Below, one piece after another: positions 1 to 46,238 of a stretch of DNA of 46,238 bases. Positions within the stretch are counted from its first letter, which is position 1, and each line of letters begins with the position of its first letter. The notes beneath the pieces were generated by a model. The model saw only the letters and a list, made by a program, of their open reading frames with translations. It had not been told where the DNA came from and did not search any database. This DNA comes from Acidobacteriota bacterium (GTDB taxonomy: Bacteria > Acidobacteriota > Terriglobia > Terriglobales > Acidobacteriaceae), in NCBI GenBank assembly GCA_021818105.1, contig JAKAFB010000020.1, positions 1-46,238 of the forward strand, written 5' to 3'. Made by a program: the position numbers and the translations under genes.

Positions 1-118
1 GGCGCGTGGAGAAGACGCGGCGGAGCCCCCACAAGGCAGGGGCAGATGATTTAATACCAATTGGGGGAGCGCTTGGTTGCGGGTGCTTCCGTACTACCGT
101 GGAGGTATCCCGAAAGCG

Positions 119-859
119 ATGGTTTCATTTGGCCGTCTTGCCCTTTTGCTGGCGATGATTTTGCCGGCAGCCCAGATTTTGCCTGCCCAGAGTACGAGTT
201 CAGGTTCCAGCAGCAGTTCGGCAGCGGCGCAGCAGGCGACGCAAAGCACGAGCCAGAACCAGGCCGAGATGAGCGTGCAGGCGCGCATCCGCGCGCGGCG
301 GGAGCAGCGGCGCGCACAGGCGATTCACGACACGTATTCGCCGGTGTGGGAGGCGTATCTGGGAACGGGCTTTTTACGGTACAAGCCGGGGCCGAACCTG
401 CAGAAGACGACGTTCTACTCGTGGGATGCGGCGATGACGCGCTACCAGACGGAGCGGCTGGGGATCACGCTGGATGGGCGCGGCTACTATGGCACGGCCT
501 ATGTGGGGCTGAACCCGTCGTCGGTGACGCGGCCTGCGATCAGCGAGTACGCAGTGATGGCAGGACCGACGTATCGCTTGTACATGCGGCCGAAGTACTC
601 GATCTCTGCGCGTGGGATGGGCGGCATGGCGCTGAGCAACTTCTCAAGCGACACGAATAAATTTGGCGGAGAATACCTGGGACTGTATCCGGATCAGACG
701 ACGTATGCGCTGAATGGCAGCATAGTGGGCGAGGCGAACCTGGCCCCGAACTTCTCCCTGCGGCTGGCGGGGGACTACTATGCGACGGGTCTCGGCTCGG
801 AGATGCAGAACGCGTTCGGATTCAACTGGGGGTTTGTGTACCGGTTCGGGAAGAGGTAG
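119..859 (+). CDS. Outer-membrane beta-barrel-like protein
   Basis: Secreted protein of 246 residues, probably an outer-membrane beta barrel of unknown function. The chosen ATG follows GGAGGT (101-106) and opens a clear signal peptide (about residues 1-24, hydrophobic core then an Ala-Gln cleavage region). A Ser/Gln/Ala-rich linker and a basic stretch (residues about 25-70) follow. The rest is rich in Tyr, Gly and alternating aromatic residues, as in small barrels, and ends with a strand carrying VYRFGKR. No cysteine or enzymatic motif was seen. An in-frame TTG at 77 would add 14 residues before the signal peptide and is less likely. It stands alone, followed by a terminator at 909-939. The family was not recognised; barrel topology is inferred from composition only. 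Confidence 0.72.
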   Translation: MVSFGRLALLLAMILPAAQILPAQSTSSGSSSSSAAAQQATQSTSQNQAEMSVQARIRARREQRRAQAIHDTYSPVWEAYLGTGFLRYKPGPNLQKTTFYSWDAAMTRYQTERLGITLDGRGYYGTAYVGLNPSSVTRPAISEYAVMAGPTYRLYMRPKYSISARGMGGMALSNFSSDTNKFGGEYLGLYPDQTTYALNGSIVGEANLAPNFSLRLAGDYYATGLGSEMQNAFGFNWGFVYRFGKR

Positions 860-908
860 GACACCGGACGGCGAACAGCGGACGGTTGACAGGGTAAAGA
901 AAGTGCGG

Positions 909-939
909 CGCCTCATGGCTGGTTGGCCATGAGGCGTTT
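909..939 (+). terminator. Intrinsic terminator after the barrel gene
   Basis: An 11-bp perfect stem (arms 909-919 and 926-936, CGCCTCATGGC / GCCATGAGGCG) with a six-base loop is followed by TTT. It lies about 50 bases after the plus-strand stop codon at 859. Confidence 0.65.
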
Positions 940-948
940 GTGTCTGGG

Positions 949-976
949 AAAAGGCCGGGACGAGCCCGGCCATTTT
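949..976. terminator. Bidirectional terminator between barrel gene and fumarase
   Basis: A 7-bp GC stem (GGCCGGG 953-959, CCCGGCC 965-971) with a five-base loop is flanked by AAAA on the left and TTTT on the right, so it has a U-tract whichever strand is transcribed. It serves the plus gene ending at 859 and the minus-strand fumarase ending at 983. Confidence 0.75.
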
Positions 977-982
977 CTTGTC

Positions 983-2509
983 TTATTGCAGGATGGGGAA
1001 GTTGGCGATGCGCTGCTGCCACTCGGCGGGGCCGGTCTGGTGGACGCTGGTTCCCTTGGAATCGACTGCGACGGTGACGGGCATGTCCTTGACGGTGAAT
1101 TCGTAGATGCCCTCCATGCCGAGGTCCTCGAAGGCCAACTGGCGCGAGGCGGTGATGGCCTTTGCGACGAGGTAGGCCGCTCCGCCGACGGCCATGAGGT
1201 AGACGGCGCCGAACTCGCGGATGGCGTCGATGGCGGCGGGGCCGCGCTCGGCTTTGCCGACCATGCCGAGGAGTCCTGTTTCGGCAAGCATCTGGCGGGT
1301 GAATTTATCCATGCGCGTGGCGGTGGTGGGGCCGGCGGGTCCGATGACCTCTTCGCGGACGGCGTCGACGGGGCCGACGTAGTAGATGAAGCGATTGCGG
1401 AAGTCGACGGGGAGCTTCTCACCGCGGCTGAGCATGTCTGTCATGCGCTTGTGTGCGGCGTCGCGGCCGGTGAGCAGCTTGCCGCTGAGGAGGAGGACTT
1501 CGCCGGGCTTCCATGAGGCGGCTTCTTCGCGGGTGACAGTGTCGAGGTTGACGCGGCGCGCGGAGGAGACGTCGTAGGTGAGCCTGGGCCAGGCGTCGAG
1601 CGAGGGCGGGTCGAGGAAGACGGGGCCGGAGCCATCGAGGACGATGTGCGCGTGGCGCGTGGCGGCGCAGTTGGGAATCATGGCGACGGGGAGGTTGGCG
1701 GCGTGGCAGGGAGTGTCGAGGACTTTGACGTCAAGGACGGTGGTGAGGCCGCCGAGGCCCTGGGCGCCGATGCCGAGGCGGTTGACCTTCTCGTAGAGCT
1801 CAACGCGGAGCTTTTCCGCGGTGGTGACGGGACCGCGGGCGATGAGGTCCTGAATGTTGATGGGGTCCATGAGGGACTGCTTGGCGAGGAGCATGGCCTT
1901 TTCAGCGGTGCCGCCGATGCCGATGCCGAGCATGCCGGGCGGGCACCAGCCGGCGCCCATGGTGGGGACGGTTTTGAGGACCCACTCGACGATGGAGTCA
2001 GAGGGGTTGAGCATGATGAACTTTGATTTTGCCTCAGAGCCGCCACCTTTGGCCGCGACGGTGACATCGACTTTGTTGCCGCGGACGAGCTCGACGTGGA
2101 CGACGGAGGGAGTGTTGTCGCGTGTGTTCTTGCGCGCGCCGGCAGGGTCAGCGAGGAGCGACGCGCGGAGCTTGTTGTCGGGGTTGAGATAGGCGCGGCG
2201 GACACCTTCATCGACCATCTGCTGGAGGTCGAGCGCGGGCTCGCCGGGGGCGGCTTCGAAGCGGACATCCATGCCGACCTTGACGAATGCGTTGACGATG
2301 CCGGTGTCCTGGCAGATGGGGCGGTGGCCCTCGGCGCACATGCGGCTGTTGATGAGGATCTGGGCGATGGCGTCTTTGGCGGCGGGGGACTGCTCACGTT
2401 CGTAGGCTTTGGCGAGCGAGGTGATGTAGTCGACCGGGTGGTAGTAGCTGATGTATTGCAGTGCTGCAGCGACGCTGGTAATGAAGTCCTTTTGCAGAAT
2501 GACAGTCAT
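983..2509 (-). CDS. Class I fumarate hydratase (iron-sulfur)
   Basis: Catalyses fumarate + water to L-malate in the TCA cycle, using an oxygen-sensitive [4Fe-4S] cluster in the cytosol. The 508-residue protein is full length for a single-chain class I enzyme. The N-terminal alpha domain carries the three expected cluster cysteines: C66 in RPICQDTG, C189 in GWCPPG and C281 in PNCAATRH. The glycine-rich GIGIGGTAEKAM segment follows C189. The C-terminal beta domain (about 310-508) has the GPTTATRMD motif. The ATG at 2509 was chosen because GGAAGGAG lies about 9 bases upstream; the frame stays open for 22 more codons without a better site. It is transcribed alone, between a bidirectional terminator and a convergent-free gap. 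Identity as fumarase rather than L(+)-tartrate dehydratase rests on overall resemblance to FumA/FumB-like single-chain enzymes. Confidence 0.95.
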   Translation of the reverse strand: MTVILQKDFITSVAAALQYISYYHPVDYITSLAKAYEREQSPAAKDAIAQILINSRMCAEGHRPICQDTGIVNAFVKVGMDVRFEAAPGEPALDLQQMVDEGVRRAYLNPDNKLRASLLADPAGARKNTRDNTPSVVHVELVRGNKVDVTVAAKGGGSEAKSKFIMLNPSDSIVEWVLKTVPTMGAGWCPPGMLGIGIGGTAEKAMLLAKQSLMDPINIQDLIARGPVTTAEKLRVELYEKVNRLGIGAQGLGGLTTVLDVKVLDTPCHAANLPVAMIPNCAATRHAHIVLDGSGPVFLDPPSLDAWPRLTYDVSSARRVNLDTVTREEAASWKPGEVLLLSGKLLTGRDAAHKRMTDMLSRGEKLPVDFRNRFIYYVGPVDAVREEVIGPAGPTTATRMDKFTRQMLAETGLLGMVGKAERGPAAIDAIREFGAVYLMAVGGAAYLVAKAITASRQLAFEDLGMEGIYEFTVKDMPVTVAVDSKGTSVHQTGPAEWQQRIANFPILQ

Positions 2510-2583
2510 GAGAGCGGCTCCTTCCGAACCATCTAGGGTACTCCAACGGAGCGGTGACGGTGGGAAGGAGCGCACGGGTGGTC

Positions 2584-3156
2584 TTACTGGATGGAACCGG
2601 GGTTGGGATGCGGCGCGGAGGGAGACGCAGAAGCGGCCGGCTGCGAGACGCTGGAGCGGGTCTCAGGAATCCAGGCGAGAAAGCGGAGGTCGTCCGGCAG
2701 CGAGGCGCAGAGCGTGCGCAGCTCGCGGGCGAGGGTGAGGCGTTGGATGCCGCGGGAGGCTTTCTCGCGGACGAGGCTGCGCGAATAGGAGAAGAGGAGG
2801 CCGGCGCTGGCCAGGGTGATCATCAGGACGATGCCGGCGATTTTGTCGCCGATGAGGGGCGCGGCGAGAAGCATGAGGAGGCAGAGCATGGCGGGGACGA
2901 AGATGGCCTCCCGCACGGCGCCGATTGCGGAGTCCATGCCATCGAAGCGAGCAAGCTGGAGGCGGCGTTCGTCAATGGCGGCAACGGTGGAATTTTGTGG
3001 GGCGAAGTTGCTGTGGGGGACGGACGGCACAGACGGTGACTCGAGCAGCCGCTGCTGCACGGCGTGATGAACAGCTTCGGCGGGACTGACGCCGAGCGAT
3101 TCCGCGAGCTGGTGGATGAGACGGTCGGTTTCCTGATTCCGGATGTGGATGGACAT
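2584..3156 (-). CDS. Ribbon-helix-helix (VapB/Rv0623-like) domain fused to two membrane helices
   Basis: Predicted 190-residue membrane-anchored protein. Residues 1-38 strongly resemble the Rv0623/PSK-type antitoxin family: a short strand MSIHIRN, then DRLIHQLAESLGVSPAEAV and a second helix with a basic end, i.e. a ribbon-helix-helix DNA-binding fold. A Pro/Ser linker follows (40-55), then a charged stretch, then two hydrophobic segments (about 84-102 and 105-123) separated by a very short turn, then a basic cytoplasmic-type segment (125-148) and a Pro/Ser-rich tail. Family antitoxins are normally about 70-90 residues and are followed by a PIN-domain toxin; no toxin gene lies next to this one. 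GAGGTG sits about 8 bases before the ATG. It is divergent from the YpdA-like gene. DNA binding and membrane anchoring are both inferred. Confidence 0.8.
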   Translation of the reverse strand: MSIHIRNQETDRLIHQLAESLGVSPAEAVHHAVQQRLLESPSVPSVPHSNFAPQNSTVAAIDERRLQLARFDGMDSAIGAVREAIFVPAMLCLLMLLAAPLIGDKIAGIVLMITLASAGLLFSYSRSLVREKASRGIQRLTLARELRTLCASLPDDLRFLAWIPETRSSVSQPAASASPSAPHPNPGSIQ

Positions 3157-3428
3157 GGTGTATCACCTCGCCTGGTTTGGGATGGCCGTGCTCTGCCGGA
3201 TACCGCGCGGCAGGACAGGCTGTGCCGGCGTGCCGGATCGTTGGGAGCGCAGGACGAGGAACTGTGGCCTGCGCGGACAGGGGTGGGACGATTCCGGAAG
3301 CGCCGTACTGAGGGTTTATCGGCAAGTTCAGGAAAAACTTGAGCCGCCGGTTGCGGGGTCCCACGGCTTGGTGGGTGGAGAGCGGGATGGCCTAAGCTAG
3401 AGGGAAGAGCGAGTGGACGGGAGGCGGA

Positions 3429-4424
3429 GTGGCGGACGAGGTATTTGATCTGCTGGTGGTGGGAGCGGGGCCGACGGGGCTGGCGTGCGCGATTGAGGCG
3501 CAGAAGGCGGGCTTTAAGGCGGTTCTTGTGGACAAGGGATGCGTGTGCAACTCACTGTTTCACTATCCGTCGCACATGACGTTTTTTACGACGTCGGAGC
3601 TGCTGGAGATTGGGGACATTCCGTTTCCCAGCCCGAATGCGAAGCCGACGCGGAATGAGGCGCTGCAGTATTACCGGCAGGTGGCAGCGCACTACAAGCT
3701 GGACGTGCGGCAGTACCAGCGCGTGGAGCGGGTGACGGGCGCGGATGGGGATTTTACGGTGCACATGGTGGACCGGTTTGACCGGCCGACGGAGCTGAAG
3801 GCGCGCAAGCTGGCGATTGCAACGGGCTACTATGACCTACCGAACATGATGGGCATTCCCGGCGAGGATCTGAGCAAGGTGCACCACTACTACGACGATC
3901 CGCACCCGTATTTCGGGCTGGATGTGGTGGTGATTGGCGGGAAGAACTCGGCGGCGATTGCGGCGCTGGAGCTGTGGCGGCATGGGGCGCGGGTGACGCT
4001 GGTGCATCGCGAAGGGGAGATTCACCGGCATGTGAAGTACTGGATCAAGCCGGACATAGAGAACCGCATCAAGAATGGGGAGATCAAAGCGTACTTCAAC
4101 TCGCGGGTGGTGAAGATTACGCCGGACACGGTGGAGATAGAGTCGCCGGAGGGCCGGGAGATGCTGCGCAATGACTTTGTGTTTGCGCTGACGGGGTATC
4201 ACCCGGACTTTGCGTTTCTTGAAGGGCTGGGCGTGCGGTTTGAGGGGCAGGACAAGCTGCCGGTGTGCAATGCGCAGACACTGGAGAGCAATGTGCCGGG
4301 GATTTATCTGGCAGGTGTGATTGTGGCAGGTTCGCGGACGAACGAGATCTTCATTGAGAACGGGCGGTTCCACGGGCGGCAGATTGCGCAGGCGCTGGCG
4401 GCGAAGACGGCTGTTCATCCGTAG
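3429..4424 (+). CDS. YpdA-family FAD/NAD(P)-dependent oxidoreductase
   Basis: Flavoprotein of 331 residues resembling the YpdA group (putative bacillithiol disulfide reductases). The FAD-binding Rossmann motif GAGPTG is at residues 12-17, a second dinucleotide motif VVVIGGKNSA is near residue 158, and the C-terminal FAD segment GIYLAGVIVAGS is near 290. The N-terminal part carries the KGCVCNS and YPSHMTFF stretches typical of this family. Start is GTG, chosen for the GGAGG-type site about 7 bases upstream. In characterised Staphylococcus YpdA the active cysteine lies in GGGPCG; here that position is Thr16, so the chemistry may differ. No bacillithiol biosynthesis gene is in the window. It precedes the histidine kinase by about 80 bases on the same strand. 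Confidence 0.88.
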   Translation: MADEVFDLLVVGAGPTGLACAIEAQKAGFKAVLVDKGCVCNSLFHYPSHMTFFTTSELLEIGDIPFPSPNAKPTRNEALQYYRQVAAHYKLDVRQYQRVERVTGADGDFTVHMVDRFDRPTELKARKLAIATGYYDLPNMMGIPGEDLSKVHHYYDDPHPYFGLDVVVIGGKNSAAIAALELWRHGARVTLVHREGEIHRHVKYWIKPDIENRIKNGEIKAYFNSRVVKITPDTVEIESPEGREMLRNDFVFALTGYHPDFAFLEGLGVRFEGQDKLPVCNAQTLESNVPGIYLAGVIVAGSRTNEIFIENGRFHGRQIAQALAAKTAVHP

Positions 4425-4502
4425 GCTATCCACGGGGCGGCGCGGCGGGGCAACGCAGCATCCATTTACACTGGGCTCACCTTTTGTGCGGAGGACAGCC
4501 GA

Positions 4503-6380
4503 TTGGCGATTCGTCTTTGGCCGCGATCAATCCGGTGGCAAATGCTGGCAGGGCTGGTGCTGCTGGAGGCGCTGTCGATTCTGCTGTTCGCGACGATGCT
4601 GGTGAGCAAGCAGGGACGCGAGGTGCATGCGCGCGTGGAGCGGCGGCTGGCGGTGCAGGCAGCATCGCTGGCGCTGCAGGCGCAGGAGGCGCTGCAGCAG
4701 GAACGGCCGGGTTGGATAGGGCTTTCAGCGCGGATGATGACAGAAACGCCAAGCGTGGCCATGGCGAAGGTGACGGACCCGCAGGGGAATGTGCTGTTTG
4801 TGGGCCAGGGCGATGCGGACGAGGCGAGCCTGAATCCGAAGGAACGTGCAAAAATTCCGCTGATCAAGAAGGACGAGCCGATTGTTTTTTCGCGGGGCGG
4901 ATCGCGACGGGAGGGAGCAGCAGCGATATACACGGGCGAGGACCTGCGTGGATTTGTGTGGGTGGAGAGCGACCCGAACTGGGATTATGAGCAGCTGAAT
5001 ACGATCAAGCTCGGCACGGAGATCTTTGGCGCGATCTGGATTGCTGCGTCGATTGTGCTGGTGCTGCTGCTGTCACGTGGCATTTATAGCCCGCTGGCGG
5101 TGCTGCACCGGGGGACGCGCGCGCTGATGAACTCCCCGGAGAGCGGAAGCGGTTTTCCGCTGCCGGTGACGGTGGAGAACGAGCTGGGTGATCTGATTGC
5201 CGCGTTCAACCAGATGGTGGCGTCGATCAAGGAGCAGCGCGCGGGGTTGAATGACACGCTGTCCCTGTTGGACTCGATGCTGGCCAATGCACCGATTGGG
5301 CTGGCGTTTTTCGACAGGAATTGCCGGTTTGTGCGCGTGAACGATGTATTTGCAGGGTTGACGGGCGTGACGCTGAGCCGGCATTTGGGGCGGACACTGC
5401 CGGAGCTGCTGCCACAGGAGCTGGCCAGGCCTCTGGAGGAGGCGGTGGAGCAGGTGTTCGCAACGGAGCAGCCGGTACATGGGCTGGAGATGAGCGGGGG
5501 TGGCGGAGAGCCGGGCGGCGGACAGTGGACGTGGCTGGTGAGCGCATATCCGGTACGCACGGAGCCCGTGAAGACACGCTGGGTGGGCGTGATCATGCTG
5601 GACACGAGCGAGCGGAAGCGGGCGGAGGAAGCGCTGCGGCGAACGGAGAAGCTGGCGGCGACGGGAAGGCTCGCAGCTTCAATCGCACACGAGATCAATA
5701 ACCCGCTGGAGGCGGTGACTAACCTACTGTTTCTGCTGCGCAACTATTGCAATCTGGAGGAGCCGGCGCGGAACTACGTGGAGATGGCAGAGCACGAGGT
5801 GCGGCGGGTGGCGGAGATTACGCAGCAGACCCTGCGGTTCTACCGGCAGTCGACATTGCCGGCACGGACGAGCATGGGAGAGTTGCTGGACTCTGTGCTG
5901 AGCCTGTACAGCATCCGGCTGAGCAACCTGGGCATAGACGTGGAACGGGATTACGACCCGGCGATGGATCTCTACTGCTTTGCGGGCGAAGTGCGGCAGG
6001 TGATTGCGAACCTGGTGGGGAATGCGATTGACGCCATGGCGGGAGGGGGGAGGCTGATTCTGCGGGCGCGCCGGTCGCGGGGTTGGAAGGACGGCAGCCA
6101 GGAAGGTGTGCGGCTGACGGTAGCCGACACCGGAATGGGGATGGAAAAGACGGTTCGGGAGCGCATTTTTGAGGCGTTCTTTACGACGAAGGATGTGACC
6201 GGAACGGGGCTGGGACTGTGGGTGAGCCACGAGATCATCCTGAAGCACCACGGGACGGTGCATGTGCGCAGCCGGGCAGCGGCGCAGGGAGGACCGTCGG
6301 GGACGGTTTTCCAGATTTTCTTTCCGGACAATCAGGACCTGGCGGCACCGGCACAACAAAGACTTGCAGCGCAGGCGTGA
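4503..6380 (+). CDS. PAS-containing sensor histidine kinase
   Basis: Membrane sensor kinase of 625 residues. Transmembrane helix 1 spans about 13-34, an extracytoplasmic sensor region covers 35-172, and helix 2 lies at about 173-190. It is followed by HAMP (about 191-245), a PAS domain (about 253-375), a HisKA dimerisation helix with the phospho-acceptor His396 in AHEINNPLEA, and a HATPase_c domain with the N box (NLVGNAIDAM), G1 (VADTGMGM) and G2 (GTGLGLWVS). It would autophosphorylate and pass phosphate to a response regulator, but none is adjacent. Start is TTG, supported by GGAGGA (4490-4495) 7 bases upstream; no better ATG exists in that frame before the first helix. The neighbouring YpdA-like gene lies 78 bases upstream and could be cotranscribed. 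The signal is unknown. Confidence 0.92.
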   Translation: MAIRLWPRSIRWQMLAGLVLLEALSILLFATMLVSKQGREVHARVERRLAVQAASLALQAQEALQQERPGWIGLSARMMTETPSVAMAKVTDPQGNVLFVGQGDADEASLNPKERAKIPLIKKDEPIVFSRGGSRREGAAAIYTGEDLRGFVWVESDPNWDYEQLNTIKLGTEIFGAIWIAASIVLVLLLSRGIYSPLAVLHRGTRALMNSPESGSGFPLPVTVENELGDLIAAFNQMVASIKEQRAGLNDTLSLLDSMLANAPIGLAFFDRNCRFVRVNDVFAGLTGVTLSRHLGRTLPELLPQELARPLEEAVEQVFATEQPVHGLEMSGGGGEPGGGQWTWLVSAYPVRTEPVKTRWVGVIMLDTSERKRAEEALRRTEKLAATGRLAASIAHEINNPLEAVTNLLFLLRNYCNLEEPARNYVEMAEHEVRRVAEITQQTLRFYRQSTLPARTSMGELLDSVLSLYSIRLSNLGIDVERDYDPAMDLYCFAGEVRQVIANLVGNAIDAMAGGGRLILRARRSRGWKDGSQEGVRLTVADTGMGMEKTVRERIFEAFFTTKDVTGTGLGLWVSHEIILKHHGTVHVRSRAAAQGGPSGTVFQIFFPDNQDLAAPAQQRLAAQA

Positions 6381-6520
6381 GCGGATGCGGCGTGCAGCAG
6401 GAAGCTCCAGAGCGCAGAACTTTTTTGTGCGCACGGGGTTAACACTTGCGACACGGTTTGCGGATTTCCATCCCGAGGGATGGGGTCGTCGGTGGAAAGT
6501 AGTGCAAGGGAGCTAGCACG

Positions 6521-7849
6521 ATGAGTAGGCCATGGTTCAAGCAGATTTTCCCGAAGGCGCTTGCGTGGGTGTTTCTGATGGCGCTGTGTGGTGTGATTGC
6601 GCTGGCGCAGGATGCGGGGCAGGCAGGCGGCCAGCGGACAGACGGACAGATTGAAATGGACGTGGTGCATGCGCTGGACGCGGCACCTGCGCTGAAGAAT
6701 GACCTGATTACCGCGGCGACGATCCAGGGGAAGGTGACGCTGGCAGGGACGGTTTCCAGCGCGGACAACAAGAAGCTGGCCGAGAATCTGGTAAAAAGCG
6801 TTGCGGGCGTGACGGGAGTGCAGAACAACCTGAAGGTGGGCAACCCGGCGGATGCGCAGAACCTGCCGCAGCCGGACAGCGGCACGGCGGCTGCTCCTTC
6901 GTATGGCGGCAATGCGCCGCAGGCCGGGGGCCAGAATGGTCCGCCGGACTATGGGCAAGATCAGCAGCCGGGCTACGGACAGAGTCCGCAGTACGGGAGC
7001 GGACAGAATCAGGGACCGCAGTACGGATACGGGCAGAACCAGTATCCGGGGCAACAGGGGCAACAGGGGCAGTATCGGCCGCAATATGGCTATCAGCAGC
7101 CGCAACAGCAGCAGCGGCCGATGTATCAGATTCCGAGCGGGCCGGTGACGGTGCCGCAGGGGACGCTGATCCAGGTGCGGACGGCGGAGCCGGTGAGCAC
7201 GAAGCGCGCAGTGGAAGGGACGCCGGTGCAGTTCACGGTGATTCGCGACGTGACGCTGGGCGGCGTGCTGGCGATTCCGCGGGGGGCTACGGTGCATGGC
7301 GTGGTGACGGGTATCCGGAAGGCCGGTGAGCTGGCGGGCAAGCCGGAGCTGGCGCTGGAGTTGACGTCACTGGATTTGGGTGGTCAGAACTATCCGCTGC
7401 AGTCAGATGTGTTCAAGGTGCGCGGTCCGAACAAGGCTGGGCGCACGGCGGGCAACGTGGTGGGCGGCGCGCTGCTGGGAGCGATTATCGGCGGCGTGGC
7501 GGGCGGCGGTGGTGGTGCTGCGATTGGAGCAGTGGCTGGCGGCGGCGCGGGCACGGCGGTGTCTGCGGCACAGTCCGGGCCGAATGTGTGGATTCCATCC
7601 GAGGCGCTGGTGACGTTTCACCTGGCGGCTCCGCTGACGGTGAACCCGGTAAGCCAGGAGGAGGCAAACCGGTTGGCCGAGGGATTGAACCAGGGTGGAC
7701 CGACGCTGCGGCAACGGGGCAACTACAGGCCGCGGCCGTATGGGTATTACCCGTACGCATATCCGTATCCCTATGCGTATCCGTACCCGTATGCGCCGGT
7801 GTACTACAGGCCGTACTTCTTCTCGGGCGGGTATTACTACTGGCGGTAA
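6521..7849 (+). CDS. BON-domain envelope protein with Gln/Gly/Tyr-rich linker and glycine zipper
   Basis: Exported 442-residue envelope protein. A signal peptide (1-30, ending ALAQD) is followed by a BON domain (about 43-106, with VTLAGTVSS and the closing GVTGVQNNLKV), a fold linked to phospholipid or outer-membrane association. Residues about 112-212 are a low-complexity Gln/Gly/Tyr/Pro linker with repeated QYG and GQNQ units. A beta-rich domain (about 215-300) then leads into a glycine-zipper helix pair (about 305-350, GGALLGAIIGGVAGG), which often inserts in membranes. The C terminus (about 402-442) is a Tyr/Pro/Ala repeat of PYAY-type units ending YYYWR. AAGGGAG precedes the ATG by about 9 bases. 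A strong hairpin terminator follows. Function is not established; a structural or stress role in the envelope is inferred. Confidence 0.82.
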   Translation: MSRPWFKQIFPKALAWVFLMALCGVIALAQDAGQAGGQRTDGQIEMDVVHALDAAPALKNDLITAATIQGKVTLAGTVSSADNKKLAENLVKSVAGVTGVQNNLKVGNPADAQNLPQPDSGTAAAPSYGGNAPQAGGQNGPPDYGQDQQPGYGQSPQYGSGQNQGPQYGYGQNQYPGQQGQQGQYRPQYGYQQPQQQQRPMYQIPSGPVTVPQGTLIQVRTAEPVSTKRAVEGTPVQFTVIRDVTLGGVLAIPRGATVHGVVTGIRKAGELAGKPELALELTSLDLGGQNYPLQSDVFKVRGPNKAGRTAGNVVGGALLGAIIGGVAGGGGGAAIGAVAGGGAGTAVSAAQSGPNVWIPSEALVTFHLAAPLTVNPVSQEEANRLAEGLNQGGPTLRQRGNYRPRPYGYYPYAYPYPYAYPYPYAPVYYRPYFFSGGYYYWR

Positions 7850-7872
7850 GGGGTTGGGAGAGAGCGGGATGG

Positions 7873-7905
7873 GCAGAGGGCATCCGGGCGGATGCCCTCT
7901 GCTGT
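7873..7905 (+). terminator. Strong hairpin terminator after the BON gene
   Basis: A perfect 13-bp stem (7873-7885 GCAGAGGGCATCC and 7890-7902 GGATGCCCTCTGC) with a GGGC loop is followed by TGTTG. The U-tract is poor but the stem is long and GC-rich. Confidence 0.68.
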
Positions 7906-7956
7906 TGATGCGGGGAGTGGGTGTGGGTGGTGGCGCAGGACGTAGGCGGTGTCGTC

Positions 7957-7962
7957 TATAAT
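7957..7962 (+). promoter_or_regulatory. Candidate -10 box for the ppiD-like gene
   Basis: A perfect TATAAT lies 128 bases before the ATG at 8090 and after the preceding terminator. I see no convincing -35 at 16-18 bases upstream, so this is either activator-dependent or a chance match. Confidence 0.4.
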
Positions 7963-7968
7963 GAACGA

Positions 7969-8089
7969 CAGTCGCGTCAAGCGAGAATTGCGCATCCGCG
8001 GGGGATGCCGGGCCTGAAGCCGCCGGAAGGCGCCGCAGGGGCCGGGTGCTCAAAACCGCGCGTAGAGAGTTGAAGGCTCAAATCCATCC
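7969..8089 (+). other. GC-rich structured 5' leader of the ppiD-like gene
   Basis: If transcription starts near 7969, the message has a leader of about 120 bases. It contains a 6-bp hairpin (GCATCC 7992-7997, GGATGC 8003-8008) and then a very GC-rich stretch (8008-8046) with several possible GGCC/GGCGCC pairings. It does not match any riboswitch class I can recognise by eye. Confidence 0.3.
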
Positions 8090-10060
8090 ATGATTCGTTT
8101 TCTGCAGAAAGAGAATCGCGTTACTAAGGCGCTATTCGTTGTGATTATTGCCGCCGCTTCGATTTCGATGGTGGTGTATCTGATTCCGGGCTTGACCGGG
8201 CAGGGCGCCTCGTCGGCAGACACGTATGCGGTGGTGTATCCGCACTGGTACAGCCGCATCTTTGCGTCTGGCGATGCGATCAGCCAGCAAAAGGTGTCGC
8301 AGGTGGCGCAGATGCAGATTATGCAGCGCAACCCGCAGTATGCCGACAACCCGATGATTGTGAGCCTGTTTGAGCAGCAGGTGGGGCAGCAGCTTGTGCA
8401 GCAGCAGATTCTGCTGGCGGAGGCGGAGAAACTGGGCATCCGGGTGAACAATCAGGATGTGCGCAATTATCTGCAGACGGGGCCGTCGGGGCAGATTCTG
8501 TTTCCGGGCGGGAAGTTCATTGGCGCGGAGCGCTATGCGGCGCTGATTCAGAGCCAGTTTGAGATTCCGGTTTCAGAGTTTGAAGAGAACGTGAAGCAGG
8601 ACATTGCGATCCGCCGGCTGGAGGCTCTGATCACGGCAGGCGTGACGGTGAGCGACAAGGAAGTGCGCGAGACGTACCGGAGGGCGAACACGAAGATCAA
8701 GTTTGATTATGCAGTGATCTCAGTGGACGACCTGCGGAACCAGATCAATCCGACGGACCAGGAGCTGGAGGCGTTCTTCAAGAAGAATGCCGCGCGCTAT
8801 GCGACGGCGGTGCCGGAGCAACGGGCGATTACTTACTTTGCTTTTACGCCGGATCAGGTGCCGGGCGGTGTGCAGCAGCCGACGCAGCAGGAGATTCAGG
8901 CTTACTACAATGCGCACCAGAACGAGTATTCGACGCCGGAGCAGGCGAAGTCACGGCACATTCTGATCAAGGTGGATCCGGGTGCGGACGCGAAGACGGA
9001 CGCGGCGGCGAAGGCCAAGGCGGAGAGCATTCTGAAGCAACTGCAGGGTGGGGCTAACTTTGCGGAACTGGCAAAGAAGTACTCCGATGACCCGGGCAGC
9101 AAGGAGCAGGGTGGTGAACTGGGCTTTGCGCAGCGCGGGCGGATGGTGCCGGCGTTTGACACTGCGATCTTCACGCAGAAGATTGGTGAGTACAAGATTG
9201 TGAAGACGCAGTACGGCTACCACATTGTGCAGGTGGAGGAGCGGCAGCCGGCGCACGTGCAGCAACTGAACGAAGTGCTGCCGACGATCCAGGCGACGCT
9301 TATCCGGCAGAAGTCAGCGGAGGCGCAGGAGAATTACGCACGTGAGCTGACGTCAGAGGCGATCAAGAACGGGCTGGCCAAGACGGCAGAGGCGCATCAT
9401 CTGCAACTGACGACGACGCCTCCGGTGGGCGAGCAGGGCGTGATTGCGGCGCTGCCGGACAGTTCGCAACTGCTGGCGAAGGCCTTCCAGTCCAAGCAGG
9501 GCGACCCGGCGCAGTTTGCGCAGACGGGCGAAGGCTATGCGGTATTCCAGGTGACGGGCGTAACGGCGGCGCATGCGCCGAGTTTTGCCGACTGGAAGAG
9601 CCACGTGCTGGATGACTATCGCGGCGAGAAACTGCCGACGCTGCTGGCACAGAAGACCACGCAACTGGCGGAGACGGCGAAGTCCATGAACGACCTTGCC
9701 AAGGCCGCGAAGGCGGTGGGCGCGACGCTGAAGACCAGCGACGAGGTGACGCTGAGCGGACAGGTGCCGGACCTGGGCCAGGTGGGACAGGTTGCTCCGC
9801 AACTGTTTGACATGCAGCCCGGGAACATCAGCGGACCGATCAACGCAGGGCGTACGGGCGTGGTGGCGAAGCTGCTGGAGAAGCAGGAGCCGACGGCGGA
9901 CGAGATTGCGAAGGCCCTGGACGTGACGCGCGACCAGATGCTGGAACAGCGGCGCGCGGAGGCGTTCAACGTGTTCGCGAGCAATGTCATCAACTACTAC
10001 AAGAAGCACAACCTGGTGCAGATCAACGCCAAGGCGCAGACGCAACTGCCGGGCGAATAG
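8090..10060 (+). CDS. SurA/PpiD-type periplasmic peptidyl-prolyl isomerase
   Basis: Membrane-anchored folding factor of 656 residues. A single N-terminal helix (about 12-33) anchors it in the inner membrane with the bulk in the periplasm, as in PpiD. A SurA_N-like chaperone region (about 50-210) is followed by a parvulin domain (about 280-385) showing ARHILIK-like (SRHILIKV), FAELAKKYSDDPGS, GGELGF and YGYHIVQVEERQ signatures. A second, degenerate parvulin-like or chaperone module makes up the C-terminal 260 residues. It would assist outer-membrane protein folding. The ATG is followed directly by the anchor sequence, so the start is secure. It is flanked by its own candidate promoter and a good terminator, so it is probably monocistronic. 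Confidence 0.92.
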   Translation: MIRFLQKENRVTKALFVVIIAAASISMVVYLIPGLTGQGASSADTYAVVYPHWYSRIFASGDAISQQKVSQVAQMQIMQRNPQYADNPMIVSLFEQQVGQQLVQQQILLAEAEKLGIRVNNQDVRNYLQTGPSGQILFPGGKFIGAERYAALIQSQFEIPVSEFEENVKQDIAIRRLEALITAGVTVSDKEVRETYRRANTKIKFDYAVISVDDLRNQINPTDQELEAFFKKNAARYATAVPEQRAITYFAFTPDQVPGGVQQPTQQEIQAYYNAHQNEYSTPEQAKSRHILIKVDPGADAKTDAAAKAKAESILKQLQGGANFAELAKKYSDDPGSKEQGGELGFAQRGRMVPAFDTAIFTQKIGEYKIVKTQYGYHIVQVEERQPAHVQQLNEVLPTIQATLIRQKSAEAQENYARELTSEAIKNGLAKTAEAHHLQLTTTPPVGEQGVIAALPDSSQLLAKAFQSKQGDPAQFAQTGEGYAVFQVTGVTAAHAPSFADWKSHVLDDYRGEKLPTLLAQKTTQLAETAKSMNDLAKAAKAVGATLKTSDEVTLSGQVPDLGQVGQVAPQLFDMQPGNISGPINAGRTGVVAKLLEKQEPTADEIAKALDVTRDQMLEQRRAEAFNVFASNVINYYKKHNLVQINAKAQTQLPGE

Positions 10061-10090
10061 CCTGATGGCGCGTTGCGACGCAGAGGACAA

Positions 10091-10117
10091 GCCCGCATCT
10101 TCGGATGCGGGCTTTCT
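10091..10117 (+). terminator. Intrinsic terminator after the ppiD-like gene
   Basis: A perfect 9-bp stem GCCCGCATC / GATGCGGGC (10091-10099, 10104-10112) closed by a stable TTCG tetraloop is followed by TTTCTT. Confidence 0.88.
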
Positions 10118-10182
10118 TGTGATGTGAAGAAGGAAGATGCGGCCTTTGCGCGCGGGCAAGGGAGTGTGGAGATAATGCAGAC

Positions 10183-11721
10183 ATGCACTTTGAGCGTTCG
10201 TCCGGAGTTTTGTTGCATGTGAGTTCGCTGCCTTCGTATGGCGGCATTGGTGACCTTGGACCGGCGGCATACGAGTTTGTTTCATTTCTGGCGGCGGCGA
10301 AGCAGCATGTGTGGCAGGTGCTGCCGCTGTGTCCGACGGGACACGGCAACTCGCCATATTCGGGTTTGTCAGCCTTTGCGGGCAACCCGCTGCTAATCAG
10401 CCTGGAGTACTTGTCGGACTGGGGATGGATTGAGGGCGAGGCAATTGCAGGGCTGGCGGGGCGCAGCGGCAATGTGGATTTTGACGACGTGGAGAGACGC
10501 AAGTTGCCGCTGCTGATGGAGGCAGCGGGGAACTTTCTGGACATGGCGCAGCACGACCCGCGGCTGAAGGAGCAGTGGCGCGAGTACGAGGAGTTCTGCA
10601 GGGCGGAGTCGAACTGGCTGACGGATTACGCGCTGTATGTGGTGCTCCGACGGGAGTTTCACACGGGGGCGTGGACGGAGTGGCCCGAAGGTCTGCGGAG
10701 GCGGCACAAGCGTGCGCTGACGGAGGCTGCGGCGCAGCATGCGCGCGCGCTGGCGCAGGAGCAGGTGCTGCAGTTTGCCTTTGAGCGGCAGTGGAAGGCA
10801 TTGCGTAAGGCCGCAAGGGACAATGGGATTCGCATTATGGGGGATGTGGCGATCTTCGTGAACATGGATTCTGCGGATGTGTGGATCCACCCGAAGATCT
10901 TTGAGCTGGATGCGCATTTGAAGCAGGTACATGTTGCGGGCGTGCCGCCGGACTACTTTTCGCCGACTGGACAGCGGTGGGGCAATCCGCTGTATCGGTG
11001 GGACGTGCTGGAGGAGCGGGGCTACGACTGGTGGATAGAGAGGATTCGTCGGGCGTGCGAGCTGTATGACATTGTGCGGCTGGACCATTTTCGCGGATTT
11101 GAGGCGTACTGGGCGATTGATGCGAGGGAGCACACGGCGGTGAACGGCAGATGGGTGGCGGGGCCCGGGGTGAAGCTGTTTCGCGCACTGGAAGAGGCGC
11201 TGGGGAGACTTCCGCTGGTGGCCGAGGATCTGGGCGTCATAACACCGGAGGTGGATGCGCTGCGGCAGGCGCTGGGACTGCCGGGGATGAAGGTGATCCA
11301 GTTCGGCTTCAGCCACAAGGAGGCGCACGTGCACCTGCCGCACAAGTATGCCGAGGCGACGGTGGCCTACACGGGGACGCATGATAATGACACGACCATG
11401 GGGTGGTGGCGGACGGCAAGCAAGCATGAACGCGCGGTGGCAGAGGCGTATGTGGGTCCGGTGCACGGGCATCCGGTGTGGCCGCTGATGCGAGCTGTGG
11501 CGGCGAGCCTCGCGACGATGACGATATTCCCGGCGCAGGATTTGCTAGAACTGGGAGCAGAGGCGCGGATGAATACGCCTGCGGTGGCACACGGGAACTG
11601 GAGCTGGCGGGCGCCTGAGACGAGCTGGACGCTGGAACTGGTTTCGCGGCTAGCGGCGCTGACAGAGGCGACGGACCGGGACAACGATCCGCTGGGCGCG
11701 GCGAAAGAAGCATCGGCGTGA
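10183..11721 (+). CDS. malQ: 4-alpha-glucanotransferase (amylomaltase, GH77)
   Basis: Transfers segments of alpha-1,4-glucan between acceptors in maltodextrin and glycogen metabolism, in the cytosol. The 512-residue length is typical for bacterial amylomaltases. The N terminus has the family hallmark RSSGVLLHVSSLPS, followed by GIGDLG and the QVLPLCPTG and SPYSGLSAFAGNPLLI stretches. Catalytic residues are visible in their expected order: nucleophile Asp301 in RLDHFRG, acid/base Glu348 in VAEDLG, and Asp401 in GTHDND. The spacing matches Thermus amylomaltase closely. It follows a terminator and sits 54 bases before an ABC transporter gene, with no other glycogen genes nearby. Confidence 0.96.
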   Translation: MHFERSSGVLLHVSSLPSYGGIGDLGPAAYEFVSFLAAAKQHVWQVLPLCPTGHGNSPYSGLSAFAGNPLLISLEYLSDWGWIEGEAIAGLAGRSGNVDFDDVERRKLPLLMEAAGNFLDMAQHDPRLKEQWREYEEFCRAESNWLTDYALYVVLRREFHTGAWTEWPEGLRRRHKRALTEAAAQHARALAQEQVLQFAFERQWKALRKAARDNGIRIMGDVAIFVNMDSADVWIHPKIFELDAHLKQVHVAGVPPDYFSPTGQRWGNPLYRWDVLEERGYDWWIERIRRACELYDIVRLDHFRGFEAYWAIDAREHTAVNGRWVAGPGVKLFRALEEALGRLPLVAEDLGVITPEVDALRQALGLPGMKVIQFGFSHKEAHVHLPHKYAEATVAYTGTHDNDTTMGWWRTASKHERAVAEAYVGPVHGHPVWPLMRAVAASLATMTIFPAQDLLELGAEARMNTPAVAHGNWSWRAPETSWTLELVSRLAALTEATDRDNDPLGAAKEASA

Positions 11722-11775
11722 GTGTGACGCTGGCTGTTTGGGCGCAGATGGGCAAGCTTGCTATGCTTGCGGCTG

Positions 11776-12573
11776 ATGGAGACAGCAGCGATTGAAGCTC
11801 GCGGGCTGACGCGGCGCTTTGGGGCGCTGACGGCCGTGGAGGATGTGACGTTTCGTGTGGCGCCGGGGCAGTTTTTTGGTTTTTTGGGCCCGAATGGCGC
11901 GGGGAAATCGACCACAATCAAGATGCTGACCGGGCTGCTGGAGCCGAGCGCGGGCACGGTGGAGATACTGGGCCAGCCATTTGGGGCCGGGGCGCTGGAG
12001 CTGAAGCGGCAGATAGGCGTGGTGCCGGAGGGGATGGCGCTGGCAGGGCGGCTGACGGCGCGGGAATATCTGCGCTTTGTGGGGCGGATGTATGGGCTGG
12101 ACCGCGAGACGACGAACCAGCGCACACAGGAGTTGCTGGAGTTTATGCAACTGGCGAATGAACCCCGGAAGCTGGTGACGGACTTCTCGCACGGCATGCA
12201 GAAAAAGCTGGCGCTGGCGGCTGCGGTGATCCATGCGCCGCGTGTGCTGTTTCTGGACGAGCCGTTTGAGGGTGTGGATGCGATTGCGGCTGGCATGCTG
12301 AAGGCAATGCTGCAGCGGATGATTCAGCGTGGGGCAACGATCTTTTTGACGACGCACGTGTTGGAGATTGTGGAGCGGCTGTGCAGCCACTTGGCGATTA
12401 TTCACAAGGGCAGGCTGGTGGCGAACGGAGCGCTGGAGGAACTGCGCACGGGGGTGGCGAGCACGCTGCCGGGCACGGAGAGCGCACAGAGGCTAACGCT
12501 GGAGGAGATTTTTCTTTCGATTGTAGGCGCGGGCGCACAGGAACAGGCGCAGGAGCTGTCTTGGCTTGCGTAG
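11776..12573 (+). CDS. ABC transporter ATP-binding protein
   Basis: Cytosolic ATPase subunit of an ABC-2 type exporter, 265 residues. Walker A GPNGAGKST, signature FSHGMQKK, Walker B VLFLDEP followed by F-E-G-V-D, and the switch His in TTHVLE are all present. The GFLGPNGAGKST context and DrrA-like length point to an exporter of drugs, lipids or polymers, not an importer. The ATG at 11776 was preferred to an in-frame TTG at 11758, although neither has a strong ribosome site; the frame overlaps the downstream permease start, indicating translational coupling. Substrate cannot be told from sequence. Confidence 0.9.
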   Translation: METAAIEARGLTRRFGALTAVEDVTFRVAPGQFFGFLGPNGAGKSTTIKMLTGLLEPSAGTVEILGQPFGAGALELKRQIGVVPEGMALAGRLTAREYLRFVGRMYGLDRETTNQRTQELLEFMQLANEPRKLVTDFSHGMQKKLALAAAVIHAPRVLFLDEPFEGVDAIAAGMLKAMLQRMIQRGATIFLTTHVLEIVERLCSHLAIIHKGRLVANGALEELRTGVASTLPGTESAQRLTLEEIFLSIVGAGAQEQAQELSWLA

Positions 12574-14276
12574 GCGCGTTCCCTGTGGTGACGGGGCCGT
12601 TGAGCCGGCTGGCGCGAGGGCAGTATGCGGCGCTGGCGGCGATGCGCTGGCAGACGATGACGCATAGCCTGCGCTCGACACAGGGGCTGTTTGAGCTGGG
12701 AGCACGGAGCGTGGCGTTCCTGGTGTATGCGGCGATGGGCGTTGGGCTTGCCGTGGGGCTGGGGTTTGGCGCGTATGCGCTTGTGCTGCGTGGGAACTGG
12801 ACGGTGCTGCCGGTGGTTTTCTGGGGCGTGCTGTTTCTGTGGCAGTCAGTGCCGGTAGCGCTGGCGTCATTTCAGCAGCAGTTTGACATGAGCGGCCTGC
12901 TGCGCTTTCCGGTGAGCTTCAGCGCATTTTTTCTGCTGTATGTGGTGATTGGGTTGGCGGACATATCGACGCTGCTGGGCGGGCTGTGCTGCGTGGGAAT
13001 TCTGGTGGGCGTGACGCTGGCGCGAGCGAACCTGGTGGGCTGGGTGGTGGCGGGGCTGACAGGCTTTGCGGTGTTCAATGTGCTGATGGTGCGCGTGGTG
13101 CTGGTGTGGATGGACCGTTGGCTGGCGAAGCGGCGCTCGCGGGAGATTGTGAGCGCGCTGTTTGTGGCGCTACTGCTGAGTGTGCAACTGCTGAATCCAG
13201 CGCTACACGAGAGCGGCGGAAATGGGAATGGGGAAACGAGCGGCGCGGTGGCGGTGGAGCAGCGCACGATGGCCGAGGAAATGGGCCCGTGGCTGGACAG
13301 GGCAAGCGCGGTGCAGCAGGGGTTGCCGCCCGGGCTGGTGGTGGCGGCTCTGGGCGCAGCGGCAAGGCACGATCCGGCGCGTGCGCTGGGAGCGGCAGGC
13401 GCGCTGGGATTGTATGTGGCAGCGGCAGGAATGCTGCTGGCAGTACGCTTGCGCGCGGAGTATCGCGGCGAGAGTTTGAGCGAAGCCGTGCCGGAAAAAG
13501 GCGCACAGGGCGAGCGCGAAACGTGGCTGCTGAGCGGTGGAGGGCCGATTGCGGCGGTAATGGAGAAGGAGATGCACACACTGATGCGAGCGATGCCGCT
13601 GCTCTACATGATTGGCGCACCGGTGTTCATGGTGCTGGTGCTGGCGGGGCTGTTTCGCCATCAGTCCGGAGTGCTGGGACATCCGTACTTTCTGGCGCTG
13701 CCGCTTTGCGTGGCGTATGCGCTGCTGGGCCCGGCGCAGATGATTTACAACAACCTGGGCGCGGAGGGAACGGGGATTCAACTGCTGTTTCTTGCGCCGA
13801 CGCCGGTGAGGACTGTATTGCTGGCGAAGAACATTTTTCACGCGGCCGTGTACTGCTTTACGGCGATGCTGGCGGGCGTGCTGGCGATAGTGTTGCTGGG
13901 GCGGCCAAACGGCGTGGTGCTGGCGGTGACGGTGGCGTGGCTGCTGTATGCAGTGCCCGCTAACCTGGCACTGGGCAATGTGTTCTCACTGGTGATGCCG
14001 CATCGCATGAATTTGAGCCGCATCACGCGGCAGCGAGGGTCGGCGGCCAGCGCGCTGCTGAGCATGTTTATACAGACAACGCTACTGATGATTGCGGCGG
14101 CTGTGTTTGCGCTGTGCCTGTATGCGGGGCGGCTGTGGCTGGCGGTGCCGGTGTTTCTGGTGCTGGCTGGATCGGCGGTGTTTGTGTGGCTGCGCGTGCT
14201 GAGCAACGCTGATGACATGGCGAACCGGCGGCGGGAGTTGCTGATTGGAACTCTAGCGAGTGTGGAGCAGGGGTGA
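12561..14276 (+). CDS. ABC-2 type transporter permease
   Basis: Polytopic membrane protein of about 571 residues and roughly 10-12 hydrophobic segments, the likely partner of the preceding ATPase. Two blocks of helices (about 45-230 and 330-560) are separated by a hydrophilic loop rich in Ala, Glu and Arg. The start is TTG at 12561, chosen because AGGAG (12551-12555) lies 5 bases upstream; this overlaps the ATPase stop by 13 bases. GTG at 12585 or 12588 are alternatives. The frame stays open upstream through the ATPase gene, but that stretch has no protein-like character. No known substrate signature is visible. Confidence 0.85.
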   Translation: MACVGAFPVVTGPLSRLARGQYAALAAMRWQTMTHSLRSTQGLFELGARSVAFLVYAAMGVGLAVGLGFGAYALVLRGNWTVLPVVFWGVLFLWQSVPVALASFQQQFDMSGLLRFPVSFSAFFLLYVVIGLADISTLLGGLCCVGILVGVTLARANLVGWVVAGLTGFAVFNVLMVRVVLVWMDRWLAKRRSREIVSALFVALLLSVQLLNPALHESGGNGNGETSGAVAVEQRTMAEEMGPWLDRASAVQQGLPPGLVVAALGAAARHDPARALGAAGALGLYVAAAGMLLAVRLRAEYRGESLSEAVPEKGAQGERETWLLSGGGPIAAVMEKEMHTLMRAMPLLYMIGAPVFMVLVLAGLFRHQSGVLGHPYFLALPLCVAYALLGPAQMIYNNLGAEGTGIQLLFLAPTPVRTVLLAKNIFHAAVYCFTAMLAGVLAIVLLGRPNGVVLAVTVAWLLYAVPANLALGNVFSLVMPHRMNLSRITRQRGSAASALLSMFIQTTLLMIAAAVFALCLYAGRLWLAVPVFLVLAGSAVFVWLRVLSNADDMANRRRELLIGTLASVEQG

Positions 14277-14565
14277 CGAGAGTGCCGCCGGAAGCGTTGT
14301 TCTGTGTATGTGCTGGCGCAGTGAAGCTACGGCTTACAAGGGGCATGGGTTCATGGAAGGAGAACGATAGATAGGCTAGTAATCTGGGTATCCGCACGCT
14401 ATGGGAGATGGCAAACTGATGTGTGCTGGGCCGACTGTTCCCGATAGAATCAGCACATTGCTCCTCAATGGTTGAAAGTTAACCCGATCAACTATACGCA
14501 GGGAGCAGCGAGAGCTAGCGGTAGAAGCCGGCATGCTTGGCAGGAGGTGCACTATTCATTGGCCG

Positions 14566-15849
14566 ATGAAGTTGCTGGGCCCACGCCCTGGCTTGAAGGA
14601 AATCAATGTACTATGTTGGGCCTTGTTCGTAGGCTTTCTGGTTGCGCCTGTATCGGCGTATTTCATTTATCTGTACTGGCGAGGTGCAACCTTCAATGAT
14701 TTACCCGCGATAGATTTTACCTACTTTTATGGCATCGGTCGTATTATCAATCACTATCCTGCAAGCGAACTCTATAACTACGAATTACAGCTGAAGGTAT
14801 TTAATGGGATTCGTTCCTTGAAGGGAGCGGATTGGGGTCCAAGTCCGTATCCCCCGCTCGTTGCGTACTTCTTCAGCGTTTTGGCGCACTTCACCTTTGC
14901 ACAGGCGTATTTCATCTGGATGGGTTTTTCCTGCACATTGTATGTTGCCGGGACTATGGCCGCGGCGAGAGTTGCCTTTCCGACGGAACGCATCAAGGGG
15001 TCGATCCTGCTGTGTTTTGCGCTTGCCTTTGCGCCTTTCTTTTACTACACGCTTGCGAGTGGGCAGCTGGCGGCCGTAGCGGTGTTTGCCACAGGGATGG
15101 CGGTATTTGAAGAAAGCCGGTCAAGACACTTATCAAGCGGATTGGTGCTATCTCTGCTGGCGTACAAACCAACTCTGATGTTGCTCGTGCTTCCGATGCT
15201 GGTCGTTACGCGCAGGTTCAGAGCGTTGGCAGGCTTTCTTGCGGGGACGGCTGTTTGGATCCTCCTTGCCACTTTTCTTGCGGGTGCGCAAATTTGGCTG
15301 TCGTATCTGCATTTTCTTGGCACTTTTGTGCATGCGACGGGAACCAGCAGAGCAGCGAGAGTCAACCCATGGTCATTTATTGACATCTATTCAGTTTCTT
15401 CCATGGCGCCGGGAGGAAGGACGGAAATCGGGAAGGCCATGCTGGCTGTGGCAGTTCTCACCATTGTTCTCCTGATTGGGTCTCTATTTGCACAGAGCGC
15501 TGTACGGCGACGGAGAGCGGAGAAGATTACATGGGCAGTCACGTTGACCTGGACGATGCTGATCAATGTGTATGTTCCGACATACGATACTGTTCTTGTG
15601 GTGATTGCATTTGTTCTGACGCTGGGAGCACTGCGAGATGTGGGGTTGGAGAAGTCAACAAGCTGGTTTGTGCTTCTGGGCCTGCTGATCTTTGGTTTTT
15701 CGGCCATAACGGAGTCAATCGCAGGTGAGTATAAGGTGCAACCATTGAGCATCCTGCTTCTGATTCTTGGGTCGTCGCAGTTGTTTATGCTGCGCAGGTT
15801 ATTTTCCCTGCATGCGGGTTCCGATGCAATTGATTCTCCGGCAGAGTGA
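14566..15849 (+). CDS. GT87-type (DUF2029) polyprenyl-phosphate sugar glycosyltransferase
   Basis: Integral membrane glycosyltransferase of the GT-C fold, about 427 residues with roughly 9-11 membrane helices. The first extracytoplasmic loop holds the IDFTYFYG stretch with Asp50, matching the catalytic Asp of GT87 mannosyltransferases, and the family's YPPL motif is at 95-98. Such enzymes transfer a sugar from a polyprenyl-phosphate donor on the outer membrane face. The start is uncertain: ATG 14566 is 18 bases after AGGAGG (14542-14547), ATG 14533 lies before it, and an in-frame ATT at 14554 has ideal spacing. Base composition is visibly less GC-rich than the flanking genes, a possible sign of transfer. 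No other glycan gene is adjacent. Confidence 0.78.
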   Translation: MKLLGPRPGLKEINVLCWALFVGFLVAPVSAYFIYLYWRGATFNDLPAIDFTYFYGIGRIINHYPASELYNYELQLKVFNGIRSLKGADWGPSPYPPLVAYFFSVLAHFTFAQAYFIWMGFSCTLYVAGTMAAARVAFPTERIKGSILLCFALAFAPFFYYTLASGQLAAVAVFATGMAVFEESRSRHLSSGLVLSLLAYKPTLMLLVLPMLVVTRRFRALAGFLAGTAVWILLATFLAGAQIWLSYLHFLGTFVHATGTSRAARVNPWSFIDIYSVSSMAPGGRTEIGKAMLAVAVLTIVLLIGSLFAQSAVRRRRAEKITWAVTLTWTMLINVYVPTYDTVLVVIAFVLTLGALRDVGLEKSTSWFVLLGLLIFGFSAITESIAGEYKVQPLSILLLILGSSQLFMLRRLFSLHAGSDAIDSPAE

Positions 15850-15909
15850 AGCTGATGTCTCAGGAGTCCCTGTCGACATTTCTATTGTTGCCAACTGCGG
15901 ATGGGCTAC

Positions 15910-16230
15910 TCAGGCGACGCGCGTGTGCGCTAGGTGGTGCGCGGTGGAGTTGGTGACCTTGCAGAGCTGGACGCGGCTGGGCGCAGCGAGGACTGCGTCG
16001 AGTGACTTCATGACTTGAGCGAAACCGGTGCGTTGAAACTCCTCGGCGTGTTCTCTGGTGTCCCAGAAGCTAATGCCGTAGCCGGTCTTTCCGTCGGGTG
16101 TGACCATGGCAACTTCATCGACAAAGCCTTTGTGCTTGCGGAGCAGAGGGATGATGCCTTCTTCGATGGCTTTGCTGAAAAGCGCGGAGGTGCCGGGCTT
16201 GAGGGCGATGGTAACGATTCGCGCATACAT
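15910..16230 (-). CDS. Antibiotic biosynthesis monooxygenase (ABM)-fold small protein
   Basis: A 106-residue single-domain protein of the dimeric alpha+beta barrel type. It shows MYARIVTIALKPG at the N terminus, a central helix, and the GYGISFWDTREHAEEF segment typical of ABM/YgiN-like proteins, which bind small aromatic molecules or act as cofactor-free monooxygenases. No metal or heme ligand set is obvious. The ATG was chosen for the AGGAGG site 7 bases upstream. It converges on the GT87 gene and is divergent from the cache-domain gene. The substrate is unknown. Confidence 0.82.
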   Translation of the reverse strand: MYARIVTIALKPGTSALFSKAIEEGIIPLLRKHKGFVDEVAMVTPDGKTGYGISFWDTREHAEEFQRTGFAQVMKSLDAVLAAPSRVQLCKVTNSTAHHLAHTRVA

Positions 16231-16458
16231 GTTCTGCCTCCTCGCGGTATCCATTGGCCCAATCGCGTCTCAAGTATGACATGGATGCGGAAGCTTCGTA
16301 GTGATTGATATTTTCATCCCGATGTGACGATGTGACTGTGATTCGAGACGCACCGCAAATACTGAGAGATGAAGTTATGTACATGTCGAGGTGGTGCGTC
16401 GTTCATCTCATTCATGTGTCTGGGAGATGCGCGAAGCTGGCGGCCGGACGCACGAAGC

Positions 16459-16510
16459 GTATCGGGGCATCACCGCCTGTGGTGACTGGAGTCACGGCGG
16501 TGCCGAATAC
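16459..16510 (+). other. Long imperfect hairpin in the leader of the cache-domain gene
   Basis: Nested arms pair over 52 bases: GTAT with ATAC and CGG with CCG (one bulged A), CACCGCC with GGCGGTG, and an inner GTGAC with GTCAC closed by TGGA. It lies 55 bases before the ATG at 16565, and no T-run follows, so it is not a simple terminator. A smaller hairpin (TGCC-CATT-GGCA) lies just before the ribosome site. A regulatory leader is possible. Confidence 0.45.
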
Positions 16511-16564
16511 AAGTTTGAGAAAATAGTCAGCCGTTCGCCACTGCCCATTGGCAAGGGGGTAAGT

Positions 16565-18307
16565 ATGTGTGCGAGACAGAAGTTCCCCATCCTGATGCTG
16601 ATTCCTGTTGCACTGATGCTGGCCTCTTTCGGAGGGGCAAGCCGCGCTGACACTGTGTCTGATGCCATGGATCAGGCTTATGAACACTCGGAGACGCGGG
16701 CCCTGGTCGTGCTGGTGAACGATGCGGCCGATCGTGTGTTTACGAAGGGCGAGGCAGCTTTTGCGGAGTTCCGGGTTGCCGACAGCCGCTGGCGCAAGGG
16801 CGAGACTTACGTCTTTGTGCTTGATCGGCAGGGCAATATGGTTGTGCATCCTGATCCCGCGCTCGAGGGCAAGAATGTTCTTGATCTTCGGGACATCAAT
16901 GGGAAGCCGATTATTCGCGGGTTGATTGCGACAGCGACGTCGCTGCCGGACAAGCCATCAGGCTGGTACCACTACGAGTGGCCGGTGCCGAACGGGCTGC
17001 TGCCGCGCTGGAAGAGCACGTATGTGCGGCTGATTCAGGCCCCGTCTGGCAAGGGCTACATTGTGGGCGCGGGGATGTACAACGACGAGATGGAGCGACC
17101 CTTTGTGGTGGATATGGTGAAGGATGCCGTGGGCCAGATTGAGGCGAATGGTGAAGCGGCCTTCAAACTTTTCCATGATCAGACCGGGCCATTCATCGCG
17201 AAGGACGCGTATATCTTTGTCTTCGATCCGAAGGGAGTGGACCTGGTGAATCCGGGGTTTCCGAGCCTTGAAGGCCGCAACCTGATGGAGTTGAAGGATA
17301 CGCAGGGCAAGCAGATTATTCAGGAAATGCTCAAGGTGGTGCAGACGAGCGGGTCGGGATGGGTGGATTACATGTGGCCGAAGCCGGGCGACAGCGTATC
17401 CACGCAGAAGTCTGCGTATGTGAGTAAGGCCAAGATGGGCGACCAGTGGGCGCTGGTGGGGTGCGGTGTGTATCTTGCGAATGCTCCCAAGGCTACCAGC
17501 AAGGAAAAGAAGCTGACGGCTCCGGAACTGATGGCGCTCGTGAGCGAGGCAGCGGCGCTGCTGCATGAACAGGGAGAGAGCGCGTATCCGGAACTGCGCA
17601 CGAAGGGATCGAACTGGTTCCGGGACAACACGTATTTCTTCGTATGGGCTATGGATGGCACCAGAGTCTTTCATGCCGCGGACCCAGGCAAGGAAGGGCA
17701 GAACGATGCTGGAATCGTGGATGTTCACGGAAGACCCTACGGCAAGATGTTCCTTGAAGCGGGCAACAGTCCCGCGGGCGAGGGCTGGGTTCACTATATG
17801 TATCCGGAGCCGGGAGACATTTTCCCAACGTGGAAGTCGACGTTTGTGAAGCGCGTGACGTATCCGGACGGCAAGCAGTATCTGGTGGGTTCGGGCATTT
17901 ACAACATGCAGATGGACAAGGCCTTTATAGAGGACGTTGTCAACCGTGCGTCAGAAGTGGTGACACAGGAAGGGCAGGCAGGTTTTGCGAAGCTGCGCGA
18001 CAAGACGGGACCGTTTGTCTTTATGGACACGTACGTGTTTTTGCAGAAGCCGGATGGAGTTGAACTGGTGAATGCGGGCCAGCCGAGCCTTGAGGGCAAG
18101 GACCTGAGCGCGCTGCAGGATCTGCAGGGGAAGCCCTTCGTGAAGGACTATATCGCTGTGGCGATGCAGAAGGGCAGTGCATGGGTGGAGTACGAGTGGT
18201 ACAGGCCGGGGCAGAATTCGACCACGCGCAAACTGACGTATGTGCGGAAGGTGCAGTCGGGAGCGGATACGTATATCGTCGGGTCGGGCTACTATCCGCA
18301 GGAATGA
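16565..18307 (+). CDS. Secreted protein with four tandem cache-type sensor domains
   Basis: Periplasmic or secreted protein of 580 residues. A signal peptide (about 1-27) is followed by four homologous modules of about 130 residues (roughly 45-172, 180-310, 320-455, 460-580). Each shows the same pattern: EGEAAFxxLR-like helix, a TYVFV strand, a V-x-P or N-x-G turn with LEGKN/D, GKP, then GWVxYxWPxPG, KSTYV and a closing G-S/A-G-x-Y. This is the single-cache type 2 fold normally found as the extracellular sensor of chemoreceptors and kinases. No transmembrane helix follows and no output domain exists. The ATG follows AAGGGGG by about 6 bases; the frame is open further upstream but that part is not protein-like. 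A soluble ligand-binding role is inferred. Confidence 0.85.
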   Translation: MCARQKFPILMLIPVALMLASFGGASRADTVSDAMDQAYEHSETRALVVLVNDAADRVFTKGEAAFAEFRVADSRWRKGETYVFVLDRQGNMVVHPDPALEGKNVLDLRDINGKPIIRGLIATATSLPDKPSGWYHYEWPVPNGLLPRWKSTYVRLIQAPSGKGYIVGAGMYNDEMERPFVVDMVKDAVGQIEANGEAAFKLFHDQTGPFIAKDAYIFVFDPKGVDLVNPGFPSLEGRNLMELKDTQGKQIIQEMLKVVQTSGSGWVDYMWPKPGDSVSTQKSAYVSKAKMGDQWALVGCGVYLANAPKATSKEKKLTAPELMALVSEAAALLHEQGESAYPELRTKGSNWFRDNTYFFVWAMDGTRVFHAADPGKEGQNDAGIVDVHGRPYGKMFLEAGNSPAGEGWVHYMYPEPGDIFPTWKSTFVKRVTYPDGKQYLVGSGIYNMQMDKAFIEDVVNRASEVVTQEGQAGFAKLRDKTGPFVFMDTYVFLQKPDGVELVNAGQPSLEGKDLSALQDLQGKPFVKDYIAVAMQKGSAWVEYEWYRPGQNSTTRKLTYVRKVQSGADTYIVGSGYYPQE

Positions 18308-18348
18308 ATTGGCGAGATGAGTTAGAGAGAAAAATAAAGTATATAAGT

Positions 18349-18382
18349 GCGCAAGAGCCCTCCGAGCGGAGGGCTCTTGTGC
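18349..18382. terminator. Bidirectional terminator between cache gene and ssb
   Basis: A perfect 12-bp stem CAAGAGCCCTCC / GGAGGGCTCTTG (18352-18363, 18368-18379) with a GAGC loop, extended by weaker outer pairs, lies between the converging stops at 18307 and 18405. The A/T-rich left flank supplies a U-tract for the minus strand. Confidence 0.8.
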
Positions 18383-18404
18383 GTGGCACGAGTATTCGCG
18401 CGAA

Positions 18405-18869
18405 CTAGAAGGGGATGTCGTCGTCGGAGATTTCGGCGGCCTGGGAGATGTCGTCAGAGCCGGCGGGCGGGCGCTGGTCAAACCCGGCGGTGGAACCGGA
18501 GGAGCGGCTGTAGCCGCCGCTGGAGCCCTCTTCGCGGCCGGAGAGCAGGGAGAGATCGTTGACAAGGATCTCAGTGCGATAGCGTTTCTGGCCGGATTCC
18601 TTGTCATCCCAGGAGCGAGTTTGGATTTTGCCTTCCACGTAGAGCTTGGAGCCCTTCTTGACGTAGTCGCGGATGATCTCAGCGGTGCGATTGAAGGCGA
18701 CGAGGTTGTGCCACTCGGTGCGATCCTGCCAGTTGCCCTGCGCGTCCTTTTGGCGATCGCTGGTGGCGAGGGTGACGGTGGCAACCATGACGCCGGAGGG
18801 CGTGGAACGGATCTCGGGGTCTTTGCCCACGTTGCCCAGAAGGATGACTTTGTTGACTGATTTTGCCAT
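18405..18869 (-). CDS. ssb: Single-stranded DNA-binding protein
   Basis: Essential OB-fold protein that coats single-stranded DNA in replication, repair and recombination. The 154 residues comprise the OB domain (1-105, starting MAKSVNKVILLGNVGKDPE, with TEWHNLVAFN and SKLYVEGKIQTRSW), a Gly/Ser/Pro-rich linker, and the acidic tip ending DDDIPF that recruits partner proteins. GGAGAG lies about 8 bases before the ATG. It is the last gene of a minus-strand run starting with aroK; a 38-base gap separates it from the upstream gene. Confidence 0.97.
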   Translation of the reverse strand: MAKSVNKVILLGNVGKDPEIRSTPSGVMVATVTLATSDRQKDAQGNWQDRTEWHNLVAFNRTAEIIRDYVKKGSKLYVEGKIQTRSWDDKESGQKRYRTEILVNDLSLLSGREEGSSGGYSRSSGSTAGFDQRPPAGSDDISQAAEISDDDIPF

Positions 18870-18907
18870 GAGTTTGCTCTCCGTTCAGCAGAAAGGATAA
18901 CAGACGG

Positions 18908-19165
18908 CTATCCGCGGCGGGCGATGGCGCGGTTGCGCAGCCATTTGGCGACGCCAAGGGTGAGCAGGAGGCCGCCGAAGGGGAGGCACATGAGTGCGAC
19001 GATGAGGGCGAACCAGCCGGAGTTGGTGGTGGCGCCTGTGCGCGTGAAGCCGCCGAGGACTGTTTCCAGCAGCAGCACGGCGAGCAGACCGGTGCCGACG
19101 ATGGAAGATCCCCAGCGAAGCAGCTCGCGGGTGCCATCATCAGGCATGGGAGAGCGCGAGGGCAT
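18908..19165 (-). CDS. Small two-helix membrane protein
   Basis: An 85-residue protein with two hydrophobic helices (about 22-42 and 50-72) and a basic end (KWLRNRAIARR). It starts 4 bases after the DUF420 stop codon, so it is very likely cotranslated with it. No ribosome site is strong. The family was not recognised. The position suggests a role in cytochrome oxidase or heme maturation, but this is inference from context. Confidence 0.68.
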   Translation of the reverse strand: MPSRSPMPDDGTRELLRWGSSIVGTGLLAVLLLETVLGGFTRTGATTNSGWFALIVALMCLPFGGLLLTLGVAKWLRNRAIARRG

Positions 19166-19169
19166 GAGT

Positions 19170-19730
19170 TTATTGCCCCATGGCGAGGCGGAGCATCACG
19201 TAGGTGATGACGCCGGTGACGGAGACATAGAGCCAGATGGGAAAGGTCCAGCGGGCGATTTTGCGGTGCTGGGGAATGCGGCCGGAGAGCGAGAAGAAGA
19301 AGGTGGCAAGAACGAGCGGCAGAGCGATGGTGGCCAGGATGATGTGGCTGGCGAGCAGCGAGAGGTAGAAGGTGCGGAAGGCTGCATGAACGGGGTAGCG
19401 GACATCGCCGTGGAGCGCGTGGTGAAGGATATAGCCGATGAGGAAGAGCGTGGAGAAGCCGAAGGCCGTGAGCATGGAGGCGCGGTGAGCCCTGATGTTG
19501 CGGGCACGGATGAAGGTGAATCCGATGAGGAGAGAGATAGCGCTGAGGCCGTTGAGGATGGCGTTGAGTGGGGGCAGAAAGGCGAAGCGGACGCTGGCGG
19601 CGTCCGACGCGGGATGGATGTAAATGAGCCAGAAGAGGAAGGCTGTGGCGGCGGCGCTGATGGCGAGGATAGCGGCGATGGCAGAACGCGTGCTGGAATG
19701 GGTGCTCGATGGGGAATCGGTCGTCGTCAT
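19170..19730 (-). CDS. DUF420 (CtaM-like) membrane protein
   Basis: A 186-residue protein with five predicted membrane helices and conserved histidines in HRASM, the YILHHAL segment, SHIIL and HRKIARWTFPIWLYVSVTGV, all typical of DUF420. Family members such as CtaM are needed for assembly of heme-A-containing cytochrome oxidases. A GAGGAA site sits in the 6-base gap after the ctaB stop codon, so the two genes are translationally linked. This supports a function in oxidase maturation. Confidence 0.88.
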   Translation of the reverse strand: MTTTDSPSSTHSSTRSAIAAILAISAAATAFLFWLIYIHPASDAASVRFAFLPPLNAILNGLSAISLLIGFTFIRARNIRAHRASMLTAFGFSTLFLIGYILHHALHGDVRYPVHAAFRTFYLSLLASHIILATIALPLVLATFFFSLSGRIPQHRKIARWTFPIWLYVSVTGVITYVMLRLAMGQ

Positions 19731-19736
19731 GGTTCC

Positions 19737-20729
19737 TCAGTGGGTTGCGATGGCGCCGAGCATGAGCGTGGTGAGGAGGAGGGGCAGGTAGATGACGCTG
19801 ACCTTGAGGAGGTCGCGAGCGAGCATGCGGCTCTCTGTGCGGTCGGTGGTGCGGAGGATACGGGCAAAGCGAATGGTGTAGGCGAGATAACCAAGGCCGA
19901 GCAGCGTGGCAATGATGGCGTAGACGCGTCCGGTGAGGCCGAGGTGCCACGGCGCGAGGCTGACGGGGATCATGAGCACGGCGTAGAAGATGGCTTCAAC
20001 GACGGTGGACCAGCCGTCGGGCTGGACAACGGGAAGCATGCGGATGCCTGCGCGGGCGTAGTCGTCGCGGTAGAGCCAGGAAATCGCCATGAAGTGAGGG
20101 AACTGCCAGACAAAGAGGATGGCGAAAAGGGCTACGGCAGGCCACTCGATGCGGCCGCGGGCAGCAGTCCAGCCAAGCATGGGGCCCATGGCGCCGGGAA
20201 AAGCGCCGATGAAGGTGGCGAGAGTGGTGACACGCTTGAGGGGCGTGTAAATGGCGACATAGGTGAAGGCGGTGAGCAGTGCGAGGGCAACGGTGATCAG
20301 GTTGGTATGGAGCAGAAGCCACCAGGCGCCGAGCGCGAGGGCGCCGATGCCGGCCAGGATGCCCATGGGGAGCGAGATGCGTCCGGCGGGCAGGGGACGG
20401 TCGGCGGTGCGGGGCATGAGAGCGTCAGTGGTGCGTTCAAGGGCCTGATTGAGCGCGCCGGAGCCTGCGGAGACGAGGCCAATGCCGACGAGGGTGTCGA
20501 GGAGGCCGCGCTGGACGCTGGAGATACCGGACTGCATGGAGCCGAGGTAGAAGCCCGCCCATCCGGTGATGACGACCATGCCGGTGACGCGGACTTTGAA
20601 AAGTTCGCGGAAGTCATGGATGAGTGTCGCCGTGGTGCCGGGACGCGGCGCATGGATGACTTCGTGCAGGGAGTCATCAGCATGGACGGCAAGTTCTGCC
20701 GTGGCGGTGGCTTGGGTGGCGGGGGTCAT
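19737..20729 (-). CDS. ctaB: Protoheme IX farnesyltransferase (heme O synthase)
   Basis: Inner-membrane UbiA-family prenyltransferase that converts heme b to heme O by adding a farnesyl group. The 330-residue protein has about nine membrane helices. The first Asp-rich motif region reads NQALERTTDALM, followed by RTADRPLPAG; the second is in the loop with FAISWLYRDDYARAG. An N-terminal soluble extension (about 1-45) is longer than usual. ATG 20729 was chosen over an in-frame TTG at 20750 because the latter lacks a ribosome site. It heads ctaB-DUF420-small protein-ssb. No ctaA or oxidase subunit is in view. The symbol cyoE is equally used. Confidence 0.95.
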   Translation of the reverse strand: MTPATQATATAELAVHADDSLHEVIHAPRPGTTATLIHDFRELFKVRVTGMVVITGWAGFYLGSMQSGISSVQRGLLDTLVGIGLVSAGSGALNQALERTTDALMPRTADRPLPAGRISLPMGILAGIGALALGAWWLLLHTNLITVALALLTAFTYVAIYTPLKRVTTLATFIGAFPGAMGPMLGWTAARGRIEWPAVALFAILFVWQFPHFMAISWLYRDDYARAGIRMLPVVQPDGWSTVVEAIFYAVLMIPVSLAPWHLGLTGRVYAIIATLLGLGYLAYTIRFARILRTTDRTESRMLARDLLKVSVIYLPLLLTTLMLGAIATH

Positions 20730-20801
20730 GCGTGCCTGGGGCGACCTCAAGGGCGCGGCCGGGAAGGGCTACGCCTCGTTTCATTTTAGCAAGCCGGAGG
20801 G

Positions 20802-21233
20802 TTAGGGGTGGGGCTGCTTCACGCCCAATTCGCTTTTGGCAAGCTCGACAATTTGCGGGCGGGCGTCGGCGTAGGAGGCCCAGACGGAGGCGGCCCAGTG
20901 ATGGATCATGGCATCGCGGTCGAGCCCGGGGGCGGCGTGGAGAACGTCTGCGACGCGAATTGCGCCGCGCTGGGCGGGTAAAGGCAGGCGTGGCCACGGC
21001 TTGCGTTGGCGGGCCATGCGCATGTGGGCTAGCTGAACCTGGCGGCCAGTGTAGTTCCACTCAAGGTGAAGGTAGAGGCCGATGAGACCGAAGACGAGGG
21101 TGATGGGTTTGGTGTGCTCGCCCGCGAGCTGAGCGGCGAAGGCGTCGACGGCGTGCTGGTGGAGGAAGGCGGGGTCAGGGTGGGCCAGCGTGTAGAAAGT
21201 GAGCTCGTTGAATAGGTCCTGTTCGGTGGGCAT
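20802..21233 (-). CDS. DUF5946-like protein
   Basis: A 143-residue cytosolic protein resembling DUF5946, with an ELTFYTLAHPDPAFLHQHAVDAFAAQ stretch split over residues 9-34 and a downstream TLVFGLIGLYLHLEWNYTGRQVQ segment. Histidines (H17, H25, H27) are conserved-looking. Other members I recall carry an N-terminal CPxC-type motif, which is absent here. The function is unknown. It lies 18 bases after aroK and 72 before ctaB, in the same direction. The family assignment is from pattern memory and moderate. Confidence 0.72.
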   Translation of the reverse strand: MPTEQDLFNELTFYTLAHPDPAFLHQHAVDAFAAQLAGEHTKPITLVFGLIGLYLHLEWNYTGRQVQLAHMRMARQRKPWPRLPLPAQRGAIRVADVLHAAPGLDRDAMIHHWAASVWASYADARPQIVELAKSELGVKQPHP

Positions 21234-21251
21234 GGGGCACCTGGGTACCGG

Positions 21252-21851
21252 TCAGGCGGCGCGGGCGACGCGGAGGATGGCGTCGACGACCTGCTCGGGG
21301 GTGAGAGCATCGACGCTGATGGAGACGTGGGCGGCGCGGTAGAGAGGCAGGCGGCGCTGGTAGCGGGCTGCGAGGTTGGCCTGGTCGGCGAGGACGGGGC
21401 GGGTACCCTCGGTGCCGCGGCAGCGGGCGAGGGTGGTGGCGAGTTCGACTTCGAGGTGGACGAGCAGGGTGCCGGGAGCGTTGAGGAGCAGATCGCGGGT
21501 TTCGGCGCGCTCGATGGCGCCTCCGCCGAGGGCAAGGACGAGGGCGTCCTGGGAGGCGAGGCGGGCGATGGTGGCGTGTTCGATGTCGCGGAAGGCGGGC
21601 TCGCCGTGGCGGGCGAAGATTTCGGCGATGGACATGCCGGCTTCGGCCTCGATGATGTCGTCAACGTCGAGGAAGCGCCAGCCGAGGCGCGCGGCGAGGA
21701 GCGGGCCGACGGTGCTTTTGCCGGAGCCCATGAAGCCGGTGAGGACAATGCGGCGGGGAGCGGCGGAGCGGGATGCGGAGGAATCAGAAGTGGTCAAGGG
21801 AGCCTGCTGACGGCGGTTATGTGCATCCAGTATAGGCAAGCGACCTGGCAT
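21252..21851 (-). CDS. aroK: Shikimate kinase
   Basis: Phosphorylates shikimate at the 3-hydroxyl in aromatic amino acid synthesis. Walker A GFMGSGKST, the DxD-type FLDVDD binding site, the substrate Arg in FRDIEH, the GGGAI motif and the lid arginine in TRPVLAD are all present. The chosen ATG gives 199 residues with a 30-residue leader before the first strand; AGGT lies 8 bases upstream. An in-frame TTG near 21797 would give a more usual length of about 181. It is divergent from lptE with only about 80 bases between, so promoters probably overlap. The frame continues upstream across lptE but that part is not coding. Confidence 0.92.
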   Translation of the reverse strand: MPGRLPILDAHNRRQQAPLTTSDSSASRSAAPRRIVLTGFMGSGKSTVGPLLAARLGWRFLDVDDIIEAEAGMSIAEIFARHGEPAFRDIEHATIARLASQDALVLALGGGAIERAETRDLLLNAPGTLLVHLEVELATTLARCRGTEGTRPVLADQANLAARYQRRLPLYRAAHVSISVDALTPEQVVDAILRVARAA

Positions 21852-21932
21852 GAGCCGAGGACCTTGACCATGGCTCTGGTGGTGATGAGCAGGCCTCCGG
21901 TGAGGGCGGCGGTTGGGTACACTGGAATAGTC

Positions 21933-22454
21933 ATGCGCCTGATTGCGATAGTGCCGCTTGCTGCGACATTGCTGGGGATTACCGGCTGCGGGTATCACAC
22001 GCTGGACGCGGCGACACATCTGCCTCCGGACGCGCACACGCTGTATGTGCCGGAGTTTGCCATTAAGACGGACGGCTACCACACGGAAGAGGTGATGACG
22101 CAGGCGGTGATTCGCGAGTTTGAGGCGCGGACACGGCTGCGGGTGACTCCGGCTGCGGGTGGGAGTCCGGATGCCGTGCTGCACGGGACGATTTTGCAGG
22201 AGACGGTGGCCCCGCTGACCTACAACACGACGACGCAGCAGTCGTCGAGTTTTTTAATCACGGTGGTGGTGGCGGTGACGCTGACGGGCCGGGATGGGCA
22301 GACGCTCTACGAGAATCCAAACTACATTTTTCGGCAGCAGTATCAGTCGACGACGGACCTGCCGACATTTCTGGATGAGAGTCCGGCAGCTGTGCAGAGA
22401 CTTTCACGGGACTTTGCCCGGGCGCTTGTGGCGGATGTTCTGGAAGGTATGTGA
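21933..22454 (+). CDS. lptE: LPS-assembly lipoprotein LptE
   Basis: Outer-membrane lipoprotein that plugs the LptD barrel during lipopolysaccharide export. The 173-residue protein has a lipoprotein signal with lipobox ITGCGYH (Cys19) and the family pattern GYHTLD at the mature start, followed by a beta-rich segment with TLYVPEF and a VTLTGRDGQTLYENPNY strand pair. ATG 21933 was chosen because the signal peptide begins there. It is followed by a hairpin and, after about 440 bases, by holA, as in many other bacteria where the two are adjacent. Confidence 0.88.
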   Translation: MRLIAIVPLAATLLGITGCGYHTLDAATHLPPDAHTLYVPEFAIKTDGYHTEEVMTQAVIREFEARTRLRVTPAAGGSPDAVLHGTILQETVAPLTYNTTTQQSSSFLITVVVAVTLTGRDGQTLYENPNYIFRQQYQSTTDLPTFLDESPAAVQRLSRDFARALVADVLEGM

Positions 22455-22459
22455 AGGGT

Positions 22460-22491
22460 TGTGCGACACCGGGAAGGCCCGGTGCCGCACA
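22460..22491 (+). terminator. Hairpin after lptE
   Basis: Two stacked stems (TGTGCG with CGCACA; CACCGGG with CCCGGTG) separated by single-base bulges close on an AAGG loop. It starts six bases after the stop codon. The tail GGTTT is short, so termination may be partial. Confidence 0.6.
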
Positions 22492-22896
22492 GGTTTGGGG
22501 GAGGGATAACCCATTCTCAGGCCAGAGTGCTGCGGGTTCCGGGCCTGCACGCGCGCCCGGCGTGTAACGCGGGCGTCCCTGTGTTCAATTCTCTGCCGGG
22601 GGCGGCGAGGAATGAACCGCCTGGCGTTCCAGGCTGGCCACAGTCTAGCCAGCGGCGCATGAGCCAGCAACCAAAAAACAGCCAAAGAGGAGCCCGCAGA
22701 GCGGGTTTGCGGGATTACGGGAGTCCAAGGACTTTCACGTGTCCCGGGGCGTTACTTACCGATGAGTAACGGCATTGTGGCCAGGAGCGGAGCCGGGCGG
22801 GTGAGCGGATTGCGGGTTGCATAAGCGGGCACCCGGAAGCCAGGGAAGTGGCGGGGTGAGGCCGGGAAGGGTATTCTGGAGCCGCATGCAGATGGC
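22492..22896. other. Non-coding gap between lptE and holA
   Basis: About 400 bases without a convincing gene. It is GC-rich with several possible hairpins, an A-rich patch (22670-22685), and a 7-bp inverted repeat at 22750-22771. A segment near 22550-22610 has a TTCAATTC resembling a tRNA T-loop but its stems do not pair. The holA promoter should lie here. Confidence 0.5.
22750..22771. repeat. 7-bp inverted repeat, possible operator
   Basis: CGTTACT and AGTAACG form a perfect inverted repeat around an eight-base centre. The size and symmetry suit a TetR-type repressor site. No regulator gene is adjacent, so this is only a candidate. Confidence 0.35.
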
Positions 22897-24078
22897 GTGG
22901 GGGATGACCCGGTGAGCGGGGCGCGATGGGGCGCGGGCTTCAGCGCTGTGAGCCGCTTTGTGGCGGAGATGGATGCGGCGGCCGCTGGCACGGGGAAGTT
23001 GCGGCCGGGATACGTACTGGCAGGCGACGAGATTTTTCTTCTTGATAGGTGCCGGGCAGCGGTGGTGAAGGCATTTGTGCCGCCGGAGCTGAAGGACTTT
23101 TGCCTTTCTGAGCTGGATTTGAGCGGGACCTCAATTTTTGAAGTGCTGGACCGGGCGCAGACGCCGTCGCTGATGGCGCCGTTCCAGGTAATTTTTGTAC
23201 GCAATGTGCGGCAGCTTTATATGCGGGGAGCGAAGAAGGAGGAGTTTGCCGCATTGGAGCGGTACTTCCGCTCACCCAACCCGCAGGCTCTGCTGGTGTT
23301 TGTGGCGGACTTCGTGCGGATTCCCACGGACACACGGCGCATGGACATGGACGACAGGAGTCGCTTTGAGCGGCTGACGGAGACGCTGGGAGTGCACTGC
23401 GGCATGGTGGAACTGGCGCGGGTGAGCGAAGAGGACGCGATGCGCTGGGTGGCGGCGACGGCACAGGAGGCAGGCAGCCGCATGGAGCCGGATGCGGCGC
23501 GCGAACTGGTGGATGCGCTGGGTGCGGACATGATGCTGATTGCGTCAGAGATGGAGAAGCTGCTGCTCTACACACTGGGCAAGGGGCGCATTACGCTGGG
23601 CGATGTGGAGACGATGGTGCTGAGCGCGAAGCAACGTTCGCTGTATGAACTGACAGACGCGATCAGCAGCCACAACCGTGCGCGGGCATTGGCGCTGCTG
23701 ACGGGGCTCTTAAACAGCTCGGATGCAGGAGAGGATGCAGCAATCGGGCACCTGTACATGCTGGCGCGGACGTTCCGGCAGATGCTGGTGATTTTGGAAA
23801 AGAATGTGCGCGACTCGCGTGCCATTTGGCAGGCGCTTTGGCAGGGGTTCCGCATGCCGCCGTTTGCGGCGGATGATCTGATACGGCAGGCGCGGAGATA
23901 CAAGAGCCGACGTGAGCTGACGCGTGCGCTACGGCTGATTGCGCGGACGGACCTGGAACTGCGTTCGTCGCCGCCGGACAAGCGGTTGGTGCTGGAGCGG
24001 CTGGTATATGAGCTGGCTTCAGAGCCGAAGCCAGCGGCAACGGCATGGGCTTCAGAGCAGTTGTCGTTTGAGGGATGA
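22897..24078 (+). CDS. holA: DNA polymerase III delta subunit
   Basis: Clamp-loader subunit that opens the sliding clamp; 393 residues, slightly longer than usual. The N-terminal AAA-like domain has GYVLAGDEIFLLDRC with the expected G-D-E, then a helicoidal middle. The conserved ELVDALGADMMLIASEMEKLLLY segment and the C-terminal collar domain (SLYELTDAISS, and IGHLYMLARTFRQML) identify the family. Start is GTG 22897; GTG 22912 with a closer purine-rich site is also possible. Position after lptE agrees with the assignment. Confidence 0.92.
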   Translation: MGDDPVSGARWGAGFSAVSRFVAEMDAAAAGTGKLRPGYVLAGDEIFLLDRCRAAVVKAFVPPELKDFCLSELDLSGTSIFEVLDRAQTPSLMAPFQVIFVRNVRQLYMRGAKKEEFAALERYFRSPNPQALLVFVADFVRIPTDTRRMDMDDRSRFERLTETLGVHCGMVELARVSEEDAMRWVAATAQEAGSRMEPDAARELVDALGADMMLIASEMEKLLLYTLGKGRITLGDVETMVLSAKQRSLYELTDAISSHNRARALALLTGLLNSSDAGEDAAIGHLYMLARTFRQMLVILEKNVRDSRAIWQALWQGFRMPPFAADDLIRQARRYKSRRELTRALRLIARTDLELRSSPPDKRLVLERLVYELASEPKPAATAWASEQLSFEG

Positions 24079-24117
24079 GCGCAGGCGGTCTGCAGGATTT
24101 GCTTTCAGAGAGAGGCT

Positions 24118-24525
24118 CTAGTAGACGCCGCGGTCGTTGAGCCATGCGGCGTAGGTGCGGTCGAACTCCTCAAAGTGTTCGAGATACAGGGAACGAAGCT
24201 GCGAGAGCAGGGAGACGCTCTCGCCGTCGACGTAGCGGCCTGCGTGCGCGATGGCTTCGCGGACCTGGACGAGCAGGGTGACGTGGGCGGCGCGATGGGT
24301 GAAGAGACCGGGGAAGGCCTGCTGCTCGAGGAGACGCTCCTCGCTTTGGAAGTGGAGACGGGTGAAGTCGATAAGCTGCTCGAGCTGGGCGTTGATACGC
24401 TCTTTGCTGTTGCCGTTCATCAAGGTGAGGCGCAGATCATTGATTGTATCCATGAGGATACCGTGCTGGTCATCCATGGCTTTGACCCCGATAGTGCTGG
24501 CATGACTCCAGGAAAGTAAAGCCAC
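24118..24525 (-). CDS. Bacteriohemerythrin
   Basis: Small oxygen-binding four-helix bundle protein of 135 residues with a di-iron site. All seven iron ligands are present with canonical spacing: H21, H58, E62, H77, H81, H117 and D122. The N terminus shows WSHASTIGVKAMDDQH, as in the family. It could carry, store or sense oxygen, or respond to nitric oxide. The start is GTG with GGGGGG about 5 bases upstream. It is transcribed alone on the minus strand. Confidence 0.93.
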   Translation of the reverse strand: MALLSWSHASTIGVKAMDDQHGILMDTINDLRLTLMNGNSKERINAQLEQLIDFTRLHFQSEERLLEQQAFPGLFTHRAAHVTLLVQVREAIAHAGRYVDGESVSLLSQLRSLYLEHFEEFDRTYAAWLNDRGVY

Positions 24526-24626
24526 AAATCCCCCCTTGATACAAGGTATTAGTGTACGAATAACCAGGGCGACGGCAATACCGCGCAGGTGGGAGCGGGG
24601 TGGGGACGGCGTAATGCGGTACAGGG

Positions 24627-25589
24627 TTACTCGAGGATTAGATCCGGCTGGGTTTCCTGGCCGCGGGTGGTGAGGATGAGGGCGGTGGCGAGGATGAGGG
24701 CGCCACCGGCGAATGCGTGTGGTCCGAGGTGCTCACCGAGCAGCTTGACGCCGAGCCAGGAACCGAGGGCGGGCTCGATGTTGAGGAAGACTCCGGCGCG
24801 CGAAGCGGGGACGCGATGGATGCCCCAGTTCCAGAGGAGAGTGGTAGTGGCGGTGCAGGCGAGACCGCTGATGGCGAGGGCTACCCATGCGGTAGCGCTG
24901 ACGTGCGCGACGGGCGGGGGCGGCACCTTGTGCGAGAGCCAGGGATTGAGCAGAACGGGGCCAAGCACCCAGAGGGCGAGCATGACCGTGCCGGAGAGGA
25001 TGGTATGGGCCGTAACGACGGGTGCGCTGTGGGTGAGCATGAGCCGCTTGCTGAGGAGAATCCAGGCAAGGGCGGTGCAGAGCGAGATGACAACGAGGAT
25101 GTCGCCTTGGAGCGAAGGTTGCCCCTGGGAGGCGGGAGCATGGTGGGCACCCAGGACAATGAGCGCGGCGCCGACGCTGGAACCGACGAGAGCAAGCCAA
25201 CCGATGAGGTCGAGCTGCTCACCGGCAAAGAGAGCGGCGGCGACGCCTAGAAGGACAGGCATGGTGCCGACCATGAGTGAGGCATGACTGACGGTGGTGC
25301 GTGCCAGGCCATGAAACTGAATCATGAATTGCACGGGAATACCGAAGAAGGCAGAGACGAGAAGGAGTCGCAATTCGCCGGGCGTGAAGCGGACACGATG
25401 AACGAGCGCGACGGGGAGCATGCCGAGGCTGGCAAACAGAAAGCGATAAAGGACCATGTGCTCGACGCTCATCTCATTGAGCGCGAGGCGGCCGAAATAA
25501 AAGCCGGTGCCCCAGAGGCAGCCGGCGAGGGCGCAGGCACCGTAGCCGAGGAAGGCGATGCGCCGGCTGATTGTTGCGCTCGTAGCCAT
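24627..25589 (-). CDS. EamA/DMT-family transporter
   Basis: Inner-membrane exporter of 320 residues with ten predicted helices in two EamA repeats (about 12-145 and 160-305). Typical segments are LAGCLWGTGFYFGRLAL in the first helix, LVGSSVGAALIVLGA at the end of repeat one, and NIEPALGSWLGVKLLGEHL in repeat two. Members export amino acids or metabolites; the substrate cannot be predicted. ATG 25589 directly precedes the first helix. The frame is open further upstream without protein-like sequence. Confidence 0.9.
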   Translation of the reverse strand: MATSATISRRIAFLGYGACALAGCLWGTGFYFGRLALNEMSVEHMVLYRFLFASLGMLPVALVHRVRFTPGELRLLLVSAFFGIPVQFMIQFHGLARTTVSHASLMVGTMPVLLGVAAALFAGEQLDLIGWLALVGSSVGAALIVLGAHHAPASQGQPSLQGDILVVISLCTALAWILLSKRLMLTHSAPVVTAHTILSGTVMLALWVLGPVLLNPWLSHKVPPPPVAHVSATAWVALAISGLACTATTTLLWNWGIHRVPASRAGVFLNIEPALGSWLGVKLLGEHLGPHAFAGGALILATALILTTRGQETQPDLILE

Positions 25590-25667
25590 GCCTTTCTTTA
25601 CTGTCGCATACGAGCGGGTGTGGGTGTCACTGCCCAAAACAGGCGGCATCGGAGAGAATAGTTTGCG

Positions 25668-26966
25668 ATGGGGAAGTGGATCCGGAAAGCTGAAGTTGGT
25701 GGGCTGGTTTTCGGGCTGGCGATTGCGGTGACGCTGCTGTTCCTGCCCGCGGCGGCGGTCGGGGAGGGACTGCTCTCGCACCATCGCAAAGACAAGACGG
25801 AGGAAGCGCCTCCAGCGCCAAAGCCATTTGTGAAAGCGTCGCAGGCGGCGGCCTTCAGTATTCCCGTGGAGCCGCTGGGCTTTTCGCCGCCTGGACCTTA
25901 CTACCAAGGGCAGCGCGAAAGCATGGCGTCCCTGGACTTTCTGGACGAACACCGGCTGCTGTTTACCTTTCACGCGCCGGGGCTGATTCATCGCTCAGCG
26001 TCGTCGCAGTACGAGGAGCGGCATATTCGGGCGCTGGTGCTTTCGCTGCCTGATGGGGCGGTGGAGGCGGAGGCGCTGTGGACGTTGCACGATCATGAGC
26101 GCTACCTGTGGATGCTGGGGGATGGGCACTTTCTGCTGCGGGATCTGAACGACCTGAAAGAGGGAAACGGGGCGCTGGACCTGAAGCCGCTACTGCATTT
26201 TCCGGGGCCCGTGCTGTGGCTAGGGATGGATCCGGGGCAGCAGTTTCTGGTGACGGACTCGGATGAGCCGTCGCAGGCAGCATCCACGGCAGGCGCTGGC
26301 ACCGACACGGACACGCAGCCGGAAGTGGTGTTGCGCATCCTGCGTCGCTCCACGGGCAAGGTGATGCTGGTGAGCCGCACGCGTAACGTGGTGCACTTGC
26401 CAATCAACACGGAAGGATACCTGGACGCGCTGCGATCGACTGGCATGAGTTTTTCGCTCAACCTGAACTTCTTCAGCGGCGGTAGCCGAATACTGGGCAA
26501 GCTAGATTCGGCGTGTGTTCCGGCAATCCAGTTTCTCGCGGAACAGGAGGCGCTGGCGAACACATGCACGCGCGACGGGGGACGGCTGCTCGTGGCCTAT
26601 TCGACGGAGAGCGGGAGGATGTGGGAGGCGCTGGCGAGGCCGGAGCAGGTGTGGCCGCTGCTGGTGATGGCGCCAAATGGTTCGCGGGTGGCACGGGAGA
26701 CGCTGGTCGCATCGCACCCGGTGGATGCATTCTCACCGCTGAGCTTTGACGATGTTCTGGGCCAACTGGTGGAGGTCTTCGACGCGAAGAGCGGCACACT
26801 GGTGCTGAAGGTTCCGGCGAGCCCGGTGCTGGATGGCGGGGGAAATGTGGCGATTTCTCCTTCAGGAAGGCGTGTGGCGGTGCTGGAGAAGGGGGCTATC
26901 CAGGTGTATGAGCTGCCTGCGCCGGCGACGACACCGCCGCCAGCCACGGGCCGGACTACGCGCTGA
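25668..26966 (+). CDS. Secreted propeller-like protein of unknown function
   Basis: A 432-residue exported protein. A hydrophobic signal (about 9-32) is followed by a Lys/Glu/Pro linker, then repeated blade-like units: FLDEHRLLFTFHAPG, the GDGHFLLRDLNDL segment, GGSRILGKLDSACV, and the closing NVAISPSGRRVAVLEKGAIQVYELP, as in WD40-like beta-propellers. The tail is Pro/Thr-rich. I know such proteins as common in Acidobacteriaceae but not with an assigned role. It ends 15 bases before the PP2C gene, so the two may form an operon. Confidence 0.72.
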   Translation: MGKWIRKAEVGGLVFGLAIAVTLLFLPAAAVGEGLLSHHRKDKTEEAPPAPKPFVKASQAAAFSIPVEPLGFSPPGPYYQGQRESMASLDFLDEHRLLFTFHAPGLIHRSASSQYEERHIRALVLSLPDGAVEAEALWTLHDHERYLWMLGDGHFLLRDLNDLKEGNGALDLKPLLHFPGPVLWLGMDPGQQFLVTDSDEPSQAASTAGAGTDTDTQPEVVLRILRRSTGKVMLVSRTRNVVHLPINTEGYLDALRSTGMSFSLNLNFFSGGSRILGKLDSACVPAIQFLAEQEALANTCTRDGGRLLVAYSTESGRMWEALARPEQVWPLLVMAPNGSRVARETLVASHPVDAFSPLSFDDVLGQLVEVFDAKSGTLVLKVPASPVLDGGGNVAISPSGRRVAVLEKGAIQVYELPAPATTPPPATGRTTR

Positions 26967-26981
26967 GGGAGATTTCACGGG

Positions 26982-27773
26982 GTGTTCACCCGGGACTCGC
27001 CTGTGTACACTATTGTGCGGGGGTTCACGTTGGCCACGGCCGTTCTACATTACGTTGCTGCAGCAGCCACGGACCGGGGCCGTAAACGACCTTCCAACGA
27101 AGACGCATTTGGATTTTCCGTGGAGGACGGCGTGTACGTCGTCTGCGACGGGATGGGTGGCGCGGCAGCGGGCGAGATCGCAAGCTCGCTGGCGGTGGAT
27201 GAGATGCTGCGGCTGTTGAGCGGTCATGGCGCGGGCAGCAGCGGGAACCTGCCCGAGGCGGTAGAACAGGCGATTACGGCGGCCAATGAGGCAATTTACA
27301 CACGGGGACAACGGAATCAGCGGCTGAGCGGCATGGGAACCACGCTGGTGGCGCTGGCTGTGGAAGAGAGCCATGTGTGGGTATTGAACATTGGAGACAG
27401 CCGCTGCTACCGGATGCGCCAGGGCCGACTGGAGCAACTGACAGTGGATCACTCTCTGGTGGAGGAGCAGGTGCGGAGTGGACGCATGAGCCGCGCCGAG
27501 GCACTGCGCTCGCCGCTGCGGAATGTGATCACCAGGGCGCTGGGAACGCAGGTCCGAGTGACGCCGGACGTGTTTGGGCTGGAAGCCGAGCCGGGGGATC
27601 TGTTCCTGCTGTGCTCGGACGGACTGACACGGGAGCTGCCCGATGCAGTGATTGAGTCGATGCTGGCTGAGAGTAGGCCGCTGGAAGACCTGTGTGCCCG
27701 CCTGGTGGGCGCAGCGAAGAAGGCGGGAGGGAATGACAACATTACCTGTCTGCTGGTAAGCGCGGAAGCCTGA
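26982..27773 (+). CDS. PP2C-family serine/threonine phosphatase
   Basis: Metal-dependent protein phosphatase of 263 residues, cytosolic. Metal-binding motifs are seen in order: NEDAFG, CDGMGGAAAGE, LCSDGLTREL and GGNDNIT. Together with Ser/Thr kinases such enzymes control cell division, envelope or stress responses; no kinase gene is adjacent. GTG 26982 is preceded by GAGGGAG about 10 bases upstream, overlapping the preceding stop; TTG 27030 with GGGGG seven bases upstream is an alternative that removes a non-conserved 16-residue leader. Confidence 0.92.
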   Translation: MFTRDSPVYTIVRGFTLATAVLHYVAAAATDRGRKRPSNEDAFGFSVEDGVYVVCDGMGGAAAGEIASSLAVDEMLRLLSGHGAGSSGNLPEAVEQAITAANEAIYTRGQRNQRLSGMGTTLVALAVEESHVWVLNIGDSRCYRMRQGRLEQLTVDHSLVEEQVRSGRMSRAEALRSPLRNVITRALGTQVRVTPDVFGLEAEPGDLFLLCSDGLTRELPDAVIESMLAESRPLEDLCARLVGAAKKAGGNDNITCLLVSAEA

Positions 27774-28215
27774 AAAGACGTGCTGGATGGTATTTGCACA
27801 AGCGCGGACGGATGACGAGTGCGGGCTGAGGCAGAATTTCCAGAGGCTGGTGCGGTAACGATTCCACACAACAGCGATACAATAACCGTATATCCCTTGC
27901 TTACGACAGCAATGGGAAGCCGTCGATGGTTATAGAGGCTGCAGTCGGGTGAGCCAGAACCCTGCAAACAAGCGGACATCGACGATTGAGTAAAGAGCCA
28001 GTGACAATCGCCGGGCATGCATGAGCAAAGTGCCGGCACCATGAATAAAGCCGCGCAAGAGCGGCGTAATGAGTTCCATCGGCGCGATCAACAAATAGCA
28101 TAGGGTGATGTCTGTGATTTGAGGCAGGCTGCTGCATGGTGACAGGAAGCGGCAAACAGCAAACACGCATCCAAATGCAATTGAGAGGCGTGGAATTCAC
28201 GGGGTTGTTGCAGGG
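27774..28215. other. Non-coding gap before the DUF5916 gene
   Basis: About 440 bases, less GC-rich than the neighbours. It contains TACAAT (27878-27883) without a good -35 and an imperfect inverted repeat (27894-27916: CCCTTGCT / AGCAATGGG). A 78-codon minus-strand frame (27930-28166) is hydrophobic but has no ribosome site and no known family, so it is not called. Confidence 0.45.
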
Positions 28216-30645
28216 GTGAAGTTGCGCATTCATTCAGGGATTCGTGCAGGCTTGGTTGGGCGGCTGCTGATGTTGCTGCTTGTCTTCTGGCTGCTTCAGC
28301 CGGTTTGCGGGGCTGCGGCGGGTGGGGCGGACCGCAGGAGCGATCGAGCTTCGGACTCGCTGGATGATCTCTCGGACCACACGGGAGGAAGCCTAATCCT
28401 GCCTCCGCTGCCGGGCGGCATGCCACATGTGGTGGTGCCTTCGCTAAGCGCGGCACCCAAGCTGGCGGATTTTCTGGTATCGCCTCCGAATTCGCCTGTG
28501 GTTCGGCGGATGCTACGCATCTCGGATTTTATTGAGCGCTACCCAGATGATGGATCGCCCACCACGGAGCCGACGGTTGCTTACCTGGGCTACACGCATG
28601 AGTACCTCTATGTAGCCTTTGTGTGCGGGGACGACGATACGCATGCGGTACGGGCGCATCTGCTGCAGCGCGACTCGCTGAGCGATGACGACGTTGTCGA
28701 GGTGATGCTGGATACATTCCACGACAGCCGGAGAGCATTCATTTTCAAGTCAAATGCATTGGGCATTCAGGCTGATGCGCTGTATACGGAGCAGACCGGG
28801 TCGGACTACTCGTTCGATACGGTGTGGGACACCTGGGGGAAGCGGACGGCGGGTGGCTACGTGGTACTGATGCGGATTCCCTTCGCCAGTCTGCGGTTTG
28901 ACCCGGCTCCGGACGGTACAGCGCGGACGTGGGGGCTAATCCTTGAAAGGACGATCACGCGCAAGGACGAAAGTGCGTTCTGGCCGCAGGTGAAGCACAA
29001 TGTGGCTGGAAGGCTGACGCAGGAGGCTGTGGCGGAAGGCTTCAGGAATATTGAACGGGGCAAGAACTGGCAGTTTGAACCGTATGAGCTGGTGCACAGC
29101 TACAAGCAACTGAACACGGTGAACCCGATCAATCCGTTTTTTAACAACAAGCTCTTTCAGGGATATACGGGGCTGGACATGAAGTCAGTGTTGCATAACA
29201 GCCTGGTGCTGGACATGACGTTCAACCCGGACTTCAGCCAGATTGGCATCAATAACCCGGCACCGCCGAACCAGCGCTTCCAGTATTTCTTTCCTGAGTT
29301 GCGACCCTTCTTTATCGAGAATTCGAGCTACTTTCAGACGCCGCTGAACTTGTATTACACGCCGAATATCGTGATGCCGCAGTATGGCCAACGTTTGACG
29401 GGGAAGGTGGGCGACTACGCACTGGGGATCCTGAGCGTGGATGACCGAAATCCCGGCCTGCAAGTGCCGCAGGGTAATCCGCAGTATGGGACGCGCGCGC
29501 ATTTCTATGTGGGGCGCGTGAATCGGGATATTGGAAACCAGTCGAACATAGGAGCGATTTTTGCGGATCACGAATATCTGAACTCATTTAACCGGAATGG
29601 CGGCGTGGACTACCGGGTGAGGGTGAAGGGCCGTTGGACGCTTTCAGGGCAGGCCGTAACTTCAGAGACGCGCAACCTAGATAACTCCTGGCAGAGTGGG
29701 CAAGCCGAGACGCAAGGTATAAGTTACTCTGACTTACATCGGCGTCTCTGGTTCAATTACAGCGATATAGCGTCAGGTTATCTGACAGAGACTGGATTCT
29801 TCACGCGCCCTGACGTGCGCGAGCCGCGAGGCGCATTTACGTATACCTTCAGGCCGGCGGAAGGCCCACTGTTGTCTCACTCGCTTCACGTGTATTCGGA
29901 GCGCATCTGGGACCACACGGGATTGCCCCTCGATTTCTATTTTGATCCCTCGTACAGCCTGGACTTCAAGCGTCGGACAAACCTCTCCTTCTTTTATGAA
30001 GCAGGGCAGGACCGGTTGCGGCCCGCGGACTATGCGGCTTTGACGGGCAATGTGGAGTATCACAGCAAGATAGCAGGCGCTAGTGTCTATTCGTCACCGA
30101 ACCCTTCGGTGGCTATCGGCCTGACGGAGTACGCGGGAACGACGATTAATTATGAGCCACCGAGCGGGCATGGTCCGCTGCCAGTGAATGTGCAGTCGGA
30201 TCACGTGAATTTTGAAGTGAAGCCAGTGCGGCCGGTGGATCTGTTCACATCATATGAGTTTGACCACTTTACTGATCCCGAGACAGGAACGGTGGCCTAC
30301 GACAATCACCAACTGGTGGCGCGATGGAACTACCAGATGGATAAGGCGTGGTCGCTGAACTTTATCGGGGAGTACCTGGCAACCTTGCCGAACAACAACT
30401 ACACGGAGCTTACAAACAATAGAGATGTATACGGGAATGTGCTGCTGACATATCTGCCCCATCCCGGCACGGCGCTGTATGTGGGCTATACAACGGATTA
30501 TGTGAATCTAAATGCCGACCTCTGCACGCGCGGGGCGGGCGGCATGTGCAATACGAACTTTCCCATTCTGCCGCGCACAAACTCGACCTTGCTGAACGAC
30601 CAGCAGATTTTCTACATGAAGGTTAACTACCTGTTCCGCTTCTAA
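28216..30645 (+). CDS. DUF5916 outer-membrane protein with CBM9-like domain
   Basis: Outer-membrane protein of 809 residues. A signal peptide (about 10-34) is followed by a CBM9-like beta-sandwich (about 78-260, including YLGYTHEYLYVAFVCGD and DDVVEVMLD) and then a DUF5916 beta barrel (about 285-809) with the family stretch LRPFFIENSSYFQTP and QLNTVNPINPFF. The chain ends with strand YLFRF, with the C-terminal Phe typical of barrels. A role in binding or importing a glycan or peptide is often proposed, but no substrate is known. Start is GTG just behind CAGGG. It converges on the UDP-xylose synthase gene and may belong with the surface glycan locus. Confidence 0.85.
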   Translation: MKLRIHSGIRAGLVGRLLMLLLVFWLLQPVCGAAAGGADRRSDRASDSLDDLSDHTGGSLILPPLPGGMPHVVVPSLSAAPKLADFLVSPPNSPVVRRMLRISDFIERYPDDGSPTTEPTVAYLGYTHEYLYVAFVCGDDDTHAVRAHLLQRDSLSDDDVVEVMLDTFHDSRRAFIFKSNALGIQADALYTEQTGSDYSFDTVWDTWGKRTAGGYVVLMRIPFASLRFDPAPDGTARTWGLILERTITRKDESAFWPQVKHNVAGRLTQEAVAEGFRNIERGKNWQFEPYELVHSYKQLNTVNPINPFFNNKLFQGYTGLDMKSVLHNSLVLDMTFNPDFSQIGINNPAPPNQRFQYFFPELRPFFIENSSYFQTPLNLYYTPNIVMPQYGQRLTGKVGDYALGILSVDDRNPGLQVPQGNPQYGTRAHFYVGRVNRDIGNQSNIGAIFADHEYLNSFNRNGGVDYRVRVKGRWTLSGQAVTSETRNLDNSWQSGQAETQGISYSDLHRRLWFNYSDIASGYLTETGFFTRPDVREPRGAFTYTFRPAEGPLLSHSLHVYSERIWDHTGLPLDFYFDPSYSLDFKRRTNLSFFYEAGQDRLRPADYAALTGNVEYHSKIAGASVYSSPNPSVAIGLTEYAGTTINYEPPSGHGPLPVNVQSDHVNFEVKPVRPVDLFTSYEFDHFTDPETGTVAYDNHQLVARWNYQMDKAWSLNFIGEYLATLPNNNYTELTNNRDVYGNVLLTYLPHPGTALYVGYTTDYVNLNADLCTRGAGGMCNTNFPILPRTNSTLLNDQQIFYMKVNYLFRF

Positions 30646-30681
30646 CGTACGCCGACGCGCGAGCGGCATCAGCTTCGCCGA

Positions 30682-31629
30682 CTACTTTTCATGGCGCTCT
30701 TCCTCGAGACACTTTTTGAAGTAGTCGAGGCTGAGTTTGAGGCCGGCTTCGAGATCGATCTTCGGCTCCCAGCCGAAGAGGCGACGGGCTTTGCTGATGT
30801 CAGGGCGGCGCTGCATGGGGTCGTCGACAGGAAGAGGATTGTGGACTATGCGGCTGCTGGATCCCGTGACGCGCAACACGGCGTGGGCACAGTCAAGGAT
30901 GGTCCATTCGGTGGGGTTGCCGATGTTGACGGGCAGATGCTCTCCACTACGGGAGAGACCGAGGATTCCTTCGATTTCATCGGAGACATAACAGAAGCTA
31001 CGGGTCTGCTTGCCTTCGCCGTAGACGGTCAGGTCCTCACCGCGGAGGGCCTGCATCATGAAGTTGGAAATGACGCGGCCGTCGTTCTTCTGGAGCCGGG
31101 GGCCGTAGGTATTGAAGATGCGAACGAGGCGCGTGTCCAAGCCGTAGTAGCGGTGATAAGCCATGACGAGGGCCTCGGAGAATCGCTTGGCCTCGTCGTA
31201 GACGGAGCGGGGCCCGATGGGATTGACGTTGCCCCAGTAATCCTCGGTTTGCGGGTGGACGAGGGGATCGCCGTAGCACTCTGAGGTGGATGCGTGGAGA
31301 AACTTGGCGCCGAAGCGCCGGGCGATTTCGAGCGCGTTGCGAGTGCCTGCAGAGCCGACCATGAGGGTTTCAACGCCGAGGCGGGCGTAGTCTACCGGGC
31401 TGGCAGGCGAGGCGAAGTTGAAGACATAGTCAACGCGGCCGGTATCGAAGGGATTGCAGATGTCGTGCTCGATGAAATTGAAGCGCGGCTCGTTCGCAAG
31501 ATGACTAAGGTTTGCGAGTGAGCCGGTGCAGAGATTGTCAACGCCAATGACGAAGTGACCTTGCGCGAGCAAAGCGTCTGCAAGGTGCGAACCAAGAAAA
31601 CCAGCAACACCTGTGATGACTGTGATCAA
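30682..31629 (-). CDS. uxs: UDP-glucuronate decarboxylase (UDP-xylose synthase)
   Basis: Extended short-chain dehydrogenase of 315 residues that converts UDP-glucuronate to UDP-xylose with bound NAD+. The cofactor motif is [11 protein letters not shown]. Diagnostic Uxs sequence follows: [21 protein letters not shown], the [13 protein letters not shown] segment, the YDEAK catalytic pair, and RIFNTYGPR. These distinguish it from GalE-type epimerases. Start is TTG at 31629 with CGGAG about 6 bases upstream; the frame is open further but that region lacks any conserved part. The gene lies 80 bases downstream of wza, probably in the same operon, and would supply xylose for the exopolysaccharide. 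Confidence 0.93.
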
Positions 31630-31709
31630 TGCATACTCCGGTGTGCAATCAGAAATGATGCTGCGTGAACGTGCCGCCTGTGATGAACGGACAGCGCGTT
31701 CAGATATTT

Positions 31710-34556
31710 CTACGGAAGTACCGAGACTGTAACGGCGGCTCCGAGGGCAACCTGCGACAAGATCTGGGTCCACATGGCAACATCGCGCAGGGCGGATGGC
31801 TTGAAGGTCTTATCGGGTACGACGATGGTATCGCCCGGATACATTTTGAGACTGTTGAACTCATTACCCCACATCCCGTCGGCCATACTGTAGCTTATGA
31901 CCTTGCCATCGGCGCGAATGATGAACTCGCGCTTGCGATCAGCGTCCTTTGTGGGTCCACCAGCCTTGCCAAGATAGTCGCCCGCGCGTTTGCCCGGCTC
32001 AAAGAGGAAGGAGTTCTGATCATAAATGGCGCCGACGACATTCACGGTGGCCGGGACGGGTGGAACGATGAATCGGTCGCCATTTTCCATGGCGATTTCA
32101 GGGATGCTGTTTATGCCCGTGCTGTCAGGGTTGAACTCGAGCACGATGCGACCAGTTGCGCGAATCTGACGAAGGCGATTGAGAATCTCCTGCTGACTAG
32201 CCTGCGCAGCAGCAGCGGTGTTTGCGGTGGATGTTGGGTCAGTTTGGGAGGCGAGCAGCGCCATGTTGCTACGCTGGCTGCGGATGGCGAAGTTCTGCAC
32301 GTACTCATCGATTCTCGCCTGCTGCAAGGCACGGGCAGAGTCGCGGGTGAACTCTGAACCGTATAGGTATGCATGCGGAGTGAGCCCGCCGGCGCGCTCA
32401 ACGAGCTGGCGGAGGGTTTCGCCAGGCAGCACCGTGTAGACTCCGGAGTGCACGAACTCGCCTTCCAGGCGGACGAGTTTGGTTTGCTGCGAGAGAGGGA
32501 CGCGGATATCCGCCTCAGAGAAGATGGAGACGACGTCACCGGGCTGGAGTTCAAGGTCCTGCGAGGCATCATGCTGAAGGACGAGTTTGCCGAGATCGAA
32601 GGGGATGAGCTGGGTCTTGAGGGTCTGCTTGTCGAGGCGCTCGATGACCGCATAGTTCCAGTCAATCTCCGGGGCGATCTGGCGGACCTGGGTGCGCTGG
32701 GCAGGTGCGCCGGCCATGGATGACGATGTACTATGCTCGGCTGCGAGAGCACTGCTTCCGGCACGCTGCTGTGCATTAAGCCGCTGATAGTTGTCGTATC
32801 CGTCAGGGAGTTGGCCCTGTTGCATGCCCGTGCCCGCGGGATAGTTGGAGTAGTTCTGTGACTGCGCATTGGTACCGTAGGGGTAGTTTTGCGACTGAGT
32901 CTCGGGAGGATACTGCTGCAATCCCATACTGCCTTGCCCTTGTTGCCATGGTTGCTGCCCCTGCATGCCTGCTGGAGCGGCGGATGCGCCGAAGCCAGGC
33001 TGCGGTGTTGTCCCGAACGGAGACGAAGGAGGAATCTTGAATGCGTTATCTCCATAAGGCTGGCGCAGATTATCGAGATTCTGCGAGGGCTCAAACTCCG
33101 GCGCGGGCAGGCCGAGCTGAGCACGGCGCCACCAGTAATTGCGGGTAATCAGCGAATCCTTGTCGGGAATGAGTTCGCTGACCTTCATGCCAGGATGCCA
33201 TGCGAAGCGACCGGGGTTTGCAAGATTCCCACGGAGGATGACGGTCTGCTGGTACATCGGGATGATGGAAAAGACGTGTACCAGGTCACCGTCGGCAAGC
33301 TTTGTTGTGAGGCCTTCCTTGTCAAAGGCTACTTCCATGGCGCGCCGGTGTTGGTGATTCTCGATGCGTTCGATGGAGATGCGCGCCTGCGCAGCGACGG
33401 CGGAGACTTCGCCGGCATAGGTGATAAGGTCGCCGAGGGTCTCATCAGCACGCATCTCATAGATGGCGGGCGTGCGCACGCTGCCAAAGACGGCTGCCAG
33501 AGGGCCAACGGGTGGAATGAAGATGACATCGCCGGGCTGCAGTTTAACGTCTTTGGATTTGTCGCCCCGGACAAGCAGTCCGTAGAGGTCAAAGTCCGTG
33601 ACGACACTGCCGCCCCGTCGCAACTGAATGTCGCGCATGGATCCCTGTACAGACGGGCCGCCACTGGCGAAGATAGCGTCTACGAGTGTGCTGAGCGAAC
33701 TGACGGTATAGGCGCCGGGGCGGCGGGCCTGGCCGGCCACGTAGATCTGAATCGAACGAATCTGGCCGATATCAGCGGTCAGATCAAAGTTCTTGTAAAT
33801 GCGCGCCACGGCACTGCGCAAATGCTCATCGAGTTGGGAGAAGGAGAGTCCAGCAACATGCACGGGACCTACTTGGGGCAGATAGACGTCGCCGGAGCGG
33901 TCGACGCGCAGATTGGCCTGAAAGTTGACCTGGCCCCAGGCGCGAATGCGCAACTGATCGTCAGGACCAATGACGTAATCGGACGGCACTGGGGTCATGT
34001 CCAACGGCGCGAAGGTGGATGGCACGGAACGGAAGAGGCTGGCGCTGTAGATGGGGAGAACTTGACCGGTGGTGGAGGCGACAAACTTCTGAAACTCCGT
34101 AAGGGGCTCAGGTGGCAGAGCAGTCTGCTGCATTCGGTTGCGCATTGCCTGCTGCCGATTCCAGAGCTCAAGGTCGTTGTATGTGTTGCTGAGCCGCTGT
34201 GAGCCAGGCGCAGATTGACCTGGGAGGGTATTCTGCATCGCTGGATTGTATGGACCCGGCATGGAACCGCTCGGAGGCATGTTCTGGGTGGGGCATTGCG
34301 CAGAACCGGCGAGTTGCGGATCCGTGCAATCGATTGTGTTCTGCCCAGACGTGGTGTCTGTGGACAAATCCTGAGTGGGTAATTGCGCACTGAGCTTGGC
34401 CGCTAACAATACGAAGAGAATGAGAACAGTCAGTCCGCACTTACGCAACCCAAGGACGCCGAACAAAGGTCGGCAAGGCACATAACCGACGCTACGGCCT
34501 CCATCTACCCAGCCGTTTTGTGAGCTGCTCATATGCCACGAGTCTAGCATGAGCAC
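31710..34556 (-). CDS. Wza-type polysaccharide export protein with multiple SLBB domains
   Basis: Large outer-membrane export channel protein of up to 948 residues, for capsule or exopolysaccharide. After a hydrophobic segment (about 41-57) and a Gln/Pro/Ser-rich region, the polysaccharide export domain (about 190-265, starting [16 protein letters not shown]) leads to several SLBB repeats (near 270-300, 355-385, 450-480, 700-745 and 840-890). A long Gln/Tyr/Pro low-complexity linker lies in between (about 530-620), and a short hydrophobic segment is near the C terminus. It is over twice the length of E. coli Wza (379) and has no lipobox, so it differs in anchoring. GTG 34556, ATG 34550 and ATG 34532 are all possible starts with no clear ribosome site. 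It probably works with the Wzi and initiating transferase genes nearby. Confidence 0.92.
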
Positions 34557-35428
34557 AATGCGAGAGGCCGCTGAAATTACAGGCGTTGGGACGTGAGACC
34601 AGCGGTTGTCCCGGCATGAAAGAGCAGGGAATCCAGAGGCGGCCCAACGTACTAAGCAGGGAGCTTAACTCAGCGGAGTTTGACGGGATAATAAAAAGTT
34701 TTAATCAAACCATTTGATAGGGATGCTACGTATGTAATGCACGAAGGATGGTAGGAGTCCAAGCACAATTGTAATAGCGGCGCGGCGATCTTTGCAGTAT
34801 GTGGCTTACGGATCGGCCTGGACTTGGAAATCGAAAAGTGAGTGAGGCGGGCCGAATGTGTCGAATTGTTCAGTAATCATCAGCCTCAGCGATGGACAGG
34901 TGGATGTATGAGTTTTGCACCGGGAAGTTGATATTTACTTCAATGATAATAAAGGATGTGATGATTTTCGCATGCTGATGTAAATGCAAAGTTTAATTTA
35001 ATATAATCTCAATTCAAATCATGACAATTTCTTAACAAAATAGGGCATTCAGTGCAAGTTAAGTTGGGCTATACTATGCCCCATAGACAAATTGACTTAC
35101 CCGAGTTTGTTGTCTTGTGCTGATCCGGGCTTACTGCGTGGAGATAACGCACTCACCTTTCTTGGCGCTTCGAAATTGATACGGTTCTGCCGATGAAGTG
35201 ATGGTGCAATGTCGGCAGCAGTTTATTCCTTCAACGAGTTCGTCGCTTGTTCCACTTTGGAGGATCAATTTGAGTACTCGTCCGATCATTTCGGCATCAT
35301 CTAAGTTTGCCGCAAAGAGCCAGCACTCTCCTCTGCGCAGCCAGAGGCCAGCCGTAACAGACACTCGTGGGCCGAAGGCTTTGCATGTGGTGGGCCGGGA
35401 GCGCGCTCCTCACACGGGAGAGCAGGAA
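34557..35428. other. Long AT-rich regulatory gap between wza and the sugar transferase gene
   Basis: About 870 bases between divergently transcribed genes. The part at 34680-35080 is clearly AT-rich compared with the rest. TATAAT (35002-35007) with TGTAAA 17 bases upstream and TATACT (35070-35075) are candidate -10 boxes on the plus strand. GGGC and GCCC flank the latter box. It is likely to hold promoters and regulator sites for both directions. Two frames overlap from 35131 to 35428: the N-terminal extension of the transferase frame and a 77-codon minus-strand frame (35131-35364). Neither has a ribosome site. Confidence 0.55.
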
Positions 35429-36181
35429 TTGAGCACATGGTCCGCTTCGAGGGCGAAGCGCATCTTTGATTGTGCATGCGTTCTGATTGCACTCCCCGTT
35501 CTGATTCCAGTTTTTCTACTGGTTGCATTTGCCGTGCGGGTGACGTCGCGCGGTCCTGTGATGTTTCTGCAGAAGCGAATGGGCTGCCACAATCAGCCTT
35601 TCACAATTTTCAAGTTCCGAACGATGACGCATGTAAAAGGCGGCAGCCACAATGCGGTGACTACGACGGAGAACCAGGAATTTACTCCAATTGGGCGCTT
35701 TCTGAGGCGGTGGAAGCTGGATGAGTTGCCACAAGTGCTGAATGTATTGTCGGGAGAAATGAGCCTGGTGGGGCCTCGGCCCAAGTTGCTGGAGCATCAG
35801 ATTGCCGAGCTTTGTTGCCGGCCGGGAATTACTGGAGCAGCAACGATCGCTTTTGCGCGTGAGGAGGAAATACTCGCACGCGTACCCGATCACCATCTCG
35901 ACGATTACTATGCGGAGGTGGTACTGCCTGTGAAGCAACAATTGGATGCAGAGTACATGGCATGTGCGACGTTTGGATCAGATTTGAAACTGATTATCGA
36001 GAGCGCTTTGCGCCGCTGGGATCCAGCGGTTGTGGATCAGCTTCTGAATGCTGCTCTTGCCGAAGAAGAGGAGAGTCTGCGCACCAGCAACACTCAGATT
36101 CCCGCGATTGTGTCGATCACGGTGAAGGCGATGGATGGGCATGTGCCGGTGGAGACGTCAAAGCGACTGTCGGAAGCCTGA
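35429..36181 (+). CDS. Initiating sugar-phosphate transferase (bacterial sugar transferase family)
   Basis: Transfers a sugar-1-phosphate to undecaprenyl phosphate at the inner membrane to start repeat-unit synthesis. It has one membrane helix or re-entrant helix (FDCACVLIALPVLIPVFLLVA), the KFRTM motif, the catalytic Asp-Glu in RWKLDELPQ and the VGPRP motif. TTG 35429 with GGGAG eight bases upstream gives 250 residues, the usual size for this catalytic core; the frame extends to a GTG at 35198, adding 77 residues without similarity. There is a variable C-terminal extension of about 60 residues beyond the conserved core. It sits between wza and wzi in an exopolysaccharide locus. Confidence 0.92.
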   Translation: MSTWSASRAKRIFDCACVLIALPVLIPVFLLVAFAVRVTSRGPVMFLQKRMGCHNQPFTIFKFRTMTHVKGGSHNAVTTTENQEFTPIGRFLRRWKLDELPQVLNVLSGEMSLVGPRPKLLEHQIAELCCRPGITGAATIAFAREEEILARVPDHHLDDYYAEVVLPVKQQLDAEYMACATFGSDLKLIIESALRRWDPAVVDQLLNAALAEEEESLRTSNTQIPAIVSITVKAMDGHVPVETSKRLSEA

Positions 36182-36261
36182 ATCGACGCTGCAGAAGCTA
36201 AAGAATAGCGCATTGCATGTAAGGACCAAGCGGGGCGAGGATATGGAATCTTTGCCCTGCT

Positions 36262-37992
36262 TTATTTTGTATAGTGAGGAAACCAGGTAATCTGCACGTT
36301 GGCTGTGGTGTCGCGCTGCAGGCCTGACTTGTAGATAGGTGCCTTCCAGGCCTCAAGTTGTAACCAGCCGAGAACCTCGATGTCCTGGTGCACGCGCTTG
36401 CGCACGAGGAGTTGATAGTCATTCTGTGTGGTGCCGCCCGGAATGAACTGCGGAGAGGCTTTGGCGTTCCTGTATATAAACTGAATTTCTTCCTGCGGTG
36501 AAAGGTGGTAGGTGAGCCACGCCTGCCCGCCCTTACCTTGGCGGCCCACCCAGTCGCCGACGAGAAAGCCTTTGTTGGTTGGGCCCTGCTTCTGAATAAT
36601 TTCCCAATATAGGAAGCGACCGCTCGACATCGAGGAACTGATGGTATCAGTGCTTGCGCCTTCCAAGCGCAGGTCAAGCTGTTGCAAGCCTGGAAAGCGC
36701 GCGAGATAGATGCCAGGGTGGAAGCCTGCGCGTCGCGGTGCGCTGATGGGGCTGACGTCATCATGCACGAGCGAGTCAGTGTAAAGCGTGACCCAACGGC
36801 GCAGGAAAGGCAGGCGATAAGTGAAGTCGAAGGTGCCGAAGCGAGCGCCAGGATCGTCGCGCGAGTTTTTTTCCTCCGGAGTAACGTTCTGGAAACTGAA
36901 GAAGCTGTGGAGGAAAGTATGGAGCGTGATAGGGGCGTGACCCTTACCGCCCCAGATGGTGAGTCGGCTAAAGCCGAACTCGAGATCGCGTGTGGGCTTG
37001 AAGCTGATTTTTTCCAGATGGACCCAAGGCGAGTTGGGGTAGGTGTGTCCTTTCAGGCTGCCCACGAAGAAGTCATAACGGAAGGGACCGGTGATGTGCG
37101 AAAGCAAAGGAATTCGGAAGGGCTCAACGCGATTGATTTCGAAGGCGTAGATGTTTTCTGCGTTGTTACTCCACAACATGGAAGCGCCCTGGTCAGGACC
37201 GAGCCAATGGTCATTCTTGCCCAGAGAAACTTCGTTACCGAGAAGGTGATAGGAGAGGTTTGCCTCCAAGATCCGAAAGACATTGGTTGTGGCAATGGGT
37301 CCTTCGGGTATCGTGTCCTGCTTTGGGTTCGTGGCGATGGGAATGTCGTCGATATTATCTGACAACTCAGTGGCGAGGGCATGGGAGTAGCCTTCGGCAG
37401 AGGGAGCGTGCTGATACTCCCCACGAAAGTAGAGGGAAAAACGTCCTGCATGAGCGCGCGCGCTGAAGCCTGAGTAGTTATTGAAGCCGCTCTCGTAGGG
37501 GCGGCCGTAATCATTGATGATGGCCTGGCCGAGGTGAAAGCTGTCGCGGAGCGGCGAGCCAGCGATGCCGCGCATCTGCGTGTAGGCGCTTTCCAATATG
37601 TAGCGTGGATCCGACAGGCTCGTTGTGGCTTCGATATCTGGCTGCACCTCTCGCAGGACAGCGAAGTAAATGACACGAGCCTCATCGTTGTTAGTGTCGC
37701 TAGTGATCCTGTCGGCGCTGAGGGCCAGCATGTGTGCGATGCTCAAGCGCGTCCAGGGACGCAAGCCAAGATAGGCTGTGTCAATGTAGCCGAGAGCATG
37801 CAGGCGGTCCAGGGCGGAATAGAGCCAACTGTCCATGGGGACATAAGTTGAACCGTTGGTTCCGGTGTCAAAAGAGATTAAGTCGGGTGCAATGGGAGAG
37901 GCGCTAGCTTGCGCATTCGATGTCTGAGCATACATGGGCAGACGCACGCAGCTCAGGACCAGTATTGCTGAAAGAACAGCGCTTGATTTCAC
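36262..37992 (-). CDS. Wzi-family capsule assembly protein with SLH-like N terminus
   Basis: Outer-membrane beta-barrel protein of 576 residues. The signal peptide is 1-22. Residues 53-95 (SWLYSALDRLHALGYID, then GLRPWTR) resemble an S-layer homology module. The remainder resembles Wzi, a barrel and surface lectin that anchors capsular polysaccharide: YFRGEYQHAP, the NEVSLGKNDHWLGPDQG segment, FDFTYRLPFLRRWVTLYTD and a long Tyr/Trp-rich C-terminal barrel. GTG 37992 follows AGAGG by about 6 bases. It converges on the sugar transferase gene. Confidence 0.88.
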   Translation of the reverse strand: MKSSAVLSAILVLSCVRLPMYAQTSNAQASASPIAPDLISFDTGTNGSTYVPMDSWLYSALDRLHALGYIDTAYLGLRPWTRLSIAHMLALSADRITSDTNNDEARVIYFAVLREVQPDIEATTSLSDPRYILESAYTQMRGIAGSPLRDSFHLGQAIINDYGRPYESGFNNYSGFSARAHAGRFSLYFRGEYQHAPSAEGYSHALATELSDNIDDIPIATNPKQDTIPEGPIATTNVFRILEANLSYHLLGNEVSLGKNDHWLGPDQGASMLWSNNAENIYAFEINRVEPFRIPLLSHITGPFRYDFFVGSLKGHTYPNSPWVHLEKISFKPTRDLEFGFSRLTIWGGKGHAPITLHTFLHSFFSFQNVTPEEKNSRDDPGARFGTFDFTYRLPFLRRWVTLYTDSLVHDDVSPISAPRRAGFHPGIYLARFPGLQQLDLRLEGASTDTISSSMSSGRFLYWEIIQKQGPTNKGFLVGDWVGRQGKGGQAWLTYHLSPQEEIQFIYRNAKASPQFIPGGTTQNDYQLLVRKRVHQDIEVLGWLQLEAWKAPIYKSGLQRDTTANVQITWFPHYTK

Positions 37993-38245
37993 CTGGGCCT
38001 CTATATCCAGCAGGAGTTGGAGTCCATAGCTCTGCTGCTTTGACTGCTTAGTCTTTCTATCTCAGGTTCAGTCTCGATGATGCTACAGAGCATGTCAAGC
38101 AGGCATGGCACGCATTTGCAAGGTTGCCTATAGGATCACCAGTATTCAACAGTTCGGTACGGAGTGTGTGAAGCTCTACGAATTGATGAAGAGTCTTCTT
38201 GAATTCTCTGTACACTAAGCATGGAAGGAGAGGTGTGAGGCACAG

Positions 38246-38842
38246 ATGCCCGATCCGATTAACTTCGCATTGGTTGCTGAGGAAGCAATTGCGAGACATG
38301 GTGCTGTGATCCAGAGATTGAAAGAGCAGCAGCCCGCGCTGGAAAGGATTGCTGATGCCATGTCGCATGCGCTGCTTGCCGGGAACAAGATTCTCTGGTG
38401 TGGCAATGGAGGAAGCGCAGCCGACTCGCAGCATCTGGCTGCGGAACTTGTGGGCCGCTTCCGCCGTGAACGGCGCGGGCTCGCTTCGATTGCACTCACC
38501 ACCGATACATCTCTTTTGACGGCGATTGCGAACGACTATGGTTATGAGCGAGTGTTCAGCCGGCAGGTGGAGGCATTGTGTCAGAGAGACGATGTCGTAG
38601 TTGGCATCTCCACGTCAGGGAATAGCCGGAATGTTCTGCTGGCACTCGAAAAGGCGCGAGCAGTTGGCGCGTTCACAGTCGCATTCACGGGAGAAGGCGG
38701 CGGGGCCATGGCTGCGCTTGCCGATGTGGCTCTCTGCATTCCGTCAAAGGACACGGCCCGCATCCAGGAGGCGCATATCCTGTGTGGTCACATCCTGTGC
38801 GATTGGATCGAACGCGTGGTTTGTGGCGAAGAAAACGCCTGA
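38246..38842 (+). CDS. gmhA: Phosphoheptose isomerase
   Basis: Converts sedoheptulose 7-phosphate to D-glycero-D-manno-heptose 7-phosphate, the first step to ADP- or GDP-heptose used in LPS or surface glycans. The 198-residue SIS-domain protein has the hallmark [18 protein letters not shown] (with His63 and Glu67, a zinc-ligand pair), [16 protein letters not shown], the GISTSGNS phosphate loop, and the C-terminal [14 protein letters not shown] helix. An AGGAGAGG and a GAGG lie close upstream of the ATG. It converges on rfbD. No other heptose gene is in the window. Confidence 0.95.
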
Positions 38843-38936
38843 GGCGTAACGTGCGACATGCACAACGTTGATGGGCTGGCTGGGCCATCTGGTTCGTAAG
38901 ATGCGGCGTACTGCGTGCTTGCGCGCGGAAACCTGA

Positions 38937-39851
38937 TTAGTCGCTGGATTGCGCGCAGGAGAGAACCTCCATCACTCGATAAAGCTCCGACTCCCACGAT
39001 GGAAGCCGTACGTCGAACTGCTCAGAGAGCTTTTGATTGGAAAGCACAGAGTAGCGTGGCCGCGGAGCCGGCGTTGGATACTGGCTGGTTGAAATGGGGC
39101 GGACGACGGGGAGCTTGCCGTTGAGCAGGGTTTGTGCCCGTGCGAAGATGGCATGGGCAAAGCCGTACCAGGAGACACTACCGGAGCAACTCATGTGGTA
39201 AACGCCAGACCACAGTGCGGGCGAGCTTGAGGGCTGTGCGAGAACTTTGCTGACGACTGTTCTGGTGGCATCTGCCAAGGCGAGTGAGGAAGTTGGTGAA
39301 CCAACCTGGTCGTCAACAATGCGAAGTTCGTTCCGTTCAATTGCCAGTCGCAGCATGGTGAGCAGGAAATTATGGCCATGCGGGCCATAGACCCAACTGG
39401 TGCGGAAGATCAGGTGTCTTCCGCCGATGTGCTGAATGGCCTGCTCGCCGGCAAGTTTTGTTTTGCCGTACGTACTGAGCGGGTTGGGCGGGTCGGTCTC
39501 GACCCAAGGTTCGGTCTTCGAACCGTCGAAGACGTAGTCAGTGGAGTAATGAACGAGCAGCGCGTTGGCGCGGAGCGCCTCTTCGGCAAGCACACCCGGT
39601 GCCTGGGCATTGACGGCTGCGGCAATATCCTGCTCAGATTCGGCGCGGTCAACGGCAGTGTAGGCGGCTGCGTTGAGAATCACAGAGGGAGAGACATTGC
39701 GAACGAGCGCGCGCAACTGATCGGGCGCAGTGAAGTCTGCCTGGTGGCGATGTGCGGCGATGATCTCGCCGGTGCCAGCGAAGCTGCGCAGCAACTCCTG
39801 CCCGAGTTGACCTGCCGAGCCGAGAATAAGGATGCGAGGAAAGCTGTTCAC
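38937..39851 (-). CDS. rfbD: dTDP-4-dehydrorhamnose reductase
   Basis: Last step of dTDP-L-rhamnose synthesis, reducing dTDP-4-keto-L-rhamnose with NAD(P)H. Motifs: ILGSAGQLGQEL at the N terminus, NAAAYTAVDRAE, YSTDYVFDG, the YGKTKLAGE catalytic Tyr-Lys pair, and RTSWVYG. The start is GTG at 39851, whose codon overlaps the rfbC stop by GTGA, giving 304 residues; the frame is open further upstream but that lies inside rfbC. The last gene of the rfbBACD operon. Confidence 0.95.
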   Translation of the reverse strand: MNSFPRILILGSAGQLGQELLRSFAGTGEIIAAHRHQADFTAPDQLRALVRNVSPSVILNAAAYTAVDRAESEQDIAAAVNAQAPGVLAEEALRANALLVHYSTDYVFDGSKTEPWVETDPPNPLSTYGKTKLAGEQAIQHIGGRHLIFRTSWVYGPHGHNFLLTMLRLAIERNELRIVDDQVGSPTSSLALADATRTVVSKVLAQPSSSPALWSGVYHMSCSGSVSWYGFAHAIFARAQTLLNGKLPVVRPISTSQYPTPAPRPRYSVLSNQKLSEQFDVRLPSWESELYRVMEVLSCAQSSD

Positions 39852-40393
39852 GCGAAAATCTCCGCGTCGCGGAGGAGGGTGCCTTTTGCGTCCTTGTCTG
39901 AAAGGATGGCTTGCTGTGCAGCCATGGGCCATGGGATGCCCAGATCCGGATCGTTCCACAGGATAGTGCGTTCGCCAGAGGGGCAGTAATAGTCAGTGAC
40001 TTTGTAGGCCAGGCCCACGGTGTCAGTGAGTGCGACAAAACCGTGGCCGAAGCCGACGGGGATGTAGAGCATGGCGCCTGTCTCTGCGGAGAGCTCTAGG
40101 GCAACGTGGCGTCCAAAGTTGGGTGAGCTGCGGCGCAGATCGACCGCGACGTCGAGCAGGGATCCGTGGGTAACGCGCACGAGCTTGGCCTGCGGCTGGA
40201 TGACCTGATAGTGAATGCCACGCACGACATTTTTTCTGGATACAGAGAAGTTATCCTGCACCCAATTGGTTGGCAGTCCTGCGCGCACGATATGGCTCTG
40301 ATTCCAGGTTTCCCAGAAAGCACCACGGTTGTCACGGTAAATGGTGGGAGTGAGCAGCAGAATGCCAGGCAAGGATGTCTGAGTGATGATCAC
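39848..40393 (-). CDS. rfbC: dTDP-4-dehydrorhamnose 3,5-epimerase
   Basis: Epimerises C3 and C5 of dTDP-4-keto-6-deoxyglucose. The 181-residue cupin shows [10 protein letters not shown], the NVVRGIHYQ segment with catalytic His61, [25 protein letters not shown], and Tyr130 in AYKVTDYY. Start is GTG overlapping the rfbA stop codon by four bases (GTGA), and its own stop overlaps rfbD in the same way. Confidence 0.96.
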
Positions 40394-41286
40394 AGCGGGT
40401 CTGCCTCGGTTAGGAACTGCGGCTCGTTGCGGAGAGTGAGCAGATACTGGCCGTAACGGCTTTTGCGGACGGGCTGCGCAAGCTTTTCGAGTTGTTCGGC
40501 CGAGATGTATCCAAGGCGGAATGCGATTTCCTCAGGGCAGGCAATTTTGAGGCCCTGCCGCCGCTCGATGGTCTGAACAAAGATGCCGGCATCGAGAAGA
40601 GAATCGTGCGTGCCGGTATCGAGCCATGCCATGCCTCGGCTCATGACCTTCACGTTGAGCTTGCCTGCGTTGAGGTAGAGCCGGTTGAGATCAGTGATTT
40701 CGAGTTCGCCGCGCGCGGAGGGACTGAGGGATGCGGCAAGACTAATGACGTTGTTGTCGTAGAAGTAGAGGCCAGTGACCGCGTAGCGAGACTTGGGGAT
40801 CTGTGGCTTTTCTTCAATGCTGATGGCGCGGCCGGACGCATTGAATTCGACTACGCCGTAGCGCTCAGGATCCTGGACCGGATAGGCGAAGACGGTAGCT
40901 CCGCTCTCGAGTTGCGTGGCGCGTTGAAGATGTTGCGAAAAGGACTGCCCGTAAAAGATGTTGTCTCCGAGGATGAGGGCGCTGGTATCTCCTGCGATGA
41001 AGTCGCGCCCAATGAGAAAGGCCTGCGCAAGGCCGTCCGGGCTGGGCTGCACGGCATAACTGAGATTGATGCCCCATTGATTGCCGTTGCCTAGTAGATC
41101 GGCAAAGCGCTGAGTGTCCTGCGGGGTGGAGATGATGAGGATGTCGCGCAGACCCGCCAGCATGAGGGTGGTCAGCGGGTAATAAATCATGGGCTTGTCG
41201 TACACGGGGAGCAACTGCTTTGAGACTACATTTGTGGCGGGATGGAGTCGCGTACCGGAGCCGCCGGCAAGAATGATGCCTTTCAT
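40390..41286 (-). CDS. rfbA: Glucose-1-phosphate thymidylyltransferase
   Basis: Makes dTDP-glucose from glucose-1-phosphate and dTTP, the entry step to dTDP-rhamnose. The 298-residue protein starts [16 protein letters not shown], with the nucleotide-binding GGSGTRL, and has [16 protein letters not shown], the [10 protein letters not shown] loop and VTGLYFYDN. The ATG overlaps the rfbB stop codon (ATGA), so the two are translationally coupled. Confidence 0.97.
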
Positions 41287-42380
41287 CGTGCAACCCTTTC
41301 CTCATAGTTCTGCCGAATCCAGTCGCGATAGGCGCCCGTGCGTACGTTTTCCACCCATGCGCTGTTTTCCAGATACCAGGCGACGGTTTTGCGCAAGCCC
41401 TCCTCGAACGGCAGCGAAGGCCTCCAGCCGAGTTCGTGGGTAATCTTGGACGCATCGATAGCATAGCGGAGGTCGTGGCCGGGGCGATCTGTGACGAACC
41501 TGATGAGTTTGCGGCGCGGACCAATGGAGGCGTCAGGGCGGAACTCGTCTACGAGATCGCAAATGGCGGTGACGACTTCGAGATTCTTGCGTTCGCTGTT
41601 GCCGCCGATGTTGTACGTCTCGCCGATGCGACCGCTCTCGAGAACTGCGCAGATGGCAGAGCAGTGATCGCCGACAAAGAGCCAGTCGCGCACATTACTG
41701 CCATCACCATAAACGGGAAGGGGCTTGCCCTCCAGCGCATTCAGAATCATGAGAGGGATGAGCTTCTCAGGAAACTGATAGGGGCCATAGTTGTTCGAGC
41801 AGTTTGTGGTGAGCACGGGCAGCCCATAGGTGTGATGGTAGGCACGGACTAGGTGGTCAGAGGCAGCTTTGGACGCAGCGTAGGGGCTATTGGGCGCGTA
41901 AGGTGTGGTCTCAGAGAATGCGGCGTCGCCATGCTCGAGTGTGCCATAGACTTCGTCGGTGGAGACATGAAGGAAGCGGAAGTTGCACCTCTCGGAGTTG
42001 CCCAACTCCAGCCAGTAGCGGCGAGCCTGCTCAAGCAAGGTAAAGGTGCCCTGCACGTTGGTGCGGATGAATGCGCCGGGATCGGCAATGGAGCGATCAA
42101 CATGGCTTTCTGCGGCGAAGTGTACGATGGCAGATGGCTTATGTTCGCGGAGTATCGAGGCAACAAGATCGGCATCGCAGATGTCACCGCGTACAGACGC
42201 GTAGCGGGCATCACCTTCGAGCGAGGCGAGATTGCACGGGTTGCCGGCGTAGGTCAAAAGGTCGAGATTAATGAGCGCGCCACGTTGCTGGCTGAGCCAG
42301 TGCAGCACGAAGTTGGAGCCGATGAAGCCTGCACCGCCTGTAACCAGAATCGCTGGGTTGGAACTATTCATGGTTCCCAT
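41283..42380 (-). CDS. rfbB: dTDP-glucose 4,6-dehydratase
   Basis: Converts dTDP-glucose to dTDP-4-keto-6-deoxyglucose with bound NAD+. The 365-residue protein has [28 protein letters not shown], the STDEVYG catalytic Asp-Glu, the [10 protein letters not shown] Tyr-Lys pair and [17 protein letters not shown], all diagnostic. Two ATGs (42380 and 42371) are possible starts with AAGGGA nearby. It heads the rfbBACD operon. A TTGACA (42444-42439, minus strand) lies upstream, without a good -10. Confidence 0.97.
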
Positions 42381-42693
42381 TGTCCCTTAGACGTTGAAGT
42401 AGAAGAGGATTGCGAGGTCTTTGTTCCTGTTCTTGCTGTGTCAATTTATTGCTTAACAGCCGTGTAAGCTCCAGAGTCTCGACGCGCTTCAGCACCCAAG
42501 GCGATGCGCATTCACGAGAAGTCTAACATGCTCTGGGAGTTAGATGCATGACACTTCTTTGGGCACACGGATGTGACTCGTTGCAGGGATTGAGGATGCA
42601 GGTGACTGGGAATGGCACGTACAACATAGTCTTTATACTGAACCGGAAAAAATCAAATCGGAATCTCTGGGCGGAAAGGCAAAGAGGAAAAGT
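42381..42693. other. Divergent promoter region between rfbB and the GH79 gene
   Basis: About 310 bases. On the minus strand TTGACA (42444-42439) may serve rfbB, but the -10 match at 16-18 bases is poor. On the plus strand TATACT (42634-42639) lies 55 bases before the GH79 start, without a clear -35. No further structure was noticed. Confidence 0.4.
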
Positions 42694-44232
42694 ATGAACA
42701 GAATCAGCCGACGTACCTTCCTGGCTTCTGCCGCATTGTCACTAGCGGCAAGCCAACTACCCGCACAGGGAAAGCGGCGCGTCCAGAGGGCACTGGCGAT
42801 TCCAGCGGAGGCAACGGGCCCGCAGGTTCCGAGGGATTTTGTCGGCCTCTCGTACGAGGTGCAGCAATTTGCCGATCCAACATTCTTCTCGGGAGAGAAT
42901 GAGGGGCTTATTCGCGCGTGCAAGGGGCTAGCGAGTGGCGGTGTATTGCGACTTGGCGGCAACACTGGTGAGTTTGCCTATTGGAAGCCCACGCCCAACG
43001 CGCCGGAGCCGAAACATCCGCATACGCGCGAGGTTGTGGGTGAACCCAAGGCACAGTACTATGCCGTGACACCCGAGGCTGTGCGCAACCTGGCATCTTT
43101 TCTGAAAGCCACGGGCTGGAGCTGCATATATGGAATCGGCATGGGAACGAACACACCGGAGCGTGCTGCGGAGGAAGCAGCATTTGCAGCAGAGGCGCTG
43201 GGTGACCGATTGCAATACTTCCAGATAGGAAACGAGGTGGACTTGTTTGGGAGACACCTGCGTGACCCGAAGACGTGGTCGGCAAAGGCCTATCTGGAGG
43301 AGTGGATTGAATTTGCACGCGCTGTCGCGGGCCGAGTGCCGGGCGCAAGATTTGGTATGCCGGATGTGGCAGCTCGAGTGTCGTGGTTGACGGAGATTGC
43401 AGACGCGTGGGGCTCAATTCAAAATCCGCCGCATGTGGTGGCGCTGACACATCATTATTACTTTGGCGGTCCAGCAACAAACCCTGATGTGAACATAGCG
43501 AACCTGCTAAAGCCTGCGACCATGGCGAAAGTACAGGAGATGGCTGATGAGGCTTTGGCCGCCGCGCGAAAGATGGGCGTGCCTGTGCGGATGACGGAAG
43601 GGAATACGTGTTATCGCGGAGGCAAGCCGGGCTTGTCGGACGTATTTGCCGCGGCGCTGTGGGCTGCGGACTATGCGCTGCTGCTGGCGAGCAACAGTTA
43701 CTCAGGCGTGAATCTGCATGGGGGCACGCAAAAGCCGATTGCGAACGGACTTGGTGGCTTTTTGCCGGGTGATGTTCTGCTGCGAGATCAGGGGGAATCA
43801 GAAGAACAGATCGAGAAGCATCCCCATCCGTTCTACACGCCTATTGCTAGCTTCGGCGCGGAGTATCGCATGGAGCCGGTGGCCTATGGCCTGAAGTTTG
43901 CGGGAGGCTTTGCCGGAGCCACGCTTGCTCGGGTCAATTTTTCAGCACAACTGCAAGCTACGGGAGTGAATGCGACGGCGTACGCAGCGAGACTTGAGAG
44001 CGGTCACACGTCCATCATTGTCTTGAACAAAGACGCGGAGACGGATCTGGAATTGAGCCTGGACTTTGGCGCGGAGAGAGCGGGAGAGGTGCGAAGCGAA
44101 ATGCTGCTGGCTCCTGCGCTCGACAGCCGCGTGGCAGAGATCAGATCGCAGGAGAAATCAGGATTGCCGAAGAGTGGGACGTATCGCTTGACGGTGCCTT
44201 GCGCGAGCGGAGTGCGGTTGACGCTGGCCTGA
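42694..44232 (+). CDS. GH79-type (beta-glucuronidase/heparanase-like) glycoside hydrolase
   Basis: Exported glycosidase of 512 residues. The N terminus is a twin-arginine signal (SRRTFLASAA) ending near residue 25. The catalytic (beta/alpha)8 barrel has the acid/base Glu181 in QIGNEVD and nucleophile Glu302 in RMTEGNTCY, spaced as in clan GH-A. The C-terminal part (about 420-512) is a beta-sandwich like the GH79 C-terminal domain. Family enzymes cut glucuronate or related linkages. GAGG lies about 7 bases before the ATG. It sits divergently beside rfbB in a locus that makes UDP-xylose, rhamnose and heptose; it may trim the surface polysaccharide. The family placement is from the two Glu motifs and the overall layout. 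Confidence 0.82.
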   Translation: MNRISRRTFLASAALSLAASQLPAQGKRRVQRALAIPAEATGPQVPRDFVGLSYEVQQFADPTFFSGENEGLIRACKGLASGGVLRLGGNTGEFAYWKPTPNAPEPKHPHTREVVGEPKAQYYAVTPEAVRNLASFLKATGWSCIYGIGMGTNTPERAAEEAAFAAEALGDRLQYFQIGNEVDLFGRHLRDPKTWSAKAYLEEWIEFARAVAGRVPGARFGMPDVAARVSWLTEIADAWGSIQNPPHVVALTHHYYFGGPATNPDVNIANLLKPATMAKVQEMADEALAAARKMGVPVRMTEGNTCYRGGKPGLSDVFAAALWAADYALLLASNSYSGVNLHGGTQKPIANGLGGFLPGDVLLRDQGESEEQIEKHPHPFYTPIASFGAEYRMEPVAYGLKFAGGFAGATLARVNFSAQLQATGVNATAYAARLESGHTSIIVLNKDAETDLELSLDFGAERAGEVRSEMLLAPALDSRVAEIRSQEKSGLPKSGTYRLTVPCASGVRLTLA

Positions 44233-44429
44233 ACGCGAACTGTCTCGGCGGAAACGATGTGCGATTGTTGCCAGACAGATGCCTGAGGGCGTTTATCCAA
44301 ATGCGAAGTGCCCGGGTTGAGCTGTCTCAACGAAGGAGATAGAAACACTGGACAGGAAGAGCACCTGGCTGCAAAGGGCTTCTCCCACCACTGCGCTGCG
44401 GGAGGATGTTGGTACGCGTGACGGTCGCC

Positions 44430-45437
44430 TTACTCAGAGGCTTCGGCTTCATACTGATCTGAGACCGGCGTCCAAGAATCGTCGGGATTAAACAATTCCA
44501 TTTTTCGGAAGTTATCGAGAGTTCCGGCACCAAAGTCCTTCTCGTAGATGACGCCATCCTGGCTGACAATGAAAGTTTTCACGCCGGTGACTCCGTATTC
44601 CGCGGGCGCAGCAACCAGCGCAAAGCCTCCAATCATCAGACCCTTCACCACATAATCCATTTTGCCGAGTGGAGCTGCGGGGCCCTGGCCCTTGAGAATC
44701 TTGAACAGATAACCGTGGTATGGTTCCAATTCAGGGGAATAGCCCTGTTCGATTGCCCTGGCGATCTTCTCGCCGATGGGACCGTCCCAGGTGCCGTCCG
44801 GATTTTGCCAGGCCAGCCCATCCTGCTGGCCAGGTGAACTGATGATGCGCTGGGCATACTGATTTACGTTGTAGCCTTCGCGCGGCCTGAGCACGTACTC
44901 CTGCTGCGCCTCAACGTAGCCGTGGCAGATCTGGATTGCATCCAGTTCGTTCGCGCCGATGCGCCGATACAAGAGCTCCTGGCGGCCGACTTTGCTGTCG
45001 AAAAACCACTTCTGACCGCTTTTGACGAGCGGGACCGGGAAGGGCCAATCCTCTTTGCCGACCAGCAGAAATGCGCGATTCCCTGTTTTCGGGTCCATCG
45101 AAACATGCAACTGCTCATGCGCGGCAGTGGCGAACTTCAAGGCATGCTGCCTGTCCTGAACGAATTCGCCAGTGAACACGATGTCTCTGCCTTCAGGACC
45201 AAAGATCTCGGCGAGAGTCAGCTCGTCATAGTCCTCGGCAGCCTTGACCAGCACATCGGCAGCCTGCTGCAGAGAATCGAAGGTACGAACGGCAGCGGGG
45301 GGCGCGGCCGCGCCCATTGCGGCCATTTTCGTCGCAGGTTGCTTTTGTGCCGAAACGAGAGCAACGAACGAAAACGCTGATGCCACCGCGAGCAAGCCTG
45401 CCAAGAGTCGATGGGTGTTCACCGAAGTTGATTTCAT
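44430..45437 (-). CDS. DUF2950 secreted protein
   Basis: Exported protein of 335 residues of the DUF2950 family. The signal peptide is about 1-30 (ending VSAQ). A helical segment (TFDSLQQAADVLVKAAEDYDE) leads into a beta-rich domain with RAFLLVGKEDWPFPVPLVK, the GQKWFFDSKVGRQELLYRRIG segment, and a C-terminal ending with TFIVSQDGVIYEKDFG, which is the signature part of the family. GGGAG lies 8 bases upstream of the ATG. It follows the DUF3300 gene by about 40 bases, the arrangement expected for this pair. The function is unknown. Confidence 0.9.
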   Translation of the reverse strand: MKSTSVNTHRLLAGLLAVASAFSFVALVSAQKQPATKMAAMGAAAPPAAVRTFDSLQQAADVLVKAAEDYDELTLAEIFGPEGRDIVFTGEFVQDRQHALKFATAAHEQLHVSMDPKTGNRAFLLVGKEDWPFPVPLVKSGQKWFFDSKVGRQELLYRRIGANELDAIQICHGYVEAQQEYVLRPREGYNVNQYAQRIISSPGQQDGLAWQNPDGTWDGPIGEKIARAIEQGYSPELEPYHGYLFKILKGQGPAAPLGKMDYVVKGLMIGGFALVAAPAEYGVTGVKTFIVSQDGVIYEKDFGAGTLDNFRKMELFNPDDSWTPVSDQYEAEASE

Positions 45438-45477
45438 TTCCGCACTCCCAAATCTGCCTCTGCGCATTCAGGCATCC

Positions 45478-46238
45478 CTACCGGCGCCGGCCTCCACCGC
45501 TGCGCATGCCTCCGCCACCGCGGGACATGCTCGACGCGCCGCGGCTGGAGCTGCGCCGTGCACTTGAGCCGTTGTAGCCTCTTGTTCCGCCACCAAATGC
45601 ATCGCGGTTGCCGCCACCCGATCGTGACAGATCACGACTGCCGATGCGATCCGGTCCGCCGCCAAGGGATCGGCCATCTGCGCCAGCCGCCCGGCCGGGC
45701 GCTCCCGCACCCAGGCCGCGGCTGCTGGAGGGACGACCGCCTTGCCGGCTGATTTGCTGGCGGGCGGTTGCCTGGCGCCTGGCAAGAGAATCGCCCCGCG
45801 CTGTGCCACCGAATCGATCTGCAGTGGCGCGGTCCTTATAGGGCGCTCCGCCGCGGTGTTCAGGATTATGTTGCCAGCTAGCGCGGTCGCCGCCTGAGGG
45901 AAGGGTGGATGGACGGGTGCCACCGGCGCCGGGGCGATTGCCGGTGCCTGGGCGATTGGTGCCCCGACCTGGCAGATCATTGTTCACTCGATTGCCGCGA
46001 TCAATGTTTGTGTTGCGATTGAAATTGTTGTTGCGGTTGATATACACGTCGTTATGACCCCAGCCGCAGCCCCAGCCCCAGCCGCCGGACCAGAAGGCAC
46101 CCATCATGACACCGAAGCCGAAGGAGATGGCCATGCCCGCAGGGTAATACCATGCAGGCGGATAGTAGATGGGAGGATAGGGATAGACCGGCGGACCGTA
46201 TATCACGACCGGATCGTACGTGGGCACGTAAACCACCT
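45478..46238 (-). CDS. DUF3300 protein, C-terminal part (cut by window edge)
   Basis: The fragment has no start in the window; it continues beyond 46238. It begins with YVPTYDPVVIYGPP and a Pro/Tyr-rich stretch, then a hydrophobic SFGFGVMMGAFW segment and a WGWGCGWGHNDVYINRNN segment, which match the end of DUF3300. The last 160 residues are low-complexity Gly/Arg/Ser/Asn/Pro and end with a Met-Arg-Gly-Gly-rich tail (SMSRGGGGMRSGGGRRR). It is upstream of DUF2950 in the same direction. The role is unknown; an envelope location is inferred. Confidence 0.85.
   Translation of the reverse strand, partial: VVYVPTYDPVVIYGPPVYPYPPIYYPPAWYYPAGMAISFGFGVMMGAFWSGGWGWGCGWGHNDVYINRNNNFNRNTNIDRGNRVNNDLPGRGTNRPGTGNRPGAGGTRPSTLPSGGDRASWQHNPEHRGGAPYKDRATADRFGGTARGDSLARRQATARQQISRQGGRPSSSRGLGAGAPGRAAGADGRSLGGGPDRIGSRDLSRSGGGNRDAFGGGTRGYNGSSARRSSSRGASSMSRGGGGMRSGGGRRR

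Follow-up and report, generated by a model that had tools for sequence, protein, structure and literature searches.

Can the antitoxin of a toxin–antitoxin pair, once its toxin is gone, continue as a protein of another kind? This question is raised by a gene in a stretch of 46,238 nucleotides (here called the window) from an Acidobacteriota bacterium of the family Acidobacteriaceae (contig JAKAFB010000020.1). The gene (2584..3156, minus strand) was delimited by its open reading frame, by a Pfam scan, and by alignment with a second genome of the genus. It starts with ATG and encodes a product of 190 amino acids in which a VapB-type ribbon-helix-helix (RHH) domain is fused to a predicted two-helix membrane module. 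In the following, G000 is the genome of the window and G038 is the second genus genome with the fusion. The reading that we favor, with a probability of roughly 0.55, is that a former antitoxin has become a membrane-tethered, dimeric DNA-binding protein whose specificity is no longer that of VapB.

The gene and its domains

An initial annotation, made from the sequence alone, had proposed an antitoxin-type RHH in residues 1–38, followed by two membrane helices, a basic segment, and a Pro/Ser tail, with no PIN toxin adjacent. The first of these claims is borne out in both species by scores above the curated cut-off. In the Pfam scan, residues 1–38 of the G000 protein matched positions 1–38 of the 82-position profile PF07704 (PSK_trans_fac) with E 5e-10 and 40.6 bits, against a gathering cut-off of 28.3 bits, and the G038 protein scored 38.9 bits with a weak extension of the match to profile position 61. 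Profile positions ~40–82 represent the toxin-binding half of the antitoxin; this half is missing from the G000 protein, whose match ends at position 38. Among PHROGs, phrog_5333, of unknown function, matched residues 8–39, that is, the RHH only (E 8e-5). With the AlphaFold helices and dN/dS also considered, the RHH domain was set at residues 1–40 (3037..3156, minus strand, as are all segments of the gene).

The remainder of the protein can be divided into five parts. First, a variable linker (residues 41–55; 2992..3036) is predicted to be disordered, with pLDDT below 50 at 39–54, and is gapped and little conserved in the alignment of G000 with G038. Second, a predicted cytosolic helix, or stalk (residues 56–85; 2902..2991), is defined by the alignment and by an AlphaFold helix at 56–98, and carries the motif AIDERRL..AR.DGMD.A in both fusions. 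Third come two predicted membrane helices, residues 86–103 (2848..2901) and, after a short G-D-K turn, residues 107–124 (2785..2838), placed by hydropathy and by the AlphaFold helices 56–98 and 106–151. Fourth, a basic helix follows the anchor (residues 125–151; 2704..2784; AlphaFold and charge count) and is expected to be cytosolic. Fifth, a Pro/Ser/Ala tail (residues 167–190; 2587..2658), with pLDDT below 50, shows no detectable selection in the dN/dS analysis. The membrane stretches of the initial annotation hold at the level of hydropathy and a predicted helical hairpin, and its basic segment and Pro/Ser tail are present.

As that annotation had also stated, no PIN toxin is adjacent. The downstream neighbor on the same strand is a class I fumarate hydratase (PF05681/PF05683; 983..2509, minus strand), which is separated from the fusion gene by 74 bp if, as chosen here, the ATG at 2509 is its start. 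The divergent neighbor is a YpdA-like reductase (Pfam Pyr_redox_3; 3429..4424, plus strand), and a ypdA match is present in 74 of the 80 genus genomes. Between the fusion and ypdA lies a divergent intergenic region common to both genes (3157..3428), in which the heptad scan described below found no GGTAGAA array. No promoters or terminators were found in 2400–3500. Near the ypdA start, the segment CTCTAGCTTAGG-CCAT (minus strand; window 3386–3412) occurs at many genus loci, both fusions included, and is possibly a ypdA promoter or leader.

The full-length fusion is present in two of the 80 genus genomes, G000 and G038. The two proteins share 52% identity and the same architecture, with lengths of 190 and 191 amino acids, and their genes have identical neighbors, with fumarase downstream and ypdA divergent. 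The initial annotation had asked whether homologues conserve the fusion and what flanks it, and had named a missing RHH match, or a fusion seen in this genome only as an assembly error, as grounds for giving up the reading. The first is answered by the Pfam score above the cut-off; the recurrence of the fusion in G038, in the same setting and under purifying selection, disposes of the second.

Comparison of G000 with G038 gave a dN/dS of 0.38 for the whole fusion (bootstrap 0.25–0.55), with none of 500 bootstraps at or above 1. The values were 0.28 (0.15–0.46) for residues 59–166, 0.31 (0.06–0.75) for the RHH, and 1.04 (0.30–3.16) for the tail at residues 167–190; synonymous sites in the linker were saturated and its ratio was not used. 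Selection is purifying on residues 59–166 and, within looser bounds, on the RHH, where the looseness results from only two fusion sequences being known; the tail looks neutral. In the same pair of genomes, YpdA shows 88% identity, a dN/dS of 0.13, and a synonymous divergence of 0.52, and the corresponding values for fumarase are 92%, 0.15, and 0.36. The synonymous divergence of the fusion (1.04) is above both, for which codon bias or a different history may account. The fusion evolves fast, yet it is under constraint.

In the aligned blocks, the sense frame has a pN/pS of 0.55 and is without a stop in either species; all five other frames are interrupted by a stop in one or both species. An antisense ORF on the plus strand (2554–3039) that overlaps the gene was considered and rejected, and the sense frame was taken as the gene. 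Antisense frame 0 contains one stop in G000 and has a pN/pS of 0.98, frame 1 contains four stops per species with a pN/pS of 0.63, and frame 2 contains six and ten stops.

The locus in the genus

The initial annotation had offered a remodelled antitoxin as one of two readings, and the genus lends it good support: congeners carry a vapB–vapC pair at this position, and the fusion keeps the VapB RHH only. The survey classified 72 loci upstream of ypdA in 71 genus genomes (two of them in G003) out of the 74 with a ypdA match; it left out ypdA pieces of 125–272 codons in G029, G117, and G101 and a second piece in G106. By the criteria of the script, 29 loci hold an intact vapBC, four a partial vapBC (in G046, where vapC is frameshifted; in G003, where a contig end truncates it; in G011; and in G103), two only vapC scraps, two the fusion, and 35 none of these, the last class including at least seven loci with less than 1.4 kb upstream (G003b, G043, G047, G056, G006, G104, and G045). 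In the loci displayed, VapB has 85–93 amino acids and mostly ends in a tail resembling ..DGRTSKELMDELYD.ETGLP, VapC has about 129–135 amino acids and starts with M(I/T)VD(S/T)S, the two genes often overlap by 4 bp, and, wherever the sequence extends as far as fumarase, transcription of the pair runs toward it. The VapB of G035 at the corresponding locus matched VapB30 over its length (E 1e-4).

Several measurements place the fusion in this vapBC slot. Taken from match starts, and thus accurate to about 12 bp, the distance from fumarase to ypdA amounts to 908 and 926 bp for the fusions and 860–916 bp for eight compact vapBC loci, the other vapBC loci being longer. Compared with vapB genes at the DNA level, the G038 fusion gave significant matches within nucleotides 1–115, which stop at the end of the RHH, and the G000 RHH gave a weak match (E 0.003). 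Because the G000 match is weak, the main arguments for descent from this vapB are the position and the G038 match. The VapB tail motif (..DGRTSKELMDELYD..GLP) is absent from the G038 fusion when aligned with the genus VapBs, and from the G000 sequence. No vapC gene is present at the two fusion loci, and no VapC of the family of this locus was found in the G000 or G038 genome at E 0.01. The gap to ypdA is 272 and 288 bp in the fusions, compared to 111–189 bp in 25 of 31 vapBC rows and 207–751 bp in the other six; since the gap of the fusions exceeds that of the 25 rows, a simple deletion does not account for the change.

Short vapC fragments, mostly of the 3′ end, were also seen beside or without full pairs at L100 (G052), L103 (G116), L113 (G053), and L118 (G055), and another lies at G035:C55:14737-14826. 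They look as if modules had been lost or exchanged via the conserved 3′ end of vapC.

A second derived form occurs in G011 (L096) and G103 (L106), where the vapBC slot holds a 71-residue RHH frame that lacks the toxin-binding tail and has a vapC 3′ scrap behind it, with the motif NEETC in both. The heptad array is absent from both, residue 4 is Y and R, respectively, and the G103 genome encodes a further VapC of the family at a different locus. The two genomes fall in different subclades of the YpdA tree, so either more than one branch has retained a tail-less RHH, or it has moved from branch to branch.

The same tree, which includes 69 of the 72 rows, bears on the origin of the fusion. Both G000 and G038 lie in one unresolved 26-row clade together with vapBC and empty loci, and none of 200 bootstrap trees placed them as sisters, although the strong branches are compatible with a single origin. 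The module common to both species means that the fusion originated a single time; as they are never sisters, its distribution requires either descent with losses in relatives or transfer.

Four GGTAGAA heptads precede vapB, beginning about 40, 32, 19, and 11 bases ahead of its start codon. The counts of heptads and RHH residues cover those 31 vapBC rows in which the start of VapB could be read. At least three heptads, one mismatch allowed, were present in 27 of these, compared to means of 0.04–0.66 in mononucleotide shuffles of the same 110 bases; the remaining four rows had 2, 2, 1, and 0, and two of them (G052 and G058) have a vapB 3′ piece between the copy used and ypdA. From its position and repetition, the array is likely a VapB operator of direct repeats. 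The spacing of the heptads is nearly fixed (8, 13, 8), as in L095 (G054), L105 (G057), and L164 (G021). Before the fusions, there are no heptads in G000 and one in G038, at the ribosome-binding site. Among seven genomes examined, the 15-mer GGTAGAATGGTAGAA, one mismatch allowed, was present in G054 and G035 and nowhere in G000, G038, G011, G103, or G107. A search for a new operator or palindrome common to both fusion species found none.

The RHH itself has changed at one position of interest. Residue 4 lies on the strand with which an RHH reads the major groove; it is H in both fusions, compared to N (23) and S (8) in the 31 toxin-linked VapBs. At residue 6, all 31 have K, as does G038, and G000 has R. 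Both fusions have hydrophobic residues at RHH positions 3 and 5 and a basic one at position 6, and keep N7, G22, and S24. The initial annotation had also suggested a regulator of the sequestration type; the loss of the array and the change at residue 4 speak against a simple sequestered VapB.

These changes also form part of the case for the main rival explanation, in which the RHH no longer reads DNA and is a mere dimerization unit for a small membrane protein that acts via its hairpin and basic helix. RHH folds are obligate dimers, and residue 4 reads DNA in RHH proteins; the lost ancestral array and the altered residue 4 would both fit, as would a module that is at least as constrained as the RHH (dN/dS 0.28 versus 0.31). 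However, both fusions keep the G22-x-S24 turn, which contacts the phosphate backbone in RHH proteins, along with a polar residue at position 4 and a basic one at position 6, none of which dimerization alone would need. We consider this explanation unlikely, though far from negligible, and prefer an RHH that would still bind DNA with altered specificity.

A remnant in decay, in which a fragment of the RHH happens to read through into a hydrophobic frame, is a very unlikely explanation of the gene. The vapBC pair does decay in congeners, as vapC scraps without vapB are left at 2 of the 72 loci and nothing was detected at 35, some of them cut by contig ends; moreover, the protein changes rapidly, with a tail free of detectable selection. 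However, the same architecture has stayed open and selected in two species at a synonymous divergence of about 1, and conserved motifs occur outside the RHH.

The membrane module and its relatives

The membrane assignment is based on hydropathy and a predicted helical hairpin. Kyte-Doolittle means over 19 residues peak at 84–102 (2.58) and 106–124 (2.03) in the G000 protein, where the mean hydropathy exceeds 1.4 from 76 to 126 without a clear dip between the peaks; the G038 protein has two separate peaks. The hydrophobic helical hairpin covers about 86–124, its two stretches separated by the G-D-K turn, and residues 125–151 contain seven K/R versus two D/E in both species. AlphaFold, run with a two-sequence input, gave a mean pLDDT of 65, with an antiparallel hairpin (56–98/106–151) at about 80 and RHH helices at 8–21 and 25–39; the N-terminal strand 1–6 was not modelled (pLDDT below 50). 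On these predictions, the product would be a membrane protein that has a DNA-binding domain and a membrane helix in one chain. The turn is so short that both ends of the hairpin are expected on one side of the membrane. By the positive-inside rule, basic flanks of membrane helices face the cytosol, and the basic flank, together with the RHH, points to the cytosolic side for both ends.

Searches for relatives of the module covered families, structures, and genomes. Residues ~58–172 matched no described family above cut-off in Pfam, NCBIfam, or PHROGs; the best sub-threshold scores were 17.2 bits for TgpA_N in G038 (cut-off 30), 14.6–15.7 bits for AAT (cut-off 23.2), and 13.8 bits for UpsA (cut-off 130), and phrog_20672 matched the module with E 0.077. 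Foldseek found no match at E ≤0.001 (best 0.57). A sequence search of solved structures with the fusion yielded nothing below E 0.3, and VapB30 was not matched at E 1. The two-row module alignment, run against 396 genomes of the phylum, matched only G000 and G038 at E 5e-4, and the full-length alignment, run against the 80 genus and 399 class genomes, gave full-length matches from only the same two; in the class and phylum searches, about 8–11 first-look candidates were scored per genome. Whole-protein searches found no match in a plasmid collection or in viral contigs. In peptide-pattern scans of GTDB contigs, one of them with RHH peptides only, the sole relative was the G038 contig.

Weak matches to the module were obtained in the 80 genus genomes: G058 (E 6e-4), G001 (0.006), G119 (0.007, with stops), G047 (0.012), G041 (0.013), G009 (0.036), and G045 (0.042), which may be what chance gives in 80 genomes. 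Within the 1.3 kb before ypdA at the 70 other loci, the best protein-level match had E 0.15. At the DNA level, G047 matched the module with E 0.003 (67% over 72 nt, opposite strand) and G008 with E 0.05; both were read as chance and rejected as its source, yet the G047 match is as strong as that of the G000 RHH to vapB. Altogether, the genus, class, phylum, plasmid, and viral sequence samples appear to hold no convincing relative of the module, and the hairpin is possibly newly born.

A different role for the module would be that of a membrane-active effector repressing its own gene, in which case a single gene would make up a toxin-like element regulated by the RHH. In other systems, toxins are often small hydrophobic proteins, and the gene sits in a toxin–antitoxin locus, but the module has no match above cut-off to a described family in Pfam or NCBIfam. 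We regard such an element as highly improbable.

Fate of the antitoxin function

Since no VapC of the family was found and the toxin-binding half is gone, the antitoxin role of the fusion is probably over. That the fusion still neutralizes, from the membrane, a VapC encoded elsewhere or borne on a mobile element is extremely unlikely: PMC2701414 does discuss solo antitoxins with an action in trans, but the VapB tail and a family VapC are both absent (the latter at E 0.01 in G000 and G038), the three other PIN loci of G000 match that VapC weakly (E 0.05–0.6 in a search against those loci alone), and the one of the three that was inspected has its own small upstream ORF.

The function proposed for the membrane-tethered DNA-binding protein would have arisen as follows. 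An ancestral chromosomal vapBC would have lost VapC and the toxin-binding tail of VapB, and the VapB RHH would have been joined in frame to a lineage-specific module consisting of the stalk, the two-helix hairpin, and the basic helix. The hairpin would be short, with both ends cytosolic. The product, presumably dimeric, would work like the one-piece transmembrane transcription regulators, passing a signal from the membrane to DNA with a changed DNA specificity. The ypdA and fumarase promoters are the first candidate targets, suggested by position alone. A broader claim, to which we give somewhat less than even odds, is that within one genus a toxin–antitoxin locus was converted into a one-protein membrane regulator by dropping the toxin and the tail, erasing the array, changing the DNA-reading residue in step, and adding the hairpin.

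Neither one-component regulators bound to the membrane nor antitoxins that became regulators are new. Compared to VapB of the Rv0623/VapB30 type (PF07704; VapB30 structures 4xgq/4xgr), the fusion has the same N-terminal RHH in residues 1–38 but lacks the toxin-binding C-terminal half, VapC, and the heptad array, and has gained a membrane module. The transmembrane transcription regulators, such as CadC and ToxR, likewise combine a DNA-binding domain with a membrane helix and no other recognizable domain; the survey PMC10269533, in the portion drawn on here, gives about 57% of such regulators as having the DNA-binding domain as their only recognizable part. Unlike these, the fusion has an antitoxin-derived RHH and a two-helix hairpin with hardly any periplasmic part. 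The main text of that survey does not contain the words ribbon, RHH, or antitoxin, although RHH members may already be listed in its supplementary domain table.

Antitoxins turned transcription factors have likewise lost the toxin and kept the DNA-binding part, according to sections of PMC2701414 and PMC8987985, the latter relaying a proposed antitoxin origin of RHH transcription factors. Those sections do not mention a membrane anchor, which here replaces the toxin-binding half, and Makarova et al. (2009; PMC2701414) reported that, as of that time, a membrane component had not been detected in any type II system. Among open-licence papers, no PF07704 RHH with a membrane anchor in such a stepwise locus setting was found. 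The reuse of antitoxins as regulators is argued in these sources, so far as the sections used here go, mostly from scattered solo genes. The present locus holds intact, scarred, RHH-only, and membrane-fused forms within one genus, making changes in operator, DNA-reading residue, and partner traceable. If true, the proposal would describe a route from a selfish addiction module to a membrane-to-DNA signalling protein.

Two minor observations concern other parts of the genome. Elsewhere in the G000 genome (G000:C71, L180), a PIN protein of 122 amino acids is overlapped by a 71-residue upstream ORF that may encode its antitoxin. In the window, a Gln/Tyr/Pro-rich ORF (6521–7849) contains short tandem repeats at 6986–7042 and 7748–7795, with units of 30 and 18 bp.
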